A DNA stretch of 64,000 nt, taken from contig NZ_CP066356.1 in assembly GCF_023278185.1 (NCBI RefSeq), positions 3,774,001-3,838,000 on the forward strand, written 5' to 3'. Made by a program: the position numbers and the translations under genes. This document shows, piece by piece, positions 1 through 64,000 of the stretch; within the stretch, counting starts at the first letter, position 1; each line of letters begins with the position of its first letter. The notes below the pieces were generated by a model, which made no database searches, was not told the origin of the DNA, and saw nothing but the letters and a program-made list of their open reading frames with translations. The stretch comes from Bradyrhizobium elkanii USDA 76. GTDB lineage: Bacteria; Pseudomonadota; Alphaproteobacteria; Rhizobiales; Xanthobacteraceae.

Positions 1-33
1 GAAAAACCGCTTCGCGCTTTTCCGGATCATGCT
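1..33. repeat. Partial dispersed palindromic repeat at window edge
   Basis: The first 33 bases match, from memory, one end of a short palindromic element scattered through Bradyrhizobium intergenic DNA (a run reading roughly cgcttttccggatcatgc). Only one arm is inside the window, so the palindrome itself cannot be shown. It lies just past the toxin stop codon. Confidence 0.4.
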
Positions 34-312
34 TTAGCGTATAGGCCTCCGGGCGGCGTGACGAAACCGCATAATGATGATCTCGGTGGGCGTCACGCGA
101 TAGTCGATCAGGTAGGGATACGGTGTCGCCGAAAGCCGGCGGACGCCTGGGCGGCTTGTCGGGCGCCCCGCACGCGGCTGCTCTTGCAGCAGCGTGACAA
201 GTGCCAAGATGCGGTCGCGCACATGGACCGCGCCCTGGGGCGATCGTGTTTCGATATAGGAAAGTGCCCGATCAATCTGAACAACAGCGCGTCGCGTGTA
301 ACGGACGTTCAC
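34..312 (-). CDS. ParE/RelE-family toxin of a type II toxin-antitoxin pair
   Basis: This is a 92-residue basic protein with the compact plan of the RelE/ParE toxin fold: an N-terminal VRYTRRA strand, two helices containing a SPQGA turn, and a C-terminal IIIMRFRHAARRP segment. ParE members poison DNA gyrase and RelE members cut mRNA on the ribosome; the sequence resembles ParE more. The chosen start is a GTG whose last two bases begin the stop codon of the upstream antitoxin (a GTGA overlap), which fits translational coupling and gives an N-terminus like that of ParE. A GTG 18 bases upstream would lengthen it by six residues. The GTG start and coupling would keep toxin output tied to antitoxin translation. 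The target is inferred from family only. Confidence 0.8.
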   Translation of the reverse strand: MNVRYTRRAVVQIDRALSYIETRSPQGAVHVRDRILALVTLLQEQPRAGRPTSRPGVRRLSATPYPYLIDYRVTPTEIIIMRFRHAARRPIR

Positions 313-536
313 AGCCCGTGCTTTGCCCACATCGCACGGACTTCCTCGGGCGTTGCCAGCTCGCCGCGTGCAATCTCGGCGTCGGCTTCAGCCAGATCGG
401 CGTCTTCTTCCGGCGTGAGCTGGAGCGGTGGTTGGTCGACCCCGGCAAGCTGCAGCATGATGCGCGCGAGTTCGTCCTGCTCTGTGTCAGGCAAGTTTGA
501 AACTGTCTCGAAGGCCTGTTCGAGTAACCGGGTCAT
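309..536 (-). CDS. Antitoxin partner of the ParE-type toxin
   Basis: A short acidic protein of about 75 residues, transcribed first and overlapping the toxin start by four bases. It has an N-terminal helix (LLEQAFETVSNLP), a run of Asp/Glu, and a C-terminal segment around TPEEVRAMWAKHGL of the type that wraps the cognate toxin. The family is that of short acidic antitoxins with no obvious DNA-binding domain, so autoregulation cannot be claimed. The start is ambiguous: an ATG at 536, or a TTG at 542 that lies closer to a GAGG motif. The identification rests mainly on size, acidity and the overlapping toxin. Confidence 0.75.
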   Translation of the reverse strand: MTRLLEQAFETVSNLPDTEQDELARIMLQLAGVDQPPLQLTPEEDADLAEADAEIARGELATPEEVRAMWAKHGL

Positions 537-604
537 CGGCAAGAAACCTCAGCGGGCAGCCATCTCCAAGTCCCGGATATAATAGTCGTCTTGTCGGCAA
601 ACAA

Positions 605-631
605 AAAGGCCCCGGCAAAACCGGGGCCTTT
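605..631 (-). terminator. Rho-independent terminator of rpsD
   Basis: Eleven-base arms (605-615 and 621-631) pair perfectly around a five-base loop. Read on the minus strand the stem is followed by a T-rich tract. It lies 24 bases past the rpsD stop codon. Confidence 0.85.
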
Positions 632-654
632 CGGATCTCGCATGCGTGCCGTGA

Positions 655-1272
655 TCAGCGCGAATAGAATTCGACGATCAGATGCGGCTCCATCTGCACC
701 GGGAACGGCACGTCCGAGAGGCCGGGGGTGCGCGCGAACTTCGCGGTCATCTTGGAGTGATCGACCTCGATGAAGTCGGGCACGTCGCGCTCGGGGAGCT
801 GGGCCGCTTCCAGCACCGGGGTCAGCTGCTTGGAGGATTCCTTGACCTCGATGAGGTCGCCGACCTTCAGCTTGTAGCTGCCGATGTTGACCTTGCGGCC
901 GTTCACCTTGATGTGGCCGTGGTTGATGAACTGGCGCGCGGCGAACATCGTGGAGACGAACTTGGAGCGATAGACCACGGTGTCGAGACGGCGCTCCAGG
1001 AGGCCGATCAGGTTCTCGCCGGTGTCGCCCTTCAGGCGGCTGGCTTCGACATAGATGCCGTGGAACTGGCGCTCGGAAATGTTGGCGTAGTAGCCCTTGA
1101 GCTTCTGCTTGGCGCGCAGCTGCACGCCGAAGTCGGAGAGCTTGCCCTTGCGGCGCTGGCCGTGCTGGCCGGGGCCGTATTCGCGGCGGTTCACGGGGCT
1201 CTTCGGGCGGCCCCAGATATTCTGGCCCATGCGGCGATCGATCTTGTACTTCGCCTCACTGCGCTTTGTCAT
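655..1272 (-). CDS. rpsD: 30S ribosomal protein S4
   Basis: S4 is a primary 16S rRNA-binding protein that nucleates assembly of the small-subunit body. The 205-residue product begins [14 protein letters not shown], carries the [16 protein letters not shown] region, the [14 protein letters not shown] segment (here [10 protein letters not shown]) and a C-terminal S4 RNA-binding domain around [11 protein letters not shown] and [13 protein letters not shown]. Length and motifs match the family across its whole extent. The reading frame is open further upstream, but the ATG at 1272 is the family start and has an AGAGGA ribosome site ten bases before it. It is monocistronic here, ending in a strong terminator. 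S4 often represses its own synthesis, and a GC-rich hairpin lies in the upstream leader. Confidence 0.98.
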
Positions 1273-1425
1273 CGCGTCCTCTTTTGCATAGCCGTCGCTA
1301 CCCAGCGGCCGGCGTTTGTCAGTTTCAGGTTTGAGGAGACGCGCCCTCCTGTGTACCGGCCAAAAGGCCTGTACCGACAGGTCCGCCTCGAAAGCTCGGG
1401 GAGGACCACGGGTCGCGAAACGCAT

Positions 1426-1447
1426 CGCGGGCCGAAACCGGCCCGCG
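1426..1447 (-). promoter_or_regulatory. GC-rich hairpin in the rpsD leader
   Basis: Nine-base arms (1426-1434 and 1439-1447) pair perfectly around a four-base loop, about 155 bases upstream of the rpsD start. There is no clear T tract on either side, so it does not look like a terminator. It could be an RNA structure in the 5' leader or simply a GC-rich palindrome. The rest of 1273-1542 shows no gene. Confidence 0.3.
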
Positions 1448-1542
1448 AGCAACGGTGGTCTTAAGGAGAAAGTCCGGTTCTGTCAAACAAAACGCAGGGC
1501 ATTTTGGGCCGAATCGGCGTCAAAATTGGCCAATTTCGTCCC

Positions 1543-2328
1543 TCAGAGGCGGTTTCCGGCCGCCCGGACCAGCCGGGCATCGGCTTGCGGCCGGCCCGCG
1601 CCCAGTTCCGCGGCGATTTCGCCGCCCAGCACCTGCTCGAGGCGGGTCAAGGTCTGGGCGATCAGGGCGGCGTCGCAGACCAGATGGTCCCAGCGCAGCA
1701 CCACGTCGACAGTGTGGTCCGGCCTGATCACGCCATAGCTCAACAGGAATGGCCCCGGGCTCAGCGCGTGCAACTCGCCGGGGCCATAGGCCGCGACCGA
1801 GGTCACGCCAAAACTGCCGCAGAAATTGGCGCGCTGCCGGCCAAAATTCATCCCGATCGCCCACGCCAGCCGGCGCAGCGGAAGCGGCAGGCGCGTCACG
1901 CAGAGCATTTTGCGGAACGAGGGGATTTCGTGCAGCGGCGCGGTCTTGGCGCGGCGGATCAGCGCGTCGACCTCGGCGAGCGGCATCTCGTCGGCGGCAC
2001 AGACGCGCTCGAACAGCACGCAGTCCTCGCCTTTCTCAACGCGCGCAATCGCCACCATGCCGACGCTGCGCGGCAGCTCGTAGAGGCAAGGCCACGGCCA
2101 TTTGACGTGCAGCGTGCGCAGGGTCGGCTCGGTCCTGGCGACCAGCGCGAATGCCTTGACGAAGATGGCGGCCCAGCCCGGTACCTGCGCCGCACGTGCA
2201 CGGGCCTCGACGATTGCACGGACGTTCAGGGTGCGCTTCAGGGAGACCAGCGGCACGCCAGCCGATGCATGCATCAGATCGGCGACGAGACGGCGCGGCA
2301 ATGAAATCTGACGAAATTTACCGCGCAT
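1543..2328 (-). CDS. Stand-alone E2-type acyltransferase-like protein
   Basis: A 261-residue protein that resembles only the C-terminal catalytic domain of 2-oxo acid dehydrogenase E2 acyltransferases. The diagnostic signature near residues 214-219 reads DHLVCDA: the catalytic His and the following Asp are kept, but the Gly of the usual DHRxxDG is Ala. There is no lipoyl domain and no E3-binding domain, so it cannot act as a normal E2 core subunit carrying its own swinging arm. The SFGVTSVAAYG stretch resembles the E2 substrate channel strand. It is a single gene between rpsD and a cupin gene, with no dehydrogenase partners nearby. The substrate is unknown; a chloramphenicol-acetyltransferase-like role is the main alternative. 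Confidence 0.6.
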   Translation of the reverse strand: MRGKFRQISLPRRLVADLMHASAGVPLVSLKRTLNVRAIVEARARAAQVPGWAAIFVKAFALVARTEPTLRTLHVKWPWPCLYELPRSVGMVAIARVEKGEDCVLFERVCAADEMPLAEVDALIRRAKTAPLHEIPSFRKMLCVTRLPLPLRRLAWAIGMNFGRQRANFCGSFGVTSVAAYGPGELHALSPGPFLLSYGVIRPDHTVDVVLRWDHLVCDAALIAQTLTRLEQVLGGEIAAELGAGRPQADARLVRAAGNRL

Positions 2329-2359
2329 CCGTTCGGTTCAGTTCCTTAGCAAAACAGGC

Positions 2360-2399
2360 AAAAATCAAAGGCCCGGCGAGCTCAAATGGTTGCTCGCCG
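2360..2399 (-). terminator. Terminator downstream of the cupin gene
   Basis: Eight-base arms CGGCGAGC (2374-2381) and GCTCGCCG (2392-2399) are followed on the minus strand by a T-rich stretch at 2360-2370. It lies 49 bases past the cupin stop codon and before the E2-like gene. Confidence 0.6.
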
Positions 2400-2447
2400 C
2401 ACCTGAAGCTCAGATGAACCAGCTGGCCGAAGACCAAGGGGTTCTGC

Positions 2448-2837
2448 TCACGGCGCTGGTTTTGCCAAAGGCTCGCCGGCCTTGACCACGTAGACGCCGA
2501 GCACCTTGAGCGGCTTGTCGCCGGACGTCTTGGCGTCGTGCACCGCGCCTTCCGGGATCTGGTAGGACTCGCCCGCCTTCAGCTTCAACGGTGGCTTGCC
2601 GTCGATCAGAAGCTCGAGCTCGCCTTCGAGCACATAGCCGGTTTCGGCGCCGGGATGGGTGTGACGCCCCGACGCACCCCCGGCCGGAACCTCGGCGATC
2701 GCGGTGACCGTGTTGAAGCCCGGCGGAAAATCGACCTTCTGCAGCGGCGTCCGCTTGATGCCGCTCTGCTGCGCAAAGGCAGCGCCGGCACCGGCAAGGG
2801 CAATCACGGCAAGACCAATCAGTAATTTCCTGAACAT
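2448..2837 (-). CDS. Exported cupin-domain protein
   Basis: A 129-residue single-domain cupin with an N-terminal signal peptide (KLLIGLAVIALAGAGAAFA, cleavage near residue 22), so it is periplasmic. The two cupin motifs are intact: metal ligands His59, His61 and Glu65 in the first, and His100 in the second. It ends in a short Pro/Ala tail. The start at 2837 is fixed by a GGAGGA site eight bases upstream and by the position of the signal peptide; the frame is open further upstream without a ribosome site. The reaction is unknown, since small cupins range from isomerases to metal sensors. It is monocistronic with its own terminator. Confidence 0.8.
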   Translation of the reverse strand: MFRKLLIGLAVIALAGAGAAFAQQSGIKRTPLQKVDFPPGFNTVTAIAEVPAGGASGRHTHPGAETGYVLEGELELLIDGKPPLKLKAGESYQIPEGAVHDAKTSGDKPLKVLGVYVVKAGEPLAKPAP

Positions 2838-3127
2838 GCATTTTCCTCCCAACCCGCAAAACTCTAGCAGCGCGGAATCGCGGCGGAAAGCGGGCGGTGC
2901 GTGATGTGCAGGTTCGACGTTGGGATTAGTCCGTTCATCCAACAGTGCGGGTTTGCGCCGCTTATTCATGAGCTACTCAGGCGAACGAGCTGTCTCGGCG
3001 ACACGCAGCGTTCGCTCCGTCCCAGGCGCGATGCCGGAAGTTGCGCCGCGGTTCCTTCCCGACATGACGGGAACCTGCTCGCCGGAAGCTGTGAACGAGC
3101 GGAGCGCCGCGCGGCCGCGTTTGACGT

Positions 3128-3904
3128 CTACCGCTTGATCCCCGCGAACGCAGCCGCAATGCCGCGCTGGAACAGCGACCAGTCGAAGCCCAGCGCGAGC
3201 GCGAGGTAGCCGCGCTCGATCATCGCATTGGCCTGTTCGGCGGTGCGCGCGACGCCGCCGATCGGCACGCCGCTCTTCATGATGCCTTGTTCGGCGCGCT
3301 GCATCAGCGCGACCACTTCGGGATCGTCGGGCAGACCGCGCTTGTTGATCGAGGTGGCGAGATCGCCGGGGCCGATCACCGCGAGGTCAATGCCCGGTGT
3401 CGCCATGATCTCGTCGATGCGGTTCACCGCATCGACGTGCTCGATCGTGATCATGCAGATCATGTCGTCGTCAGCGGTCGCCATGTAGTCGTTCATCGAG
3501 ACGCCCCAGCGGAACGGCGCATGGAACGGTCCCCAGAGCCGGTCGCCTTGCGGCGGATAGCGCACGCTGCGCACCGCCTTCACCGCATCGCTTGCGTTGC
3601 AGATCATCGGAAAATTGATGCCGAGCGCGCCGATGTCCATCGGTGCCTTGGCGAGATGCGGCTCGTTGGCGGCGATCCGCACCATCGGCACGCAGGGCGT
3701 GCCCGAGGTCGCCACGATCATCGCATGGGCGGTGCCGAGATCGATCGGGCCGTGCTCGAGATCGACGATGATCCAGTCCAGCGACTGCGCCATGATCTGC
3801 ACGGTCTGGATACTCGGAATGGTCGCGATCGCGCCGAAGGTCGGGCGCTTGTCGCGCCACGCCTTACGCAGGCGATTGAGCGGCGTCAGCGGGGCTGCGG
3901 TCAA
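3128..3904 (-). CDS. HpcH/HpaI-family 2-keto-3-deoxy sugar or dioate aldolase
   Basis: A 258-residue class II, metal-dependent aldolase of the HpcH/HpaI family, which cleaves 2-keto-3-deoxy acids to pyruvate plus an aldehyde. The barrel signatures are visible: FGAIATIPSIQTVQ at the N-terminus, WIIVDLEHGPIDL, CMITIEHVDAVNRIDEI carrying the metal-binding Glu, and LAVIGPGDLATS. The start is a TTG preceded by a GGGAGGA site eight bases upstream. It follows murI by 59 bases on the same strand, but no functional link is evident. The substrate cannot be named; 2,4-dihydroxyhept-2-ene-1,7-dioate and keto-deoxy sugar acids are both used in this family. Confidence 0.85.
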   Translation of the reverse strand: MTAAPLTPLNRLRKAWRDKRPTFGAIATIPSIQTVQIMAQSLDWIIVDLEHGPIDLGTAHAMIVATSGTPCVPMVRIAANEPHLAKAPMDIGALGINFPMICNASDAVKAVRSVRYPPQGDRLWGPFHAPFRWGVSMNDYMATADDDMICMITIEHVDAVNRIDEIMATPGIDLAVIGPGDLATSINKRGLPDDPEVVALMQRAEQGIMKSGVPIGGVARTAEQANAMIERGYLALALGFDWSLFQRGIAAAFAGIKR

Positions 3905-3963
3905 ATTCGGTCCTCCCTCGAAGGAGAGCAGAGGCTAGCAGCGCGTTGTGACGGCGAAAAGCA

Positions 3964-4761
3964 TCAAGCCGGGACGCGGCCGCCGAAGAATGGCGTCAGC
4001 GCTTCCGTCAGCGCGTGCGGGCGCTTCGAGGTGAAGATCATCTCGGCGCCGGCCTGGTCGCTTTCGTGGCCGGCCGGGCCGAGCAGGTCGGCGACACGGC
4101 GTGCGATCGCCGGCGCCGGATCGATCCAGTCGACCGGCCAGGGCGCGAGCCTCCTGAGGCGTTCCAGCAGCAGCGGATAATGCGTGCAGGCGAGCACGAC
4201 GGTGTCGGTGCGGGCGGGGTCGTGGGCGCCATCGCCGACGAAGCAGGGCACGAGCTCGGCCGCGATATCCTCGTCGCGCACGCTCGCGCCGCTGAGGGCG
4301 GCCTCCGCCAGCGAGGCGAGCTCGCCGGAGCCGACCAGCGTCACCTCGCAGCCCTGCGCAAAGTCCGAGATCAGCTTGCGGGTATATTCGCGCTTCACGG
4401 TGCCCCTTGTGCCGAGCACCGACACGCGCTTCGTTTTCGACGAGGCGCAGGCCGGCTTGATCGCCGGCACGGTGCCGACGAAGGGCAAAGGATAGGCGTC
4501 GCGCAAATGCGACATGACCAACGTGGACGCTGTGTTGCAGGCGATCACGACCAGGTCGGGCGCGTGGGCCGCGATCAGCTCACCGACCAGCGGCACCACG
4601 CGGGCGATGATCTCGTCCTCGCCGTGGTGGCCATAGGGGAAGAAGGCGTCGTCGGCGACATAGACGTAATGCGCGTCGGGCCGGGCGCGGACGATCTCGC
4701 GCAGCACGGTGAGGCCGCCGAGGCCGGAATCGAACACAAGGATGGTCGGGGGAATGGACAC
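3964..4761 (-). CDS. murI: Glutamate racemase
   Basis: Interconverts L- and D-glutamate to supply D-Glu for peptidoglycan. The 265-residue product shows the full signature: the N-terminal FDSGLGGLTVLREI loop, the first catalytic cysteine in VVIACNTAST (Cys75), and the second in VVLACTHYPLL (Cys192). Length is normal. Translation starts at a GTG (4761). It is cytoplasmic and is probably the promoter-proximal gene of a two-gene unit with the aldolase behind it. Confidence 0.95.
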   Translation of the reverse strand: MSIPPTILVFDSGLGGLTVLREIVRARPDAHYVYVADDAFFPYGHHGEDEIIARVVPLVGELIAAHAPDLVVIACNTASTLVMSHLRDAYPLPFVGTVPAIKPACASSKTKRVSVLGTRGTVKREYTRKLISDFAQGCEVTLVGSGELASLAEAALSGASVRDEDIAAELVPCFVGDGAHDPARTDTVVLACTHYPLLLERLRRLAPWPVDWIDPAPAIARRVADLLGPAGHESDQAGAEMIFTSKRPHALTEALTPFFGGRVPA

Positions 4762-4945
4762 GCGAAAATTCTATCCGAAGCAGGGTTACCATTCAGTTGT
4801 CTTTGGCCATCCGGCGGCTTCGGCCGACAAAAGGCGGTGAAGCCGGGAATTTCACATGGCCTTGACCGATAGCTGCAAGTATCACGGCAAACTATTGCTG
4901 CGACGTGTGAAATCCAAAAATGCGGCCGCAAGGGAGCAACGCGAC

Positions 4946-5509
4946 ATGATCCGCAATACCGCAGCGAGCTGGGGCTCGCTCGCCCGCGCGTTCCACTGGG
5001 GGCTCGGCATCGCCATCATCGGCATGCTGGCCTATGGCTGGTAGATGAACCACGTCCCGGCGCGGGCGGACAAGTTCTTCTATCGCTCGATCCACGCCGA
5101 TATCGGCTACCTGGTGTTGCTGCTTACCGCGCTGCGGCTGGTCTGGCGCGGCCTTAATCCGACGCCTGCGCTGCCGGCCGACATGCCCTCCTGGCAGCGG
5201 ATTGCCGCCCGCGTCAGCCACGGCGCGCTCTATGCCGTCACCATCCTGGTGGCGATGCTGGGCTGGGCGCATTCCGGCGCCCGCGCCCAGGATTATTCTG
5301 ATTTCTTCGGCCTGTTTCACGTTCCCCAGATCACCTCGCCCGACAAGGCGGCGGCGGATGCCTTTGAGCATCGCCACATCTTCTTCGCCTATGTGCTGTT
5401 GGCGCTGATCGTGCTGCACCTCGCCGCGGTCGCCTTCCACCACTTCGTCAAGCGCGACCATGTCGCCGCGCGGATGGTGGCGACAAGCGAGGTCGACCCC
5501 GCCCGCTAG
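4946..5509 (+). pseudogene. Cytochrome b561, interrupted by an in-frame amber codon
   Basis: A di-haem membrane cytochrome b561 that would pass electrons between quinol and periplasmic acceptors. The gene begins at an ATG with an AAGGGAG site and encodes MIRNTAASWG..., then meets TAG at 5042-5044 after 32 codons. The same frame continues for another 154 codons with the rest of the protein. All four expected haem ligands are present: one in FHWGLG before the stop, and those in SIHADIGY, RVSHGALY and VLHLAAVAFHHF after it. The codon before the stop is TGG and homologues have Trp-Trp here, so one G-to-A change explains the break. An ATG follows the TAG directly, so reinitiation could still yield the C-terminal 154 residues. 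It may be a recent nonsense mutation, a split gene, or a sequencing error. Confidence 0.8.
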
Positions 5510-5604
5510 GCGTGGGCGGCCGGCTCTGTGCGTTCCAAGATGGTCGCCCGCGCGGGGACACCTGCGTTATCCTGTGACGAACGGGGACGGCCATCGCGGC
5601 TCGA

Positions 5605-6663
5605 ATGCTCATGAACGATTCTGCACGACATCAAACGAACTGGCGCATGCCGGACGAGGGCGCCCCGCATGCCGCCACCTGGATGGCCTTTGGCGCCGAC
5701 GTGGAGCTCTGGGGCACGAAGCTCCTTCCCGTCATCAGAAATAATCTCGCCAGCGTTGCCAAGGCAATCGCGGTCCATGAGCCGGTGAAGATGCTCGTTC
5801 GCGAGGAGGACTACGACATCGCCGCGCGGCTGTGCGGTCCCTCGGTCAGCCTCGTCGTTCAACCGCTCGATGATGTGTGGCTGCGCGACACGGGACCGGT
5901 CTTCGTGACCAATCCTGCCGGGCAGCTCGGCGCCGTCGGTTTCAATTTCAACGGCTGGGGCAACAAGCCGCAACCATACGCACGCAAGCAGCATCTATAT
6001 GCACGCGATGCCGAGGTTGCAGAGCATCTGGCCGGAGCCGCGCAGGCAATCTTCTTGAAGGCCGATCTGGTGCTGGAAGGCGGCGGGATGAAGGTCGACG
6101 GTGAGGGGACGGCCATCATCACCGAGAGCTGCGTCCTCAACCCAAATCGCAATCCGGGCGTGTCGAAGGACAAATGCGAGGCCGAATTGTCTCGCCTGCT
6201 CGGGCTGGACAAGATCATCTGGCTGCCCGGCATCGCCGGCAAGGACATCACCGACGGACATACCGACTTCTACGCGCGATTTGCCAGTCCCGGCGTTGTC
6301 GTAGCCGGCCTGGAACCAGACCCGTCGTCGTTCGATCATGCGGTGACCAAACGACACCTGGATTTCCTGCGCGTCGCTGTTGATGCGAAGGGCCGGCGCC
6401 TGGATGTCGTGGTGTTGCAGGGCCCATCGACGGTGCGTCCGAATCACAGCAGCAAGGACTTCGCCGCCGGCTACATCAATTTCTATGTCTGCAACGGTGC
6501 CGTGCTCGCGCCGGAATTCGGTGACCCGGCGGCGGATCGCAACGCGCGCGACAAGCTGCGCGAACTGTACCCGGACCGGGAAATCATCCAGCTCAACATC
6601 GACGGCATCGCCGCCGGTGGCGGCGGCATCCACTGCACCACGCAACAGCAGCCGCGCTTGTGA
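5605..6663 (+). CDS. aguA: Agmatine deiminase (PAD_porph family)
   Basis: Hydrolyses agmatine to N-carbamoylputrescine plus ammonia in arginine-derived putrescine synthesis. The 352-residue protein has the family landmarks: WMAFG near the N-terminus, the DDVWLRDTGPVF substrate loop, LVLEGGGMKVDGEGT, the ITDGHTDFYARF catalytic His segment, and the terminal GGGGIHCTTQQQP motif with nucleophile Cys344. Two ATGs lie six bases apart (5605 and 5611), and neither has a strong ribosome site. It stands alone, without the amidase aguB. Peptidyl-arginine deiminases share the fold, but length and motifs favour the agmatine enzyme. Confidence 0.9.
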   Translation: MLMNDSARHQTNWRMPDEGAPHAATWMAFGADVELWGTKLLPVIRNNLASVAKAIAVHEPVKMLVREEDYDIAARLCGPSVSLVVQPLDDVWLRDTGPVFVTNPAGQLGAVGFNFNGWGNKPQPYARKQHLYARDAEVAEHLAGAAQAIFLKADLVLEGGGMKVDGEGTAIITESCVLNPNRNPGVSKDKCEAELSRLLGLDKIIWLPGIAGKDITDGHTDFYARFASPGVVVAGLEPDPSSFDHAVTKRHLDFLRVAVDAKGRRLDVVVLQGPSTVRPNHSSKDFAAGYINFYVCNGAVLAPEFGDPAADRNARDKLRELYPDREIIQLNIDGIAAGGGGIHCTTQQQPRL

Positions 6664-6717
6664 AAGCTGGCGGCCCGGTCGCGAAGCGAGCGACCGGGCC
6701 GTGGCTGCATGAGCGCG

Positions 6718-7890
6718 CTAACCCGCCGGCATCTGCTTCTCGACGAGGCGCACCCAGTAGGAGGCGCCGTGGCCGAGGATGTTGTCGTTGAACTTGTAGG
6801 CGGGGTGGTGGCACATCGGGCCGTCGCCCATGCCGAGGAAGACGAACGCGCCGGGGCGCGCCTCCAGCATGAACGCAAAATCCTCGGCGCCCATCACCGG
6901 CACCAGGTTCTCGTTGACGCGGTCGGCGCCGACCACGTCACGGGCGACCTCGGCGGCGATGCCGGCCTCGCGCGTATGGTTCAGCGTCACCGGATACATG
7001 CGTCCATAATCCGTCTCGGCCGAGCCGCCATAGGCCTTGGCGATGCTGGAGGCGACCTCGCCGATCCGGCGCTCGACCAGATCGCGTACAGCGGGATCGA
7101 GCGTGCGCACGGTGCCGCCCAGCGTGACCGTCTCCGGGATCACATTGAACGCGGTGCCGGCCTCGAACATGGTGATCGAGATGACGGCCGATTTCAGCGG
7201 ATCGAGATTGCGCGACACGATCGACTGCAGTGCATTGATGATCTGGGCGCCGATCAGGACGCTGTCGACCGCCTCGTGCGGAGCGGCGCCGGCGTGGCCG
7301 CCCTTGCCGTGGACGATGATCTTCAACGTGTCCGACGAAGCGAGCATCGCGCCCGGCGTGGTCGCAAAATAGCCCTCGGGCAGGCCGGGCATGTTGTGCA
7401 GGCCGTAAACCTCCTGGATGCCCCAGCGGGTCATCAGCCCGTCGTCGACCATCGCCTTGCCGCCGGCGCCGCCTTCCTCGGCGGGCTGGAAGATCACAAC
7501 CGCGGTGCCGTCGAAATTGCGGGTCTCGGTGAGGTATTTGGCGGCGCCCAGCAGCATCGCGGTGTGGCCGTCGTGGCCGCAGGCGTGCATCTTGCCGGGA
7601 ATCTTCGAGGCGTAGGCGACGCCCGAAGCCTCCGCGATCGGCAGCGCGTCCATGTCGGCGCGCAGGCCGATGGTCTTTCCCGAAGTGGATTTGCGGCCGC
7701 GGATCACGCCGACCACGCCGGTGCGCCCGATCCCCGTCACCACCTCGTCGCAGCCGAACTCGCGCAGTCTGTCGGCGACGATGCCGGCGGTGCGGTGGAC
7801 TTCGTAAAGCAGTTCAGGATTCTCATGGAAGTCATGGCGCCAGGCGGCCATTTCATCCGAGAGGGCGGCAACGCGATTGACGATGGGCAT
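6718..7890 (-). CDS. M20-family amidohydrolase (hippurate hydrolase-like)
   Basis: A 390-residue M20D metallopeptidase/amidohydrolase of the HipO/N-acyl amino acid amidohydrolase type. Visible motifs are RHDFHENPELLYE, IGLRADMDALPI with a metal-ligand Asp, MHACGHDGHTAML with the metal-binding His, and AEEGGAGG with the catalytic Glu. These enzymes cleave N-acyl amino acids or amino-acid conjugates in the cytoplasm, and members in plant-associated bacteria can act on auxin conjugates. Nothing here tells the substrate. It is convergent with the deiminase gene, with 54 bases between stops. Confidence 0.9.
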   Translation of the reverse strand: MPIVNRVAALSDEMAAWRHDFHENPELLYEVHRTAGIVADRLREFGCDEVVTGIGRTGVVGVIRGRKSTSGKTIGLRADMDALPIAEASGVAYASKIPGKMHACGHDGHTAMLLGAAKYLTETRNFDGTAVVIFQPAEEGGAGGKAMVDDGLMTRWGIQEVYGLHNMPGLPEGYFATTPGAMLASSDTLKIIVHGKGGHAGAAPHEAVDSVLIGAQIINALQSIVSRNLDPLKSAVISITMFEAGTAFNVIPETVTLGGTVRTLDPAVRDLVERRIGEVASSIAKAYGGSAETDYGRMYPVTLNHTREAGIAAEVARDVVGADRVNENLVPVMGAEDFAFMLEARPGAFVFLGMGDGPMCHHPAYKFNDNILGHGASYWVRLVEKQMPAG

Positions 7891-7995
7891 GGGGGAGCGT
7901 CCGTTTCTTGTGAGCTTTGGTGGGTGGCGCAGCGTAGCGTAACCCGCCGACTTGTCACGCGGAATGGCGTCAGCCCGTAGCCCGGATGGAGCGGC

Positions 7996-8664
7996 CTACA
8001 AATTCGCCAGCCCGCATTCGACGGCGAGGCGGACCAGCTGGGCGTCGGTCCGCATGCCGGTCTTGGCCTTGATGAGGTAGTGATAGTTCTGCACGGTCTT
8101 GGTGCTGAGGTTGAGGTTGGCGGCGATCTGCTCCTTGGTGCTGCCGGCCGCCAGCTGCCGGAGGATTTCGATCTCCCGCTCGCCGAGCTGGTCGAGCGCC
8201 GATCGGGTCGGCACCAGGCTTTCCAGCGCCAGCACGCGCGCGACGTCGTCGCTCATCGCATGCTCGCCGCGCGCCACCGAGCGGATCGCCGCGATCAGCT
8301 CGGCCGGTTCGCTGCCCTTGGTGACGAAGCCGCTGGCGCCGGCGCCGAACGCCGCCTTCACCTGGGCCGCCTCGCTGTGCATGCTGAAGACGAGGATGCG
8401 CGCGTCGGCGTCGCGCGCGCGGATGTTGCGGATCGCCTCCAGTCCGCTGGCACCCGGCATCGAAATGTCCATCACCACCACATCGGGCCGGTGCGACTTG
8501 AACGCGCGATAGGCATTGGCGGCGTTGTCGGCTTCGGCGACCACGCGGAAATCGTCCTGATGCTCGAGCACGCGCCGGTAGCCCTGACGGACGACCGGAT
8601 GATCGTCCACCAGCAGGATCGAGATGCCCCGAATCTTCGCCGTCGTCGACGTCACGATTGTCAT
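7996..8664 (-). CDS. LuxR/NarL-type response regulator
   Basis: A 222-residue two-domain regulator. The receiver domain has the acidic pair in LLVDDHPVVRQG, phosphoacceptor Asp66 in VVVMDISMPG and Lys116 in GFVTKGS. The C-terminal LuxR helix-turn-helix runs from LGEREIEILRQLAAG to STKTVQNYHYLIKAKTG. The ATG at 8664 comes one base after the kinase stop codon, so the pair is one translation unit. The frame extends upstream, but that part lies inside the kinase gene and gives no domain. The target genes are unknown. Confidence 0.92.
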   Translation of the reverse strand: MTIVTSTTAKIRGISILLVDDHPVVRQGYRRVLEHQDDFRVVAEADNAANAYRAFKSHRPDVVVMDISMPGASGLEAIRNIRARDADARILVFSMHSEAAQVKAAFGAGASGFVTKGSEPAELIAAIRSVARGEHAMSDDVARVLALESLVPTRSALDQLGEREIEILRQLAAGSTKEQIAANLNLSTKTVQNYHYLIKAKTGMRTDAQLVRLAVECGLANL

Positions 8665-8665
8665 C

Positions 8666-10096
8666 TCACGCGGCGAGCGGGATCGTGGCGGCGACCGACA
8701 GGCCGCGGCTGGCGCGCGCGATCGACAGCGAGCCGCCGAGGGCCGTGACGCGCTCGCTGACGCCGGTGAGGCCGAAGCCCGCGGATTGCGCCACCTTGGC
8801 CGCATCGCCGCCGCCATCGTCCTCGACCCGCACCAGCAGGGCGTTCTCGCTTCCGGTCCGCCGCTCGATCCGCAGCACGATCTCGCGCGCCGAGCTGTGG
8901 CGCAGCGCATTGGTCAGGCACTCCTGCGCGACGCGATAGGCGGTGGCGGCGACCGTGCCGCTGATGTCGGCAAGGTCGCCCTGCAGATCGAGCTGGATCA
9001 TCGGCTGCACCGTGCGCGACCGCCAGCTGTCGACGAGATCGACCAGGCTTGCCTCCAGCCCGAGCTCTTCGGCCGGCGGATGACGCAGCCGGTTCAGTGT
9101 ATCGCGCAGGCACGCCATGATGCGGCGCGTCGCCTGCGAGATCATCCGTGCATCCTGCGCAATTTCGGTGCCGGCGGCGTACTTGTCCCCGGCGCTTGCC
9201 TCGATCGTGTTGGCGAAGGCGAGGATCGCGGTGAGGTTCTGGCCGAACTCATCGTGCAGCTCGCGCGCCAGCGTGCGGCGTTCGTCGTTGCGGATTTCGA
9301 GCAGCCGCCGGGTCAGCACCGTGCGTTCCTCCTCGGCAAGCGCGAGACGGTCGCCGAGATCGCTGACGGCACGCCCGATCATCGCGAGCTCCATCGAGCG
9401 GACGCGCGGCAGCGGCGTACGGTACTCGCCGTCGGCCATCCGCTGCAGTGCCGACACGATCGAGTGCGCGGGCGCCAGCGTGTGCGCGATCGCAAGCGAA
9501 GCGAGCAGCGCGATGGCGAGCGCCATCAACAGCGCGACATGGATGTTGTCGAGAATGTGCTGCCAGGCGAGCGCGATCGCGGCGTCCGGATCGGCGATGG
9601 CACGCACGGTTCCCGCGGTCGCGGCGCGGGCGCTGATCGGCCGCTCCACGGTAGCGTGATCGCCGAGTATCATCTGCACGGTGGCCGCGAACCAGCGCGG
9701 CGGCGCCTTGCCGATCCCTTTGCTCTGGCCGCAGAGGGGCTTCTCGAAGGCGCCGGCCGGTTCGAACTGCACGCAGATCCCGGGCGCGATCAGGCCCATG
9801 GTTTCGATGGTGCGCCAGTCCGGTGCCGGCAGCAATTGCTCGCGCATCCGGTTGCTGCGCAGCAGCAATTCGCGCCAGTACAGCGCCTCGAGCGATTGCG
9901 AAACCCGCTCGGCGGACGCCTGCGTGGCGCGATCGACGCTGCGATAGGCGTCGATCGTGGCCCAGACGGTGGCTGCGCCGAGGCATAGCGCGACGATCAC
10001 GAGCAGGCGGGCGACCAGTTGAAGCACGAGGCGCATGCGATCACTCCACGGCCAGAGCATGATCCGCAACGGAGAGAAGCGGGTGGTCATGCTCAA
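8666..10096 (-). CDS. Membrane histidine kinase, NarX/HisKA_3 type
   Basis: A 476-residue sensor kinase, partner of the response regulator behind it. Two membrane helices (about residues 25-45 and 187-207) flank a roughly 140-residue periplasmic sensor domain with two Cys residues. A HAMP-like linker follows, then the HisKA_3 dimerisation helix with phosphoacceptor His281 in ARELHDEFGQNL, and a HATPase domain ending in a GFGLTGVSERVTALGG G-box. The signal is not identifiable. No target gene adjoins the pair on its own strand; the channel-like operon at 10.3 kb diverges from it and is one candidate. Confidence 0.92.
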   Translation of the reverse strand: MSMTTRFSPLRIMLWPWSDRMRLVLQLVARLLVIVALCLGAATVWATIDAYRSVDRATQASAERVSQSLEALYWRELLLRSNRMREQLLPAPDWRTIETMGLIAPGICVQFEPAGAFEKPLCGQSKGIGKAPPRWFAATVQMILGDHATVERPISARAATAGTVRAIADPDAAIALAWQHILDNIHVALLMALAIALLASLAIAHTLAPAHSIVSALQRMADGEYRTPLPRVRSMELAMIGRAVSDLGDRLALAEEERTVLTRRLLEIRNDERRTLARELHDEFGQNLTAILAFANTIEASAGDKYAAGTEIAQDARMISQATRRIMACLRDTLNRLRHPPAEELGLEASLVDLVDSWRSRTVQPMIQLDLQGDLADISGTVAATAYRVAQECLTNALRHSSAREIVLRIERRTGSENALLVRVEDDGGGDAAKVAQSAGFGLTGVSERVTALGGSLSIARASRGLSVAATIPLAA

Positions 10097-10280
10097 ACGA
10101 GAGATGCGATGCTAACAGCAGCGCTGTTCCCCGCCAATCGCAAGCATGCGAAGCTGTGCAGGTCGGGAAATTTGCCCGACGAAATCTGGGCAGATGTCTT
10201 TGGACAGCGCAGGCCGGCTCTGCTCTAACGGAAAGTGAGGCCCGCGCGGAGCCTCATGGAACAGAGGGAGCTCACGCAGC

Positions 10281-11063
10281 ATGGATGCCAAGGTCGACGT
10301 CGCGGCCGCATCGGCCGGCACGGACGCGGCGGAGCGCAGCGCCCTGCTGCTCTGGATGATCTTCACCGGCCTTTCGGTGTTCGCCGCCTTCCTGCTGTGG
10401 CGCTACGGGCTGATCCGCCTCATGATCAATTCCGACCGCACCTACATTTCCAGCGTCATCGCCGTCCTCTACATCGTCACCTGCATCCATTGCTTCTGGC
10501 GGACGCGGGCGATCGCGCGGGAGGGGGAGGTCGCGCGCTCCTGCCGCACCATCCTCGCCGCGCCCGATGGCGCCAGGATCCTTGCATCAGGGGCGCTTGC
10601 ATCAGATGCGCGCGGCCTGCCCGGCGGGCTCGTCACCGATCACATCAAAAGCCTGGTGCAGAAGGCCGAGGCGCAGGCCAAGGGACGCATCGACCAGACC
10701 CTGCTGCTGCGGACGCTGGCGGACCGGCTGCGCGGGTCCAACGGCTTCGGCGCCTTCGTCTCCGATACGCTGATGAAGCTCGGCCTGCTCGGCACCATCA
10801 TCGGCTTCATCATCATGCTGGCGCCGATCGCTTCGCTGGATGCCGCCGACAAGGTCGCGATGAAATCGTCGATGGGCCTGATGAGCGACGGCATGGCGGT
10901 CGCGATGTACACGACGCTGGCCGGACTGATCGGATCGATCCTGGTCCGGATCCAGTACTACATGCTCGATTCCGCGACCCAGCGGGTGTTTTCCGACGCC
11001 GTCGTGCTGACCGAGACGCACGTCACGCCGGTCCTGGAACGTCGCCTTGGTACGCCGTCATGA
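10281..11063 (+). CDS. MotA/TolQ/ExbB-like proton channel family membrane protein
   Basis: A 260-residue integral membrane protein with four predicted helices: about residues 20-42, 50-68, 163-187 and 206-230. The last two helices carry the MotA/TolQ/ExbB pattern (LGLLGTIIGFIIML, then MAVAMYTTLAGLIGSILVR). These families form pentameric channels that convert the proton gradient into work through a partner with a single membrane helix. It is the first gene of a tightly overlapping set of three: its stop overlaps the next start as ATGA. A GAGGGAG motif lies rather far (about 13 bases) from the ATG. There is no OmpA-like, TonB or flagellar gene nearby. The role is unknown. Confidence 0.8.
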   Translation: MDAKVDVAAASAGTDAAERSALLLWMIFTGLSVFAAFLLWRYGLIRLMINSDRTYISSVIAVLYIVTCIHCFWRTRAIAREGEVARSCRTILAAPDGARILASGALASDARGLPGGLVTDHIKSLVQKAEAQAKGRIDQTLLLRTLADRLRGSNGFGAFVSDTLMKLGLLGTIIGFIIMLAPIASLDAADKVAMKSSMGLMSDGMAVAMYTTLAGLIGSILVRIQYYMLDSATQRVFSDAVVLTETHVTPVLERRLGTPS

Positions 11064-11734
11064 TGGATGAGTTCGGGCTCTATCCACGCGAGGAGCCGTT
11101 CGATCCGCTCGGCGTCATGCTGTTCAAGGCGTTGCAGGTCATCGCCTTCCTGTTCTTCCTGGCGCTGCTTGCGGTGTCGCCGGATTCCAAGGAAGGCAAG
11201 ATCGAATCCAAGGCGGAGTTCATCATCACGATGGACTGGCCGGACAACCATCCTGACGATCTCGACCTGTTCGTGCAGGATCCGGCCGGCAACATCGCCT
11301 GGTACCGGCATCGCGAGGCCGGCTTCCTGACGCTCGATCGCGACGACCGCGGCGGCGCCAACGACTTCATCATCGTCAACGGCAAGAAGATCGCCTCGCC
11401 AATCCGCGAGGAGATCGTCACCTTGCGCGGCATCGTCGCCGGCGAATACACCGTCAACGTCTCGCATTTCCAGGCGACGACCGGCGAGCCGGTGCAGGCC
11501 AATGTGAAGGTGCAGAAGCTCAATCCGACGGCGCAGGTGATCTTCGACGACAAGCTGACCGTCGATCACACCGGCGACGAGAAGACCGCGGTCAGGTTTC
11601 GTCTCGACGCCGAGGGCAAGGTGATCAACGTGGACCGGCGGCCGAAATCGCTGCTCGAGACCTTCCGCAGCAGCTGGCGCAACGGCGCCGACATGGATCC
11701 GAAAACCGGCGTCAGGGTGCTCCGCCGTGATTAG
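11060..11734 (+). CDS. Single-pass membrane protein with periplasmic beta domain, channel partner candidate
   Basis: A 224-residue protein with a short cytoplasmic N-terminus, one membrane helix (about residues 20-38, FKALQVIAFLFFLALLAV) and a long periplasmic part. The topology is that of ExbD/TolR/MotB. A PFDPLGVML segment places an Asp at the start of the helix, comparable in position with the proton-carrying Asp of ExbD/TolR; this is inference. The periplasmic part contains DWPDNHPDDLDLFVQDPAGN and ends near residue 200. It looks like a beta-sandwich of the YfaP/DUF2135 kind rather than the ExbD domain. The start overlaps the channel gene stop (ATGA) and its end overlaps the third gene by eight bases. 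Confidence 0.75.
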   Translation: MMDEFGLYPREEPFDPLGVMLFKALQVIAFLFFLALLAVSPDSKEGKIESKAEFIITMDWPDNHPDDLDLFVQDPAGNIAWYRHREAGFLTLDRDDRGGANDFIIVNGKKIASPIREEIVTLRGIVAGEYTVNVSHFQATTGEPVQANVKVQKLNPTAQVIFDDKLTVDHTGDEKTAVRFRLDAEGKVINVDRRPKSLLETFRSSWRNGADMDPKTGVRVLRRD

Positions 11735-12335
11735 TCTGCAGTCGGTCATTCTCACGCTTGCGGTCGCATACGCGGTGGTCGGTGCGCTGCTCTTGATCGT
11801 GCTGGTCTATGCGCGGCTGCACTGGTCGCTGAAGGCCGTCGTCATCGTCGTGACCAGCGCCTTCTACTTCGTCAGCTTCGGCGGCATGCGCGGTTTGCTC
11901 GGCTGGGCGTCCGCGGAAAAACTGCCGGCGAATTTCAAGCTGCTGTCGACGCGGATCGTGGAGCCGCATTCGCTGGAGGGCGATCCGGGCTCGATCTATC
12001 TCTGGGTCGAGGAGCTTGACGAGGACAACCGGCCGAGCGCGATCCCGCGCGCTTTCCGCATTCCCTATAGCGAGGCGTTGGCGGAGCAGACCCACACCGC
12101 CGAGAACGAGATCAAGGCCGGGCATCCGCAAGGCGGGCGGGCGGCGGATTTCGGCGGTGGCGACGGCACCATCATGGACTTCGTCAGGGAGTACATCACG
12201 CCGAAGACGATCGTGGAGACGACCGGCGGCGATTCCACCACGGGGACGTTCGTGGCTCCGCCGGCCGGCGCGCAAGGGTCGGTGTTCACGCCGCTGCCGC
12301 CGCCCCGGATGCCGCCCAAGGACGAGCAGCAATAG
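11727..12335 (+). CDS. Third protein of the channel-like operon, two membrane helices
   Basis: A 202-residue protein beginning at a GTG that overlaps the end of the preceding gene by eight bases. Two predicted membrane helices (about residues 8-30 and 36-58) are followed by a soluble region with IYLWVEELDEDNRPSAIPRAFRIPY and a Pro/Gly-rich low-complexity tail. No named family was recognised. The overlap with the two upstream genes says it is made with them, so it is probably a third component of the same membrane complex. Confidence 0.75.
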   Translation: MISLQSVILTLAVAYAVVGALLLIVLVYARLHWSLKAVVIVVTSAFYFVSFGGMRGLLGWASAEKLPANFKLLSTRIVEPHSLEGDPGSIYLWVEELDEDNRPSAIPRAFRIPYSEALAEQTHTAENEIKAGHPQGGRAADFGGGDGTIMDFVREYITPKTIVETTGGDSTTGTFVAPPAGAQGSVFTPLPPPRMPPKDEQQ

Positions 12336-12491
12336 CAGGATGCCTACCCAGGAGGGTGGCACAAAAATAGGGATCGGCAATAATCAGTCAGCGGGATGGA
12401 CAGTAATCATCCGGAATTCCTCAATTCCCTGAAGTGTGTAGTCTTGGGATTAACCGGGGCTAGATTTTATCCCCAAGCCATTTTTCCCGGC

Positions 12492-12521
12492 AAAGGGGCC
12501 GCTGCGTGAAGCGGCCCCTTT
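12492..12521. terminator. Strong hairpin, probable terminator
   Basis: Eleven-base arms (12492-12502 and 12511-12521) pair perfectly around an eight-base loop. On the minus strand it is followed, after a CCGGG stretch, by five T's at 12481-12485. It lies between the channel-like operon and a small minus-strand membrane gene, so it could serve either. Nothing else was seen in 12336-12568. Confidence 0.55.
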
Positions 12522-12568
12522 CGATTCCGCGGCAAGGCGCGGTGAGAGGCCGGCGCGGCGGGGCGGGC

Positions 12569-12685
12569 TTACAGCACCGTCAGAAATGCGATCGCGAGAA
12601 CCATCAGCCACCCGACAATGACGAGCGAGACCACCGCGCCCGCGGTGATCTTGGCGATCTCCTTCAAGGTCATTGGCCGGTCCAT
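12569..12685 (-). CDS. Small single-helix membrane protein
   Basis: A 38-residue ORF beginning MDRPMTLKEIAKITAG and running into one hydrophobic helix (AGAVVSLVIVGWLMVLAIAFLTVL). An AGGAGAGG ribosome site lies seven bases before the ATG, which argues that it is translated. The function is unknown; small single-pass proteins of this kind often modulate larger membrane proteins. Confidence 0.6.
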   Translation of the reverse strand: MDRPMTLKEIAKITAGAVVSLVIVGWLMVLAIAFLTVL

Positions 12686-12827
12686 GCAAACCTCTCCTGG
12701 GTAGCCCTGAACGAGACATAGGCGCGGACTGGCAGATCGCCCTGGCTGCTCACGGAACGTTGTAGCGTCCATAAGCCAGGGGTGGGCCCTTCCGGGGGGC
12801 CACGGCTGTCATTTCACAAAATATTGT

Positions 12828-12867
12828 CTGACAGATATTGAAATCTGTCAGCGAGATGGTGTATATA
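12828..12867 (+). promoter_or_regulatory. Palindromic operator and promoter of the TetR gene
   Basis: Nine-base arms CTGACAGAT (12828-12836) and ATCTGTCAG (12843-12851) form a perfect inverted repeat with a six-base spacer, typical in size of a TetR operator. A possible -35 (TTGAAA, 12838-12843) sits inside the palindrome and a -10-like TATATA lies at 12862-12867, spacing 18. Binding here would block transcription, so autorepression by the TetR product encoded at 13093 is the simplest reading. Confidence 0.65.
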
Positions 12868-12961
12868 CTGATCAGCCCCAAGGGAGGAGGGCGCCCAGTG
12901 GCTGTTCCGGCGTTTGGCCGGGGAGCCGGACTTAATTTGACTACCTCGAAGGACTACCTCC

Positions 12962-13096
12962 ATGACCATAGAAATCTTTCAATTGACCGCCCAGATTCAA
13001 CAGTGGCTCAATCTTCGCGTCGCCCGCCACCTGGCCGCCCAGGCCGCCAAGTTCACCCGCGGGCAGGACAGCGATAACCAGACGGTAAACGCATGA
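12962..13096 (+). CDS. 44-residue ORF translationally coupled to the TetR gene
   Basis: An ATG-initiated ORF of 44 codons, starting MTIEIFQLTAQIQQWLNLR. Its stop codon overlaps the TetR start (ATGA at 13093-13096). The product is predicted to be a short amphipathic helix with a polar tail. There is no clear strong ribosome site at its own ATG. It could be a leader whose translation sets TetR output, or a small protein in its own right. No homologue was recognised. Confidence 0.5.
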   Translation: MTIEIFQLTAQIQQWLNLRVARHLAAQAAKFTRGQDSDNQTVNA

Positions 13097-13686
13097 ACGA
13101 GGCGGTGGTTTTGACACCCGAGCGGATCCTCGAGGCAACTGAGGATGTCTTGAGGCGCTTTGGGCTGAGCAAGGCCACCGTTGTCGACGTTGCCCGTGCG
13201 CTGGATGTCAGCCACGGCAGCGTCTACCGTCACTTCCCCAGCAAGGCCTCGCTGCGCGATGCTGTCGCCAAGCGCTGGCTCGACCGCGCCAACGAGCCGC
13301 TGTGCAAGATCGCAGCCGGCTCAGGCCCGGCGCCGGAACGGCTGGAGACATGGCTGCGCACTGCCTTTTCGATCAAGCAGAAGAAAGTCTGCGACGATCC
13401 CGAGATGTTCGCGACCTACCTTGCGCTGGCGCAGGACGCGCGCGAAGTGGTGGAAGCCTACAAGGACAAGCAGGTCGATCTGATCGCGAAAATCCTGGCC
13501 GACGGTGTCGCGCAGGGCGTGTTCGAGATCGACAATGTGAAGGCGACCGCGCGTGCCGTGTTCGACGCCACCGTCCGCTACCATCACCCGGCGCATGCCG
13601 AGGAATGGGCCAAGCCCGAATGCCCGTCGCGGATCGACGCGCTGCTGGCCCTGCTGCTGAAGGGCCTGCGGGTCTGCAAGCAGTAG
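13093..13686 (+). CDS. TetR-family transcriptional regulator
   Basis: A 197-residue repressor-type protein. The N-terminal helix-turn-helix is clear: ILEATEDVLRRFGLSKATVVDVARALDVSHGSVYRHFPSK, about residues 10-50. The C-terminal ligand domain resembles the TetR_C group that follows HFPSKASLRDAV regulators and includes a CDDPEMFATYLAL segment. It is preceded by the coupled 44-codon ORF and a 24-base palindrome that is its probable operator. No efflux or catabolic gene follows it on the same strand, so the regulon is unknown beyond itself. Confidence 0.92.
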   Translation: MNEAVVLTPERILEATEDVLRRFGLSKATVVDVARALDVSHGSVYRHFPSKASLRDAVAKRWLDRANEPLCKIAAGSGPAPERLETWLRTAFSIKQKKVCDDPEMFATYLALAQDAREVVEAYKDKQVDLIAKILADGVAQGVFEIDNVKATARAVFDATVRYHHPAHAEEWAKPECPSRIDALLALLLKGLRVCKQ

Positions 13687-13725
13687 CTCGGTGCTCGCGC
13701 TTCTTCACACAACGGAGCAAGCGGC

Positions 13726-13901
13726 ACCCCTCTCCCTAACCCTCCCCCGCAAGGGGGGAGGGAACCCATCCGCTAATGCTCCCCTCACATCCGTTACCGA
13801 CGTTTTGAATCCGCGACGCCGTGCCCAGACTGTAACTCAGTCAGGTGAGCATGCCGGTCGGGCTCCCTCCCCCCTTGCGGGGGAGGGTTGGGGAGAGGGG
13901 T
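13726..13901. repeat. Inverted pair of CT/GA-rich palindromic repeats
   Basis: Two copies of a roughly 39-base element (13726-13764 and 13863-13901), each with an internal hairpin around GCAA, lie in opposite orientation about 100 bases apart. They match a dispersed repeat typical of rhizobial intergenic DNA. The surrounding gene-free stretch 13687-14032 holds only these repeats and no convincing ORF. Confidence 0.8.
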
Positions 13902-14032
13902 AAACCGCGGGCTGTGACCGTGGAGATTGCGCGGTCGCGTGCCAACTGGCTTTCGCTGCCACCCTCGGCCCGATTGCGAGCCCGGGGCCGCGTGTGCTTG
14001 ATATCGGACAGGGATCAGCAACGCGGACCACG

Positions 14033-14773
14033 ATGCGGCTTGCACTGTTCGCCGATATTCACGCCAACCGGCAGGCCTTCGCCGCCTGCCTCGACGCTGC
14101 GCATGCGCGCGGCGCCGAGCGGCTGATCTGTCTCGGCGATATCGTCGGCTATGGCGCCGATCCCGAATGGGCCGTCGATACGGTGATCGACCTCGTCGCC
14201 AAGGGTGCGATCGCGGTGCGCGGCAATCATGACAATGCGATCGGCGTGCCGAGCGACACCATGAATGCCGAGGCGAAGGCCGCGATCGACTGGACCCGCG
14301 GCCGGCTCAGCGGCGAGCAGAAGCAGTTCCTCGCCGGGCTTCCGATGTCGCGAGAGGAGGACAACAGGCTCTACGTGCACTCCGAAGCTTCGGAGCCCAC
14401 GAAATGGCGCTATGTTCGCGACACCGCCGACGCCGCGCGCAGCATGATGGCAACCGAGCTGCAGATCACGTTCTGCGGCCACATCCATCGTCCCGGCCTC
14501 TATTCGATGTCCTCGACCGCCAAGATGACGAGCTTCGTTCCGACTTCGGGCATCGCTGTTCAGTTGCTGCCGGGGCGGCGCTGGCTTGCGGTGCTCGGCT
14601 CGGTCGGCCAGCCGCGCGACGGCGATCCCGCAGCGTCGTTTGCGATGTTCGACACCATAAGCCGCGAGATCATCTATCATCGCGTGCCCTACGACGTCGC
14701 GACCGCGGCGGCGCTGATCAAGGCGAACGGCCTGCCGCACTGGCTCGCCGACCGTCTGCCGCTCGGCCGGTGA
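14033..14773 (+). CDS. Calcineurin-like metallophosphoesterase
   Basis: A 246-residue phosphoesterase with the complete five-block metal signature: FADIHAN, CLGDIVGYGADPE, RGNHDNAI, a His in LYVHSEA, and CGHIHRP. This subgroup resembles bacterial YfcE/diadenosine-tetraphosphatase-like or PPP-like phosphatases, so a phosphoprotein or nucleotide substrate is plausible. The ATG at 14033 is chosen because it places the first motif seven residues in; an upstream start at 13994 has no better ribosome site. The stop codon overlaps by one base the start of a Ser/Thr kinase gene, pointing to a phosphatase-kinase pair acting together. Confidence 0.88.
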   Translation: MRLALFADIHANRQAFAACLDAAHARGAERLICLGDIVGYGADPEWAVDTVIDLVAKGAIAVRGNHDNAIGVPSDTMNAEAKAAIDWTRGRLSGEQKQFLAGLPMSREEDNRLYVHSEASEPTKWRYVRDTADAARSMMATELQITFCGHIHRPGLYSMSSTAKMTSFVPTSGIAVQLLPGRRWLAVLGSVGQPRDGDPAASFAMFDTISREIIYHRVPYDVATAAALIKANGLPHWLADRLPLGR

Positions 14774-16257
14774 TGCCGATGGCGGCGCTGGCGATGCAGG
14801 CGGGTGCCGACATCGATGGCTTCACCATCGGCGAACGCGTGCACCGCGGCGGCATGGCAACGCTGTGGAGCGTCACCCATCCCGGCATCACCGTGCCGCT
14901 GCTGATGAAGGTGCCGCTGACCTCGGAGGGCGAGGATCCGGCCGCGATCGTCAGCTTCGAGATGGAGCAGATGATCCTGCCGCGGCTGTCGGGGCCGCAT
15001 GTGCCGGCCTGTTTTGGCACCGGCGACTTCGAGCGCCAGGCCTATGTGGTGATGGAGCGCATCCCCGGGCAGACGCTCTACAAGCGGCTCGGCGAGCTGC
15101 CGATGCCGTATGAGGAGGTGAGGGTGATCGGCGGCAAGGTCGCGACTGCGCTCGCCAGCCTGCATCGGCAGAACGTCATCCATCACGACATCAAGCCGAG
15201 CAGCATCATGTTCCGCGAGCGCGGCGAGGCGGTGCTGATCGATTTCGGCCTCTCGCATCACCGGCATCTGCCCGACCTGCTGCAGGAAGAGTTTCGCCTG
15301 CCCTACGGCACCGCGCCCTACATGGCGCCGGAGCGCCTGCTCGGCGTACGCGACGATCCGCGCAGCGATTTATTTTCGCTGGGCGTGCTGCTCTATTTCT
15401 TCACCACCGGCGTCCGCCCGTTCGGCGAGACCGAAAGCCTGCGCGGCATGCGCCGGCGGCTGTGGCGTGACCCCTATCCGCCGCGCCAGCTGAAGCCCGA
15501 CTATCCGCCATGGCTGCAGGAGATCGTGCTGCGCTGCCTGGAGATCGATCCCGTGGCGCGCTATCCGACCGCGGCGCAGCTTGCCTTCGATCTCGGCCAT
15601 CCCGATCAGGTGAAGCTGACGGCGCGGGCGCAGCGGCTGAGCCGCGATCCGCTCGGCACGGTCTGGCGCCGCCGTTTCAATCTCGGCGCGGTGCCGCCGC
15701 GGCCGAAGTCTGATGTCGCAGCCCAGCTCGCCGCGAGCCCGATTGTTGCCGTCGCGCTCGATGTCGGCGAGGGGGCCGAGGCGCTGAACGACACCATCCG
15801 CGTCACCGCCGAGCGGGTGCTGTCGACCTCGCCGTCGGCGCGGCTCGCTTGCGTCAACGTGCTGAAGCTCAATCGCCTGGCGATCGACAGCAGCCATGAC
15901 GAGCAGGGCCAGAACAAGCATGTCGACCGCCTGGTGGCGCTGCAGCACTGGGCGCGGCCGTTCGGGCTCGAGGAAGGGCGGCTGACCGTGCATGTGCTGG
16001 AGGCGATCGATCCCGCCGCCGCGATCCTGGAATTCGCAGCGGTCAATCTGGTCGACCACATCATCATCGGCGCGCGGCAGAACTCGCTGCGGCGTGCGCT
16101 GCTCGGCAGCGTGTCCGCCAGGGTCGCGGGGGAAGCGTCGTGCACGGTGACCGTGGTGCGGCCGTCGCGGCTGGCCTCGCAAGCGGACGACGGCGAGGGC
16201 GGCGAAGCGGCGGACCAGGCGGCCAATGCCGCGGTCACGCCGCCCGCGTTGTTCTAG
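14773..16257 (+). CDS. Ser/Thr protein kinase fused to a universal stress protein domain
   Basis: A 494-residue cytoplasmic protein. Residues about 16-285 form a Hanks-type kinase: ATP-binding Lys46 in LLMKVPL, catalytic loop HHDIKPSS with Asp139, IDFGLS with Asp157, APYMAPE and DLFSLGVLLYFFTTGVRPFG. The glycine-rich loop (ERVHRGGMATLW) is slightly reduced. Residues about 335-465 form a universal stress protein domain, ending in an ATP-binding-like IIGARQNSLRRALLGS and CTVTVVRP. There is no membrane segment. The ATG shares its first base with the phosphoesterase stop (TGATG), so the two are coupled. The kinase probably responds to a nucleotide or stress signal sensed by the USP domain; that is inference. 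Confidence 0.9.
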   Translation: MPMAALAMQAGADIDGFTIGERVHRGGMATLWSVTHPGITVPLLMKVPLTSEGEDPAAIVSFEMEQMILPRLSGPHVPACFGTGDFERQAYVVMERIPGQTLYKRLGELPMPYEEVRVIGGKVATALASLHRQNVIHHDIKPSSIMFRERGEAVLIDFGLSHHRHLPDLLQEEFRLPYGTAPYMAPERLLGVRDDPRSDLFSLGVLLYFFTTGVRPFGETESLRGMRRRLWRDPYPPRQLKPDYPPWLQEIVLRCLEIDPVARYPTAAQLAFDLGHPDQVKLTARAQRLSRDPLGTVWRRRFNLGAVPPRPKSDVAAQLAASPIVAVALDVGEGAEALNDTIRVTAERVLSTSPSARLACVNVLKLNRLAIDSSHDEQGQNKHVDRLVALQHWARPFGLEEGRLTVHVLEAIDPAAAILEFAAVNLVDHIIIGARQNSLRRALLGSVSARVAGEASCTVTVVRPSRLASQADDGEGGEAADQAANAAVTPPALF

Positions 16258-16270
16258 TTTCTCCGGATCA

Positions 16271-16972
16271 TCAGATTGCTTCGCCGCGCGCCTCGGCCGC
16301 CGCATGGCGGATCGCGGCGATGTTGGCCTTGTAGGCCTCGACGGTGCCGCCCTTGAACACGGCGGACCCCGCGACGAAGGCGTTGGCGCCGGCGGCCGCG
16401 AGCTGGCCCGCGACGTCGGGCGCGACGCCGCCGTCGACCTCGATGTCGATCGGGCGGCCCGCGACCATCGCCCTGACGTCGCTGATCTTGCCGATCGCCG
16501 AGCGGATGAAGGCCTGGCCGCCGAAGCCGGGATTGACCGACATGACCAGCACGAGGTCGATCAGGTCGAGCACATATTCGATCGCGCTCGCCGGCGTTGC
16601 CGGATTGAGCGAGACGCCGGCCTTCTTGCCGAGCGCGCGGATCGCCTGCAGCGAGCGGTGCAAATGCGGGCCGGCCTCGGCATGCACCGTGATGTGGTCG
16701 CAGCCCGCCTTGGCGAACGCCTCCAGGTAGGGGTCGCAGGGCGAGATCATCAGGTGGGCGTCGAAGATCTTCCTGGTGTGCGGCCGCATCGCCTTGATGA
16801 CGTCGGGGCCGTAGGAGATGTTCGGCACAAAATGTCCGTCCATCACGTCGAGATGGATCCAGTCGGCGCCGGCCTGGTCGACGGCGCGGACCTCCTCGCC
16901 GAGCTTTGAGAAATCCGACGCCAGGATCGACGGAGCGATAACGAGGGGACGCGGGGTGAATGACTGAGTCAT
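16271..16972 (-). CDS. rpe: Ribulose-phosphate 3-epimerase
   Basis: Interconverts ribulose 5-phosphate and xylulose 5-phosphate in the pentose phosphate and Calvin cycles. The 233-residue TIM barrel shows [17 protein letters not shown], the metal-binding [35 protein letters not shown] and the second catalytic Asp in [10 protein letters not shown]. The start at 16972 gives the family length; an upstream ATG at 17023 would add 17 residues. It converges on the kinase gene with 13 bases between stops. The 252 bases upstream show no gene. Confidence 0.96.
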
Positions 16973-17224
16973 GTCAGCTGTTCCGGAAGACTTCAGGGGG
17001 CGACGGGTGAGTCCGCCTAACATGCGGACGCGTGACGGGCAATGCGAGCGGACGGCGCTCCGCGACCGGAAAATTCTTCCGCCGGCGGCAGCTCTTGCCG
17101 GGTGCGCGGAACCCGTTTCGACGCGGGGAGCCTGGTTTTACTGGGTTTTTGCCATGGCACGCCCCTTGCTCGGCCACTGACCAGCGTTTGAGCCGCCAAG
17201 GCGCGGCCCGGTTGGAGTATTGCC

Positions 17225-18022
17225 ATGCTGTTCGCCCTTGGCGCTGCGTCGTCGGCCATTGACCTCTTGAGCTCGCTGATGTCGTCGAAGTCGACGACCC
17301 AGACCGGCAGCTCCAGTAAGGGAGGGCAGACCACCGGCCTGTTCGCCCCTTCGACCGGTACCTCGACGTCGACCGGCAGCAGCACCGGTACCGGCTCGGG
17401 CAGCGGCTCCGCGCAGATTTCGCCGCTGACCATGGGCGCGCTGATTTCCGCGCAAAGCCAGTCGCAGACCGCGGTTTCAAACAGCGCGACGGCAGCCAGC
17501 CGCTCGGATGCGCTCAAGGACCTGTTCTCGCAGATCGATGCCGACGGCAACGGCAAGATCACCCAGTCCGAATTCGAGAACGCGCTCGGCGCCGGCGGCA
17601 CCAACACCGCGCAGGCCGACGACGTGTTCTCCAAGCTCGACAGCAATGGCGACGGCAGCGTCAGCCTCGACGAGATGTCCCAGGCATTGCAGGGCCACAA
17701 GAGCGGCGGCCATCATCGCCATCACATGACCAGTGGCTCGACCGATGGATCCGGCTCCGGCAGCGGCGCGGGCGGATCGAGCTCCGATCCCTTGATGCAG
17801 GCGCTGGACGGCGCGACCGCGACGTCGGTGACCAACAGCGACGGCTCGACCACCACGACGACGACCTACGCCGACGGCTCGAAGGTGTCGATGACGACGC
17901 CGGCCGCGTCCTCCGTGACCCTCAACGCGGCCTCGTCCTACAATATCGTCGAACAGCTGATCCAGCGCCAGGCGAAGGCGATCTCCGCGCAGGACTTCGC
18001 CGCGATTTCCGTCAGCGCCTAA
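17225..18022 (+). CDS. EF-hand calcium-binding protein with Ser/Thr/Gly-rich flanks
   Basis: A 265-residue protein with a pair of canonical EF-hand loops, DADGNGKITQSE (105-116) and DSNGDGSVSLDE (139-150), each with ligands at positions 1, 3, 5 and 12. The flanks are low-complexity: Ser/Thr/Gly-rich before the hands, and a His-rich then Gly/Ser-rich stretch after them. The N-terminus is mildly hydrophobic but not a clear signal peptide. The C-terminus has a helix around YNIVEQLIQRQAKAISAQDF. A GGAG site lies seven bases before the ATG. Proteins of this architecture are common in Bradyrhizobium and Xanthomonas (XopAW-like), where secretion is suspected; the role here is unproven. Confidence 0.85.
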   Translation: MLFALGAASSAIDLLSSLMSSKSTTQTGSSSKGGQTTGLFAPSTGTSTSTGSSTGTGSGSGSAQISPLTMGALISAQSQSQTAVSNSATAASRSDALKDLFSQIDADGNGKITQSEFENALGAGGTNTAQADDVFSKLDSNGDGSVSLDEMSQALQGHKSGGHHRHHMTSGSTDGSGSGSGAGGSSSDPLMQALDGATATSVTNSDGSTTTTTTYADGSKVSMTTPAASSVTLNAASSYNIVEQLIQRQAKAISAQDFAAISVSA

Positions 18023-18040
18023 GACGAGACTGGTAATTTC

Positions 18041-18126
18041 CGTCATTGCGAGGAGCGGAGCGACGAAGCAATCCATCTGTCCACGTGTGCGGACAGATGG
18101 ATTGCTTCGCTTCGCTCGCAATGACG
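18041..18126. repeat. Long palindromic dispersed repeat
   Basis: Nearly the whole 86 bases fold on themselves: arms of about 40 bases starting GTCATTGCGAG and ending CTCGCAATGAC around a short loop. This is the most recognisable intergenic repeat of Bradyrhizobium. Lying between convergent genes, it may also stop transcription from both sides. Confidence 0.85.
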
Positions 18127-18148
18127 GCAGAGCCAGAAGCGCGATGAT

Positions 18149-19144
18149 CTAGCCGAATTTGTCCCGCCAGCTCGGCAGCGCGCCGGCGAATGGCAGCGCG
18201 GTCGCTGAATGGACGCCGCGGGCGATGGCGCGCGCCACCGTGTTGGCGGCGAGCGCACCGAGCCTCGTGAGGCCGAACAGCGGATCGATCGGCTTGGCGC
18301 CGGTCGCGGCGGCAAACACCACGTCGCCGTCGAGCGGGGCGTGCACGGGATAGATCGCGCGCGCCATGCCGGTCTGCGCGATCATCGCAAGCCGCCGCGC
18401 CTGCGGCTTCGTCAACTGCGCATCAGTCACCACGACGACGAGGGTGGTGTTCTCGGCGGCGCTGGCGTCGGCGCCGCCCTTCAGCCTCGCCTTCAGCATG
18501 TCCGGCGTGAACGCGGGCGGCAGGCCGCGCCCGCCGAACTCGCCGCCGACCTCGAACGGCGCCGCCCAGAACCAGGGGCCGCTGCCGACCGTGACGCTGC
18601 CGACCGCGTTGACCACCGCGAGCGCCGCGACCGTCACGCCGTCGTCGGTCACGTCGGACGCCGAGCCGAGGCCGCCCTTCAGATTGGCCGTGGTCGCGCC
18701 CAGGCCAGCGCCGACGCTGCCGAGCTCGAAGGCATCAGAGGCGGCATTGGCCGCCGCGTAGCCGAGATCGCGATAGGGCGGAAAGCGTCCCCACGCCTTG
18801 TTGCCGCCGTTGAGCAGGTCGAAGCAGATCGCGCCCGGCACGATCGGGATCACCGCGTCGCGGATGCGGAAGCCGCGGCCGCGCTCGGCGAGCCAGGCCT
18901 GCACGCCGCCGGCGGCATCGAGCCCGTGCGCCGAGCCGCCGGACAGCGCGATGGCGTCGATCGCCTCGACGACGTTGTGCGGCGACAGCAGCGCTTCCTC
19001 GCGGGTGCCGGGACCGCCGCCGCGGACATCGATCGAGGCGACCGCCGGCCGCTCGAACAGGATGGCGGTGACACCGGAGGCGACCGTTGGATCGTCGGCA
19101 TGGCCGACGGCAACGCCGGCAATATCGGTGAGAAGGTTTTTCAC
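18149..19144 (-). CDS. P1 (S58/DmpA) family peptidase
   Basis: A 331-residue N-terminal-nucleophile hydrolase of the DmpA/P1 family. These proteins are made as precursors that cut themselves just before the catalytic residue. Here the expected cleavage is at ENTTLVVVVTD, with Thr233 as the probable nucleophile instead of the usual Ser. Other family segments are the N-terminal VGHADDPT, GGGPGTREE, SGGSAHGLDAAGGV, GAGLGATTANLKGGLG and a C-terminal LTRLGALAANTVARAI helix. Known members are beta-peptidyl aminopeptidases and L-aminopeptidase D-amidase/D-esterases. The substrate here is unknown. Confidence 0.88.
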   Translation of the reverse strand: MKNLLTDIAGVAVGHADDPTVASGVTAILFERPAVASIDVRGGGPGTREEALLSPHNVVEAIDAIALSGGSAHGLDAAGGVQAWLAERGRGFRIRDAVIPIVPGAICFDLLNGGNKAWGRFPPYRDLGYAAANAASDAFELGSVGAGLGATTANLKGGLGSASDVTDDGVTVAALAVVNAVGSVTVGSGPWFWAAPFEVGGEFGGRGLPPAFTPDMLKARLKGGADASAAENTTLVVVVTDAQLTKPQARRLAMIAQTGMARAIYPVHAPLDGDVVFAAATGAKPIDPLFGLTRLGALAANTVARAIARGVHSATALPFAGALPSWRDKFG

Positions 19145-19263
19145 GATGGGTCCATCCGCCTGCTGTCCGATCGATCCGGTATAGCAGCCGCGACGGATGC
19201 ATCAACCGTCGGGCGCGGGCGGACGGAGACGTGCGGTAAGACTTGCAGGCATCCGGTCAAAAA

Positions 19264-19287
19264 AACGCCCCGGCGGACCGGGGCGTT
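19264..19287 (-). terminator. Rho-independent terminator after livK
   Basis: Ten-base perfect arms (19264-19273 and 19278-19287) with a four-base loop. On the minus strand a run of seven T's spans the base of the stem. It lies 36 bases past the livK stop codon. Confidence 0.9.
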
Positions 19288-19322
19288 CTCGTATCTCTGA
19301 TTGGATCAGACGCGCGAGAGGC

Positions 19323-20441
19323 TCAAGAGCCCTTCGGATTGATCTCGGTGTAGTTGCCCTTGGCGTCCCACTTGTAAACGACGTAATCGATCGCCTTGAT
19401 GTCGCCCTTGGCGTCGAAGGCCATCTTGCCGAGCACGGTATCCCACTCGCCGGCCTTGATGGTGTCCATCACCTTCTTGGCGTCGGTGGAGCCGGCCTTG
19501 GCGACGGCCTGCGTCCAGACCTGCATCGCGGCGTAGGTGTAGAGCGTGTAGCCCTCGGGGTCGATGTTCTTGGCCTTGAACTTCTCGACGATCGCCTTCG
19601 CGGTCGGCTTGTTGCGCGGGTCGGGGCCGAAGGTGAACAGCGTGCCTTCGGCGGCGGGGCCGGTGATCGAGGCGAACTCCTTGTCGTTCATGGCGTCGCC
19701 CGCCATCAGCACGGTCTGCAGGCCCTGGTCGCGCATCTGGCGCAGGATCAGGCCGGCTTCCTGATGGTAGCCGCCGACATAGACCAGATCGATGTTGTCG
19801 CGCTTCAGGCGCGAGACGATCGAGTTGAAGTCCTTGTCGCCCTTGTTGTAGGACTCGAACATCTTCTCCTGGAAGCCGGCCTTGTTCAGCGCCTTCTTGG
19901 TCTCGTCGGCGAGGCCTTTGCCGTAGGTGGTCTTGTCGTTCAGGATCGCGACGTTCTTGCCCTTGTAGTTCTTCATGATGTAGTCGGCGGCGACCAGGCC
20001 CTGCTGGTCGTCACGGCCGCAGACGCGCGCCACGTTCCAGAGCTTGCGCTCGGTGAACAGCGGGTTGGTCGAGGCCGGGGTAATCTGCAGCACGTTGGCG
20101 TCGGCATAGGCCTCGGAGGCCGGGATCGAGGACGACGAGCAGAAATGGCCGGCCACGAACGGGATCTTCGAAGAGCCGATCTTTTCCGCGATCGAGCGCG
20201 CCTGCTTCGGATCGCAGGCATCGTCGTCGGCTTCCAGCGCGAGCTTCTTGCCGAGCACGCCGCCGGCGGCGTTGATGTCGGCGACCGCCTGCTCGGCGCC
20301 GTTCTTCATCTGCCGGCCGAAGGCGGATTCGGAGCCCGTCATCGGGCCCGCGACTGCGATGGTGATGTCTTGCGCGAACGCGCTCGCCGAGAATGCGAAC
20401 GAAGCGCCCAATGCCAGGCCGATCAGCTTCAGTGATTTCAT
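19323..20441 (-). CDS. livK: Branched-chain amino acid ABC transporter, periplasmic binding protein
   Basis: A 372-residue type I periplasmic binding protein with a clear signal peptide (MKSLKLIGLALGASFAFSASAFAQ). It carries the family opening DITIAVAGPMTGSESAFGRQMKNGAEQA and the DDACDPKQA segment. It captures branched-chain or related amino acids for the LivHMGF permease encoded upstream on the same strand. The start at 20441 is set by a GAGGGA site and the signal peptide. The 166-base gap to livF leaves room for its own promoter, usual for the abundant binding protein. The ligand cannot be read from sequence. Confidence 0.93.
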   Translation of the reverse strand: MKSLKLIGLALGASFAFSASAFAQDITIAVAGPMTGSESAFGRQMKNGAEQAVADINAAGGVLGKKLALEADDDACDPKQARSIAEKIGSSKIPFVAGHFCSSSSIPASEAYADANVLQITPASTNPLFTERKLWNVARVCGRDDQQGLVAADYIMKNYKGKNVAILNDKTTYGKGLADETKKALNKAGFQEKMFESYNKGDKDFNSIVSRLKRDNIDLVYVGGYHQEAGLILRQMRDQGLQTVLMAGDAMNDKEFASITGPAAEGTLFTFGPDPRNKPTAKAIVEKFKAKNIDPEGYTLYTYAAMQVWTQAVAKAGSTDAKKVMDTIKAGEWDTVLGKMAFDAKGDIKAIDYVVYKWDAKGNYTEINPKGS

Positions 20442-20607
20442 GAGACGTCCCTCGTGGTCGTTGCCTCTTGCGGAAGGGCCCGGCGCGCCGGGCCCCAAAA
20501 CCGCGGGCATTCTCAGCTGATTTCGCGGCGAAGTCACCGGCAATTTTCAGGCAAATCGACGCTGCATCAGCTGCATCCTGCTCGCGGTGGCGGCACGGAA
20601 CGCGCAG

Positions 20608-21353
<746 letters not shown>

Positions 21354-21357
<4 letters not shown>

Positions 21358-22187
21358 GTGCCGCTCTCCATCACGGCGATCGCCTCTTCCTCGTCGGCGC
21401 CGAGATAGGCGGCGATCACCTTGGGATCGTCGCGCACCGTCTGCGGCGTGCCCTCGGCGATCTTGACGCCGTAATCCATGACCACGACGTGATCGGAGAT
21501 CTCCATCACGACCGACATGTCGTGCTCGATCAGGAGGATCGAGGTGCCCTGTTCGTTGCGGATCGACAGCAGCAGCTCGTTCAGCCCGCCGCTCTCGCGC
21601 GCGTTCAGTCCCGCTGCCGGCTCGTCGAGACAGAGCAGCACAGGTTCAGTGCACATCGCGCGCGCGATCTCGAGCCTGCGCTGGTCGCCATAGGGCAGGT
21701 TGCCCGCTGCATCGTCGGCGCGGTCGAGCAGGCCGACGCGCGCGAGCCAGGTCCGCGCCAGATCGATGGCGCGCTGCTCGGCCTCGCGCCAGGACGGCAG
21801 GCCGAGCAGCCCGAGCAGGGTCAGGCCCGAGGCGCGCATCAGCGCGTTGTGCTGGGCGACCATCAGATTTTCCAGCGCGGTCATGCCGGGAAACAGCCGG
21901 ATGTTCTGAAAGGTGCGCGCCACCTTGGCCTGCTTGGAGATGCGGAAATCGTTCAGCCGCTCGAGCTGGATGGTGCGGCCGTCGTCATGGGCGAGGCGGA
22001 TCGCGCCCCCGCTCGGCCGGTAGAACCCGGTGATGCAGTTGAATACGGTGGTCTTGCCGGCGCCGTTCGGCCCGATCAGCGCGGTGATCTTGCGTCGCTC
22101 GGCCGCAAAGGACAGCTCGTTGACCGCGACGATGCCGCCGAAGCGCATCATCAGGCGGTCGACGGTGAGGATGTGGTCGCCGCTCAT
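21354..22187 (-). CDS. livG: Branched-chain amino acid ABC transporter ATPase LivG
   Basis: A 277-residue ABC ATPase with Walker A GPNGAGKTTV and Walker B LLCLDEPAAGL; the signature segment reads LPYGDQRRLEIARAM, as in LivG proteins. The LivG-specific insertion between Walker A and signature (RTFQNIRLFPGMTALENLMVAQH) is present. It overlaps livF and livM by four bases at each end. Confidence 0.95.
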
Positions 22188-23509
22188 CCGTGGCCCTCCT
22201 TGACGAGGTCGGACGAGATCGCCTGGTTGCGTTCCAGGAACACGGTCGGTGCGCGATGGCCGATCAGCCCGCGCGGCCGCCAGATCATCAGCAGCACCAT
22301 CGCCATGCCGAACACCAGCATGCGGTATTGATCGAGGCCGCGGAACAGCTCGAAGCCGCCGATCATGGTCAGCGCGGCGAGCGCCACGCCGAGCTGCGAG
22401 CCCATGCCGCCGAGCACGACGATCGCCAGCACCAGCGCCGATTCCTGGAAGGTGAAGGATTCCGGGCTGATGAAGCCCTGCCGCGTGGCGAAGAACGCGC
22501 CGGCGAGGCCGCCGAACATCGCGCCGGTCGCGAACGCCGTCAGCTTGGTGGTCGTGGTGTTGATGCCGAGCGCGCGGCAGGCGACCTCGTCCTCGCGCAG
22601 CGCCTCCCAGGCGCGGCCGATCGGCAGCCGCCGCAGCCGGATCGTCACCCAGTTGGTGATCAGCGCCATCGCCAGGATCAGGTAGAACAGGAAGACGAGG
22701 CGGTGGGTCGGTGAGAATTCGATGCCGAGCTTGGCGGCGAGCCCGTCATCACCCGCCGTCAGCGGAATGCCGAACATGGTCGGGCGGGGAATTCCCGACA
22801 CGCCGTTGGGGCCGCCGGTCAGGCTCTGCCAGTTGATGATGACGAGGCGGATGATCTCGCCGAAGGCGAGCGTCACGATCGCGAGATAGTCGCCGCGCAG
22901 CCGCAGCACCGGGAAGCCGAGCAGCACGCCCCAGAACGCCGCCAGGATGCCGGCAAGCGGCAGGCAGACCCAGAACGACAATCCGAAATTGGTGGCAAGC
23001 AACGCGTAGGAATAGGCACCGACCGCGTAGAACGCGACATAGCCGAGGTCGAGCAGGCCGGCGAGGCCGACCACGACGTTCAATCCCCATCCCAGCATCA
23101 CATAGGTCAGGACCAGGATCGACAGGTCGAGAATGTAGCGCTGGTTGTAGAAGATGACAGGCACGAGGAAGGTGAACACCAGGAGCGCCGGCGCCAGCCA
23201 GCGGCCGGCGAACGACATCGCTGATTGCACCGGCTTCGGCACGATGCGGTCCTTGTCGACCGGTCCCCACCATTGCCGCAGCAGCTCGACGACGATGCTG
23301 CCGCCGAACACCGCGCCGACGAGGGCTGCGAGGTCGCCGAACCGCGTCCAGTAGATCAAGCCGCCCTGCGGCCCGGCCTCGGTCCGAACGCCGATCATCA
23401 GCGAGAACAGCACCAGCGCAACAAGGGCGCTGATCAGGGCTTTCTTGAGAATGAAGGCGCTGCCCGAGGGCTGCGCGGCGTGCGAGGGGCGGGCTGAGGT
23501 CGCGCTCAC
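22184..23509 (-). CDS. livM: Branched-chain amino acid ABC transporter permease LivM
   Basis: A 441-residue multi-helix inner-membrane permease of the LivM type, with about ten hydrophobic segments, the GLAGLLDLGYVAFYAVGAY motif and a cytoplasmic coupling loop RRLPIGRAWEALREDEVACRALGIN. It is longer than many LivM proteins because of an N-terminal region of about 120 residues with two extra helices, common in alphaproteobacteria. The GTG at 23509, ten bases after the livH stop codon, is chosen. An ATG at 23548 inside livH would add 13 residues. Confidence 0.93.
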   Translation of the reverse strand: MSATSARPSHAAQPSGSAFILKKALISALVALVLFSLMIGVRTEAGPQGGLIYWTRFGDLAALVGAVFGGSIVVELLRQWWGPVDKDRIVPKPVQSAMSFAGRWLAPALLVFTFLVPVIFYNQRYILDLSILVLTYVMLGWGLNVVVGLAGLLDLGYVAFYAVGAYSYALLATNFGLSFWVCLPLAGILAAFWGVLLGFPVLRLRGDYLAIVTLAFGEIIRLVIINWQSLTGGPNGVSGIPRPTMFGIPLTAGDDGLAAKLGIEFSPTHRLVFLFYLILAMALITNWVTIRLRRLPIGRAWEALREDEVACRALGINTTTTKLTAFATGAMFGGLAGAFFATRQGFISPESFTFQESALVLAIVVLGGMGSQLGVALAALTMIGGFELFRGLDQYRMLVFGMAMVLLMIWRPRGLIGHRAPTVFLERNQAISSDLVKEGHG

Positions 23510-23519
23510 GAAGTGCCTG

Positions 23520-24437
23520 TCAGACTTTTTCGACTTCGGGACGGCCAAGCAGGCCGGTCGGCATGAAGATCAGCACCACGATCAGGATCGAGAACGCGGC
23601 GACGTCCTTGTACTCCACCGAGAAATAGGCCGACCAGAACGTCTCGATCAGGCCGATCGCGAGCCCGCCGAGCATCGCGCCCGGCAGCGAGCCGATGCCG
23701 CCGAGCACCGCGGCGGTGAACGCCTTGATGCCGGCGACGAAGCCCATGAAGAAATCGACCAGGCCGTAATACAAGAGATACATCATGCCTGCGACCGCGG
23801 CGAGCGCGGCGCCGATCACGAAGGTCATCGAGATGGTGCGGTCGACGTCGACGCCGAGCAGCGCGGCCATGGTCTGGTCCTGCTCGCAGGCGCGCATGTC
23901 GCGTCCGAGCCGGGTGCGCGAGACCAGCCAGGTGAACAGCGCCAGCACGACGATGGTGGCCAGCACGACCATGATCTGGATGTTGGAGAGCTGCACAGCA
24001 AAGCCCTGGGAGCCTTCATGCAGCGTGTAGCCGCCGGTGATGATCGGCGGCACCGGCTTCACCCGCGCGCCCTGCGACACCTGCGAGAAGTTGGTCAGCA
24101 CGAACGACATGCCGATCGCCGACAGCATCGGCGCGAGGCGGAACGAATGCCTCAAGGGCCGGTAGGCGATGCGCTCGATGGTCCAGCCATAGAGCGCGGT
24201 GATCGCCATCGAGACCAGCAGCACGATCAGGAGGATCAGGGGGATCGCGGTGAGGCCGAGCGACACCAGCACCAGGAACGAGATCAGCGCGATGAAGCCG
24301 CCGATCATGAAGATGTCGCCATGCGCGAAATTGATCATGCCGACGATGCCGTAGACCATCGTGTAGCCGATGGCGATCAGGCCGTAGATCGAACCGAGCA
24401 CGAGGCCGTTGATCAATTGCTGGGCGAAATAATCCAT
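23520..24437 (-). CDS. livH: Branched-chain amino acid ABC transporter permease LivH
   Basis: A 305-residue inner-membrane permease with about eight helices, the N-terminal QLINGLVLGSIYGLIAIGYTMVYGIVGMINFAHGD signature in its usual place, and the DQTMAALLGVDVDRTI coupling loop. It is the first gene of livHMGF, so the operon promoter should lie in the 369 bases upstream. Confidence 0.95.
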   Translation of the reverse strand: MDYFAQQLINGLVLGSIYGLIAIGYTMVYGIVGMINFAHGDIFMIGGFIALISFLVLVSLGLTAIPLILLIVLLVSMAITALYGWTIERIAYRPLRHSFRLAPMLSAIGMSFVLTNFSQVSQGARVKPVPPIITGGYTLHEGSQGFAVQLSNIQIMVVLATIVVLALFTWLVSRTRLGRDMRACEQDQTMAALLGVDVDRTISMTFVIGAALAAVAGMMYLLYYGLVDFFMGFVAGIKAFTAAVLGGIGSLPGAMLGGLAIGLIETFWSAYFSVEYKDVAAFSILIVVLIFMPTGLLGRPEVEKV

Positions 24438-24806
24438 ACGCTGCCGTCAGAGCCTGTTCGGTTGAGAACCGACCAGGCTCTCGTGTTGATCTGGACGCGC
24501 TTGCTTCACGCGAACCGGTTCCCACTTCGCTCGAAAACGCCACGTCGAGGGTGACGCGGCGAGGGCCCCGGCAGCCTGATCCGTCGCGTCGTGTCGTTTT
24601 CTAACAGTGGAACCCCGGCCGCGGCAACAGCGTGGCAGCAGCAGAAAGGGCTTGTACATAACTAGTTTGGCGGATGCGGTTCCGATGTCACAGGGCCGAC
24701 ATGGCCTTGCCTTGCAATGATCACGCCGGAACCCTTGTTCCCCGAGCAACCGCGCTTGCGACGTGCGCGTTGTCCCCAGCTTGATGACAGCAAAGGGAGT
24801 AGCTGA
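24438..24806. other. Gene-free stretch between livH and a small plus-strand ORF
   Basis: This region must hold the divergent promoters. Visible in it are an imperfect hairpin at 24448-24481 (GAGCCTG arms) and, at 24507-24540, a short element (gaaccggttcccacttcgct) that is a recurrent intergenic repeat in Bradyrhizobium. No convincing ORF was seen. Confidence 0.5.
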
Positions 24807-24953
24807 ATGAGCAACCCAAATCAGAATCCGGGCCAGCCCAACCAGAACCCCAGTCAGAAGCCCGGCCAGCAGCAGCAGGGCGGCGGCCAGAAGCCCGGCC
24901 AGCAACAGCAGGATCCGGGCCGGCAGGGCCAGAAGCCCAATCCGGAGCGCTAA
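24807..24953 (+). CDS. 48-residue Gln/Pro/Asn/Gly-rich repetitive microprotein
   Basis: An ATG ORF of 48 residues made almost wholly of Q, P, N, G and K, built from repeated NQNPGQ and QKPGQQQQ-type units. An AAAGGGAG ribosome site lies nine bases upstream, and a strong terminator follows 24 bases after the stop, so it has the marks of an expressed single gene. It has no signal peptide, helix or Cys, and is probably disordered. The function is unknown. Expansion or contraction of the repeats between strains would be expected. Confidence 0.65.
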   Translation: MSNPNQNPGQPNQNPSQKPGQQQQGGGQKPGQQQQDPGRQGQKPNPER

Positions 24954-24977
24954 TTCGGACAATTGAGCCGAACCAGC

Positions 24978-25010
24978 AGGAAGGCCTCGCCGAAAGGCGA
25001 GGCCTTCCTT
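24978..25010 (+). terminator. Terminator after the Q/P/N/G microprotein gene
   Basis: Fourteen-base arms (24978-24991 and 24996-25009) with a GAAA tetraloop, followed on the plus strand by a T-rich stretch. It also lies 38 bases beyond the stop codon of the convergent gene at 25048, so it may serve both. Confidence 0.8.
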
Positions 25011-25047
25011 GTTCAGGTTTTCCAGCTGGAGCCTGGGCCTGTCTGGT

Positions 25048-25806
25048 TCAGGCCAACTGGTCGGCGAAGCGGCCGCGGAAGGCGTATGAACCGAAATGCG
25101 TGAGCTCGCTTCGAAGGTCGAGCCAGATTTCGCCGCCGAGGTCGATCCAGCGCCGGCAGAACGCGTAATCCTCGGACAAATACTCGCCGGTCGTCTTGTC
25201 GATCATGCATTCGAACAGCGAGACGCGGTCGAGGTCGGCGCGAACCAGGTCGCCGGTGTTCAAGTCGTTGCTCTTGTGGTTCGCTCGATATTTGAGTTCG
25301 GGGTGGGCGTCGCACAGCCTGACGAGGGCGGATCGCTTCATCATGAGAAAGCCGGTTCCGGCATATCGGACCTTGGCGAAGCCATCGCCGCGCGCCGTGA
25401 TCTGGTCGCCCTCCCATGTGACGACATAGTCCAGCGAGGATGACGCGAGGTTCCTTCGCTTGGCCTCCGCAGCCCGCTGCACCTTGGCCCAATCGATGTG
25501 CTTGAGCGGATAGGCCGCGGCCGAAACATCGGTGCCGCAATCCAGCAGCCGGAAGACGGACTCGGGTTCGAACCCGATATCGGCGTCGATGAACAGGAGA
25601 TGGCTGGCGCCGGATGCAAGGAATTGGTGGGCCAGTTCGTTCCGGGCGCGCACGATCAGCGATTCGTTTCCGATCAGATGGAACTGGATGTCGATGCCCC
25701 GGGCGGTGGCCGCAGCCTGAAGCTTCAGGGCGGACAGCACATAGGCCATCTTCAGATCGCCGCCGTAGCAGGGCGTTGCGACGAAAACGCGCGTTCTTTC
25801 GGTCAT
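25048..25806 (-). CDS. Glycosyltransferase-like (GT-A fold) protein
   Basis: A 252-residue protein with a GT-A nucleotide-sugar-binding plan: FVATPCYGGDLKMAY at the N-terminus, NESLIVRARNELAHQFL, and a DxD motif in LLFIDADIGFEP (residues 74-76). The C-terminal half has SEDYAFCRRWIDLGGEIWLD, like the ED-containing acceptor loop of GT2 and Anp1-like families. There is no membrane helix. The start at 25806 has a GGGGGT site; an upstream frame extension lacks domain support. It stands alone, so donor and acceptor are unknown. Confidence 0.7.
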   Translation of the reverse strand: MTERTRVFVATPCYGGDLKMAYVLSALKLQAAATARGIDIQFHLIGNESLIVRARNELAHQFLASGASHLLFIDADIGFEPESVFRLLDCGTDVSAAAYPLKHIDWAKVQRAAEAKRRNLASSSLDYVVTWEGDQITARGDGFAKVRYAGTGFLMMKRSALVRLCDAHPELKYRANHKSNDLNTGDLVRADLDRVSLFECMIDKTTGEYLSEDYAFCRRWIDLGGEIWLDLRSELTHFGSYAFRGRFADQLA

Positions 25807-25976
25807 TTTACCCCCAATTTTCGGTCGGCACGGGAGCCGATCGCATCGATCCGGAACCATCGCATCGCGCTTAACCTTAACAAAGGGTTTAAATTGCTGG
25901 CGGCAATTGATCGGCGTTAGCTCGCGCCCTGAATCGTCGCCAATCGGATAAGGCGCGGGAAGCACGGGAAGCGGCA

Positions 25977-26504
25977 ATGTCGAACAACTGGCGGATCAGC
26001 TCCTTCAACGGCGCGCTGCTTGCGGCCTATTTCATTCCGGTCTGGAGCATCATTGCCTTCAGCATCATGGTGTCGCCGATCCACGGCCTCTATGAGCGGC
26101 CGAGCGTGTCGATCGCGTTCTATGCCAGCGACTATCTGCACCTCGGCAAGATGGCGACGGTGCGGCTCGCATGGCTGCTCGCGCTGGCGCGGATCACCGT
26201 GGTGGCGTTCTTCGCGGTCTTCCTCGCGATGACAGCGTTCTCGCCGTTGCGCAAGAGCAGCAGCGGCGCCGACGAGGCGCTCGCGGTGGCGCTCTGCCTC
26301 GGCAGCGTGCTGAGCTTCGCCAGCATGATGATGGCCTCCAAGGTCGGCGAGGTCGAAGCAATGCGCATGCATGCGTCCGAGCTTCTGATGCTGCTCGGCA
26401 CCGCGATCGTGATGCTGTTCGAGACCTCGCCGAAGCGAGCCGTCGAGGCGCCCGTCGCCGAGGCGGGCGCGCCTGCGAGCGAGCTATCCCTTCAGCAGCC
26501 CTAG
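25977..26504 (+). CDS. Four-helix membrane protein of unknown function
   Basis: A 175-residue protein with hydrophobic segments at about residues 9-33, 62-88, 96-118 and 130-148, and an acidic/Ala-rich C-terminal tail. No family was recognised. Its last 21 bases overlap the stop end of the convergent pcaC gene. Start ATG at 25977. Confidence 0.7.
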   Translation: MSNNWRISSFNGALLAAYFIPVWSIIAFSIMVSPIHGLYERPSVSIAFYASDYLHLGKMATVRLAWLLALARITVVAFFAVFLAMTAFSPLRKSSSGADEALAVALCLGSVLSFASMMMASKVGEVEAMRMHASELLMLLGTAIVMLFETSPKRAVEAPVAEAGAPASELSLQQP

Positions 26505-26876
26505 CTCGGCAATGATCGCGCCGGCTTCCTTGACCGCGTGATTGGCCGCGGGCACGCCGCAATAGATCGCCTGCTGCAGCAGGATCTCCTTGATGTCGTC
26601 GGGCGTGAAGCCACCCTCGGCGAGCGCCGCGCGCACATGCAGGCGGAATTCGTCCCACTGACCGAGCGCGACCATGGTGCCGATCACAAGCACGCGGCGG
26701 GTGCGGTGATCGAAATGCGGCCGGGTCCAGATGTCGCCCCACGCATAGCGCGTGATCAGGTCCTGGAAGTCGGTGTTGAACGCGTTGCGGTTCTTGATCG
26801 ATTTGTCGACCCATTCATTGCCGAGCACCTTGCGGCGCTGCGTCATGCCGTCGTCGCGGCGCTGATTGTCGTCCAT
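26484..26876 (-). CDS. pcaC: 4-carboxymuconolactone decarboxylase
   Basis: A 130-residue protein of the carboxymuconolactone decarboxylase fold that converts gamma-carboxymuconolactone to beta-ketoadipate enol-lactone. It shows RRKVLGNEWVDKSI, the DLITRYAWGDIWTRP segment, RTRRVLVIGTMVALGQWDEFRLHVRAAL and CGVPAANHAVKEA. Length is exactly that of PcaC. A GAGGAGA site precedes the ATG at 26876. It is the last gene of pcaB-pcaD-pcaC on the minus strand. A repeat pair separates it from pcaD. Confidence 0.93.
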   Translation of the reverse strand: MDDNQRRDDGMTQRRKVLGNEWVDKSIKNRNAFNTDFQDLITRYAWGDIWTRPHFDHRTRRVLVIGTMVALGQWDEFRLHVRAALAEGGFTPDDIKEILLQQAIYCGVPAANHAVKEAGAIIAELGLLKG

Positions 26877-26895
26877 GGATGTCTCCTCATGAAAT

Positions 26896-27034
26896 CGTAG
26901 CCCGGATGGAGCGCAGCGCAATCCGGGGGGTTCAGCGTCGGCCGAAGACTTGTCCCGGATTTCGCTTCGCTGCATCCGGGCTACGTGCTGATTTGGTCAT
27001 TCCGGGTTCGATGCTTCGCATCGTCCCGGAATGA
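26896..27034. repeat. Two palindromic repeats between pcaD and pcaC
   Basis: The first element (26896-26985) has TAGCCCGGATG-type arms at both ends; the second (26997-27034) is a compact palindrome with TCATTCCGGG arms around GATGCTTCGCATC. Both are dispersed Bradyrhizobium-type repeats. Sitting inside an operon they could reduce pcaC expression or stabilise upstream mRNA. Confidence 0.8.
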
Positions 27035-27043
27035 CGATGACCG

Positions 27044-27826
27044 TTACCGCTGCGTCAGGAAGCCGACCACGGCTTCGGTGAAGGCGTGCGACTGCTCGAC
27101 ATTGGAAATGTGCGCGGCATCGAGCAGCGTCATGCTGGCGCCGGGAATGCCGCTGCGGATCATTTCGCCCGCCGACACTGGCGTCGCCATGTCCTGCTTG
27201 CCCGCGATCACCAAAGTCGGGCTCTTGATCCTGGGCAGCAGCGCGCGCTGGTCGAGCGTCGACAGCGCCTCGCAGCAGGCGAGATAGCCTTCGACCGGCG
27301 AGGCAACCAGCATTGCTTTCATGCGCGCCGCGGTCTCCGGCTCGCGCTCGCGGAAATCGGCGGTCAGCCAGCCGGCAATCACGGTGTCGGCGACGGCGGC
27401 GATGCCGCCTTCCTTCACCGCCTTGATGCGGTTCAGCCAGTTGGTCGGATCGGGATAGTAGCAGGCGGTGTTGGCCAGGATGATCTTGCCGAATCGTTCC
27501 GGGGCATTCGCTCCCAGCCACTGTCCGACCATGCCGCCCATCGACAGGCCGCACCAATGCACCTTCTCGATGTTGAGGTCGTCGAGGATCGCCAGCACGT
27601 CGCGGCCGAACCGCTCCATGGAGTAGGGGCCGGCGGGCACACCGGACTTGCCGTGGCCGCGACGGTCGTAGCGGATGACGCGGAACATCTGCGTCAGCGC
27701 CTTCATCTGCGGCTCCCACATCTGCAGGGTGCAGCCGAGCGAGTTCGACAGCATCAGGGTCGGTCCGCCGTCGCGGCCGTCCACCTGGACGTTGAGCAGG
27801 CACCCGTCGGCGTTGATCATCGGCAT
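27044..27826 (-). CDS. pcaD: 3-oxoadipate enol-lactonase
   Basis: A 260-residue alpha/beta hydrolase that opens beta-ketoadipate enol-lactone to beta-ketoadipate. Visible are the oxyanion region LSNSLGCTLQMWEPQ, IRYDRRGHGKSG, nucleophile Ser95 in WCGLSMGGMVGQWLG, and the catalytic His in DAAHISNVEQSHAF. The start at 27826 has a GAGAGGGA site and gives the family length. It follows pcaB by 83 bases. Confidence 0.93.
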   Translation of the reverse strand: MPMINADGCLLNVQVDGRDGGPTLMLSNSLGCTLQMWEPQMKALTQMFRVIRYDRRGHGKSGVPAGPYSMERFGRDVLAILDDLNIEKVHWCGLSMGGMVGQWLGANAPERFGKIILANTACYYPDPTNWLNRIKAVKEGGIAAVADTVIAGWLTADFREREPETAARMKAMLVASPVEGYLACCEALSTLDQRALLPRIKSPTLVIAGKQDMATPVSAGEMIRSGIPGASMTLLDAAHISNVEQSHAFTEAVVGFLTQR

Positions 27827-27909
27827 CGTCTTGTCCCTCTCGTCATGCGCTTGCCGGGTCATCTGCGCGAAGACGCGCTTTGCGCTTTTGTCCGGCAACG
27901 ACATCGTCG

Positions 27910-29265
27910 CTATTTGTCATCCAGTGAAGCCAGCAGGCGGTCGATCAGCGCTTGCGAGGCGCCCTGATAGGCCATCGGCTCGAACAGCTCCGCGATGCGT
28001 TTCGCGTCGAGATGTGCGGTGACCTTGGCGTCCGCCGACAGCACCTCGCGCAGATGCTTCTTCTCCGCGACCGCGCGCTTGCTGGCGGCCTCGATCAGAT
28101 GATGGGCGTCGCTCTTGCCGATCTTGTCGGCGAGCGCAAAGGTGATGGCTTCCGCCATGATCAACCCTTGAGTCGCATCGAGATTGACGCGCATCCGCGC
28201 CGCATCGACCTCGAGCCCTTCGGCGAGATCAACGATGGCGGCAAGCGCGCCCGAGGTCACCAGCATCAGGCCCGGCAAGGTCGGCCATTCCGCGTGCCAC
28301 GGGCCGGCGCTGCGCTCATGGTCCTGCACCTGCGCGGCGAAGATCGTGGCGGCAAGGTTCGGCGCCATGGTCGCAGCCCCCAGCGCGCTCGCGGCAGCGA
28401 CGGGATTGCGCTTGTGCGGCATGGTGGAGGAGCCGCCGCGGCCGGCGCCCGCGGGCTCGAAGGCTTCGCCGACATCGGTCTGCATCATCAGCGACACGTC
28501 GCGCGCGATCTTGCCGCAACTGCCCGCGAGGATCGCGAACACCGACGCGGCCTCGGCGATGCGGTCGCGATGGGTATGCCAGGGCGCATCCGGCAGCGGC
28601 AGATCGAGCTCTTGCGCAAGCTGCGCGGCGACCGCTAAGCCCTTGTCGCCAAGCGCGGCGAGCGTCCCGGCGGCGCCGCCGAATTGCAGCGCCAGCGTCT
28701 CGCGGCGCAGGCGCAGCAGCCGCTTGCGGGAGCGATGCAGCACCGCGGCATATTCGGCGAGCTTCAGCCCAAATGGCATCGGCAATGCGTGCTGCAGCCA
28801 GGTCCGCGCCACCACGGCGGTGTTGCGATGGGCGCGCGCAAGCCCGGCGAAGCCGGCAACGGCGCGGTCGAGATCGGCCAGCAGCGCGTCGATCCCCGCG
28901 CGCAGCGACAGCATCGTCGCGGTGTCGATGACGTCCTGGCTGGTCGCACCCCAATGCACGTAGCGCGCCGCCTCGGCATCCGCCTTGGCGACGTTGGCGG
29001 TCAGGGTCTTCACCAGCGGGATCGCCAGATTGCCGGACCGCGTCGCGGCGTCGGCCAGCGCGGCGAGGTCGAACGATTCGGCCTTGCAGGCGCTGCCGAT
29101 CGGTCCCGCGCCAGCTGCGGGAATCACCCCGCAGGCCGCCTCGGCGCGGGCCAGTGCGGCCTCGAAATCCAGCATGTTCTGCAGCGTGGCGGCGTCGTCG
29201 CACACCGCGCGCATCGCGGCGCTCGACAGCATCGGCGCAAGCAGGGGAGAAAGGGCTGTGCTCAT
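27910..29265 (-). CDS. pcaB: 3-carboxy-cis,cis-muconate cycloisomerase
   Basis: A 451-residue member of the fumarase/aspartase superfamily that lactonises 3-carboxymuconate in protocatechuate breakdown. The signature GRGGSSTMPHKRNPVAA is present, with ALARAEAACGVIP near the N-terminus and the RYVHWGATSQDVIDTA catalytic His segment. The ATG at 29265, with an AGG(T) site, is preferred over an upstream ATG at 29397. It is the first gene of pcaBDC; protocatechuate dioxygenase genes (pcaHG) and the regulator pcaQ are not in this window. Confidence 0.93.
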   Translation of the reverse strand: MSTALSPLLAPMLSSAAMRAVCDDAATLQNMLDFEAALARAEAACGVIPAAGAGPIGSACKAESFDLAALADAATRSGNLAIPLVKTLTANVAKADAEAARYVHWGATSQDVIDTATMLSLRAGIDALLADLDRAVAGFAGLARAHRNTAVVARTWLQHALPMPFGLKLAEYAAVLHRSRKRLLRLRRETLALQFGGAAGTLAALGDKGLAVAAQLAQELDLPLPDAPWHTHRDRIAEAASVFAILAGSCGKIARDVSLMMQTDVGEAFEPAGAGRGGSSTMPHKRNPVAAASALGAATMAPNLAATIFAAQVQDHERSAGPWHAEWPTLPGLMLVTSGALAAIVDLAEGLEVDAARMRVNLDATQGLIMAEAITFALADKIGKSDAHHLIEAASKRAVAEKKHLREVLSADAKVTAHLDAKRIAELFEPMAYQGASQALIDRLLASLDDK

Positions 29266-29475
29266 GGCCGGCGACCTAACCACTGTCGCGCGTCGCTGCC
29301 AATGCCCCGGGGCTGCCTGCATTTTCAACAGCGGGGATTGCGCGATTTCGTGAACGGTGGGCTTGGTTTGCTGCGGTTGCGAATATGCATCGCTCATCCT
29401 CCGAAGGTGCCCTTTCCTTTGTGTCCCGGCTGCTTTACTTGGGGGAAAAGGTTCTAGCGATCGAGGAGGTCCCCC

Positions 29476-29922
29476 ATGGCCATGACAATGACCGGCGAAG
29501 TCCAGCTTGCAGCGCCGCGCCAGGCTGTGTGGGACAAGCTCAACGATCCCGAAGTTTTGAAGGCCTGCATTCCCGGCTGCGAAGAGCTGGAGAAGACCGA
29601 CGAGGGCGGCTTCCGCGCCACCGCCAAGATGAAGGTCGGCCCGGTCTCCGCCCGCTTCAAGGGCAAGGTCACATTGAGCGATCTCGACCCGCCGAACGGC
29701 TACAAGATCTCAGGCGAAGGCGAGGGCGGGGTCGCCGGCTTTGCCAAGGGCGGCGCCACCGTTGGCCTTGCCGACAAGGATGGCGGCACGCTTCTGAGCT
29801 ACAATGTGGAGGCGCAGATCGGCGGCAAGCTCGCCCAGCTCGGCCAGCGCCTGATCAACGGCGCCGCCAAGAAGCTGGCCGATGAATTCTTTGCAAATTT
29901 CGCCAAGGCGGTGCAGGGTTAG
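29476..29922 (+). CDS. coxG: CoxG-type SRPBCC family protein
   Basis: A 148-residue START/SRPBCC-fold protein of the CoxG family: MTGEVQLAAPRQAVWDKLNDPEVLKACIPGCEELEK is diagnostic. CoxG is proposed to help anchor CO dehydrogenase-type molybdenum hydroxylases to the membrane. A GAGGAGG site lies upstream of the ATG. It opens a cox-type cluster that continues with coxS and diverges from pcaB. Confidence 0.88.
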   Translation: MAMTMTGEVQLAAPRQAVWDKLNDPEVLKACIPGCEELEKTDEGGFRATAKMKVGPVSARFKGKVTLSDLDPPNGYKISGEGEGGVAGFAKGGATVGLADKDGGTLLSYNVEAQIGGKLAQLGQRLINGAAKKLADEFFANFAKAVQG

Positions 29923-30090
29923 CTCCGCCTTTCGGCTGGATTATTCAGGTCCGGCCATGTCTTGCCGTTATGTCCTGGATGGGTGGCTCGAAAGGTTGCC
30001 CATCGCGGGGCGCGCCCATATTATGCCGTCTGGAATGATTTAAAACCGCCTGCTTCGCCGATATGCGGTGGCGCAGATAAGAGAGTGCTG

Positions 30091-30576
30091 ATGGCCAAGA
30101 TTTCAATGATCGTGAACGGCAACCCCGTGAACGCGAATGTCGACCCCCGTACCCTTCTGGTCCAGTTTCTGCGCGAAAACCTGCGGCTGACCGGCACCCA
30201 TGTCGGCTGCGACACCTCGCAGTGCGGCGCCTGCGTCGTGCATCTGGACGGCAAGGCGGTGAAGTCCTGCACGACGCTTGCGGTGATGGCGGACGGTCAT
30301 GAGGTCAAGACCATCGAGGGGCTGGCGGCCGATGGCGCGCCGCTGCATCCGATGCAGGAGGCCTTCCGCGAGCATCACGGCCTGCAGTGCGGCTTCTGCA
30401 CGCCGGGCATGATCATGACCGCGGTCGACCTGGTCCATCGCAAGGGCCACGAGCTCTCCGACGAGGTGATCCGCGAGGAGCTGGAAGGCAATCTGTGCCG
30501 CTGCACCGGCTACCAGAATATCGTCGCTTCGATCGCCGCCGGCGCCAAGGCGATGGCGAAGTCGGACTTGGCCTAA
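30091..30576 (+). CDS. coxS: CoxS-type [2Fe-2S] subunit of a molybdenum hydroxylase
   Basis: A 161-residue iron-sulfur subunit with two [2Fe-2S] clusters. The plant-type cluster is in [13 protein letters not shown] with a fourth Cys in VKSC; the second uses CGFCTPGM and [10 protein letters not shown]. All eight cysteines are present. In the xanthine oxidase/CO dehydrogenase family it carries electrons from the molybdopterin subunit (CoxL) to FAD (CoxM). The next gene is coxM, 56 bases away; no coxL lies between, although the three subunits are normally made together. Just after the stop an 18-base stretch nearly repeats the end of coxS. Confidence 0.95.
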
Positions 30577-30632
30577 CAAAGTCGGGCCTCGCGTAATCAG
30601 CAATTCATCGCGACCGCGATCAGGACATTCCA

Positions 30633-31439
30633 ATGTACGAATTCAAATATCACCGTCCCGGCACCGTGCGGCAGGCCGCCAATCTCCTGGTGAAGAACGA
30701 GGACGCCAAGCTGATCGCCGGCGGTCACACGCTGGTGCCGGTCATGAAGCAGCGGCTCGCCAGCCCGCCGCATCTGGTCGACCTCTCCCATATCGAAGGT
30801 CTCGACACCATCGAGATGAAGGGCCGCTCGCTGGTCATCGGGGCCACCGCCAAGCACGCCGAGGTCGCGAACTCCGCGGTCGTGGGCGAGGCGATCCCGG
30901 CGCTGGCCGAACTGGCCGGCCTGATCGGCGATCCCGCCGTGCGCCACCGCGGCACCATCGGCGGCTCGCTCGCCAACAATGACCCGACCGCCGACTATCC
31001 GGCCGCGGTGCTGGCGCTGGGCGCGACCATCGTCACCAACAAGCGCCGCCTCAAGGCCGAGGAGTATTTCCAGGGCCTGTTCTCGACCGCGCTGGAAGCC
31101 GACGAAATCATCACCAAGGTGATGTTCCCGCTGCCGAAGAAGGCGGCCTACGTCAAGTTCCGTAACCAGGCCTCGCGTTATGCGTTGGTCGGCGTGTTCG
31201 TGGCCAAGCGTCCGTCCGACGTGCGCGTCGCGGTCACCGGTGCGGGCTCCGACGGCGTATTCCGCGTCACCGCGTTCGAGGACGCTCTTAAGAAGCGCTT
31301 CTCGCACAAGGTGCTCGACGGCATCGCGGTTTCGGCCGACGGGCTGAACAGCGACCTGCACGGCAGTGCGGAATACCGCGCGCATCTGATCGGCGTTTTG
31401 ACGCGCCGGGCGGTGGAAACCGCGAACGCCAAGGACTAA
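30633..31439 (+). CDS. coxM: CoxM-type FAD-binding subunit of a molybdenum hydroxylase
   Basis: A 268-residue FAD subunit of the xanthine dehydrogenase/CO dehydrogenase family. Both flavin motifs are clear: LIAGGHTLVPVMKQRL near residue 30 and TIGGSLANNDPTADYP near residue 110, plus the C-terminal CO_deh_flav_C domain. It would oxidise the iron-sulfur subunit and pass electrons on. It follows coxS closely and precedes the coxD/coxE maturation genes. Confidence 0.95.
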   Translation: MYEFKYHRPGTVRQAANLLVKNEDAKLIAGGHTLVPVMKQRLASPPHLVDLSHIEGLDTIEMKGRSLVIGATAKHAEVANSAVVGEAIPALAELAGLIGDPAVRHRGTIGGSLANNDPTADYPAAVLALGATIVTNKRRLKAEEYFQGLFSTALEADEIITKVMFPLPKKAAYVKFRNQASRYALVGVFVAKRPSDVRVAVTGAGSDGVFRVTAFEDALKKRFSHKVLDGIAVSADGLNSDLHGSAEYRAHLIGVLTRRAVETANAKD

Positions 31440-31487
31440 GTACCAAGGCGTGACCTTGCTCACTCTCGTTCGAAGACTGGCTGTTCC

Positions 31488-32396
31488 ATGAGTGCATCGG
31501 CGTTACCCACTTCCGTCGATGCGCTCGAGGATCTCCTGACCTCGCGCGGCTATCTCGCCGAACGGTCGCTTGCGACCGTGACCTATCTCGCGCTGCGGAT
31601 GGGCCGGCCGCTGTTCCTCGAAGGCGAGGCCGGCGTCGGCAAGACCGAGATCGCAAAGGTGTTGTCGGCCGCGCTCGGGCGCAAGCTGATCCGCCTGCAA
31701 TGCTATGAAGGCCTCGACGTCGCCTCCGCCGTCTACGAGTGGAGCAGTGCGGCGCAGATGATCGCGATCCGCCTTGCGGAGGCTTCCGGCGACACCGATC
31801 GCGACCAGCTCGCGAGCGACATTTTCGCCGAACGCTTCCTGATCAAGCGGCCGCTGCTGCAGGCGCTCGAGCCCGACGTCGCAGGTCCTCCGGTACTGTT
31901 GATCGACGAGCTCGACCGCGCCGACGAGGCGTTCGAGGCGTATCTGCTGGAAATCCTCAGCGACTTCCAGGTCACGATCCCCGAGCTCGGCACCGTGAAG
32001 GCGCCGGCGCCGCCGATCGTGATCATCACCTCGAACCGCACGCGCGAGATTCACGACGCGCTGAAGCGGCGCTGCCTCTATCACTGGGTGGATTATCCTT
32101 CCGCCGAGCGCGAGCTCGCGATCGTCAAGTCGCGGGTGCCGAACATTTCCGCAAAGCTGTCGCAGCAGGTCGTCCGCTTCGTGCAGGCGCTGCGCAACCA
32201 GGACTTCTACAAGTCGCCGGGCGTTGCCGAGACCATCGACTGGGCCACCGCGCTGTCCGAGCTCGACGCCCGCTCGCTGACGCCGCAGGTGGTCGGCGAC
32301 ACGCTGGGCGCACTCTTGAAGTATCAGGACGACATCGCGCGCATGCAGGGCGATGCGCTGCAGAAGACATTGAAGGAAGCGACGAGCGAGACGTAA
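31488..32396 (+). CDS. coxD: CoxD-type MoxR AAA+ ATPase
   Basis: A 302-residue MoxR-family AAA+ ATPase with Walker A EGEAGVGKTE, Walker B VLLIDELDRADE and a sensor region VIITSNRTREIHDALKRRC. In CO dehydrogenase clusters CoxD helps build the copper-sulfur-molybdenum site with CoxE and CoxF; in relatives it acts as a more general maturation chaperone. It lies 48 bases after coxM. Confidence 0.93.
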   Translation: MSASALPTSVDALEDLLTSRGYLAERSLATVTYLALRMGRPLFLEGEAGVGKTEIAKVLSAALGRKLIRLQCYEGLDVASAVYEWSSAAQMIAIRLAEASGDTDRDQLASDIFAERFLIKRPLLQALEPDVAGPPVLLIDELDRADEAFEAYLLEILSDFQVTIPELGTVKAPAPPIVIITSNRTREIHDALKRRCLYHWVDYPSAERELAIVKSRVPNISAKLSQQVVRFVQALRNQDFYKSPGVAETIDWATALSELDARSLTPQVVGDTLGALLKYQDDIARMQGDALQKTLKEATSET

Positions 32397-32417
32397 GTCG
32401 CGCGTCATAACAACGTC

Positions 32418-32502
32418 CGTCATTCCGGGGCGATGCGTCAGCATCGAACCCGGAATCTCGAGATTCCGGGTTTGCTCGCTTCGCGCGCGCCCCGGAACGA
32501 CG
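32418..32502. repeat. Palindromic repeat inside the cox cluster
   Basis: An 85-base element with CGTCATTCCGGGGCG and CGCCCCGGAACGACG ends and an internal hairpin (GAATCTCGAGATTC). It sits between coxD and coxE, ending 14 bases before the coxE start. Confidence 0.8.
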
Positions 32503-32516
32503 GGAAATGGATCACG

Positions 32517-33719
32517 ATGGCGATCAACCACCTCGCGCCTCCGACCGGCCACATGGCCGACAACGTGATCGGCTTTGCCCGCGCGCTGCGGGCGGCCGGG
32601 CTCCCGGTCGGACCGGGCTCGGTGATCGATGCGCTCGACGCGCTGCAGCTGATCGAGGTTGGGCATCGCGGCGACTTCTACGCCACGCTGGAAGCGATCT
32701 TCGTCAAGCGCCATGAGCACGCGCTGATCTTCCGCCAGGCCTTCGAACTGTTCTTCCGCGCCGCCGAGGAGTGGAAGAGCATGCTGGATTCGGTGCCGCT
32801 GCCCGACCACGCCAGGAAGAAGCCGCCGCCGGCCTCGCGCCGCGTCCAGGAGGCGATGGCCCAGCCGGCGCGGAGCGAGGAGCGGCCGCAGGCCCAGGAG
32901 CAGGAGCTCAAGCTCTCGGTCTCCGACAAGGAGGTGCTGCAGAAGAAGGATTTTGCGCAGATGACCGCGGCGGAGATCGCCGAGGTGACGCGCGAGATCG
33001 CCAAGATGCGGCTGCCGCAGGCCGAGCTCGTGACCCGTCGCTACCAGCCGGATGCGCGGGGCCTCCGGCTCGACATGCGCCGCACCGTGCGCAACTCGCT
33101 GCGCACCGGCGGCGAGATTATCGATATCCGAAAGCTCGGCCGGATCGAGAAGCCGGCGCCGATCGTGGCGCTGCTCGATATCTCGGGCTCGATGAGCGAG
33201 TACACCCGCCTGTTCCTGCACTTCCTGCATGCCATCACCGACGCCCGCAAGCGGGTCTCGGTGTTCCTGTTCGGCACCCGCCTGACCAATGTGACGCGGG
33301 CGTTGCGGGCCCGTGACCCCGACGAGGCGCTGGCGAGCTGCTCGTCCTCGGTCGAGGACTGGGCCGGCGGGACGCGGATCGCGACCTCGCTGCACAGCTT
33401 CAACCAGCTCTGGGCCCGCCGGGTGCTCGGGCAGGGCGCCATCGTCCTCCTTATATCCGATGGACTAGAACGGGAGGCTGATGCCAAACTGGCCTTCGAG
33501 ATGGACCGATTGCACCGTTCCTGCCGCCGCCTGATCTGGCTCAATCCGCTGCTGCGCTACTCCGGCTTCGAGGCCAAGGCGCAGGGCATCAAAATGATGT
33601 TGCCCCACGTTGACGAATTTCGCCCGGTGCATAACTTGACGTCCATCAAGGGCTTGATCGGGGCTCTGTCGTCCCCGCCGCCGGCGCACCACCGCAGCCT
33701 GATCCGCTCTGTAGCCTAA
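32517..33719 (+). CDS. coxE: CoxE-type VWA-domain protein
   Basis: A 400-residue protein with a C-terminal von Willebrand factor A domain carrying an intact MIDAS motif (LLDISGSMSEYTRLFLHFLH) and, further on, GGTRIATSL. The N-terminal half is helical with a charged linker. CoxE works with the MoxR ATPase CoxD in metal-centre maturation. The ATG at 32517 comes just after a palindromic repeat; frame upstream of it is repeat sequence. Confidence 0.93.
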   Translation: MAINHLAPPTGHMADNVIGFARALRAAGLPVGPGSVIDALDALQLIEVGHRGDFYATLEAIFVKRHEHALIFRQAFELFFRAAEEWKSMLDSVPLPDHARKKPPPASRRVQEAMAQPARSEERPQAQEQELKLSVSDKEVLQKKDFAQMTAAEIAEVTREIAKMRLPQAELVTRRYQPDARGLRLDMRRTVRNSLRTGGEIIDIRKLGRIEKPAPIVALLDISGSMSEYTRLFLHFLHAITDARKRVSVFLFGTRLTNVTRALRARDPDEALASCSSSVEDWAGGTRIATSLHSFNQLWARRVLGQGAIVLLISDGLEREADAKLAFEMDRLHRSCRRLIWLNPLLRYSGFEAKAQGIKMMLPHVDEFRPVHNLTSIKGLIGALSSPPPAHHRSLIRSVA

Positions 33720-33747
33720 GAAGCATCCGATTTCACAGGAGGCCGCC

Positions 33748-34071
33748 ATGCTGAACCGCGACGAAGACATCCTGCAGGCCGCCGAGACCTGGCAGAAAGA
33801 GGGCCATGGCGTGGCGCTTGCCACCGTGGTCGAGACCTGGGGCTCGGCGCCGCGCCCGGCCGGCTCGAGCCTCGTCATCAATGACGACGGCACGTTTCTC
33901 GGCTCGGTCTCCGGCGGCTGCGTCGAGGGCGCTGTCGTGACGGAAGCGCTCGACGTGATCGCGAGCGGCCAGCCAAAAATGCTCGAATTCGGCGTCGCCG
34001 ACGAGACGGCCTGGAATGTCGGCCTGTCCTGCGGCGGTACCATCCGCGTGTTCGTCGAGAAGGTCGGTTAG
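33748..34071 (+). CDS. XdhC/CoxI-family protein, N-terminal domain only
   Basis: A 107-residue protein matching the XdhC-CoxI N-terminal domain: AETWQKEGHGVALATVVETWGSAPRPAGSSLVI and GSVSGGCVEGAVV. XdhC-type proteins bind molybdenum cofactor and help sulfurylate it before insertion. Here the family is split: the Rossmann domain is encoded by the next gene, two bases away. An AGGAGG site precedes the ATG. This split form is common in cox-type clusters. Confidence 0.9.
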   Translation: MLNRDEDILQAAETWQKEGHGVALATVVETWGSAPRPAGSSLVINDDGTFLGSVSGGCVEGAVVTEALDVIASGQPKMLEFGVADETAWNVGLSCGGTIRVFVEKVG

Positions 34072-34073
34072 CC

Positions 34074-34787
34074 GTGAAGCTCGAGATCCTGAAAGAACTG
34101 AACGCCGAGCGCGCCGCGCGCCGCCCGGTGATCGTCGTCACCGACACCGCCAATGGCGAGCAGCGCCTGGTCAAGGCCGCGGACATCGCCGCCGATCCGC
34201 TGCGGGCCGAACTCGCAAAGCAGCTGCGGATGGGCAAGAGCGGCAATGTCGAGGTCGGGACCAAGAAACTGTTCCTCAACGTCTACGCGCCGACCGCAAA
34301 GCTCGTGATCATCGGCGCGGTCCATATCAGCCAGGCGCTGGCGCCGCTGGCGCGCTCGCTCGACTATGACGTCACGGTGGTCGATCCGCGCACCGCGTTT
34401 GCGAGCCCGGAGCGCTTCCCCGACGTGCCGCTGGTCGCCGAATGGCCCGACGTCGCGCTGCCGCCGCTCAATGTCGATCACTACACGGCCTTCGTCGCGG
34501 TGACGCACGATCCGAAGATCGACGATCCGGCCCTGCTGCACGCCTTCGACCGCGACTGCTTCTATATCGGCGCGCTCGGCTCGCGGAAGACCCACGCCAA
34601 GCGCGCCGAGCGGCTGCGCGCGCAAGGCGCCAGGGACAGCGACATCGCGCGCATCCACGCGCCGATCGGCCTCGACATCGGCGCGGTGTCGCCGTCGGAG
34701 ATCGCGGTCGCGATCATGGCCGAGATCACCGCGCAGCTGCGCCTGCCTCCGAAAGAAAACTCCAAGCAAAAAGAAGAAGCGGCATGA
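34074..34787 (+). CDS. XdhC-family protein, Rossmann domain
   Basis: A 237-residue protein starting at a GTG two bases after the preceding stop. The C-terminal XdhC Rossmann domain is seen in KLVIIGAVHISQALAPLARSL, VVDPRTAFASPERFP, FVAVTHDPKIDDPAL and YIGALGSRKTHAKRAERL. Together with the upstream gene it makes a complete XdhC. Its stop overlaps the next start (ATGA). Confidence 0.9.
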   Translation: MKLEILKELNAERAARRPVIVVTDTANGEQRLVKAADIAADPLRAELAKQLRMGKSGNVEVGTKKLFLNVYAPTAKLVIIGAVHISQALAPLARSLDYDVTVVDPRTAFASPERFPDVPLVAEWPDVALPPLNVDHYTAFVAVTHDPKIDDPALLHAFDRDCFYIGALGSRKTHAKRAERLRAQGARDSDIARIHAPIGLDIGAVSPSEIAVAIMAEITAQLRLPPKENSKQKEEAA

Positions 34788-36388
34788 AATTCGGTCCCGC
34801 CAGTCCGGCCGACGCGATTGGCGGCGTCACCGTTCACACCCTCCGCCAGGGCGCGCTGGTGCTCAAAAAGGGCACCACGATCGGCCCCGCCGAGGTCGAG
34901 GCGCTGACCAAGGCCGGCGTCGACGAGATCGTCGTGGTGCGGCTCGACGAGGGCGACGTCTCCGAGGACGCCGCGGCCGCCAGCATCGCGCAGGCGGTGG
35001 CGGGCGAGGGCGTCAATGTCGAGCGCGCCTTCACCGGCCGCGCCAACCTGTTCGCGGCGCGCCCCGGCGTGCTGGTGATCGATCGCGCCGCGGTCGACCG
35101 CATCAACGACGTCGACGAGGCCATCACCTTCGCAACCCTTGCCGCGTTCAAGCCGGTGGTCGAAGGCGAGATGATCGCGACCGTCAAGCTGATCCCGTTC
35201 GGCGTCGAGGGGCGCTTACGCGATGCCGCCGTTGCGGTCGCCGGTAAGGATACGCTGCGGATCGCGCCCTATGTGATCCGGAAGGTCGGCGTGGTCTCGA
35301 CGCTGCTGCCGGGCCTCGCGCCGAAGGTGATCGACAAGACGCTGCGCGTCACCGCCGAGCGGCTCGCGCCGGCCGGCGCCACCATCATCGCCGAGCGCCG
35401 CGTGCCGCATGACGAAACCGTGCTCGCCGCCTCGATCAAGGAATTGCTCGGGCTGGGCGCCGAGCTCGTCATCGTGTTCGGGGCGTCCGCGATCGCCGAC
35501 CGCCGCGACGTGATTCCGGCTGCGATCACCGAGATCGGCGGCGCGGTCGAGCATTTCGGCATGCCGGTCGATCCGGGCAATCTGCTGCTGATCGGCAGCG
35601 CCGGCGGCGTGCCGGTGCTTGGCGCGCCGGGCTGCGCGCGCTCGCCGGTCGAGAACGGCTTCGACTGGGTCTTGATGCGGCTGCTCGCCGGCATCAAGGT
35701 GAAGCGGTCGGATCTCACCGGTATGGGCGTCGGGGGACTTCTGATGGAGATCGTGACGCGGCCGCAGCCGCGCACCGTGCCGGACACCGAAGGCAACCGC
35801 AACGTCGCCGCGATCGTGCTCGCCGCCGGCCGCTCGACCCGGATGGGTGGCCCGAACAAGCTGCTCGCCGAGCTCGACGGCAAGAAGCTCGCGCGCATCG
35901 TCGCCGAGCAGGCGCTGGCGTCGAAGGCCTCCGAGGTGATCGTTGTCACCGGGCATCAGGCCGAACTGGTCGAGCAGGCGCTCGATGGCCTCAAGGTCAA
36001 GTTCGTCCGCAACCCGGATTTCGCGGGCGGCCTCGCCAGTTCGGTGAAGGCGGGCATTGCGGCGGTGTCCGACAGCGCCGATGGCGCGATCGTCTGCCTC
36101 GGCGACATGCCGCTGATCGATGCGAAGCTGATCGACCGCCTGATCGAGACCTTCGCGCCGGACCGCGGCCATCTGATCGCGGTCCCGGTCAGCGAGGGCC
36201 GCCGCGGCAATCCGGTGCTGTGGTCGCGGCGCTTCTTCAAGGAACTGATGACGCTCGACGGCGACATCGGCGCCCGTCACTTGATCACCAAGCATGCCGA
36301 GGTGGTCGCCGAGGTCCCGGTCGAAGGCGACAGCGCCTTCCTCGACATCGACACGCCGCAGGCGCTGGAAGCTGCGCGGCGGGGCTAA
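34784..36388 (+). CDS. Fused MoeA-like molybdopterin-binding and MobA-like nucleotidyltransferase protein
   Basis: A 534-residue two-domain protein. Residues about 1-335 resemble a molybdopterin-binding (MoeA/CinA-like) domain with VFGASAIADRRDVIPAAI and AGGVPVLGAPGCARSPVENGFDW. Residues about 345-530 form an NTP-transferase like MobA/MocA: IVLAAGRSTRMGGPNKLL, a VTGHQAELVEQAL strand, CLGDMPLID with the metal-binding Asp, and RGNPVLWSRR. MocA adds CMP to molybdopterin to give the cytosine dinucleotide cofactor used by CoxL-type enzymes. So this gene probably finishes the cofactor for the cluster's missing catalytic subunit. Confidence 0.9.
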   Translation: MKFGPASPADAIGGVTVHTLRQGALVLKKGTTIGPAEVEALTKAGVDEIVVVRLDEGDVSEDAAAASIAQAVAGEGVNVERAFTGRANLFAARPGVLVIDRAAVDRINDVDEAITFATLAAFKPVVEGEMIATVKLIPFGVEGRLRDAAVAVAGKDTLRIAPYVIRKVGVVSTLLPGLAPKVIDKTLRVTAERLAPAGATIIAERRVPHDETVLAASIKELLGLGAELVIVFGASAIADRRDVIPAAITEIGGAVEHFGMPVDPGNLLLIGSAGGVPVLGAPGCARSPVENGFDWVLMRLLAGIKVKRSDLTGMGVGGLLMEIVTRPQPRTVPDTEGNRNVAAIVLAAGRSTRMGGPNKLLAELDGKKLARIVAEQALASKASEVIVVTGHQAELVEQALDGLKVKFVRNPDFAGGLASSVKAGIAAVSDSADGAIVCLGDMPLIDAKLIDRLIETFAPDRGHLIAVPVSEGRRGNPVLWSRRFFKELMTLDGDIGARHLITKHAEVVAEVPVEGDSAFLDIDTPQALEAARRG

Positions 36389-36398
36389 ACACTATCCG

Positions 36399-36521
36399 CG
36401 TCGTCCCGGCGAAGGCCGGGACCCATTACCACCAATCGTTGTTGTTGGTGGGACAGCGGCCAGAGCCTCGCGCAATCATCACCATCGGTGGCTATGGGTC
36501 CCGGCCTTCGCCGGGACGACG
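36399..36521. repeat. MITE-like element with perfect 28-bp inverted ends
   Basis: Arms at 36399-36426 and 36494-36521 are exact reverse complements (CGTCGTCCCGGCGAAGG...), enclosing 67 bases. It is a dispersed intergenic repeat type. It begins ten bases past the MoeA/MobA-like stop codon. Confidence 0.85.
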
Positions 36522-36609
36522 AGTGGATAGAACTCGCCCTCAACCCGTCATTCACCATCTGGAAACGACCCCTGCGTACAGTCCGCGCCGGGCCTTGGGG
36601 GATTTCCGC

Positions 36610-37017
36610 TTGATCATTTCGACCGCCGCCGCGCAGCGTCGCGCGCTGACGATTCTCGTCCTGACATTGCTGCTCGGCGCCACGCGTTTCTCGGTGGAAA
36701 CCTTCGTGCCCAAGGCGCGCGCGGCTGGCGCGTTCGCGGTCGGCAAGTGCGGAGCTTACGGCCAGGCCTATGACTATCCGGCGGAAGGCGCGGCGCGTGC
36801 CGCGGCGCTGAAGCAGTGCAAGGGCGATTGCACCACCGTGACCATGAAGCGGGCCTGCGCCGCGCTCTCGATCGACATGAAAAATCCCTGCGGCGCCCAT
36901 GGCTATGCCGTGGCGCCGAATATCTCGAGCTCGCTCAATGCCGCGACCAAGAAGTGCTACGACTATGGCGGCAAGGAATGCGTGATCCGCGCCTGGGCCT
37001 GCGACGCCAAGGGGTAG
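36610..37017 (+). CDS. Exported cysteine-rich DUF4189-like protein
   Basis: A 135-residue protein starting at a TTG with a GGGGGA site seven bases upstream. The N-terminus (ALTILVLTLLLGATRFS) is a signal or anchor helix, with probable cleavage after AARAAG-type residues near 40. The mature part has eight Cys residues in a pattern CGAYGQAYDY, QCKGDC, CAALSIDMKNPCGAHGYAVAP, CYDYGGKECVIRAWACD, suggesting four disulfides in the periplasm. It resembles DUF4189 domains. The function is unknown. Confidence 0.7.
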   Translation: MIISTAAAQRRALTILVLTLLLGATRFSVETFVPKARAAGAFAVGKCGAYGQAYDYPAEGAARAAALKQCKGDCTTVTMKRACAALSIDMKNPCGAHGYAVAPNISSSLNAATKKCYDYGGKECVIRAWACDAKG

Positions 37018-37064
37018 GGCAGTCGCCGCAATCCGCCTGGTGGGCAAAGCGCGCTGCCGCGCGC

Positions 37065-38282
37065 TCAGACGGCGCCATAGAAGTGCCGGTATTGCCAGGC
37101 GGCGTCGCGCTCCAATTGATCTTCAGACCACGATTGATCTTTGAACCGCATGACCGACATCGGCGATAGATCGACGGGCGGGTTGCCGTCCACGATCCAG
37201 GCCGCAAGCGCCTCGCCGACGGTCGGCGAGATCGACAGACCGGCGACGTTGCACCCGCTTGCAAAATAGAAGCCGGCCACGCCAATGGCTGGGCCGAGAA
37301 TATGATGGCCGTCGGCGGTCATGGTCGGAATGCCGCCGCGAAACTCCCGCACCTTGGCGGTTTGCAGGAACGGGAGCTGGTCCTTGACCTCATCGGCGGC
37401 GGCATGAAGCACTCCGATGTCGAGCGGCATGTCCTTGACGTCGAAGCCGGCGCCAAGCGACTGCATGTCGAAGAAGCGCGGCGCTTCCTCGTAGACACCC
37501 CACAGGAAACCGCCCTGACACGGGCGGGCATAAACCGCGGCATCCATGATGCGGATCATCGGCAAGTCGGCACGGACGCCATCCAAAGGCTCGGTGACGA
37601 TCAATTGCTGCCGGGTCGGCACCAGCGGCACGCGAATCCCGCTCGCCTCCGCGACCTGCCGCGTCCACGCACCGGCCGCATCGACGACAACCGGACTTTC
37701 AATGACGCCGTTCGCGGTGGTCAAGCCGATCACGGTGCCGCCGACGATGTTGACGGCGCGCACGTCGGTCTTCGGCAGCAAGGTTGCACCGTTGGCCGCG
37801 GCGGCTGTGGCGAAACCGACGGCAACCTGCGCCGGGTCGAAATACCGGTCGTCGCCGATCCGCATCGCTGCGACGACACCCGTCGGCTGCAAGAACGGAT
37901 TGAGACCGCTCGCCTGTTCCGGAGAGATCAGCTCGACATCGAGGCCGGTGCGGCGTCCGCGCTCGAAGTCGTCCTCGATCACTTCGGCGTCCTGTGGCCG
38001 GCGCGCAACCTTCAGGCTGCCCGAATGCACCCAGTCGAGCGGCTGGCCGGTTTCTTCCGTGAACGCCTCGATCTTGCGGCATGCGTCCTTGATGAGGCCA
38101 ATCATCAAGTCGCTCTTGCGTGCGCAACTCACCATGCCTGCCGCGCGGGGGGAGGTTTGCGATCCGATCGCATGCTTGTCGACAAGGGCGACGCTGAGAC
38201 CGCCGCGCTTGCTCAGATAATAGGCTGTGGCCGCGCCCAATCCGCCCGAACCAATAACAACAACATCGGCCTTGCTGATCAT
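37065..38282 (-). CDS. FAD-dependent oxidoreductase, DAO family
   Basis: A 405-residue flavoprotein of the D-amino acid oxidase/sarcosine oxidase/glycine oxidase family. The N-terminal dinucleotide motif VVVIGSGGLGAATAYYLSKRG and the C-terminal FAD-contact segment FYFASGCNVAGLSISPTVGEALA are clear. It would oxidise a secondary or primary amine of an amino acid. No partner subunits (soxA, soxD, soxG) adjoin, so it is probably monomeric. The substrate is unknown. Confidence 0.88.
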   Translation of the reverse strand: MISKADVVVIGSGGLGAATAYYLSKRGGLSVALVDKHAIGSQTSPRAAGMVSCARKSDLMIGLIKDACRKIEAFTEETGQPLDWVHSGSLKVARRPQDAEVIEDDFERGRRTGLDVELISPEQASGLNPFLQPTGVVAAMRIGDDRYFDPAQVAVGFATAAAANGATLLPKTDVRAVNIVGGTVIGLTTANGVIESPVVVDAAGAWTRQVAEASGIRVPLVPTRQQLIVTEPLDGVRADLPMIRIMDAAVYARPCQGGFLWGVYEEAPRFFDMQSLGAGFDVKDMPLDIGVLHAAADEVKDQLPFLQTAKVREFRGGIPTMTADGHHILGPAIGVAGFYFASGCNVAGLSISPTVGEALAAWIVDGNPPVDLSPMSVMRFKDQSWSEDQLERDAAWQYRHFYGAV

Positions 38283-38594
38283 GATGCAATGCCCTGAAAT
38301 ATGCTGATGGTCATCGAACGCCCGAAGCCTACTACGCGGCGCAGGACCTGACTATTGCTTTCCGCCCCGGCACGGGCGCCGAGCCTTTGCGACGTCGCAC
38401 GGCTAGCGGTCGACGTGTGGGTGGAGCTTCTTCGCCGCAGCGATATCAGCTTCGCCAGCCGCGATGTCGCCGTTCAGGCGGGCAGGGTCCGCACGTGGGT
38501 TGCTTAAGAAACTAACGTCAGCACCTGGCGGGCAGATGAGGGATGCGCGGTCAGAACTGGCATTTGTCGTCAACCTGCGGATAGATTTATCGCC
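38283..38594. other. 312-base gene-free stretch
   Basis: This lies between two divergent genes and should hold their promoters. A minus-strand stretch ending at 38403 (translated as ...LNGDIAAGEADIAAAKK...) reads like protein but has no start codon, so it may be a remnant. No repeat or hairpin stands out. Confidence 0.4.
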
Positions 38595-39005
38595 ATGCAG
38601 TTCGACACCAAGATCGCGGTCGTGATCCGCACCGACCTGGAAGTCTGGCAGAAGCTCAACGTGGCGTCGTTTCTTGCCGGCGGCATCGCCGCTTCCTTTC
38701 CCGAATGCATCGGCGAGAATTACGAGGACGGCTCGGGGACCAGATATCTCTCTTTGATCGGCCAGCCGATCCTGATCTACGGCGCCGACGGGCCTGCGCT
38801 GTCGCGGGCGCTGGAGCGCGCGCTGGCGCGCAACGTGCAGCCGGCGCTTTACACCGAGGACATGTTCAGGACCACGCATGACGCCGCCAACCGCGAGGTG
38901 GTGAAGGCGGTCGCGCGCAGCGAGCTCAATCTGGTCGGCCTCGCCATTCGCGCCGAGCGCAAGGTGGTCGACAAGGTCCTCGACGGGCTGAAGTTTCACA
39001 CGTAG
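38595..39005 (+). CDS. DUF2000 family protein
   Basis: A 136-residue protein that matches DUF2000: it opens FDTKIAVVIRTDLEVWQKLNVASFLAGGIA and contains QPILIYGADG and YTEDMF segments. The family is thought to have a peptidyl-tRNA hydrolase II-like fold; its function is not established. It is cytoplasmic and a single gene. Confidence 0.85.
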   Translation: MQFDTKIAVVIRTDLEVWQKLNVASFLAGGIAASFPECIGENYEDGSGTRYLSLIGQPILIYGADGPALSRALERALARNVQPALYTEDMFRTTHDAANREVVKAVARSELNLVGLAIRAERKVVDKVLDGLKFHT

Positions 39006-39034
39006 CGGACAGCGCGCGTAGCGCAGTCCGGCGC

Positions 39035-39823
39035 TTATCGGCTCGCCTCCTTGTCCGGCATGATCTGCAGCAGCGGCGTCGGCGCAATCGATATCTGACC
39101 GGTGAATGGTCGATCGTGCGCGGCGATCAGCAGAACCGATGTGGCCACGCCGGTCGCGAACAGTCCCATCGCGATGGCGGACCCCAACCGGTTGTCGCAA
39201 TGAACAAGGGCGATGACCAATAGCTCGCAGATGGCCTGAAGGTAGAGGCACCACCATTTGATCGAGTCGACTTCGGTCTGGCTGACGATGATCCGTTGTC
39301 GTCGGGCATCGAGTGCCGAATTCAGATTGGTGATGATCTCGTGCTGCGTCGTCTGCTGGCCCGGGTTTTGCGCGGGCGTTGACACGACAAGCCGCAACGC
39401 CGCGGTCAGCGCGGCAGGCGCTGCCTTGAGCGATGCGGCCTGGCGCGCCATCATCGGCCATTCCACGGCGACCGTTTCCTCGATGTAGTCGCGAACGAGG
39501 CCGCGCAGGCGCGCCTCCTGCTCCGGCGGCAGGCCGCCGGCGAGCAAGATGACCGCGCGCAACGAACTGGCTTCGCGGCTCACCGCCGCGGCGGCGCGAT
39601 CGCTGTCACTCCAGACCTGTGCCGCGGTGAACGCGACAAACAGGCCGAAAAGGATGCCGAGCACCGGCAACATGCCGGGAGAGATCGATTTGAAGGACGT
39701 TGCGCGCTCCTTGGTCGACAGGATCGCAACGCCTGCGAAAATGAGAATGGCAACAAGATAGGTGAAGCCGAAGACGATGAAGGCCATCCACGGCACAGAA
39801 AGGTTGTGTAGCCAATCGCTCAT
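39035..39823 (-). CDS. DUF4239 (bestrophin-like) membrane protein
   Basis: A 262-residue membrane protein with two N-terminal helices (about residues 12-34 and 48-68) and two C-terminal helices (about 190-235), enclosing a soluble loop with SDRAAAAVSREASSLRAVILLAGGLP. This is the plan of DUF4239, sometimes called bestrophin-like; an ion-channel role has been suggested for relatives but not shown. The ATG at 39823 has a GGGGGA site; the open frame upstream runs into repeat sequence. Confidence 0.85.
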   Translation of the reverse strand: MSDWLHNLSVPWMAFIVFGFTYLVAILIFAGVAILSTKERATSFKSISPGMLPVLGILFGLFVAFTAAQVWSDSDRAAAAVSREASSLRAVILLAGGLPPEQEARLRGLVRDYIEETVAVEWPMMARQAASLKAAPAALTAALRLVVSTPAQNPGQQTTQHEIITNLNSALDARRQRIIVSQTEVDSIKWWCLYLQAICELLVIALVHCDNRLGSAIAMGLFATGVATSVLLIAAHDRPFTGQISIAPTPLLQIMPDKEASR

Positions 39824-39849
39824 AGGTGTTTCCCCCAGCCGATCGCTTG

Positions 39850-40010
39850 TATCAAAATCCCCCCGATCTTGCCGGGGAGAGCACGAAGTGAGCCGTAGCG
39901 CATCGCGCAGGGAAAGCCGGATTGCTCCGGTTACACCTGTGGTGCCGCCCCTGCGCCTTCTTGTTGCACAGGGCCCGTGGGTACGATCGGCAACCGACTT
40001 TTCCTGCGCC
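39850..40010. repeat. Copy of a dispersed intergenic repeat
   Basis: The minus strand of this stretch reads like a repeat seen many times in Bradyrhizobium genomes, whose spurious translation contains HHRCNRxNPAFPAR; here the same words appear in one frame. It occupies much of the 354-base gap 39824-40177. Recognition is from memory and needs a genome search. Confidence 0.5.
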
Positions 40011-40148
40011 ATCTGTTCTCCCGAGAGACGGAAATAAAGCAGCAAACTCGGGCATTTGCGGCACGAGATCGCGAACCGATGCGCACCCAAAGAAGCCGCG
40101 AAGGCCGGCAGGAACGCTTCCGGCCGGCAGACGTTTTCCCTGAACGCA

Positions 40149-40179
40149 TTGACAATGACTGACTGGTCAGTCATATTAT
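40149..40179 (+). promoter_or_regulatory. Operator and promoter of the TetR/HlyD/ABC operon
   Basis: A perfect inverted repeat, ATGACTGAC-TG-GTCAGTCAT (40155-40174), lies between a consensus -35 TTGACA (40149-40154) and a -10-like TATTAT (40174-40179), spacing 19. A TetR dimer here would block RNA polymerase. The arrangement fits autorepression by the TetR gene that follows, as in cecR-ybhGFSR systems. The -10 overlaps the first in-frame ATG (40178). Confidence 0.8.
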
Positions 40180-40912
40180 GGTCATGACAAAGCGCATCGA
40201 AAGAGCGACCCGCTCCCGGCTTGCCAAGCGCCGGACCACCACGATCCGGGCTGCCGCGGCGAGGATCCCGAAGGTGGCCTCGGCAAAGCTGCCTGAGCCG
40301 AAGCCCGCCGCGAACCGCGCCGAGAAATCGGCGGAGCGGCGCGCTGCGATCGTCGCGGCGGCGATGGACGAGTTCATCGCGCGCGGCTTTGCCGCGACGC
40401 GGCTCGACGATGTCGCCAAGCGGGCGGGCGTCGCCAAGGGCACGCTCTATCTGTACTTCAAGGACAAGGAATCGATGTTCGAGGAGCTGATCCGCACCGC
40501 CGTCGTGCCTTTGGTCAATCGCATGGCCGCGCCGCCCACCATCACCGGCCCGGTGCGCGATGCGGTGGAGAGGTTTGCCGAGACCTTCATCCGCGAGATC
40601 GTGTCGACCCGGCGCGGCGACATCGTCCGCCTGATCGTCTCCGAAGGGCCGCGCTTCCCGGCGATCGCCGACTTCTATTTCCGCGAGGTGGTGTCGAAGG
40701 GGATGGCCGCGATGCAGGCGCTGATCCAGCTCGCGATTACGCGCGGCGAGATCAGGCAGCGCCAGCTCGCGCAGTTTCCCCAGCTCGTCGTGGCGCCCGC
40801 GATCGTCGCGGTGATCTGGCAGAGCCTGTTTGCCCGGCACGCGCCGCTCGATGCCCTCGCGATGTTCAAGGTTCATCTCGATCTGATCTTCGGCGAACGG
40901 AGCAAGACATGA
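40178..40912 (+). CDS. TetR-family regulator of the downstream exporter
   Basis: A regulator of up to 244 residues. The helix-turn-helix is in the middle third: AAIVAAAMDEFIARGFAATRLDDVAKRAGVAKGTLYLYFKDKE. The first 55 residues are basic, low-complexity and unlike TetR proteins. The first ATG (40178) lies within the probable -10 hexamer, and 40184 precedes any likely transcript start. A GTG at 40274 with a GAGG motif upstream would give a normal 212-residue TetR, so the real start may be there. The stop overlaps the HlyD-like start (ATGA). Gene order TetR-HlyD-ABC ATPase-ABC permease matches E. coli cecR(ybiH)-ybhGFSR, linked to drug sensitivity. Confidence 0.85.
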   Translation: MVMTKRIERATRSRLAKRRTTTIRAAAARIPKVASAKLPEPKPAANRAEKSAERRAAIVAAAMDEFIARGFAATRLDDVAKRAGVAKGTLYLYFKDKESMFEELIRTAVVPLVNRMAAPPTITGPVRDAVERFAETFIREIVSTRRGDIVRLIVSEGPRFPAIADFYFREVVSKGMAAMQALIQLAITRGEIRQRQLAQFPQLVVAPAIVAVIWQSLFARHAPLDALAMFKVHLDLIFGERSKT

Positions 40913-41706
40913 CCGGCTCGCGCATCATGAAGCTCGTGACCGCAGTGGCCCTGGCGGCGGCGCTGGCCGGCTGCCAGGAGAAGCGCGATCCCGGCTTCCA
41001 GGGCTGGGTCGAGGCCGACATGATCTTCGTCAGCCCCGATGAATCCGGCCGCGTCATCAAGCTCAACGTGCGCGAGGGCGACGAGGTCAAGCCCGGCGAT
41101 CTGCTCTATTCGGTCGACGATGATTTGCAGCGCGCCGATCTCAACCAGAACAACGCGACCCTCGCCAACGCGCGGCAGAGCTATGACCGCGCCGCCTCGC
41201 TGCGCGGCACCGGCGCCGGCACCCAGGCTAGCCTGGATTCCGCGGTCTCGGCGCTGCGCGTTGCGGAGGCGCGGGTCAACACCTCGCAGACCCGGCTCGA
41301 CCGCCGCAAGGGCTTTGCGCCGATCGCGGGCTCGATCCAGCAGATCTATTTCCGCGAGGGCGAGATGGTGCAGGCGCAGCGCCCGGTGCTGTCGATCATG
41401 CCGCCCGGCAACATGAAGCTGCGCTTCTTCGTGCCGGAGACCGAGCTGCCGAAGCTCGCGCTCGGCGACGAGGTGAGGGTGACCTGCGACAATTGCGCCG
41501 CCGACCTCACGGCAAAGATCTACTTCATCGCCACCACCGCGGAATACACGCCGCCGGTCATCTACAGCCTCGATGAGCGCAACAAGCTGGTCTATCTGAT
41601 CCAGGCGCGGCCAAGCCGGCCCGATGTGCTGCGCGTCGGTCAGCCGATCAGCATCTACCTCAATCCCAAGACCACCCCCAAGACGCCGGTGGCGGACCGC
41701 AGATGA
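40909..41706 (+). CDS. HlyD/YbhG-type membrane fusion lipoprotein
   Basis: A 265-residue periplasmic adaptor. The N-terminus is a lipoprotein signal ending in LAGC (Cys22), so it is probably lipid-anchored. A biotinyl-lipoyl half-motif (SGRVIKLNVREGDEVKPGDLLYSVD) is followed by a short coiled-coil (RADLNQNNATLANARQSYDRAASL) and the second half-motif (GFAPIAGSIQQIYFREGEMV), then a beta-barrel domain. It would link the ABC transporter to an outer-membrane channel. It overlaps its neighbours by four bases on each side. Confidence 0.9.
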   Translation: MTGSRIMKLVTAVALAAALAGCQEKRDPGFQGWVEADMIFVSPDESGRVIKLNVREGDEVKPGDLLYSVDDDLQRADLNQNNATLANARQSYDRAASLRGTGAGTQASLDSAVSALRVAEARVNTSQTRLDRRKGFAPIAGSIQQIYFREGEMVQAQRPVLSIMPPGNMKLRFFVPETELPKLALGDEVRVTCDNCAADLTAKIYFIATTAEYTPPVIYSLDERNKLVYLIQARPSRPDVLRVGQPISIYLNPKTTPKTPVADRR

Positions 41707-42662
41707 ACGGCGGCTCCACCAGCGCGCGGTCCGACGCACCCTCCATCGCCATCGATGTGAAGGGCCTGACCAAGTCGTTCGGCGGACGCGAGGTCGTCCA
41801 TGATCTGTCGATGCAGGTCAAGCGCGGCTCGATCTACGGCTTCCTCGGTCCCAACGGCAGCGGCAAGACCACCACCATCCGCATCCTGTGCGGCCTGCTG
41901 ACGCCCGACAGCGGCGAGGGTACCTGCCTCGGCTACGACATCCGGCGCGATGCCGACAAGATCAAGCGCAAGGTCGGCTACATGACGCAGCGCTTCAGCC
42001 TGTACCAGGATCTGTCGGTGCGCGAGAATCTCGAATTCGTGGCGCGGCTCTATGGCATGCCGGACGCGCGCGGCGCCGCGGCCGACATGATCGCGCGCAT
42101 CGGCCTGAAGGGGCGCGAGGAGCAACTCGCCGGCGAACTGTCCGGCGGCTGGAAGCAGCGGCTGGCGCTCGGCGCCTGCACGCTGCCCAATCCGCAACTG
42201 CTGCTGCTGGACGAGCCGACAGCCGGCGTCGATCCCAAAGCGCGGCGCGATTTCTGGAACGAGATCCACGCGCTTGCCGCCGAAGGCCTCACCGTGCTGG
42301 TCTCGACTCACTACATGGACGAGGCCGAGCGCTGTCACGAGATCGCCTACATCGCCTACGGCCATCTCCTGGCGCATGGCACCGTGGACGAGGTGATCGC
42401 GAAGTCCAAGCTGTCGACCTGGACGGTGACCGGCGAGGATTTCAACGGGCTGATGGCCGAGCTGGCGGGCAAGCCGGGCGTCGACATGGCGGCGCCGTTC
42501 GGCACCAGCCTGCACGTCTCGGGTCGCGACAAGGCGGCGCTCGAGGCCGCGATCGCGCCCTATCGGGACAATTCGAAATGGCATTGGCAGGCCAGCGAGC
42601 CGTCGCTCGAAGACGTCTTCATCGACCTGATGGGGCGCTCCAAGGATAACTTCCAAGGATAG
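41703..42662 (+). CDS. ABC exporter ATPase (YbhF/CcmA-like)
   Basis: A 319-residue single-domain ABC ATPase with Walker A FLGPNGSGKTTTIRIL, signature GELSGGWKQRLALG, Walker B LLLLDEPTAGVDPKARRDFW and H-loop VSTHYMDEAERC. It is half the length of E. coli YbhF, which has two ABC domains. Its last codons (encoding SKDNFQG) are part of a 13-base tandem repeat that runs into the intergenic region. It powers the permease encoded next. Confidence 0.93.
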   Translation: MNGGSTSARSDAPSIAIDVKGLTKSFGGREVVHDLSMQVKRGSIYGFLGPNGSGKTTTIRILCGLLTPDSGEGTCLGYDIRRDADKIKRKVGYMTQRFSLYQDLSVRENLEFVARLYGMPDARGAAADMIARIGLKGREEQLAGELSGGWKQRLALGACTLPNPQLLLLDEPTAGVDPKARRDFWNEIHALAAEGLTVLVSTHYMDEAERCHEIAYIAYGHLLAHGTVDEVIAKSKLSTWTVTGEDFNGLMAELAGKPGVDMAAPFGTSLHVSGRDKAALEAAIAPYRDNSKWHWQASEPSLEDVFIDLMGRSKDNFQG

Positions 42663-42706
42663 CTTCCAAGGATAATTTTCAAGGATAATTTTCAAGGATA
42701 GGTTCC
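42642..42706 (+). repeat. Five tandem 13-base repeats spanning a stop codon and a ribosome site
   Basis: Five contiguous 13-base units of the form AAGGATAnnTTCC or AAGGATAATTTTC (42642-42706). The ATPase stop codon (42660-42662) falls in the second unit. The AAGGA of the fifth unit, ending nine bases before the permease ATG at 42708, is its ribosome site. Each unit therefore carries a Shine-Dalgarno-like motif. Thirteen is not a multiple of three. Confidence 0.92.
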
Positions 42707-42707
42707 G

Positions 42708-43871
42708 ATGAGCGCAACGGATACGATCCAGGCCGGAAAGACAAGGGAGCCGGCATTCGGCTTCTGGCGGCGCAGCTACGCGATGCTGGTCAAGGAATTC
42801 ATCCAGCTGCGCCGTGACCGCGTGTCCTTCGCCATGATCATCATCATCCCGGTGATGCAGCTCTTGTTGTTCGGCTTCGCCATCAACACCACGCCGCGTC
42901 ATCTGCCGACCGCAGTGCTGCTGCAGGAGGATTCGGACCTCGGACGTTCGATCCTGAAGGCGATGGAGAATACCGCCTATTTCCGCTTCACGCGCGAGGT
43001 GCATAACGTCGAGCAGTTCGATGAGCTGCTGCAATCCGGCAAGGTGCTGTTCGGCGTCGAGATCCCGCGCGGCTTCGAGCGCGCGGTGCGCCGTGGCGAC
43101 AAGCCGGCGCTGCTGGTCGCGGCCGATGCCACCGATCCGGTCGCGGCGGGCTCGGCGCTCGGCGCGCTCGGGCCGCTGGTGCAATCGGCGCTGGCGCATG
43201 ATCTGCACATCGGCGATCCCCCGGACATGCCGTTCGAGATCCGTGCCCATGCCCGGTACAACCCGGCGGCGGAATCCCGGCTCAACATCGTGCCCGGGCT
43301 GGTCGGGACCATCCTGACCATGACCATGCTGATCTTCACCGCGCTGTCGGTGACGCGCGAGATCGAGCGCGGCACCATGGAAAGCCTGCTGTCGATGCCG
43401 ATCAGGCCGGTCGAAGTGATGTTCGGCAAGATCATCCCCTACGTGATGGTCGGGTTCATCCAGGCCGGGCTGATCATCGGCATCGGCGTGTTGCTGTTCG
43501 GCGTGCCGGTGCTCGGGAGCCTCACGCTGCTGGGGCTGCTGACCACGCTGTTCATCACCACCAACCTGTCGATCGGCTATACTTTCTCGACCATCGTGCA
43601 GAACCAGCTGCAGGCGATGCAGCTCTCGATGATGTTCTTCCTGCCGAGCATCCTGCTCTCCGGCTTCATGTTTCCGTTCGCTGGCATGCCGGTCTGGGCG
43701 CAATATATCGGCGAAGGCCTGCCGCTGACCCACTTCATCCGCATCGTGCGCGCCATCATGCTGAAGGGGGCGGCGATGCCGAACCTGCAATACGACACCG
43801 TCGCATTGGTCGCCCTGATGCTGTTCGCCATGACGATCGCGGTGACGCGCTTCCGCCGCACGCTCGATTGA
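42708..43871 (+). CDS. ABC-2 type exporter permease (YbhS/YbhR-like)
   Basis: A 387-residue ABC-2 permease: a first helix around VSFAMIIIIPVMQLLLFGFAIN, a large periplasmic domain (about residues 60-180), and five C-terminal helices with SVTREIERGTMESLLSMPIRPVEVMFGKIIPY and FMFPFAGMPVWAQYIGEGLPLTHFIRIVRAIMLKG. E. coli has two such permeases, YbhS and YbhR; only one is here, so it probably works as a homodimer. Its ribosome site is the last unit of a tandem repeat. Confidence 0.93.
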   Translation: MSATDTIQAGKTREPAFGFWRRSYAMLVKEFIQLRRDRVSFAMIIIIPVMQLLLFGFAINTTPRHLPTAVLLQEDSDLGRSILKAMENTAYFRFTREVHNVEQFDELLQSGKVLFGVEIPRGFERAVRRGDKPALLVAADATDPVAAGSALGALGPLVQSALAHDLHIGDPPDMPFEIRAHARYNPAAESRLNIVPGLVGTILTMTMLIFTALSVTREIERGTMESLLSMPIRPVEVMFGKIIPYVMVGFIQAGLIIGIGVLLFGVPVLGSLTLLGLLTTLFITTNLSIGYTFSTIVQNQLQAMQLSMMFFLPSILLSGFMFPFAGMPVWAQYIGEGLPLTHFIRIVRAIMLKGAAMPNLQYDTVALVALMLFAMTIAVTRFRRTLD

Positions 43872-43893
43872 GGCTAGTATGGCTGTCACTGAG

Positions 43894-44010
43894 CGTCATT
43901 CCGGGGGCCTCGAGAAGGCGAACTATGGTACGCAATTGCGTACCAGAGAATCTCGAGCTTCCACAATTCGCAAGTGTGAATTGGGGTTCGCTTCGCGCCC
44001 CGGAATGACG
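43894..44010. repeat. Palindromic repeat upstream of the cyclase gene
   Basis: A 117-base element with CGTCATTCCGGGG and CCCCGGAATGACG ends and an internal hairpin around GGTACGCAATTGCGTACC. It is of the same general type as the element at 32418-32502. It ends 11 bases before the cyclase start. Confidence 0.8.
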
Positions 44011-44021
44011 GGAGTAAGGGA

Positions 44022-45323
44022 TTGACGGAATTTCCAGACAAGGCAAGCACGGCGGTCGCGACGGACTTCCATCACGCCCTGATGCACGAGGTGATGACCA
44101 CCGAGCTGCTCCGCATCAAGGTGCTGATCGGCACCGCCGCTACCCTCGCTGCGATCAGCCTGCTGGTGTATTTCCTTGCGCCCGACGTGGTCAGCCGCGT
44201 CTGGCACGGCAACCTCAGCCCCGTCTACGTCTTCTACGTCACCATTCCGCTGATCCTGTTCGAGTTCTGGGTGCACGGGGCGATCAGCTGGCACATGCGC
44301 AAGGGGCGCGACCTGCCAGTGGTCCGGCGCTACATCGGCGTGCTGGTCGAGACGTCGCTGCCGACCGTCGTGCTGGCGCTGCACATCAACAGCATGGGGC
44401 CGCAGGAGGCGCTCGGCTTCGTGGCGCCGCTGATCTATTTCGTCTTCATCATCCTGTCGACGCTGCGGCTCGACTTCTGGCTCTCGACCTTCACCGGCTT
44501 CGTCGCGGCGACCGAGCTGTTCTACATGGCGGTGTTCTTCCATCCCTCGGGCGGCGGCGCGGCCGAGACCAGCATCTATTATCACGCCGCGCGCAGCGCG
44601 ATCATCCTGATCTGCGGCGTGCTGGCCGGTGCGGTCGGCATGCAGCTGCGCCGGCAGTTCGCGGCCAGCATCGCGGCCGCCACCGCGCGCGATCGCATCA
44701 CCAATCTGTTCGGCCAGCACGTCTCGCCGCAGGTGGTCGAACGTCTGATGACGGAGGGCGCCGGCACCGGGAGCGACATCCGGCGCGTCGCCGTGATGTT
44801 CGTGGATTTCCGCAGCTTCACGGCCGGCGCGCGCACCCGCTCGCCGCAGGAGGTGGTGGACAGGCTCGACGGCGCTTTTGCAGTGCTGGTCGATATCCTC
44901 GATCGCCATGGCGGCATCGTGAACAAGTTTCTGGGCGACGGCTTTCTCGCGCTGTTCGGTGCGCCGTTCGAGACCGGCGACGCCGCGCATCAGGCGGTCG
45001 CCGCCGCGCGCGAAATGCTCGCGGCGAACGAGCGCACCAACGCGGCGTCAAGCTGGCCGCTGCGCATCGGCATCGGCATCCACATCGGCGAGGTCGTCGC
45101 CGGCAATATCGGCTCGCCCCGGCGCAAGGAGTACACCGTGATCGGCGATACCGTGAATTTTGCCGCGCGGCTCGAGGCGCTGAACAAGGAGCTCGGCTCG
45201 CAATTCCTGATTTCCTCCGCGGTGCGCGAGGCACTCGGCGACGATTGCAAGGACGCGGTGTCGCGCGGCGAGATCCCGGTGCGCGGCTACGAGCACCCGG
45301 TGCACGTCTGGCAGCTGGGGTAG
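44022..45323 (+). CDS. Membrane-bound class III adenylate cyclase
   Basis: A 433-residue protein that starts at a TTG with a GGAGTAAGGGA site. Six predicted helices (about residues 33-53, 68-90, 102-122, 132-150, 155-175 and 190-208) precede a class III catalytic domain. Metal-binding Asp262 (VMFVDFRSFT) and Asp306 (NKFLGDGFLALF) are intact, as is the EYTVIGDTVNFAARLE block. It should make cAMP. The membrane part is of a type widespread in rhizobia whose signal is unknown. It is monocistronic. Confidence 0.93.
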   Translation: MTEFPDKASTAVATDFHHALMHEVMTTELLRIKVLIGTAATLAAISLLVYFLAPDVVSRVWHGNLSPVYVFYVTIPLILFEFWVHGAISWHMRKGRDLPVVRRYIGVLVETSLPTVVLALHINSMGPQEALGFVAPLIYFVFIILSTLRLDFWLSTFTGFVAATELFYMAVFFHPSGGGAAETSIYYHAARSAIILICGVLAGAVGMQLRRQFAASIAAATARDRITNLFGQHVSPQVVERLMTEGAGTGSDIRRVAVMFVDFRSFTAGARTRSPQEVVDRLDGAFAVLVDILDRHGGIVNKFLGDGFLALFGAPFETGDAAHQAVAAAREMLAANERTNAASSWPLRIGIGIHIGEVVAGNIGSPRRKEYTVIGDTVNFAARLEALNKELGSQFLISSAVREALGDDCKDAVSRGEIPVRGYEHPVHVWQLG

Positions 45324-45455
45324 GCGTTCACTCGCAAACCGCGCGAGCTGTCTGCTTCTGACTTGCCCGCGATTGTACCGAGTGCTCTGAAGGGCGTCGT
45401 TGCGACCGTGTTACGATAACGCCGTTGGAATGACCGGAGCACAAGGACAAGCAAG

Positions 45456-46373
45456 ATGCAGCGGCGCTATATCACCGTCGACGTTTTCACCGACCGCGCC
45501 TTCGGCGGCAACCCGCTCGGCGTGGTGCTCGACGCCGAAGGGCTGTCGACCGAAGAGATGCAGGCGATCGCGACCGAGTTCAACTATTCCGAAACGACCT
45601 TCGTGCTGCCGCCGCAGGACAAGGCGAACGACGCCCAGGTTCGCATCTTCACGGTGCGCTCGGAAATTCCGTTCGCCGGCCATCCCAATGTCGGCACCGC
45701 CTTCGTGCTGGCGAGCCGGGCCGCGAAGGCGCCGGCGCGCTTGAGGTTCGAGGAGAAGGCGGGCCTCGTGCCGGTCGAGATCCTGTCCGATGGCGGCAAT
45801 GTGATCGGGGCCGAGCTGACGGCGCCGCAGGCGTTGCAGCGGACCAATGAGGTGAGCGCGGCCGCGGCCGCCGCGTGCCTGTCGCTGACGGCGGCTGACG
45901 CGAAGACCGATCGGCACGCCCCGCAGGTCGTCTCGGTCGGGCTGCCGTTCCTGGTGGTGGAGATCGCCTCGCGCGAGGCGCTGAAGCGCGCCCGGCCGGA
46001 TGCGGCGGCGTTCGCCAGGACGCTGGCCGAGATCGGCCGCGACGTCGTCTATTTCTACACCCGTGACGTGCCGGCGAGCGAGCAGCCGCTCGACCTGCAA
46101 GCGCGCATGTTCCATCCGGGCGCCAGCGGCCTGTCCGAGGATCCCGCGACCGGCAGCGCGACCGCGGCTTGCGCGGCGCTGCTCGCCGATATCGATCCGG
46201 CGCGCGATGGCGAGCTGCGGCTGCGGATCGGGCAGGGGGTCGACATGGGACGGCCGAGCCTGTTGCTGACGCGGGTGCGCAAGCAGGCCGGCGCGATCAA
46301 TTCGGTGCATGTCGGCGGCGGCTGCGTGAAGATGATGGAGGGGACGCTGAATGTGCCGGGCGAGGCAGGCTAG
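45456..46373 (+). CDS. PhzF-family isomerase/epimerase-like protein
   Basis: A 305-residue PhzF/YddE-type protein of diaminopimelate-epimerase fold. The opening TVDVFTDRAFGGNPLGVVLDA, the catalytic Glu46 in FNYSETTFVLP, the FAGHPNVGTAF segment and the C-terminal SEDPATGSATAACAALL motif are all present. PhzF isomerises a phenazine precursor, but no phenazine genes are here, so a different substrate is expected. Its stop overlaps the convergent DUF488 gene by four bases. Confidence 0.9.
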   Translation: MQRRYITVDVFTDRAFGGNPLGVVLDAEGLSTEEMQAIATEFNYSETTFVLPPQDKANDAQVRIFTVRSEIPFAGHPNVGTAFVLASRAAKAPARLRFEEKAGLVPVEILSDGGNVIGAELTAPQALQRTNEVSAAAAAACLSLTAADAKTDRHAPQVVSVGLPFLVVEIASREALKRARPDAAAFARTLAEIGRDVVYFYTRDVPASEQPLDLQARMFHPGASGLSEDPATGSATAACAALLADIDPARDGELRLRIGQGVDMGRPSLLLTRVRKQAGAINSVHVGGGCVKMMEGTLNVPGEAG

Positions 46374-46831
46374 ACCTGCGGCGCCGCCAGGTTCTCGATC
46401 CTGACGCCGTCGCGCTCCTCGATGATCTCGGCGATCCAGCGACGGTGGCAGTGTTCGTGGTCGCGCTCGTAGCAGAGGATGCAGACCGGGCCGGACTGCT
46501 TGACCAGCGCCGACAGCTCGTCGAGTTCTTCCCTGGCCTGCGCCGTCTTCAGATGCGCCGAATAGATCTTGTGCAGCAGCGCATATTGCCCGCTGCGCGC
46601 CGCCTCCCGTCCGCTCTTCGGCGTGCCGAGGCCGCGCAGATGGACGTAGCCGATGCCGCGCTCGTCGAGGCCCGCGGCGAGCTGGCTCTTGGAGAAGCCG
46701 GGCCGGCGCGAGGACGCGACCGCGCGGACGTCGACCAGCAGCTTGACGCCCGCCTGCTCGAGCTCGTCGAGCACCGCCTTGGACGGCGTCTGCTCGTAGC
46801 CGATGGTGAACAGCCTTTTCGCCTTCGCCAT
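46370..46831 (-). CDS. DUF488 family protein
   Basis: A 153-residue protein with the DUF488 hallmarks FTIGYEQTPSKAVLDELEQAGVKLLVDVRA, SRRPGFSKSQLAAGL and VCILCYERDHEHCHRRWIAEII. The Cys/His-rich end suggests metal binding. The family function is unknown. It follows the DUF72 gene by ten bases on the same strand, a pairing seen in many bacteria. Confidence 0.9.
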   Translation of the reverse strand: MAKAKRLFTIGYEQTPSKAVLDELEQAGVKLLVDVRAVASSRRPGFSKSQLAAGLDERGIGYVHLRGLGTPKSGREAARSGQYALLHKIYSAHLKTAQAREELDELSALVKQSGPVCILCYERDHEHCHRRWIAEIIEERDGVRIENLAAPQV

Positions 46832-46841
46832 CGGTTCTCGC

Positions 46842-47687
46842 TCACTTCACCCGTTCGATCAATTCCATCGCGCCCGCCGGCGCGCGGACCTTGCCTTCGT
46901 GGATCACATAGGCGAACACGTCGCGCGGCGCCTTCTTGGGCGCGGCCTTGTCGACCTTCGGCAGGTCGTCGGGCTCGCCGCCGCCGGCCCAGTCCTGAAA
47001 CCGCTTGGCCCAGGCGTCGAGCTGCTTCGGCGGATAGCAGGTCTTCAATTCGTCATTGCCCTTCTGCAGCCGGGCATAGACGAAGTCGCTCGCGACGTCG
47101 GCAATCGCCGGATATTTGCCGTGCTCGGCGAACACCACCGGCACCTCGTGCTCGCGAATGAGGGCGACGAATTCGGGCACGCAAAAACTGTCGTGGCGGA
47201 CCTCGACGACGTGGCGCAGCGCGCGGCCGTCGAGCTTGCGCGGCAGCAGCTCGAGGAACTTGCCGAAATCGGCGCCGTCGAACTTCTTGGTCGGCGCGAA
47301 CTGCCAGAGCACCGGCCCGAGCCGGTCCTTCAGCTCCAGCACGCCCGAATCATAGAACCGCTTCACCGAATCGCCGGCCTCGGCGAGCACGCGGCGGTTG
47401 GTGGCGAAGCGCGGTCCCTTCAGCGAGAAGATGAAGCCGTCGGGCACTTCGCTGGCCCATTTGCGAAAGCTCTCCGGCTTCTGCGAGCCGTAATAGGTGC
47501 CGTTGATCTCGATCGAGGTCAGCTTGGAGGCGGCATAGGACAGCTCCTTCGCTTGCGCGAGCTTCTCCGGATAGAACACCCCGCGCCACGGCTCGAAGGT
47601 CCAGCCGCCGATGCCGATATAGATGTTGCCTGCATCTGTCTTGGTCTTGGTCGCCTTGGTGGGAGCTTTGGCCACGACTGCACTCAT
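46842..47687 (-). CDS. DUF72 (YecE-like) family protein
   Basis: A 281-residue TIM-barrel-like DUF72 protein: IYIGIGGWTFEPWRGVFYPEKL, TSIEINGTYYGSQKPESFRKWASEVPDGFIFSLKGPRF and LKDRLGPVLWQFAP are family blocks. A basic N-terminal extension of about 20 residues precedes it. The function is unestablished. It is transcribed ahead of DUF488. Confidence 0.9.
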   Translation of the reverse strand: MSAVVAKAPTKATKTKTDAGNIYIGIGGWTFEPWRGVFYPEKLAQAKELSYAASKLTSIEINGTYYGSQKPESFRKWASEVPDGFIFSLKGPRFATNRRVLAEAGDSVKRFYDSGVLELKDRLGPVLWQFAPTKKFDGADFGKFLELLPRKLDGRALRHVVEVRHDSFCVPEFVALIREHEVPVVFAEHGKYPAIADVASDFVYARLQKGNDELKTCYPPKQLDAWAKRFQDWAGGGEPDDLPKVDKAAPKKAPRDVFAYVIHEGKVRAPAGAMELIERVK

Positions 47688-47815
47688 CGTGAGGGAGGGA
47701 ACAGGAAAGAAGACTAGTCAAAATAATCGTGATTGGCCAGTTTGCCAGATCGGCGCGGCGGTGCTTATCGTCGCCGTCGCTCTTCGCTACGATGCGCCAA
47801 AATGGAGAACAACAA

Positions 47816-48187
47816 ATGCGCATGCTGGTTGCGGCCGCCCTCTTGATCACGTCCTCCGCCGCGATATCGTCCGCTGCAATGGCCGACGAGGTCGACGATG
47901 CGCACAAGCTCGCGATCACCGGCCGCGACGCCTACTGGAATTGTCTCGCCCGCGAATATCCCCGCGACAGCAACAAGGCGATGTCGGACCAGGAATTCAC
48001 CTCGCTGATCGCCAATGTATGTCCCTCGGAGCGGCAGAACTTCCGGGTGTCGCTGATCGACTTCCTGTCGCTGCAATTTCCGAAACAGGATGCCGACGCG
48101 AACCTGACGACCGCCAACCGCGCGATCGAGCTCGCGCAGAAGGACATCGTGACCGCCTTCACCCGGCGCAAGGCCGCGGCGAAATAG
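47816..48187 (+). CDS. Small exported protein with a conserved Cys pair
   Basis: A 123-residue protein with a signal peptide (RMLVAAALLITSSAAISSAAMA, cleavage near residue 23). The mature part is about 100 residues, helical, with one Cys in AYWNCLAREYP and one in IANVCPSERQNF, probably disulfide-bonded. No family was recognised. The ATG at 47816 is chosen to begin at the signal peptide. Confidence 0.7.
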   Translation: MRMLVAAALLITSSAAISSAAMADEVDDAHKLAITGRDAYWNCLAREYPRDSNKAMSDQEFTSLIANVCPSERQNFRVSLIDFLSLQFPKQDADANLTTANRAIELAQKDIVTAFTRRKAAAK

Positions 48188-48254
48188 GTTCCCAAATCCT
48201 GTTGCGGCCGGCCGATTTTTGATATCAATCCGCGCAGGCGAGGGGATGATCGGC

Positions 48255-48461
48255 ATGAGCTCACAATCGACGGCAGGCTTTTTGGGCGCACTGGTTGCAG
48301 CCGTCGCGCTGGCCGCGGCGTTCATCTACGGGCCGTCGCCGAGCCAACTCCGTAACCCGACCCGGTCCGCCGCGCAGCCGCAGGCGGCTCCTGCCGCCGA
48401 GGCGGCGCCGGTGGCCCCGGCGCCACGCGGCCCGGTGATCCGGGAAGTCCCCAACAACTAG
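48255..48461 (+). CDS. Small single-helix membrane protein with Pro/Ala tail
   Basis: A 68-residue protein with a hydrophobic helix at about residues 7-26 (AGFLGALVAAVALAAAFIYG) and an Ala/Pro-rich tail in the periplasm. A GAGGGG site supports the ATG at 48255. No family was recognised. Confidence 0.6.
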   Translation: MSSQSTAGFLGALVAAVALAAAFIYGPSPSQLRNPTRSAAQPQAAPAAEAAPVAPAPRGPVIREVPNN

Positions 48462-48708
48462 CGCCTCCGCGCCCCTTGCGGATCGCATGGGGGCTACCTA
48501 ACTAGGTCATAACGGCGACGTTGCAGCTTCAGGGCTCCGGCGCTGGGACGACCACGACATTGATGGCTGCGCCGGATGTACGCGCGCCCCTTGTTCGTGG
48601 TCGTTGGCATTTTGAGGGGTGTTTTGCCCCGTTTTCCCGCTTTCCGAGCGTGCGTTTGGGTCGGCCTGCCTTGGCAGCGGGTGAGGCTGCGGCTATACGC
48701 TGGCGCTC

Positions 48709-49842
48709 ATGAACGAAGCCATCAAGCCGGGCCCCGAAACCTCATCGCAGGCGGCAAGTTTGCCGCAGCTTTCGGTGGTCGTCCCGACCTTCAACGAACG
48801 TGACAATGTCACGGTGCTGTATCGCCGGCTCGACGCGACGCTGAAGGACGTGTCCTGGGAAGTCATCTTCGTCGACGACAATTCGCCCGACGGAACCTGG
48901 GACGTGGTGCGCGCGCTGGCGCGGAAGGACTCCCGCGTGCGCTGCATCCGCCGGATCGGCCGGCGCGGCCTGTCCGGCGCCTGCATCGAGGGCATCCTGG
49001 CATCGAGCGCGCCCTATGCCGCGGTGATGGACGCCGACCTGCAGCATGACGAGAGCCAGCTGCCGAGGATGGTGGCGCTGCTGCAGAGCGGCGAGGCCGA
49101 GCTCGTGGTCGGCAGCCGCTATATCGAGGGCTACAAGGCCGACGGCTTCAACAAGCAGCGCGCCGGCGCCAGCGCCTTTGCCACCGAGATCGCGCGCCGC
49201 GCGCTGAAGGTCGAGATCGCCGATCCCATGAGCGGCTTCTTCATGATCCGCCGCGACCGGTTCGAGCAGCTCGCGCCGCAGCTGTCCACGCAAGGCTTCA
49301 AGATCCTGCTCGACGTGGTGGCGACGGCGGAGGGCAAGCTGCGCGCGGTCGAAATTCCCTACACCTTCGGTGCCCGCCAGCATGGCGAGAGCAAGCTCGA
49401 CTCCATGGTCGCGCTCGACTTCCTCGGCCTGGTGCTGGCGAAGCTGACCAATGATCTGATCTCGCTGCGCTTCATTCTGTTCGCAGCCGTCGGCGGGCTC
49501 GGCCTGGTGGTGCACCTCACCGTGCTGTTCATCGCGCTCGAACTGTTCAAGGCGCCATTCCCGGAGGCCCAGGCCACTGGTGCGATCGTCGCCATGACCA
49601 GCAACTTCATCCTCAACAATTTCCTGACCTACCGCGACCAGCGGCTGAAGGGCTTTGGCATCCTGCGCGGCCTGCTGCTGTTCTATCTGGTCTGCAGCGT
49701 CGGTCTGCTCGCCAATGTCGGCGTCGCGTTCTCGGTCTACGACCAGGAGCCGATCTGGTGGCTGGCGGGCGCAGCCGGCGCGCTGATGGGCGTGGTGTGG
49801 AACTACGCGATGTCCGGGCTGTTCGTCTGGCGCAAGCGATGA
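48709..49842 (+). CDS. Polyprenol-phosphate glycosyltransferase fused to a GtrA membrane domain
   Basis: A 377-residue two-domain protein. Residues about 20-240 are a GT2 domain like dolichol-phosphate mannose synthase: LSVVVPTFNERDNV, FVDDNSPDGTWDVV, MDADLQHDESQLPRM with the DxD motif, and MSGFFMIRRDRFE. Residues about 245-375 form a four-helix GtrA domain. It probably loads a sugar onto a polyprenyl phosphate and flips it to the periplasm. The next gene, seven bases on, is a GT39-type transferase that would use this lipid-linked sugar. Confidence 0.92.
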   Translation: MNEAIKPGPETSSQAASLPQLSVVVPTFNERDNVTVLYRRLDATLKDVSWEVIFVDDNSPDGTWDVVRALARKDSRVRCIRRIGRRGLSGACIEGILASSAPYAAVMDADLQHDESQLPRMVALLQSGEAELVVGSRYIEGYKADGFNKQRAGASAFATEIARRALKVEIADPMSGFFMIRRDRFEQLAPQLSTQGFKILLDVVATAEGKLRAVEIPYTFGARQHGESKLDSMVALDFLGLVLAKLTNDLISLRFILFAAVGGLGLVVHLTVLFIALELFKAPFPEAQATGAIVAMTSNFILNNFLTYRDQRLKGFGILRGLLLFYLVCSVGLLANVGVAFSVYDQEPIWWLAGAAGALMGVVWNYAMSGLFVWRKR

Positions 49843-49849
49843 CGGCGGC

Positions 49850-51352
49850 ATGAACGCGAACGAGGCGCGGCTTGCCCGAAACACCGCGCTTGCGGTGTGC
49901 GCGCTGGTCGTGTTGCGACTGGCTGCCGCCGCATGGACGCCGCTGACCTTCGACGAAGCTTATTACTGGATGTGGTCGAAGTCGCTCGCCGGCGGCTATT
50001 ACGACCATCCGCCGATGGTCGCGGTGGTGATCCGGCTCGGCACCATGATCGCGGGCGATACGCCGTTCGGCGTGCGGCTGGTGTCGATCCTGCTCGCACT
50101 GCCGATGAGCTGGGCGATCCACCGGGCGGCCGAGATCCTGTTCGGCGGCCGGCGCATCGCGGCGAGCGCAACGATCCTGCTCAATGTCACGCTGATGGCC
50201 GCCGTCGGCACGCTGATCGTGACGCCGGATGCGCCGCTGCTGGTCGCTGCCAGCCTCCTGCTGTACGCGCTCGCAAAGGTACTGGAGAGCGGCCGCGGCG
50301 CCTGGTGGCTTGCGGTCGGCGCCGGCGCCGGCGCGGCGCTGCTGTCAAAATACACCGCGCTGTTCTTTGGTCCGGCGATCCTGATCTGGCTTGCGACGGT
50401 GCCGAAGCTGCGGCGCTGGTTTCTCTCGCCCTGGCTCTATCTCGGCGGCCTGGTTGCGGCCGGCCTGTTCAGCCCCGTCATCCTGTGGAATGCCGATCAC
50501 CACTGGGTGTCGTTCATCAAGCAGATGGGCCGCGCGCGGATCGAGGATTTCCGGCCGACCTACATCGCCGAGCTGATCCCGCCCCAGTTTGCGTTCGCAA
50601 CGCCATTGGTGTTCATCCTCGGCGTGATGGGCCTCTACGCGCTCTATCGGCGCCGCGCCGGCGCGATGGAGGCGCGCGTGCTGGTCAACACGATGTTCTG
50701 GACCATCGTGGTCTACTTCACCTGGCACGCATTGCATGCGCGGGTCGAGGCCAACTGGTTCGCGCCGGTCTATCCCGCCTTTGCGGTGGCGGCCGCGGTC
50801 GCGGCAGTCCAGGTGCAGTGGGCGCCGCGCGAGCAGCGCACGATCGACTTCTGCCGGCGCTGGGCCGCGCCCACAGGCGTCGTGCTGTTCGCGCTGCTGA
50901 TCGTGCAGGCCAACACCGGTTTGCTCTCGGGCTACCGCCGCGACGCCACCGTGCGCAGCGTCGGTGTCGGCTGGCAGGAGCTGGCGGACGAGATCGAAGC
51001 GGCGCGCGTGCGGACCGGCGCGAGCTGCGTACTGGCGGCGGACTACGGCACCACGGGCTGGCTCGCCTTCTATCTCCCCAAGGGCACCTGCGTCGCCCAG
51101 CAGGGCCAGCGCATTCGCTGGGTCAACTTGCCCGAACCGGGCCCTGCGCAGCTGTCCGGCAAGCTGCTCTATGTGCACGAGGTCGAGCAGGCAATGCCGG
51201 CCTCGTTGCGCGACAATTTCGCCCGCGTCGAAACGGTGGCCGAGGCCAAGCGCATGCGGGGGCCGTTGACCATCGAGACCTACGCGCTCGACCTGCTGGA
51301 GGGCGCAAAGGGCGAGGTCTTCGACCGTTCCCCGCCGCCGGAACTGCAGTAA
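49850..51352 (+). CDS. GT39/ArnT-like membrane glycosyltransferase
   Basis: A 500-residue integral membrane glycosyltransferase of the PMT/ArnT group, with about ten helices. The first periplasmic loop has the catalytic acidic residues in TFDEAYYWMWSKSLAGGYYDHPPMVA. A short C-terminal soluble domain (from about residue 355) follows. It would transfer a sugar from polyprenyl phosphate to an acceptor at the periplasmic face, such as lipid A, hopanoid or protein. It is paired with the upstream GT2-GtrA gene. Confidence 0.9.
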   Translation: MNANEARLARNTALAVCALVVLRLAAAAWTPLTFDEAYYWMWSKSLAGGYYDHPPMVAVVIRLGTMIAGDTPFGVRLVSILLALPMSWAIHRAAEILFGGRRIAASATILLNVTLMAAVGTLIVTPDAPLLVAASLLLYALAKVLESGRGAWWLAVGAGAGAALLSKYTALFFGPAILIWLATVPKLRRWFLSPWLYLGGLVAAGLFSPVILWNADHHWVSFIKQMGRARIEDFRPTYIAELIPPQFAFATPLVFILGVMGLYALYRRRAGAMEARVLVNTMFWTIVVYFTWHALHARVEANWFAPVYPAFAVAAAVAAVQVQWAPREQRTIDFCRRWAAPTGVVLFALLIVQANTGLLSGYRRDATVRSVGVGWQELADEIEAARVRTGASCVLAADYGTTGWLAFYLPKGTCVAQQGQRIRWVNLPEPGPAQLSGKLLYVHEVEQAMPASLRDNFARVETVAEAKRMRGPLTIETYALDLLEGAKGEVFDRSPPPELQ

Positions 51353-51430
51353 AACTCTCGCCGTTAAGTGTCGGATCGTCCGGGTCCGGGTCGTCTTCCA
51401 GACAGCCCGTCAACCACGCGAGGTTCCAAC

Positions 51431-52126
51431 ATGACCAGTTCCGTTCTCAAGCCTGCTGCCGAACTCGCCAAGACCAATGTCAGGCGCTTTCCCAATGAGA
51501 GCGCCGAGTATCGCCGCGCCCGCCAGGCGCTGCTTGTCGAAGAGATCGAGCTGCGCCGGCATATCGAGCGCGTCGCCGAGCTGCGCCGCGCCTTGCCGCC
51601 CGGCGGCGAGGTGACCAAGCCCTATGAGTTCACCGGCGAGTCCGGCGCGGCCTCGCTCGCCGATCTGTTCGGCAGCAAGCCGACGCTGATCGTCTACAGC
51701 TACATGTACGGCCCGCAGCGCGAGAAGCCGTGTCCGATGTGCACATCGTTCATGGGCACATGGGAGGAGAAGCTGTCCGATATCGAGCAGCGCGTGTCGT
51801 TCGTGTTCGTGGCGCGCTCGCCGATCGCACGGCTGATCGAGGCGAAGAAGGCGCGCGGCTGGACGCGTCACAGGATCTACTCGGATGCGTCGGGTGATTA
51901 CACGCGCGACTATGTCAGCAAGGATGACAGCGACCTGCCGGGCTACAATGTCTTCACGCGCCACAACGGCACGATCCGTCATTTCTGGGCCGGCGAAATG
52001 GGGGCGGGCACGATGGACCCCGGCCAGGACCCGCGCGGCGCGCCGGACATGGATCCGCTGTGGACGGTGCTCGACACCACGCCAGAGGGACGCGGCACGG
52101 ACTGGTATCCGAAGCTCTCCTATTGA
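51431..52126 (+). CDS. DUF899 family thioredoxin-like protein
   Basis: A 231-residue protein of the DUF899 family: RRARQALLVEEIELRRHIERVAELRRALPPGG, SLADLFGSKPTLIVYSYMYG, CPMCTSFMGTWEEK and a C-terminal PGYNVFTRHNGTIRHFWAGE. The CPMC pair sits where a thioredoxin-fold redox centre would be. The family function is not known. The ATG at 51431 has only a weak ribosome site. Confidence 0.88.
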   Translation: MTSSVLKPAAELAKTNVRRFPNESAEYRRARQALLVEEIELRRHIERVAELRRALPPGGEVTKPYEFTGESGAASLADLFGSKPTLIVYSYMYGPQREKPCPMCTSFMGTWEEKLSDIEQRVSFVFVARSPIARLIEAKKARGWTRHRIYSDASGDYTRDYVSKDDSDLPGYNVFTRHNGTIRHFWAGEMGAGTMDPGQDPRGAPDMDPLWTVLDTTPEGRGTDWYPKLSY

Positions 52127-52194
52127 GGAGATGGTTTTTGCGCGATCCCCGCGCGATTACGGGGCGATCGGCAAGGAAATTCTCCCCTGAATAT

Positions 52195-52245
52195 ATTCCG
52201 GCATGCTGCGTTGGAGCAGCATGCCGGAATGTCCCATGATGGGAC
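52195..52245. terminator. Two adjacent strong palindromes, probable terminator
   Basis: A 15-base-arm hairpin (52195-52209 with 52216-52230) is followed at once by the palindrome GTCCCATGATGGGAC (52231-52245). No classic T tract follows. The surrounding gene-free region 52127-52442 otherwise shows only an A-rich stretch near 52280. Confidence 0.5.
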
Positions 52246-52442
52246 AGAAAAGCCGCTTCGGCGGTCCAATGTCATCTTAAAAAAGCCCTACGCCACAGGC
52301 ACTTCCCGCGCTGCAGGGGATCGCATCCGGTTAAGTCGCATTTAACTAAAAGTCGCCTTAATGGCCGTCTGTGCCCCCGCGCGACGTTGAGCCGAACACC
52401 CGTTCGACCCCGCGTCGAGTGAGGGACAAAGGTGGACCTGTT

Positions 52443-53696
52443 TTGAGCGCCGGGCGTATGGGTACGAGTGCGAGTGCGTATGTTCTTGGGGCGCCAAGCC
52501 GCAAGAAATCTTCCCGAAAAATCCTCCCACAGCATTTCCTCGGCAGCGCCGCGGTGGCGGGGCTGGTGCTTGGCTGCGCCTGGACCGTCTACGCCAACAT
52601 CTTTGCGGCGAGCGTCTATCCGTCGGTGGGCAATGCGTCGTTCGATGCGCCGGTGGTGAAGCGGCCTGTCGCGGTCGCTGCGCGGCCGACGCCTGCCTTC
52701 AACGAGGTGTTCGCGTCCCTGAGGCCGGCACCGGCGGCGCCCGCGAAGACCGAGGTCGCGAAGTCGGAAGCCGCGGCATCGTCGCTTATGTTTAACGATC
52801 GGTTTGCGGCCGCCTCGCCCGAGGGCGTGGCGTCCAGCGTCGTGGCTGACGCCGCATCGCAGATCGACCCGATCAAGCAGGCCGCTGCGCCCAAGCTCGC
52901 CGAAGCGGCGAGGGCGGTCGCCTCCGCAGAGCTCGCCGAGACTTCGAAGCCATTGCCGGCGCCGAAGTCGGTCGAAGCCGCCAAGAAGCAGGCCGCCGCC
53001 AATTTGAAGGTGGCGCTCAACGATCCCGCTGCGGACGTTCAGCCCAAGGGTGCCGATAAGGCGTCCGAGGCGAAGCCTGCCGAAGCCAAGCAGGCGACCA
53101 AGTCCAGCGGCGTCCGTGACATGGCCGCGCGCGCCAAGGCCGCGGTGATGTCGATCGCATCGAACGAGCGGCAGACCATGGTCGAAAAACTGTGGGGCAA
53201 GCGGGAGTCGAGCGGCGGATTGCTCTCCTTCGCCTCGGCCGATGCGAACGTGACCGGCAGCATTCCTTCGACGCTGGACCAGAACCCGATGCTCGGCGGC
53301 TCGCCGCCCTATGACCGCCAGACCGCGGTGTACGACATCTCGGCCAGGACCGTGTACCTGCCCGACGGAACGCGCCTCGAGGCGCATTCGGGCCTCGGCT
53401 CCCGGCTGGACGATCCCAGATCGTCGCATCTGAAAATGGTCGGCGTGACGCCGCCGCACATCTACGAACTCAAGCCGCGCGAGGCGCTGTTCCACGGCGT
53501 GCCGGCGCTGCGGCTCAATCCGATCGGGGGCGAAGGCAAGATCTTCAACCGCGTCGGCCTGCTCGCGCACACCTTCATGCTCGGTCCGAACGGCGACTCC
53601 AACGGCTGCGTCTCGTTCAAGGACTACTACGCGTTCCTCGACGCCTACCGTAACAAGGGCATCCGCCGTCTCGCGGTGCTGGCGCGGATTCAGTAG
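52443..53696 (+). CDS. Membrane-anchored DUF2778/Tlde1-like protein
   Basis: A 417-residue protein with an N-terminal membrane helix (about residues 35-55), a long Ala/Lys/Pro-rich linker (about residues 60-250) and a C-terminal DUF2778 domain. That domain resembles the Tlde1 L,D-transpeptidase/carboxypeptidase fold: PPYDRQTAVYDISARTVYLPDGTRLEAHSG, the HTFMLGPNGDSNGCVSF active site with Cys389, and YRNKGIRRLAVL. It probably acts on peptidoglycan in the periplasm. The TTG at 52443 has an AAAGGTGGA site; an ATG 15 bases on is the alternative. No type VI secretion genes are nearby, so an effector role is not supported here. Confidence 0.85.
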   Translation: MSAGRMGTSASAYVLGAPSRKKSSRKILPQHFLGSAAVAGLVLGCAWTVYANIFAASVYPSVGNASFDAPVVKRPVAVAARPTPAFNEVFASLRPAPAAPAKTEVAKSEAAASSLMFNDRFAAASPEGVASSVVADAASQIDPIKQAAAPKLAEAARAVASAELAETSKPLPAPKSVEAAKKQAAANLKVALNDPAADVQPKGADKASEAKPAEAKQATKSSGVRDMAARAKAAVMSIASNERQTMVEKLWGKRESSGGLLSFASADANVTGSIPSTLDQNPMLGGSPPYDRQTAVYDISARTVYLPDGTRLEAHSGLGSRLDDPRSSHLKMVGVTPPHIYELKPREALFHGVPALRLNPIGGEGKIFNRVGLLAHTFMLGPNGDSNGCVSFKDYYAFLDAYRNKGIRRLAVLARIQ

Positions 53697-53913
53697 GCGC
53701 ATTCTGCTGGAGGGGACGCCTGTCCCCTTGGCCTGTCCCGCGGTCAACTGCCTCGAACGGCCGCCGCTCCATCGTCAGTTCCTGTCCGAAGGTCCCGGTT
53801 GCCATCCCTTGAAAGGCCGTGGGGCGCGCTATATCCTGCCGCATACAAGGGTGCCAGGGTCAACAGCGCCGCGCTCCCGAGGGTCATAGAACCCCGGTGG
53901 CAGGGAGGGAAGC

Positions 53914-54870
53914 ATGAGCCGATCGCCTGGCGTCATGCATACGGACAAGGTTCTCGACGTGCTGGCAGGGGGCGGAGCGCCATCCGACCTGTCGGCGTCG
54001 TGGCGTCGTTCCGGCCATCTGCACGCGCTCGATCCGGCGAGCCGCCTGCCGTCGCATCGTCTCAGCCAGGCCGACATCGCCGCTGCGCAGCAGCGGCTCG
54101 GCGGATTCCTGAAAGTCGCCCAGAGCACGCTCGATCGGCTGTTTCTTGCCGTGGGCGGGGTCGGCTGCTCGGTGCTGCTCGCGGACCGCGACGGCGTCGT
54201 CGTCGACCGGCGCGGCGCGGGTGCCGATGATGCGACCTTTGACGCCTGGGGGCTCTGGACCGGCGCGGTCTGGAGCGAGAAATACGAGGGGACCAACGGC
54301 ATCGGCACCTGCATCGTCGAGAAGCGCCCGCTGTCGATCGACCGTGAGCAGCACTTCTTCACTCGCAATTCCGGACTGTTCTGCACCACCGCGCCGATCT
54401 TCGACGAACACGGCGAGCTTGCCGCCGCGCTCGACGTTTCCTCCTGCCGGGCGGATTTGACCGGCGGATTTTCCCGATTGATCGCGACCACGGTCACCGA
54501 CGCCGCCCGCACGATCGAGGCCGAGAATTTTCGCCGCGCGTTTCCCGACGCGCGGATTCTGCTGACGCCCAAAAGCGAGCGCGCCGTCAACTCGTTGCTG
54601 GCGGTCGATCGCGACGATCTCGTGATCGGTGCGACGCGGGCTGCGCGGCGCGCGCTCGGCCTCAACGCGGCGTCGCTGGCGCGGCCATTGCCGGCGGCCG
54701 ACCTGATCGGCGAGACTCGCGACGCGGGTGACCTGGCTGCCGCGGAACGTGCAGCGTTGCAGCGTGCGCTGGCGCGCGCCGGCGGCAATGTGTCGAAGGC
54801 CGCCAGGGACCTCGACATGTCCCGGGCGACCTTGCACCGCAAGCTCAAGCAGCTTGGCTTGCACCGTTAG
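53914..54870 (+). CDS. AcoR-like regulator with GAF and Fis-type HTH, lacking an AAA+ domain
   Basis: A 318-residue regulator. The N-terminal part resembles AcoR activators of sigma-54 promoters: SWRRSGHLHALDP and a GAF domain with WSEKYEGTNGIGTCIVEKRPLSIDREQHF. The C-terminus is a Fis-type helix-turn-helix (ALQRALARAGGNVSKAARDLDMSRATLHRKLKQLGL). The central AAA+ domain that sigma-54 activators need is absent. It precedes an AldB-like aldehyde dehydrogenase gene on the same strand, the usual target of AcoR-type proteins, and is its likely regulator. Confidence 0.88.
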   Translation: MSRSPGVMHTDKVLDVLAGGGAPSDLSASWRRSGHLHALDPASRLPSHRLSQADIAAAQQRLGGFLKVAQSTLDRLFLAVGGVGCSVLLADRDGVVVDRRGAGADDATFDAWGLWTGAVWSEKYEGTNGIGTCIVEKRPLSIDREQHFFTRNSGLFCTTAPIFDEHGELAAALDVSSCRADLTGGFSRLIATTVTDAARTIEAENFRRAFPDARILLTPKSERAVNSLLAVDRDDLVIGATRAARRALGLNAASLARPLPAADLIGETRDAGDLAAAERAALQRALARAGGNVSKAARDLDMSRATLHRKLKQLGLHR

Positions 54871-54914
54871 CGCGCAATGACCTTTGGTTGAATCGGCTCG
54901 CCGCGGCTTCGATT

Positions 54915-55066
54915 CACCTCTCCCCACCGGGGAGAGGTCGGATTGCTCCTGGCGATGCGAAGCATCGTCCAGTGCAATCCGGGTGAGGGCTCTTGCTCTC
55001 TCGATAGACCGGAACCCCTCACCCGATTTGCTGTGCAAATCGACCTCTCCCAAGGGAGAGGTGATC
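54915..55066. repeat. Compound palindromic repeat
   Basis: Two hairpins of CCTCTCCC/GGGAGAGG type (54916-54938 and 55043-55063) flank a stretch with GATGCGAAGCATC and GATTTGCTGTGCAAATC palindromes. This is a dispersed Bradyrhizobium-type element. It fills much of the gene-free region 54871-55249, which should also contain the aldehyde dehydrogenase promoter. Confidence 0.8.
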
Positions 55067-55249
55067 CTTCGACGCTATTCCAGCTCAACCTGATCTTATC
55101 GATGCGCCCGCGCCAATTTGCGGCGCACTCTGTCTCAGATTTGCGACAGTTCCCTCGTGGCCCTTGGGGCGAGCCCCTGTTCTGTCTGCCTGATTTGACC
55201 GAGCGTTCCGGCCAACGCCGTGTGCATCGGCGTGCCAACGGAGGAACAC

Positions 55250-56767
<1,518 letters not shown>

Positions 56768-56830
56768 GATCCTGTAGACGCGACAGGCTTCGGCGGGGTG
56801 TCCCGCCGAAGCTCCATCACGGAGGCCGCG

Positions 56831-57181
56831 ATGGCTGACAAGGTGACCGCGACACCGGCCGCGCTGGAGCTGATCGCCGAGATTGTCGCCGATCACGGGC
56901 CGGTGCTGTTTCACCAGTCCGGCGGCTGCTGCGACGGTTCGTCGCCGATGTGCTATCCGCAAGGCGAATTCCTGATCGGCGACCACGACGTCAAGCTCGG
57001 CGAGATCGGCGGCGCGCCGTTCTACATCAGCGGCGCGCAATATGACGCCTGGAAGCACACCGATCTGATCATCGACGTCGTTCCCGGCCGCGGCGGCATG
57101 TTCTCGCTCGACAACGGGCGCGAGCGCCGGTTCCTGACCCGGTCCGAAATCTGCGCGTTGCCGCTCCGCGAGGCGGAGTAA
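56831..57181 (+). CDS. DUF779 family protein
   Basis: A 116-residue protein with the DUF779 signature LFHQSGGCCDGSSPMCYPQGEF, holding three cysteines. The gene usually follows an AldB-type aldehyde dehydrogenase, as here (63 bases after it), but its role is unknown. The ATG at 56831 is set by the family length. Confidence 0.9.
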   Translation: MADKVTATPAALELIAEIVADHGPVLFHQSGGCCDGSSPMCYPQGEFLIGDHDVKLGEIGGAPFYISGAQYDAWKHTDLIIDVVPGRGGMFSLDNGRERRFLTRSEICALPLREAE

Positions 57182-57289
57182 GGCAACTTGGCGCGATCGG
57201 CGTCGAACTGGAACTGAGGGCTATTGTCGCTATATTGTGCTGATCCAGGGCGAGTCCAAGCTCGGCAACGGATCTGGTGCAAAGCGAAC

Positions 57290-58786
57290 ATGTCTCCCAC
57301 ACCCTCCATCGAAACCCCGCCGCCGATCACGACCGAAGCGTTCGTCGATGCCGCAGCCGCGGTTGTCCGTCTCGAAGAGATCTACGAGCGCAACACCGGC
57401 TTCCTGCGCAATCGTTTCGAGGCCTATGTCAACGGCGTGCCGTTCACGACGCGGGTGCGGGCGCATTATCCGTTCGTCCGCATCACGACCTCGTCACATG
57501 CGCGGCTCGACTCGCGGCTTGCCTACGGCTTCGTCGCAGGACCCGGCATCCACGAGACCAGCATCACGCGGCCCGATATCTTCCGGACCTATCTGACCGA
57601 GCAGATCGGGCTCCTGATCAAGAACCATGGCGTGGCGGTCGAGATCGGCGAGTCGCACGAGCCGATCCCGATCCATTTCGCTTACCGCCGCGACATCAAT
57701 ATCGAGGCGGCGCTGACCATCGCCGACAGTTCGGCGTTCACCCGGTCGCTGCGCGACATCTTCGATACGCCCGATCTCGCTGCGATGGACGATGCGATCG
57801 CCGACGGCACGTTTGAGCTGACGCCGGGCGCGCCGGAGCCGCTGGCGCTGTTCCGCGCGGCGCGGGTCGATTACTCCCTTCGCCGGCTCTACCACTACAC
57901 CGGCACCGACCCGGAGCACTTCCAGAATTTCGTGATCTTCACGAACTACCAGTTCTATGTCGATGCCTTCGTGCAGCTCTCCCAGCAGCGGCTTGCGTCG
58001 GGCGAGGCCGGTCTCGAGGCCTTCGTCGCGCCCGGCAATGTGATGACGCATAATGCGCGGCTCGGCGGCGGCAGCACCGGGACCCCGTCCGAACGCGTCC
58101 CGCAGATGCCGGCCTTTCATCTGGTCCGGCCCGGCTATCGCGGCATCACCCTGATCAATATCGGCATCGGTCCGTCCAATGCGCGCAACATCACCGATCA
58201 CGTCGCGGTGCTGCGGCCGCATGCCTGGTTGATGATCGGGCACTGCGCCGGACTGCGCAACACGCAGCGGCTCGGCGATTATGTGCTTGCCCACGGCTAT
58301 GTGCGCGACGACCACGTGCTCGATCACGAGCTGCCGCTCTGGGTGCCGATCCCGGCGCTGGCGGAAATGCAGGTCGCGCTCGAGGAAGCGGTCGGCGAGG
58401 TGACCGGGCTCTCCGGCTTCGAGCTCAAGCGGCTGATGCGCACCGGCACGGTCGCCAGCGTCGACAACCGCAACTGGGAGATCAGCGGGCCGCAGGTGAT
58501 CCGGCGCATGTCGCAGTCGCGCGCGGTCGCGCTCGACATGGAATCGGCGGCGATCGCCGCCAACGGCTATCGCTTCCGCGTCCCCTACGGCACGCTGCTC
58601 TGCGTCTCCGACAAGCCGCTGCATGGCGAGATCAAGCTCGCAGGCATGGCCAGTGAATTCTACCGCCAGCGCGTCGGCCAGCACCTTGAGATCGGTCTCA
58701 AGGCGCTGGAGCGGCTCAAGCAGCAGGAATCCGAACGCCTGCATTCGCGCAAGCTGCGCAGCTTTGCCGAGGTCGCGTTTCAGTAG
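57290..58786 (+). CDS. amn: AMP nucleosidase
   Basis: A 498-residue enzyme that cleaves AMP to adenine and ribose 5-phosphate. The N-terminal AMN domain (RFEAYVNGVPFTTRVRAHYPFVRITT) and the C-terminal nucleoside-phosphorylase-like domain (GITLINIGIGPSNARNITDHVAVLRPHAWLMIGHCAGLR, ALDMESAAIAANGYRFRVPYGTLLCVSDKPLHGEIK) are complete. Length is usual. The ATG at 57290 is chosen because the family N-terminus follows; the frame is open for 22 codons upstream without a ribosome site. Confidence 0.95.
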   Translation: MSPTPSIETPPPITTEAFVDAAAAVVRLEEIYERNTGFLRNRFEAYVNGVPFTTRVRAHYPFVRITTSSHARLDSRLAYGFVAGPGIHETSITRPDIFRTYLTEQIGLLIKNHGVAVEIGESHEPIPIHFAYRRDINIEAALTIADSSAFTRSLRDIFDTPDLAAMDDAIADGTFELTPGAPEPLALFRAARVDYSLRRLYHYTGTDPEHFQNFVIFTNYQFYVDAFVQLSQQRLASGEAGLEAFVAPGNVMTHNARLGGGSTGTPSERVPQMPAFHLVRPGYRGITLINIGIGPSNARNITDHVAVLRPHAWLMIGHCAGLRNTQRLGDYVLAHGYVRDDHVLDHELPLWVPIPALAEMQVALEEAVGEVTGLSGFELKRLMRTGTVASVDNRNWEISGPQVIRRMSQSRAVALDMESAAIAANGYRFRVPYGTLLCVSDKPLHGEIKLAGMASEFYRQRVGQHLEIGLKALERLKQQESERLHSRKLRSFAEVAFQ

Positions 58787-58809
58787 CGCAGCGCCGCGGG
58801 GATCAGCGC

Positions 58810-59403
58810 TCAGGCGAGCGCGTTGCCGCGGGCGATGATCGCGAAGCGGTCGGACAGTTCGGCGAGCGCGACGTCGTGAATGAGCCTTGCGGCAATCGTG
58901 CCGCCGACGCCGTCGGGCAGGTCGCGGGTGGCGCAGCTGTCGGCGTCGATCGTGGTGCGGAAGCCGAGATCGAGCGCGGCGCGGGCGGTCGAGCTCACGC
59001 ACATATGCGTCATGAAGCCGGCGAGCACCAGCTCCTTGCGGCCGGTCGCGGCGAGCTGCGCGTTGAGGTCGGTGCCGGCGAACGCGTTCGGCAATTGCTT
59101 CTCGATCACGATCTCACCCGGCCGCGGCGCCAGCGGCGCGACGATCGCGCCACGCTCGGCGGTGCGGTCGAACAGGCTGCCCGGCTGGCCCTTGTGCGCG
59201 ATGTGGATGATCGCGGCGCCGCTTTCCCGGGCGCGCGCGAGCAATGCGGCGGCGCGCGCAATCGCCGGCTTGGCGTCGGGCAGCGCCAGGGGACCTGCGA
59301 GATATTCGTTCTGGATATCGATCAGCACCAGGCAGCTGTCGCCGAGGCGGGGCGGGGTGAGGTCGATACCGGCAAGCTGCATCAATGTCTTGGCTGATGT
59401 CAT
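58810..59403 (-). CDS. Isochorismatase-like cysteine hydrolase
   Basis: A 197-residue alpha/beta hydrolase of the isochorismatase/nicotinamidase superfamily. The catalytic triad is visible: Asp29 in VLIDIQNEY, Lys in VIEKQLPNAF, and Cys in GFMTHMCVSSTARAA. The substrate is unknown; nicotinamide, ureidoacrylate or other amides are possible. It is transcribed away from a LysR gene, with 123 bases between starts, and is its probable target. Confidence 0.9.
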   Translation of the reverse strand: MTSAKTLMQLAGIDLTPPRLGDSCLVLIDIQNEYLAGPLALPDAKPAIARAAALLARARESGAAIIHIAHKGQPGSLFDRTAERGAIVAPLAPRPGEIVIEKQLPNAFAGTDLNAQLAATGRKELVLAGFMTHMCVSSTARAALDLGFRTTIDADSCATRDLPDGVGGTIAARLIHDVALAELSDRFAIIARGNALA

Positions 59404-59472
59404 GGTCGTTCTCCAGCGGATGTGTCGCCGAAAACATAGCCCGGGTTCGGCCTGCTGTTATGCAGGGATATT

Positions 59473-59487
59473 GCAGCCGGTGGCTGC
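59473..59487. promoter_or_regulatory. Inverted repeat between cysteine hydrolase and LysR genes
   Basis: GCAGCC-GGT-GGCTGC is a perfect inverted repeat lying 40 bases upstream of the LysR start and about 70 bases from the hydrolase start. It is the best candidate for the LysR recognition box. Confidence 0.55.
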
Positions 59488-59526
59488 GTTATTGCAGGTG
59501 GCGGTCGCACGATGTAGCCTGCCGCC

Positions 59527-60366
59527 ATGAACTGGGACGATCTTCGCATCATCGCGGCGGTCAGGGACGAGGGCACTTATGCGGGCGCCAGCGCGCGGCT
59601 GCGCATCGACGAGACCACGGTCGGGCGCAGGCTGGCGCGGATCGAGCGCGCGCTCGGCTTGCGCCTGTTCGAGGCCGTCGATGGCGTCCGCAAGCCGACC
59701 CGGCAGTGCGACATGGTGCTCGCGCATATTGAGGCGATGGCCGCGCATGCCGAGGAGATCGGCCGGATCGGCGGAAGCCTGCCTGGTCCGGTCGGGCGGC
59801 TGCGGATCGCCTCCACCAGTGCGATCGCCGAGGAGGTGCTGGCGCCGCGCGCAAGTGAATTCCTGCGCGCCCATCCGGGCCTGACGCTGCAGTTTCTGAC
59901 GTCGAGCGACAACGTAAAATTCTCGCGCTGGGAGGCCGATCTCGCGATCCGCCTGCGCAAGCCCGACAAGGGCGACTTTGCGATCTCGAAGCTCGCCGAG
60001 GTCAGGTCGTATTTCTTCGAGCCGGCCGCGACAACGGCGGGAGAAGCGATGCTGTGCGCCTATCCCGACGAGCTCGGAGGGATTCCGGAAATGCAGTTCC
60101 TGCGCGCGAAGCGGCTTCGCGCGCGCTGCGTCACCGACAATGTCCGCATCATCCAAACGCTGATCCAGTCGCATCACGCAGTCGGCGTGTTGCCGGAGCA
60201 CAGCTGTGCCGATCTGCTGACCGACCGCCGTCTGCGCGCCACGCTGCTGCCGAAGCGACGCGACGTCTGGCTCCTGGTGCAGAACCATCTCAAGCGCGAC
60301 ACGGCAACGCGCGTCACCATCGACTGGCTGCGCGCCTGCTTCCAGGATGCCGCGCAGAAGGGGTGA
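59527..60366 (+). CDS. LysR-family transcriptional regulator
   Basis: A 279-residue LysR protein. The winged helix-turn-helix is at residues 1-60 (WDDLRIIAAVRDEGTYAGASARLRIDETTVGRRLARIERAL), followed by a periplasmic-binding-like effector domain (GRLRIASTSAIAEEVLAPRASEFLRAHPGL). It is slightly short for the family. It is divergent from the cysteine hydrolase gene, which it probably controls. The effector is unknown. Confidence 0.92.
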   Translation: MNWDDLRIIAAVRDEGTYAGASARLRIDETTVGRRLARIERALGLRLFEAVDGVRKPTRQCDMVLAHIEAMAAHAEEIGRIGGSLPGPVGRLRIASTSAIAEEVLAPRASEFLRAHPGLTLQFLTSSDNVKFSRWEADLAIRLRKPDKGDFAISKLAEVRSYFFEPAATTAGEAMLCAYPDELGGIPEMQFLRAKRLRARCVTDNVRIIQTLIQSHHAVGVLPEHSCADLLTDRRLRATLLPKRRDVWLLVQNHLKRDTATRVTIDWLRACFQDAAQKG

Positions 60367-60476
60367 GGTGCCCTCGCATTGGCGGGACGTGCTGCGACGC
60401 CTGGGTCACAGCACCGCCCCGTCATGAAAAAATCACACGCAGCCCTCTTGCAACACGGACGAGGCGGTGGCCGGCC

Positions 60477-60884
60477 AGCACGCTGGACGAGGTGCCGTCT
60501 GCGAAGACGGCGCTCGATACGGAGCTTCGCGACTTCGTCCGCGATCGTGTCGCGGACAGCGGCGTCGAGGTCACCGAGCTCGGCGTGAAGGACGTGATCC
60601 TGCTCGGCGAGATCCGCGAGCTGGTCAACAAGGTGGTGGAGGCGGAGCGGGTGGCGAAGGCTAACCTGATCCGTCGCCAGGAGGAGACCGCGGCGACGCG
60701 TTCGCTCCTGAACACCGCCAGGCTGATGGAGGAGAACCCTCTGCTGCTGCGGCTCAAGGAGCTGGAGTCGCTCGAGCGTCTGGTCGAGAAGGTCGGCCGC
60801 ATCGACCTGCATGCCGGCGAGGGACAGGGCCTCGATGCGCTCCTGACCAAGCTGGTCCGCCTCAAGGCGCCCGAGAGCGCGTAA
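60477..60884 (+). pseudogene. C-terminal remnant of a slipin/SPFH (stomatin-like) protein
   Basis: From 60477 the frame reads STLDEVPSAKTALDTELRDF and continues to a stop at 60884 as the C-terminal 135 residues of a slipin: VADSGVEVTELGVKDVIL, IRELVNKVVEAERVAKANLIRRQEETAATRS, LLLRLKELESLERLVEKVG. The N-terminal membrane hairpin and most of the SPFH domain are missing. There is no convincing start codon with a ribosome site. A good terminator follows. The fragment is intact in frame, so the truncation may be fairly recent. Confidence 0.7.
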
Positions 60885-60890
60885 GACAAG

Positions 60891-60922
60891 AAGGGCCGCC
60901 CACGGGCGGCCCTTCGCTTTTT
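60891..60922 (+). terminator. Rho-independent terminator after the slipin remnant
   Basis: Ten-base perfect arms (60891-60900 and 60905-60914) with a CACG loop, followed by CGCTTTTT. It lies six bases past the stop of the slipin remnant. Confidence 0.9.
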
Positions 60923-61102
60923 GCGCCGGCACGGGCCGCTGGCATTCTTATGAATGTTAGCGTGCAGGACGGCTGTACCGGGGCACCGCTATCGGCGCAA
61001 TTCGCATGTGCTGCTCCGGGCCGCAAAACAGAGGTGCCACCCCGGGCAGATTGCGATAACGTTTGCGCACCGTGGTCCATTCGGCCAGCCGTCAACCCGT
61101 CG

Positions 61103-64000
61103 GTGAAGCCAGTGCAGCAGATTGCGGAATGGCTCGAGAAGCTGGGACTTGGGCAATACGCGCTGCGTTTTGCCGAGAACGGGATCGACCTCGGCGTTCT
61201 TCCCGAATTGACGGATGAAGACTTCGACAGGCTCGGCGTCCTGCTCGGCCATCGCCGCAAGATGCTGCGTGCGATCGCCGATCTCAATCAAGCCGAACTG
61301 ATCGCCGCGCCGGTTTCACCGCACGATGCCGAGCGCCGCCATCTCACCGTGATGTTCTGCGACCTGGTCGGCTCGACGGCCTTGTCGGCACGTCTCGATC
61401 CCGAGGACATGTGGGAGGTGATCCGCGCCTATCGCGCAGCCTGTGCGCAGGTGATCACGACATATGACGGCGCCGTTGCCAGATTTATCGGCGACGGCAT
61501 CCTGGCTTATTTCGGCTATCCCCGTGCCCACGAGGACGATGCGGAGCGCGCGGTGCGCGCCGGCCTCGACGTCATTGCCGCAATAGGCAAGCTCGAGACC
61601 CGCGCGAAAGAGGGCGTTGCGGTTCGGATCGCGATCGCGAGCGGGCTTGTCGTGGTCGGCGACCTCGTCTCCGGCGGCGCGTCGGAGGAGCAGGCGCTGG
61701 TCGGCGATGCGCCGAACATCGCGGCGCGGCTGCAGAGCCTGGCGGAGCCGGGCGTGGTCGTCGTGGCGGCCTCGACCCGGCGGCTGCTCGGCAATCTGTT
61801 CACGCTGCGCAGCCTCGGCCGCCGCGAGGTCAAGGGCATCTCCGAGCCGATCGCGGTGTGGGCCGTCGAAGGCGAGCCGGCATCGGAAAGCCGTTTCGAG
61901 GCGGTGCGCACCGCGCGCTCGATCGGCTTCGTCGGCCGCAAGGCGGAGATCGAATTTGCGTTGTCGCGCCAGCAACTGGCGTGGCAGGGCCAGGGCCAGG
62001 CGGTGCTGATATCGGGCGAAGCGGGTATCGGCAAATCGCGCATCGTGGCGATGCTCTCCGACAGCCTGGCGCCCGGGACACACCGCCGTGTGCGGTATCA
62101 ATGCTCGCCCTATCACACCAACAGCGCGCTGCACCCGTTTGTCGCCCAGCTCGAGCGTGCCGCCGGCATCAGGTCGGAGGATGCGCCGGAGCAGAAGCTG
62201 GACAAGCTTGAAGCCATGCTGGCGCTCGGCACGCAGCACGTGCCCACCGTGACACCGCTGATCGCAGCGCTGCTGTCGATCCCGACCGGCGAGCGCTATC
62301 CGCCGCTCGGCCTCAGCCCGGCGCAGCAGCGGCGGCAGACATTCGCAGCGCTGCTCGACCAGCTCGAGGGCCTTGCCCGGCAGCAGCCGGTGCTTGTCGT
62401 CTGTGAAGACGTGCACTGGGCCGATGCCACGTCGCTCGAACTGCTCGACCTCGCGGTCGACCGGATCAGGGGACTGCCGATCCTCATGCTCATGACGTTC
62501 AGGCCGGAGTTCGAGCCGCCATGGGCGGGGCTCGCCAATGTCAGCCTGCTGCGGCTCGATCGGCTCGACCGGCAGGACACCCGCGCGCTGATCGAGCAGG
62601 TGACCGTCGGCCGGTTGCTGCCCGGCGAGATGATGACGCAGATCGTCGAGCGGACGGACGGTGTCCCGCTGTTCGTCGAGGAGCTGACCAAGATGGTCAT
62701 GGAGTCGGGGCTGCTGGTCGAGACTGCCGGGCGCTATCGCCTCGACAATCCGCTGCCGCCGCTGGCGATCCCGGCGACGCTGCAGGATTCGCTGATGGCC
62801 CGGCTCGACCGGCTGGCCCCGGTCAAGGAGGTGGCGCAGATCGGCGCTGCGATCGGCCGTGAGTTCTCATATGCGCTGCTGCGCAGCGTGGCGGGGCGCG
62901 ATGATCTGACGCTTGCCGCGGCGCTTGCCCAGCTCGAAGAGGCCGAGTTGCTGCTGCGCCGGGGCGTGCCGCCGGATGCAAGCTACAGCTTCAAGCATGC
63001 GTTGGTCCAGGAGGCGGCTTACGAGAGCTTGCTCAAGAGCCGCCGGCAATTGCTTCACAAGCATATCGGCGATGTGCTGCGCGACAAGTTTGCCGAGATG
63101 GCCGAGATCGAGCCGGAAGTCGTTGCCTACCATTTCACCGAGGCAGGGCTCGGCGAGACCGCGCTGGCGTGGTGGCGCAAGGCCGGTCAGCAGGCACTGA
63201 AGCGCTCGGCCTATTGCGAGGCGATCGCGCATCTCGGCAAGGCGGTCGCGATCGCCGATCAACTGCCCGACGAGCCGGCTCGGATGATCGGCCGGCTCCA
63301 TCTGCAAATCGCCTACGGCCGCGCGCTGCGGGGCAGTCTTGGGCACAGCGCCCCCGAGACGGTGGCCGCCTGGACGCGCGCCCGGCAGTTCGCCTCGGAT
63401 GTCGATGATCCAATCGAGCTCGCGCCGATCCAGTCGGGCCTCTTCAACGCCTGCTTGACCCACGGCGAGCTCGCGCCGATGCGAGAGCTGGCGGAGGCGA
63501 TCATGGGCGCAGCGGAGCGGCATCCGGATTCGCCGGTGGCGGCAATCGTGGCGCGCTGGACCAGCGGGGTGACCGCCTGGTTCGCGGGCGAGTACCTGAA
63601 CGCGGGCATCCATCTCGAACAGGCCTTCGCGGCCTATGCGACCGAGCCGGATCCGGCAACCTTCAAGGCCTCGACGCTCGACTTGCCGTTCGTCATCATG
63701 AGATTTCTCGCCCTGGTGCTTTGGCCGCGTGGCGAGATCGATCGGGCCCGGCAGCTCGCGGGCGCAGCGGTGAACGTCGCCGGGAAACAGCGCGCGCTCG
63801 CGCGCGCCAATGCGCTGGTTCACAAGGCCGTCTTCGACGGGCTGTGCGGCAGCAGGTTGCGCCAGACCGAGACGATCCTTGCCCTGGGCCTGGCGCAGGA
63901 CCACACGATGCCGCTGTATGTCGCCGCCGGCACCTATCTCAATGGTCTGGAGAAGTGGCGTGCCGGCGACCGGGCCGCAGGTCTCGCTGAGATGCAGCGT
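61103..64000 (+). CDS. SAM domain-class III cyclase-AAA ATPase signalling protein, partial
   Basis: An open frame of at least 966 codons that runs off the right edge. Domains in order: a SAM domain (residues about 4-62, IAEWLEKLGLGQYALRFAEN and LGHRRKMLRAIADL); a class III nucleotide cyclase domain (about 78-250) with metal Asp87 in VMFCDLVGSTAL, a second Asp in ARFIGDGILAYFGYP and LVGDAPNIAARLQ; an AAA_16 ATPase (from about 270) with FVGRKAEIEFAL, Walker A SGEAGIGKSRIV and Walker B VLVVCEDVHWAD; then TPR-like helices. The start is uncertain: GTG codons at 61103 and 61112 are candidates, neither with a strong ribosome site. It may make cAMP, gated by the ATPase/TPR part. Confidence 0.9.
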   Translation, partial: MKPVQQIAEWLEKLGLGQYALRFAENGIDLGVLPELTDEDFDRLGVLLGHRRKMLRAIADLNQAELIAAPVSPHDAERRHLTVMFCDLVGSTALSARLDPEDMWEVIRAYRAACAQVITTYDGAVARFIGDGILAYFGYPRAHEDDAERAVRAGLDVIAAIGKLETRAKEGVAVRIAIASGLVVVGDLVSGGASEEQALVGDAPNIAARLQSLAEPGVVVVAASTRRLLGNLFTLRSLGRREVKGISEPIAVWAVEGEPASESRFEAVRTARSIGFVGRKAEIEFALSRQQLAWQGQGQAVLISGEAGIGKSRIVAMLSDSLAPGTHRRVRYQCSPYHTNSALHPFVAQLERAAGIRSEDAPEQKLDKLEAMLALGTQHVPTVTPLIAALLSIPTGERYPPLGLSPAQQRRQTFAALLDQLEGLARQQPVLVVCEDVHWADATSLELLDLAVDRIRGLPILMLMTFRPEFEPPWAGLANVSLLRLDRLDRQDTRALIEQVTVGRLLPGEMMTQIVERTDGVPLFVEELTKMVMESGLLVETAGRYRLDNPLPPLAIPATLQDSLMARLDRLAPVKEVAQIGAAIGREFSYALLRSVAGRDDLTLAAALAQLEEAELLLRRGVPPDASYSFKHALVQEAAYESLLKSRRQLLHKHIGDVLRDKFAEMAEIEPEVVAYHFTEAGLGETALAWWRKAGQQALKRSAYCEAIAHLGKAVAIADQLPDEPARMIGRLHLQIAYGRALRGSLGHSAPETVAAWTRARQFASDVDDPIELAPIQSGLFNACLTHGELAPMRELAEAIMGAAERHPDSPVAAIVARWTSGVTAWFAGEYLNAGIHLEQAFAAYATEPDPATFKASTLDLPFVIMRFLALVLWPRGEIDRARQLAGAAVNVAGKQRALARANALVHKAVFDGLCGSRLRQTETILALGLAQDHTMPLYVAAGTYLNGLEKWRAGDRAAGLAEMQR

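Follow-up and report, generated by a model that had tools for sequence, protein, structure and literature searches.

The window, by which is meant the whole stretch of 64,000 nucleotides that was analysed (G000:C1:3774001-3838000), comes from the 9.5 Mb genome of Bradyrhizobium elkanii USDA 76 and holds, at 29476-36388, eight genes that all run in one direction on the forward strand. The first is a coxG-like gene (29476..29922; Pfam COXG, PF06240, E 3e-39), followed by coxS, encoding the small subunit with two [2Fe-2S] domains (30091..30576; PF00111 and PF01799), and coxM, encoding the FAD-binding medium subunit (30633..31439; PF00941 and PF03450, CO_deh_flav_C). Next come a coxD-like gene for a MoxR-type AAA ATPase (31488..32396; PF07728), which scores 273 of 475 bits against the MadB family model, under the cut-off, and a coxE-like gene for a VWA protein (32511..33719; PF05762, E 2e-78). 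Two XdhC-type genes, one for an XdhC/CoxI N-terminal domain protein (33748..34071; PF02625) and one for an XdhC Rossmann domain protein (34074..34787; PF13478), precede the last gene (34784..36388), a fusion of a MoeA/MoCF-like part with a MocA-type molybdopterin cytidylyltransferase. The fusion matches NTP_transf_3 at E 2e-42 and MoCF_biosynth only weakly (E 4e-5, under the cut-off), and reaches 165 of 186 bits with TIGR03310, again under the cut-off. Domain searches confirmed the gene order given in the original prediction, and its reading of the spacing also held: coxS and coxM are separated by an unstranded junction of 56 bases (30577..30632), with no gene for the large subunit (L, coxL) between them. 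The junction, which is the coxL site in relatives outside the core clade, includes, at 30579-30596, an imperfect 18-base copy of the end of coxS.

What kind of operon is this? The S protein has both Fer2 domains and eight cysteines (C40, C45, C48, C60, C100, C103, C136 and C138), all of them invariant in an alignment of four S sequences, and M has its FAD-binding and CO_deh_flav_C domains, as expected of form II. There is no L within the operon between S and M, and L genes with the AYRGAGR loop are found elsewhere in the genome (o40, o41 and o43, described below). AYRGAGR is the active-site motif of form II L, and AYxCSFR is that of the form I aerobic CO dehydrogenase; the three L genes have the former and not the latter, which sets them apart from form I. 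The form II operon on the Microvirga ossetica plasmid (NZ_CP016618.1) has the same gene set in the same coxG-S-(L)-M-MoxR-VWA order, with identities to the window of 71% for S, 65% for M, 73% for coxD and 58% for coxE. However, it has L between S and M, where the window has none, and its xdhC and molybdopterin genes lie upstream and divergent, whereas those of the window are downstream and in the same direction. Aerobic CO dehydrogenase (1n5w, 1ffu, 8uem) has homologous S, M and L chains, but, unlike in that enzyme, L is here unlinked to S-M. The best solved chains are 4zoh_C and 8uem_C for coxS and 1n5w_C for coxM, with 4zoh_B scoring close to the best; 4zoh, whose chain C is the best solved relative of the window's S, is a three-subunit oxidoreductase. 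The top NCBIfam matches are the glyceraldehyde dehydrogenase models NF041019 and NF041020, with scores (218 of 290 and 223 of 350) under the curated cut-offs. We take 4zoh and these two models to be of Sulfolobus origin. From these comparisons, the cluster is probably a form II (coxG-S-L-M-D-E) molybdenum hydroxylase operon minus its own L, with an S-M pair that would serve L encoded elsewhere.

The original prediction held that comparable Bradyrhizobium clusters keep coxL, which implied that its loss was specific to this strain. Alignment with related Bradyrhizobium gave another picture, since the relatives show the same coxS-coxM adjacency and not coxL. With 29476-31439 as the query, the S-M junction is crossed by a single DNA match, with no large insert, in 98 of 98 genus genomes among the matches listed (the genome under study included; 20 of them are listed with one contig). 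S and M are also adjacent, with L absent from the locus, in 80 of 80 named relatives; these are the best 80 of at least 582, all near the Nitrobacter query and mostly Bradyrhizobium, with a locus of at most 6 kb on each side. They include Nitrobacter winogradskyi NBRC 14297, Nitrobacter sp. Nb-311A, Rhodopseudomonas pentothenatexigens and Afipia massiliensis. The genus-wide adjacency rules out a recent deletion of coxL in this strain, a reading that would make the 18-base repeat its scar and that now deserves hardly any credence. The same junction, together with the lack of N bases in the S-M interval of every locus checked (from three fetched sets), refutes an assembly error, which has nothing in its favor except the absent gene and is vanishingly improbable.

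The repeat itself is real, as the original prediction had it. It matches the coxS end at 14 of 18 positions, a level reached in a fraction of only 0.00035 of 20,000 mononucleotide shuffles of the junction, and this improbability by chance is what speaks for a scar. On the other hand, a match of at least 13/18 occurs in just three of 80 junctions examined (that of the window and those of L063 and of L010, the closest relative), too few for a scar of coxL loss, and that origin was rejected. Because the repeat is so rare, it does not date to the loss; it is a recent local duplication, far younger than the loss of coxL. Short tandem duplications of the coxS 3' end seem recurrent in the S-M junction in several Bradyrhizobium lineages (L009, L010, L023, L024 and L063); in L023 and L024, offset copies of the coxS end were recognised by eye.

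The history of the missing gene can be read from more distant relatives. The order is coxG-S-L-M-MoxR-VWA on the Microvirga plasmid and S-L-M on a Sinorhizobium megaplasmid. Within the family (149 genomes, among the matches listed), 120 M rows were sorted by distance to S: 62 are adjacent, 51 have a gap of 2.4-3.0 kb and 7 are unresolved. These rows were chosen by score as being of the window type, without second hits and some of the divergent rows, and were set against the higher-scoring S rows; 31 of the 149 genomes therefore have "none" as their operon state. Some of the 31, such as G147 and G172, where S lies beside an L-type match, look intact with a divergent M. All 39 of the gap loci that were fetched hold a Microvirga-like L (71-79% identical), and their neighbours are the same wherever the locus extends that far. 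In two family loci (L204 and L205, from G203 and G164), coxM has another coxM-like gene in tandem behind it, and neither coxD nor coxE was found at the locus; in one intact operon (L242, from G237), a stop interrupts the coxM match at position 61 of 256.

Since Microvirga and the more remote members of the family share this gene order but carry coxL between S and M, coxL was lost from this site. Loss is likelier than repeated gain, because L has the same position in all of them, the operon L form one clade (support 98, starred) and the outgroups have L. A tree of S plus M, which like all our trees is a quick one with SH-aLRT support only, had 78 rows (15 of the 30 core loci, all 60 fetched family loci and 3 references), 36 without L and 42 with it. 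It requires no fewer than 11 state changes, of which starred branches force 9; when states are shuffled, the mean is 26. One old loss spans the entire clade of Bradyrhizobium, Nitrobacter and relatives (100, starred), and several close relatives of unlike state are well supported: G228 with G212, G111 with G101, and the group of G105, G148, G173, G193 and G211 (each 99, starred). Old and repeated loss of the operon L is supported by these data. The family gap loci, Microvirga and the S plus M tree here agree with the original prediction, which had coxL gone, by loss, from the spot where related clusters carry it.

Why, then, have S and M been kept? Compared with six congeners, the window's coxS has a dN/dS of 0.04-0.08 and its coxM one of 0.10-0.15, and both frames are open in B. 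elkanii USDA 76. All eight cluster genes are found in 75 of the 80 named loci (the last hit being split in two in one of them), and the remaining five loci are short, being truncated at contig ends. In some relatives whose S and M are adjacent, one stop is flagged in the S match (G113, G155 and G189, for example) or the M match (for example G114 and G228); in the split loci that were checked, a set that includes G114 and G228 and excludes G113, G155 and G189, no stop lies within the tblastn match of S or M. By these measures, S and M remain under purifying selection and in use. The locus did not qualify as a decayed operon, given a dN/dS of 0.04-0.15 over the two genes and the open frames, and that reading was dropped.

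The L genes of the same genome offer a possible use. In total, there are 18 S, 10 M and 20 L places (the latter being 28 MoCoBD_2 matches merged by hand). L adjoins 17 of the 18 S, and the pair in the window is the sole S-M pair without L. When the 13 kb surrounding each L were read, 17 of the L proved to have an S adjoining or fused, and three to have none: o41 (L041; G000:C1:3519329-3521635), o43 (L043; 2444585-2446906) and o40 (L040; 5493007-5495382), each without S or M nearby. The closest S to any of the three is more than 100 kb off in the genome-wide S list. They share 43-46% identity with one another, are under purifying selection (dN/dS of 0.11-0.30), and each carries AYRGAGR in the active-site loop together with the conserved glutamate of a GxGE stretch. 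No S or M was found within 1.5 kb at any of 30 o41, 30 o43 or 30 o40 family loci, nor beside o41 at 20 further loci fetched, some of them from intact-operon genomes. In the L tree (a subset of 87 L sequences), the o40, o41 and o43 types each form one clade (100, starred), and the clade of operon L joins the type found at 8.76 Mb (100, starred), with all three outside; they are therefore old paralogues and not the lost gene. This placement rejects the idea that o41 is the operon's own coxL, relocated, and 35 of 50 intact-operon genomes carry o41 as well, among the matches listed. Such a move would fit the two genomes, discussed next, in which the o41 type is the sole L, but it is very improbable. 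Two other L arrangements were noted in passing. At about 2.06 Mb in the same genome, a cox-like cluster (M, S, L, D and E) has its L spread over two frames around a proline-rich stretch (L045:5799-8341), either a frameshift or a two-part L; in G211, an o40-type unlinked L and an intact S-L-M operon stand tail to tail, 0.7 kb apart (L218).

A genome-wide Pfam search of two genomes of the Nitrobacter genus group, G157 and G196, gives a single S, a single M and a single L in each, with S and M adjacent. The sole L is of the o41 type; it is 1.2 Mb away from S-M in G157, a single contig of 3,402,093 bases, and on another contig in G196. Three more genomes (G116, G213 and G183) have one extra linked set each and a fourth (G178) has two; an S-M pair and an unlinked o41, one of each, recur in all four. 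The original prediction had concluded that S and M lack an electron donor, and the unlinked L of these 1:1:1 genomes speaks against that; it had also named the same adjacency in relatives, combined with an intact large subunit elsewhere, as counting against it, and both were found. As a whole, it stands in part: coxL is lost from its usual place, while the strain event, the scar and the electron dead end are not borne out.

More broadly, 61 of 62 genomes with adjacent S-M have o41 or o40, among the matches listed. The remaining genome, G127, carries a different L (C2:26641; 45% identity to o40), and a genome-wide search found no S on that contig. (L types were scored as present by natural score gaps, and two partial o41, in G184 and G222, were counted as present. 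S was searched genome-wide by family in G000, G127, G100, G157, G196, G116, G213, G178 and G183; elsewhere, "unlinked" means that the flanks were read.) However, 46 of 50 intact-operon genomes also have o41 or o40, among the matches listed, so presence alone does not prove a link; it does suggest that the unlinked L preceded the loss. G100 has two o41 and one o40 and no window-type M at E 1e-60 among the matches listed, and o41 and o40 are therefore perhaps able to live with another S-M. In a mirror-tree comparison of 14 genomes, the partial r with o41 was 0.71 for S-M and nearly as high, 0.65, for coxD, which is not thought to be a partner in the complex, so that the comparison does not tell partners from other genes. 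We know of no electron path for an L of the molybdenum hydroxylase family without S and M, and assembly in trans is therefore the simplest reading. Judging from sequence, we consider it likely that the S-M pair works with L supplied in trans, probably with more than one, in a physical assembly that we infer.

In such a system, S, M and the maturation genes would be kept since they serve L from other chromosomal loci. The molybdenum cofactor and the substrate would be bound by L, which would join S, with its two iron-sulfur clusters, and M, with its FAD, after translation, and electrons would pass from L to S to M. The main partner of S-M would be o41, and o43 and o40 probably use the same pair. 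Taken to its full extent, this would be a modular enzyme, in which one S-M serves three L with a different substrate each, encoded at three distant loci, and in which prior use in trans made the operon L dispensable, so that it was lost about ten times; we put this forward tentatively, as having slightly less than an even chance of being right.

Alternatively, o41 could be the sole trans partner, with o40 and o43 using the S-M of the intact S-L-M operon at 8.76 Mb or other subunits. That operon is indeed present in B. elkanii USDA 76 (its M is 58% and its S 65% identical to those of the window), and the 1:1:1 genomes have just an o41-type L. Nevertheless, the clades of o40, o41 and o43 form one group, albeit at a support of just 90, not starred, and seven genomes (G105, G108 and G118 among them) have adjacent S-M and o40 with no o41-type row among the matches listed; a restriction to o41 seems unlikely, although it merits serious consideration. 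S and M could also have been repurposed without any L, for example as a flavin-linked electron carrier, and the lack of a linked L and the retention of S-M across many genera would suit such a role. Yet the operon has retained its molybdenum-cofactor maturation genes, as the 75 complete loci attest, and the sole L of G157 and G196 would be left without S or M, making this use improbable. Service to L in trans is the reading that we prefer.

As a rule, cox-type enzymes are annotated and counted one operon at a time. Looking beside S and M does not reveal the catalytic subunit of this conserved enzyme in Bradyrhizobium, Nitrobacter, Rhodopseudomonas and Afipia, and in B. elkanii USDA 76 three L genes look like orphans. 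If it is true that one electron module serves several L, a single added gene could widen the substrate range. Since Nitrobacter winogradskyi has just one each of S, M and L, it would make a clean test case. A literature search found no paper on an S-M pair without L or shared by several L, which is no proof of absence from print.

In one study, the coxS and coxM genes bll3376 and bll3377, which may correspond to those of this cluster, are listed as up-regulated in a nasT mutant of Bradyrhizobium diazoefficiens (PMC6759348). As to what the enzyme might act upon, the motif suggests that the substrate of the candidate L would not be CO. The surroundings of o41 provide a further lead. A gene for an AcrB-type RND pump lies upstream of o41 in 16 of the 20 further (non-core) o41 loci (L254-L269), accompanied by an HlyD-type gene in 15, and where MurJ is also found the order is MurJ-HlyD-RND-o41. 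The pump hints that the substrate could be hydrophobic or toxic. In G157, G196, G135 and B. elkanii USDA 76 itself, MurJ adjoins o41 and no pump gene was found nearby; in G110, neither a pump gene nor MurJ was found near o41. A cytochrome c' gene comes after o41 in L258 and L265.
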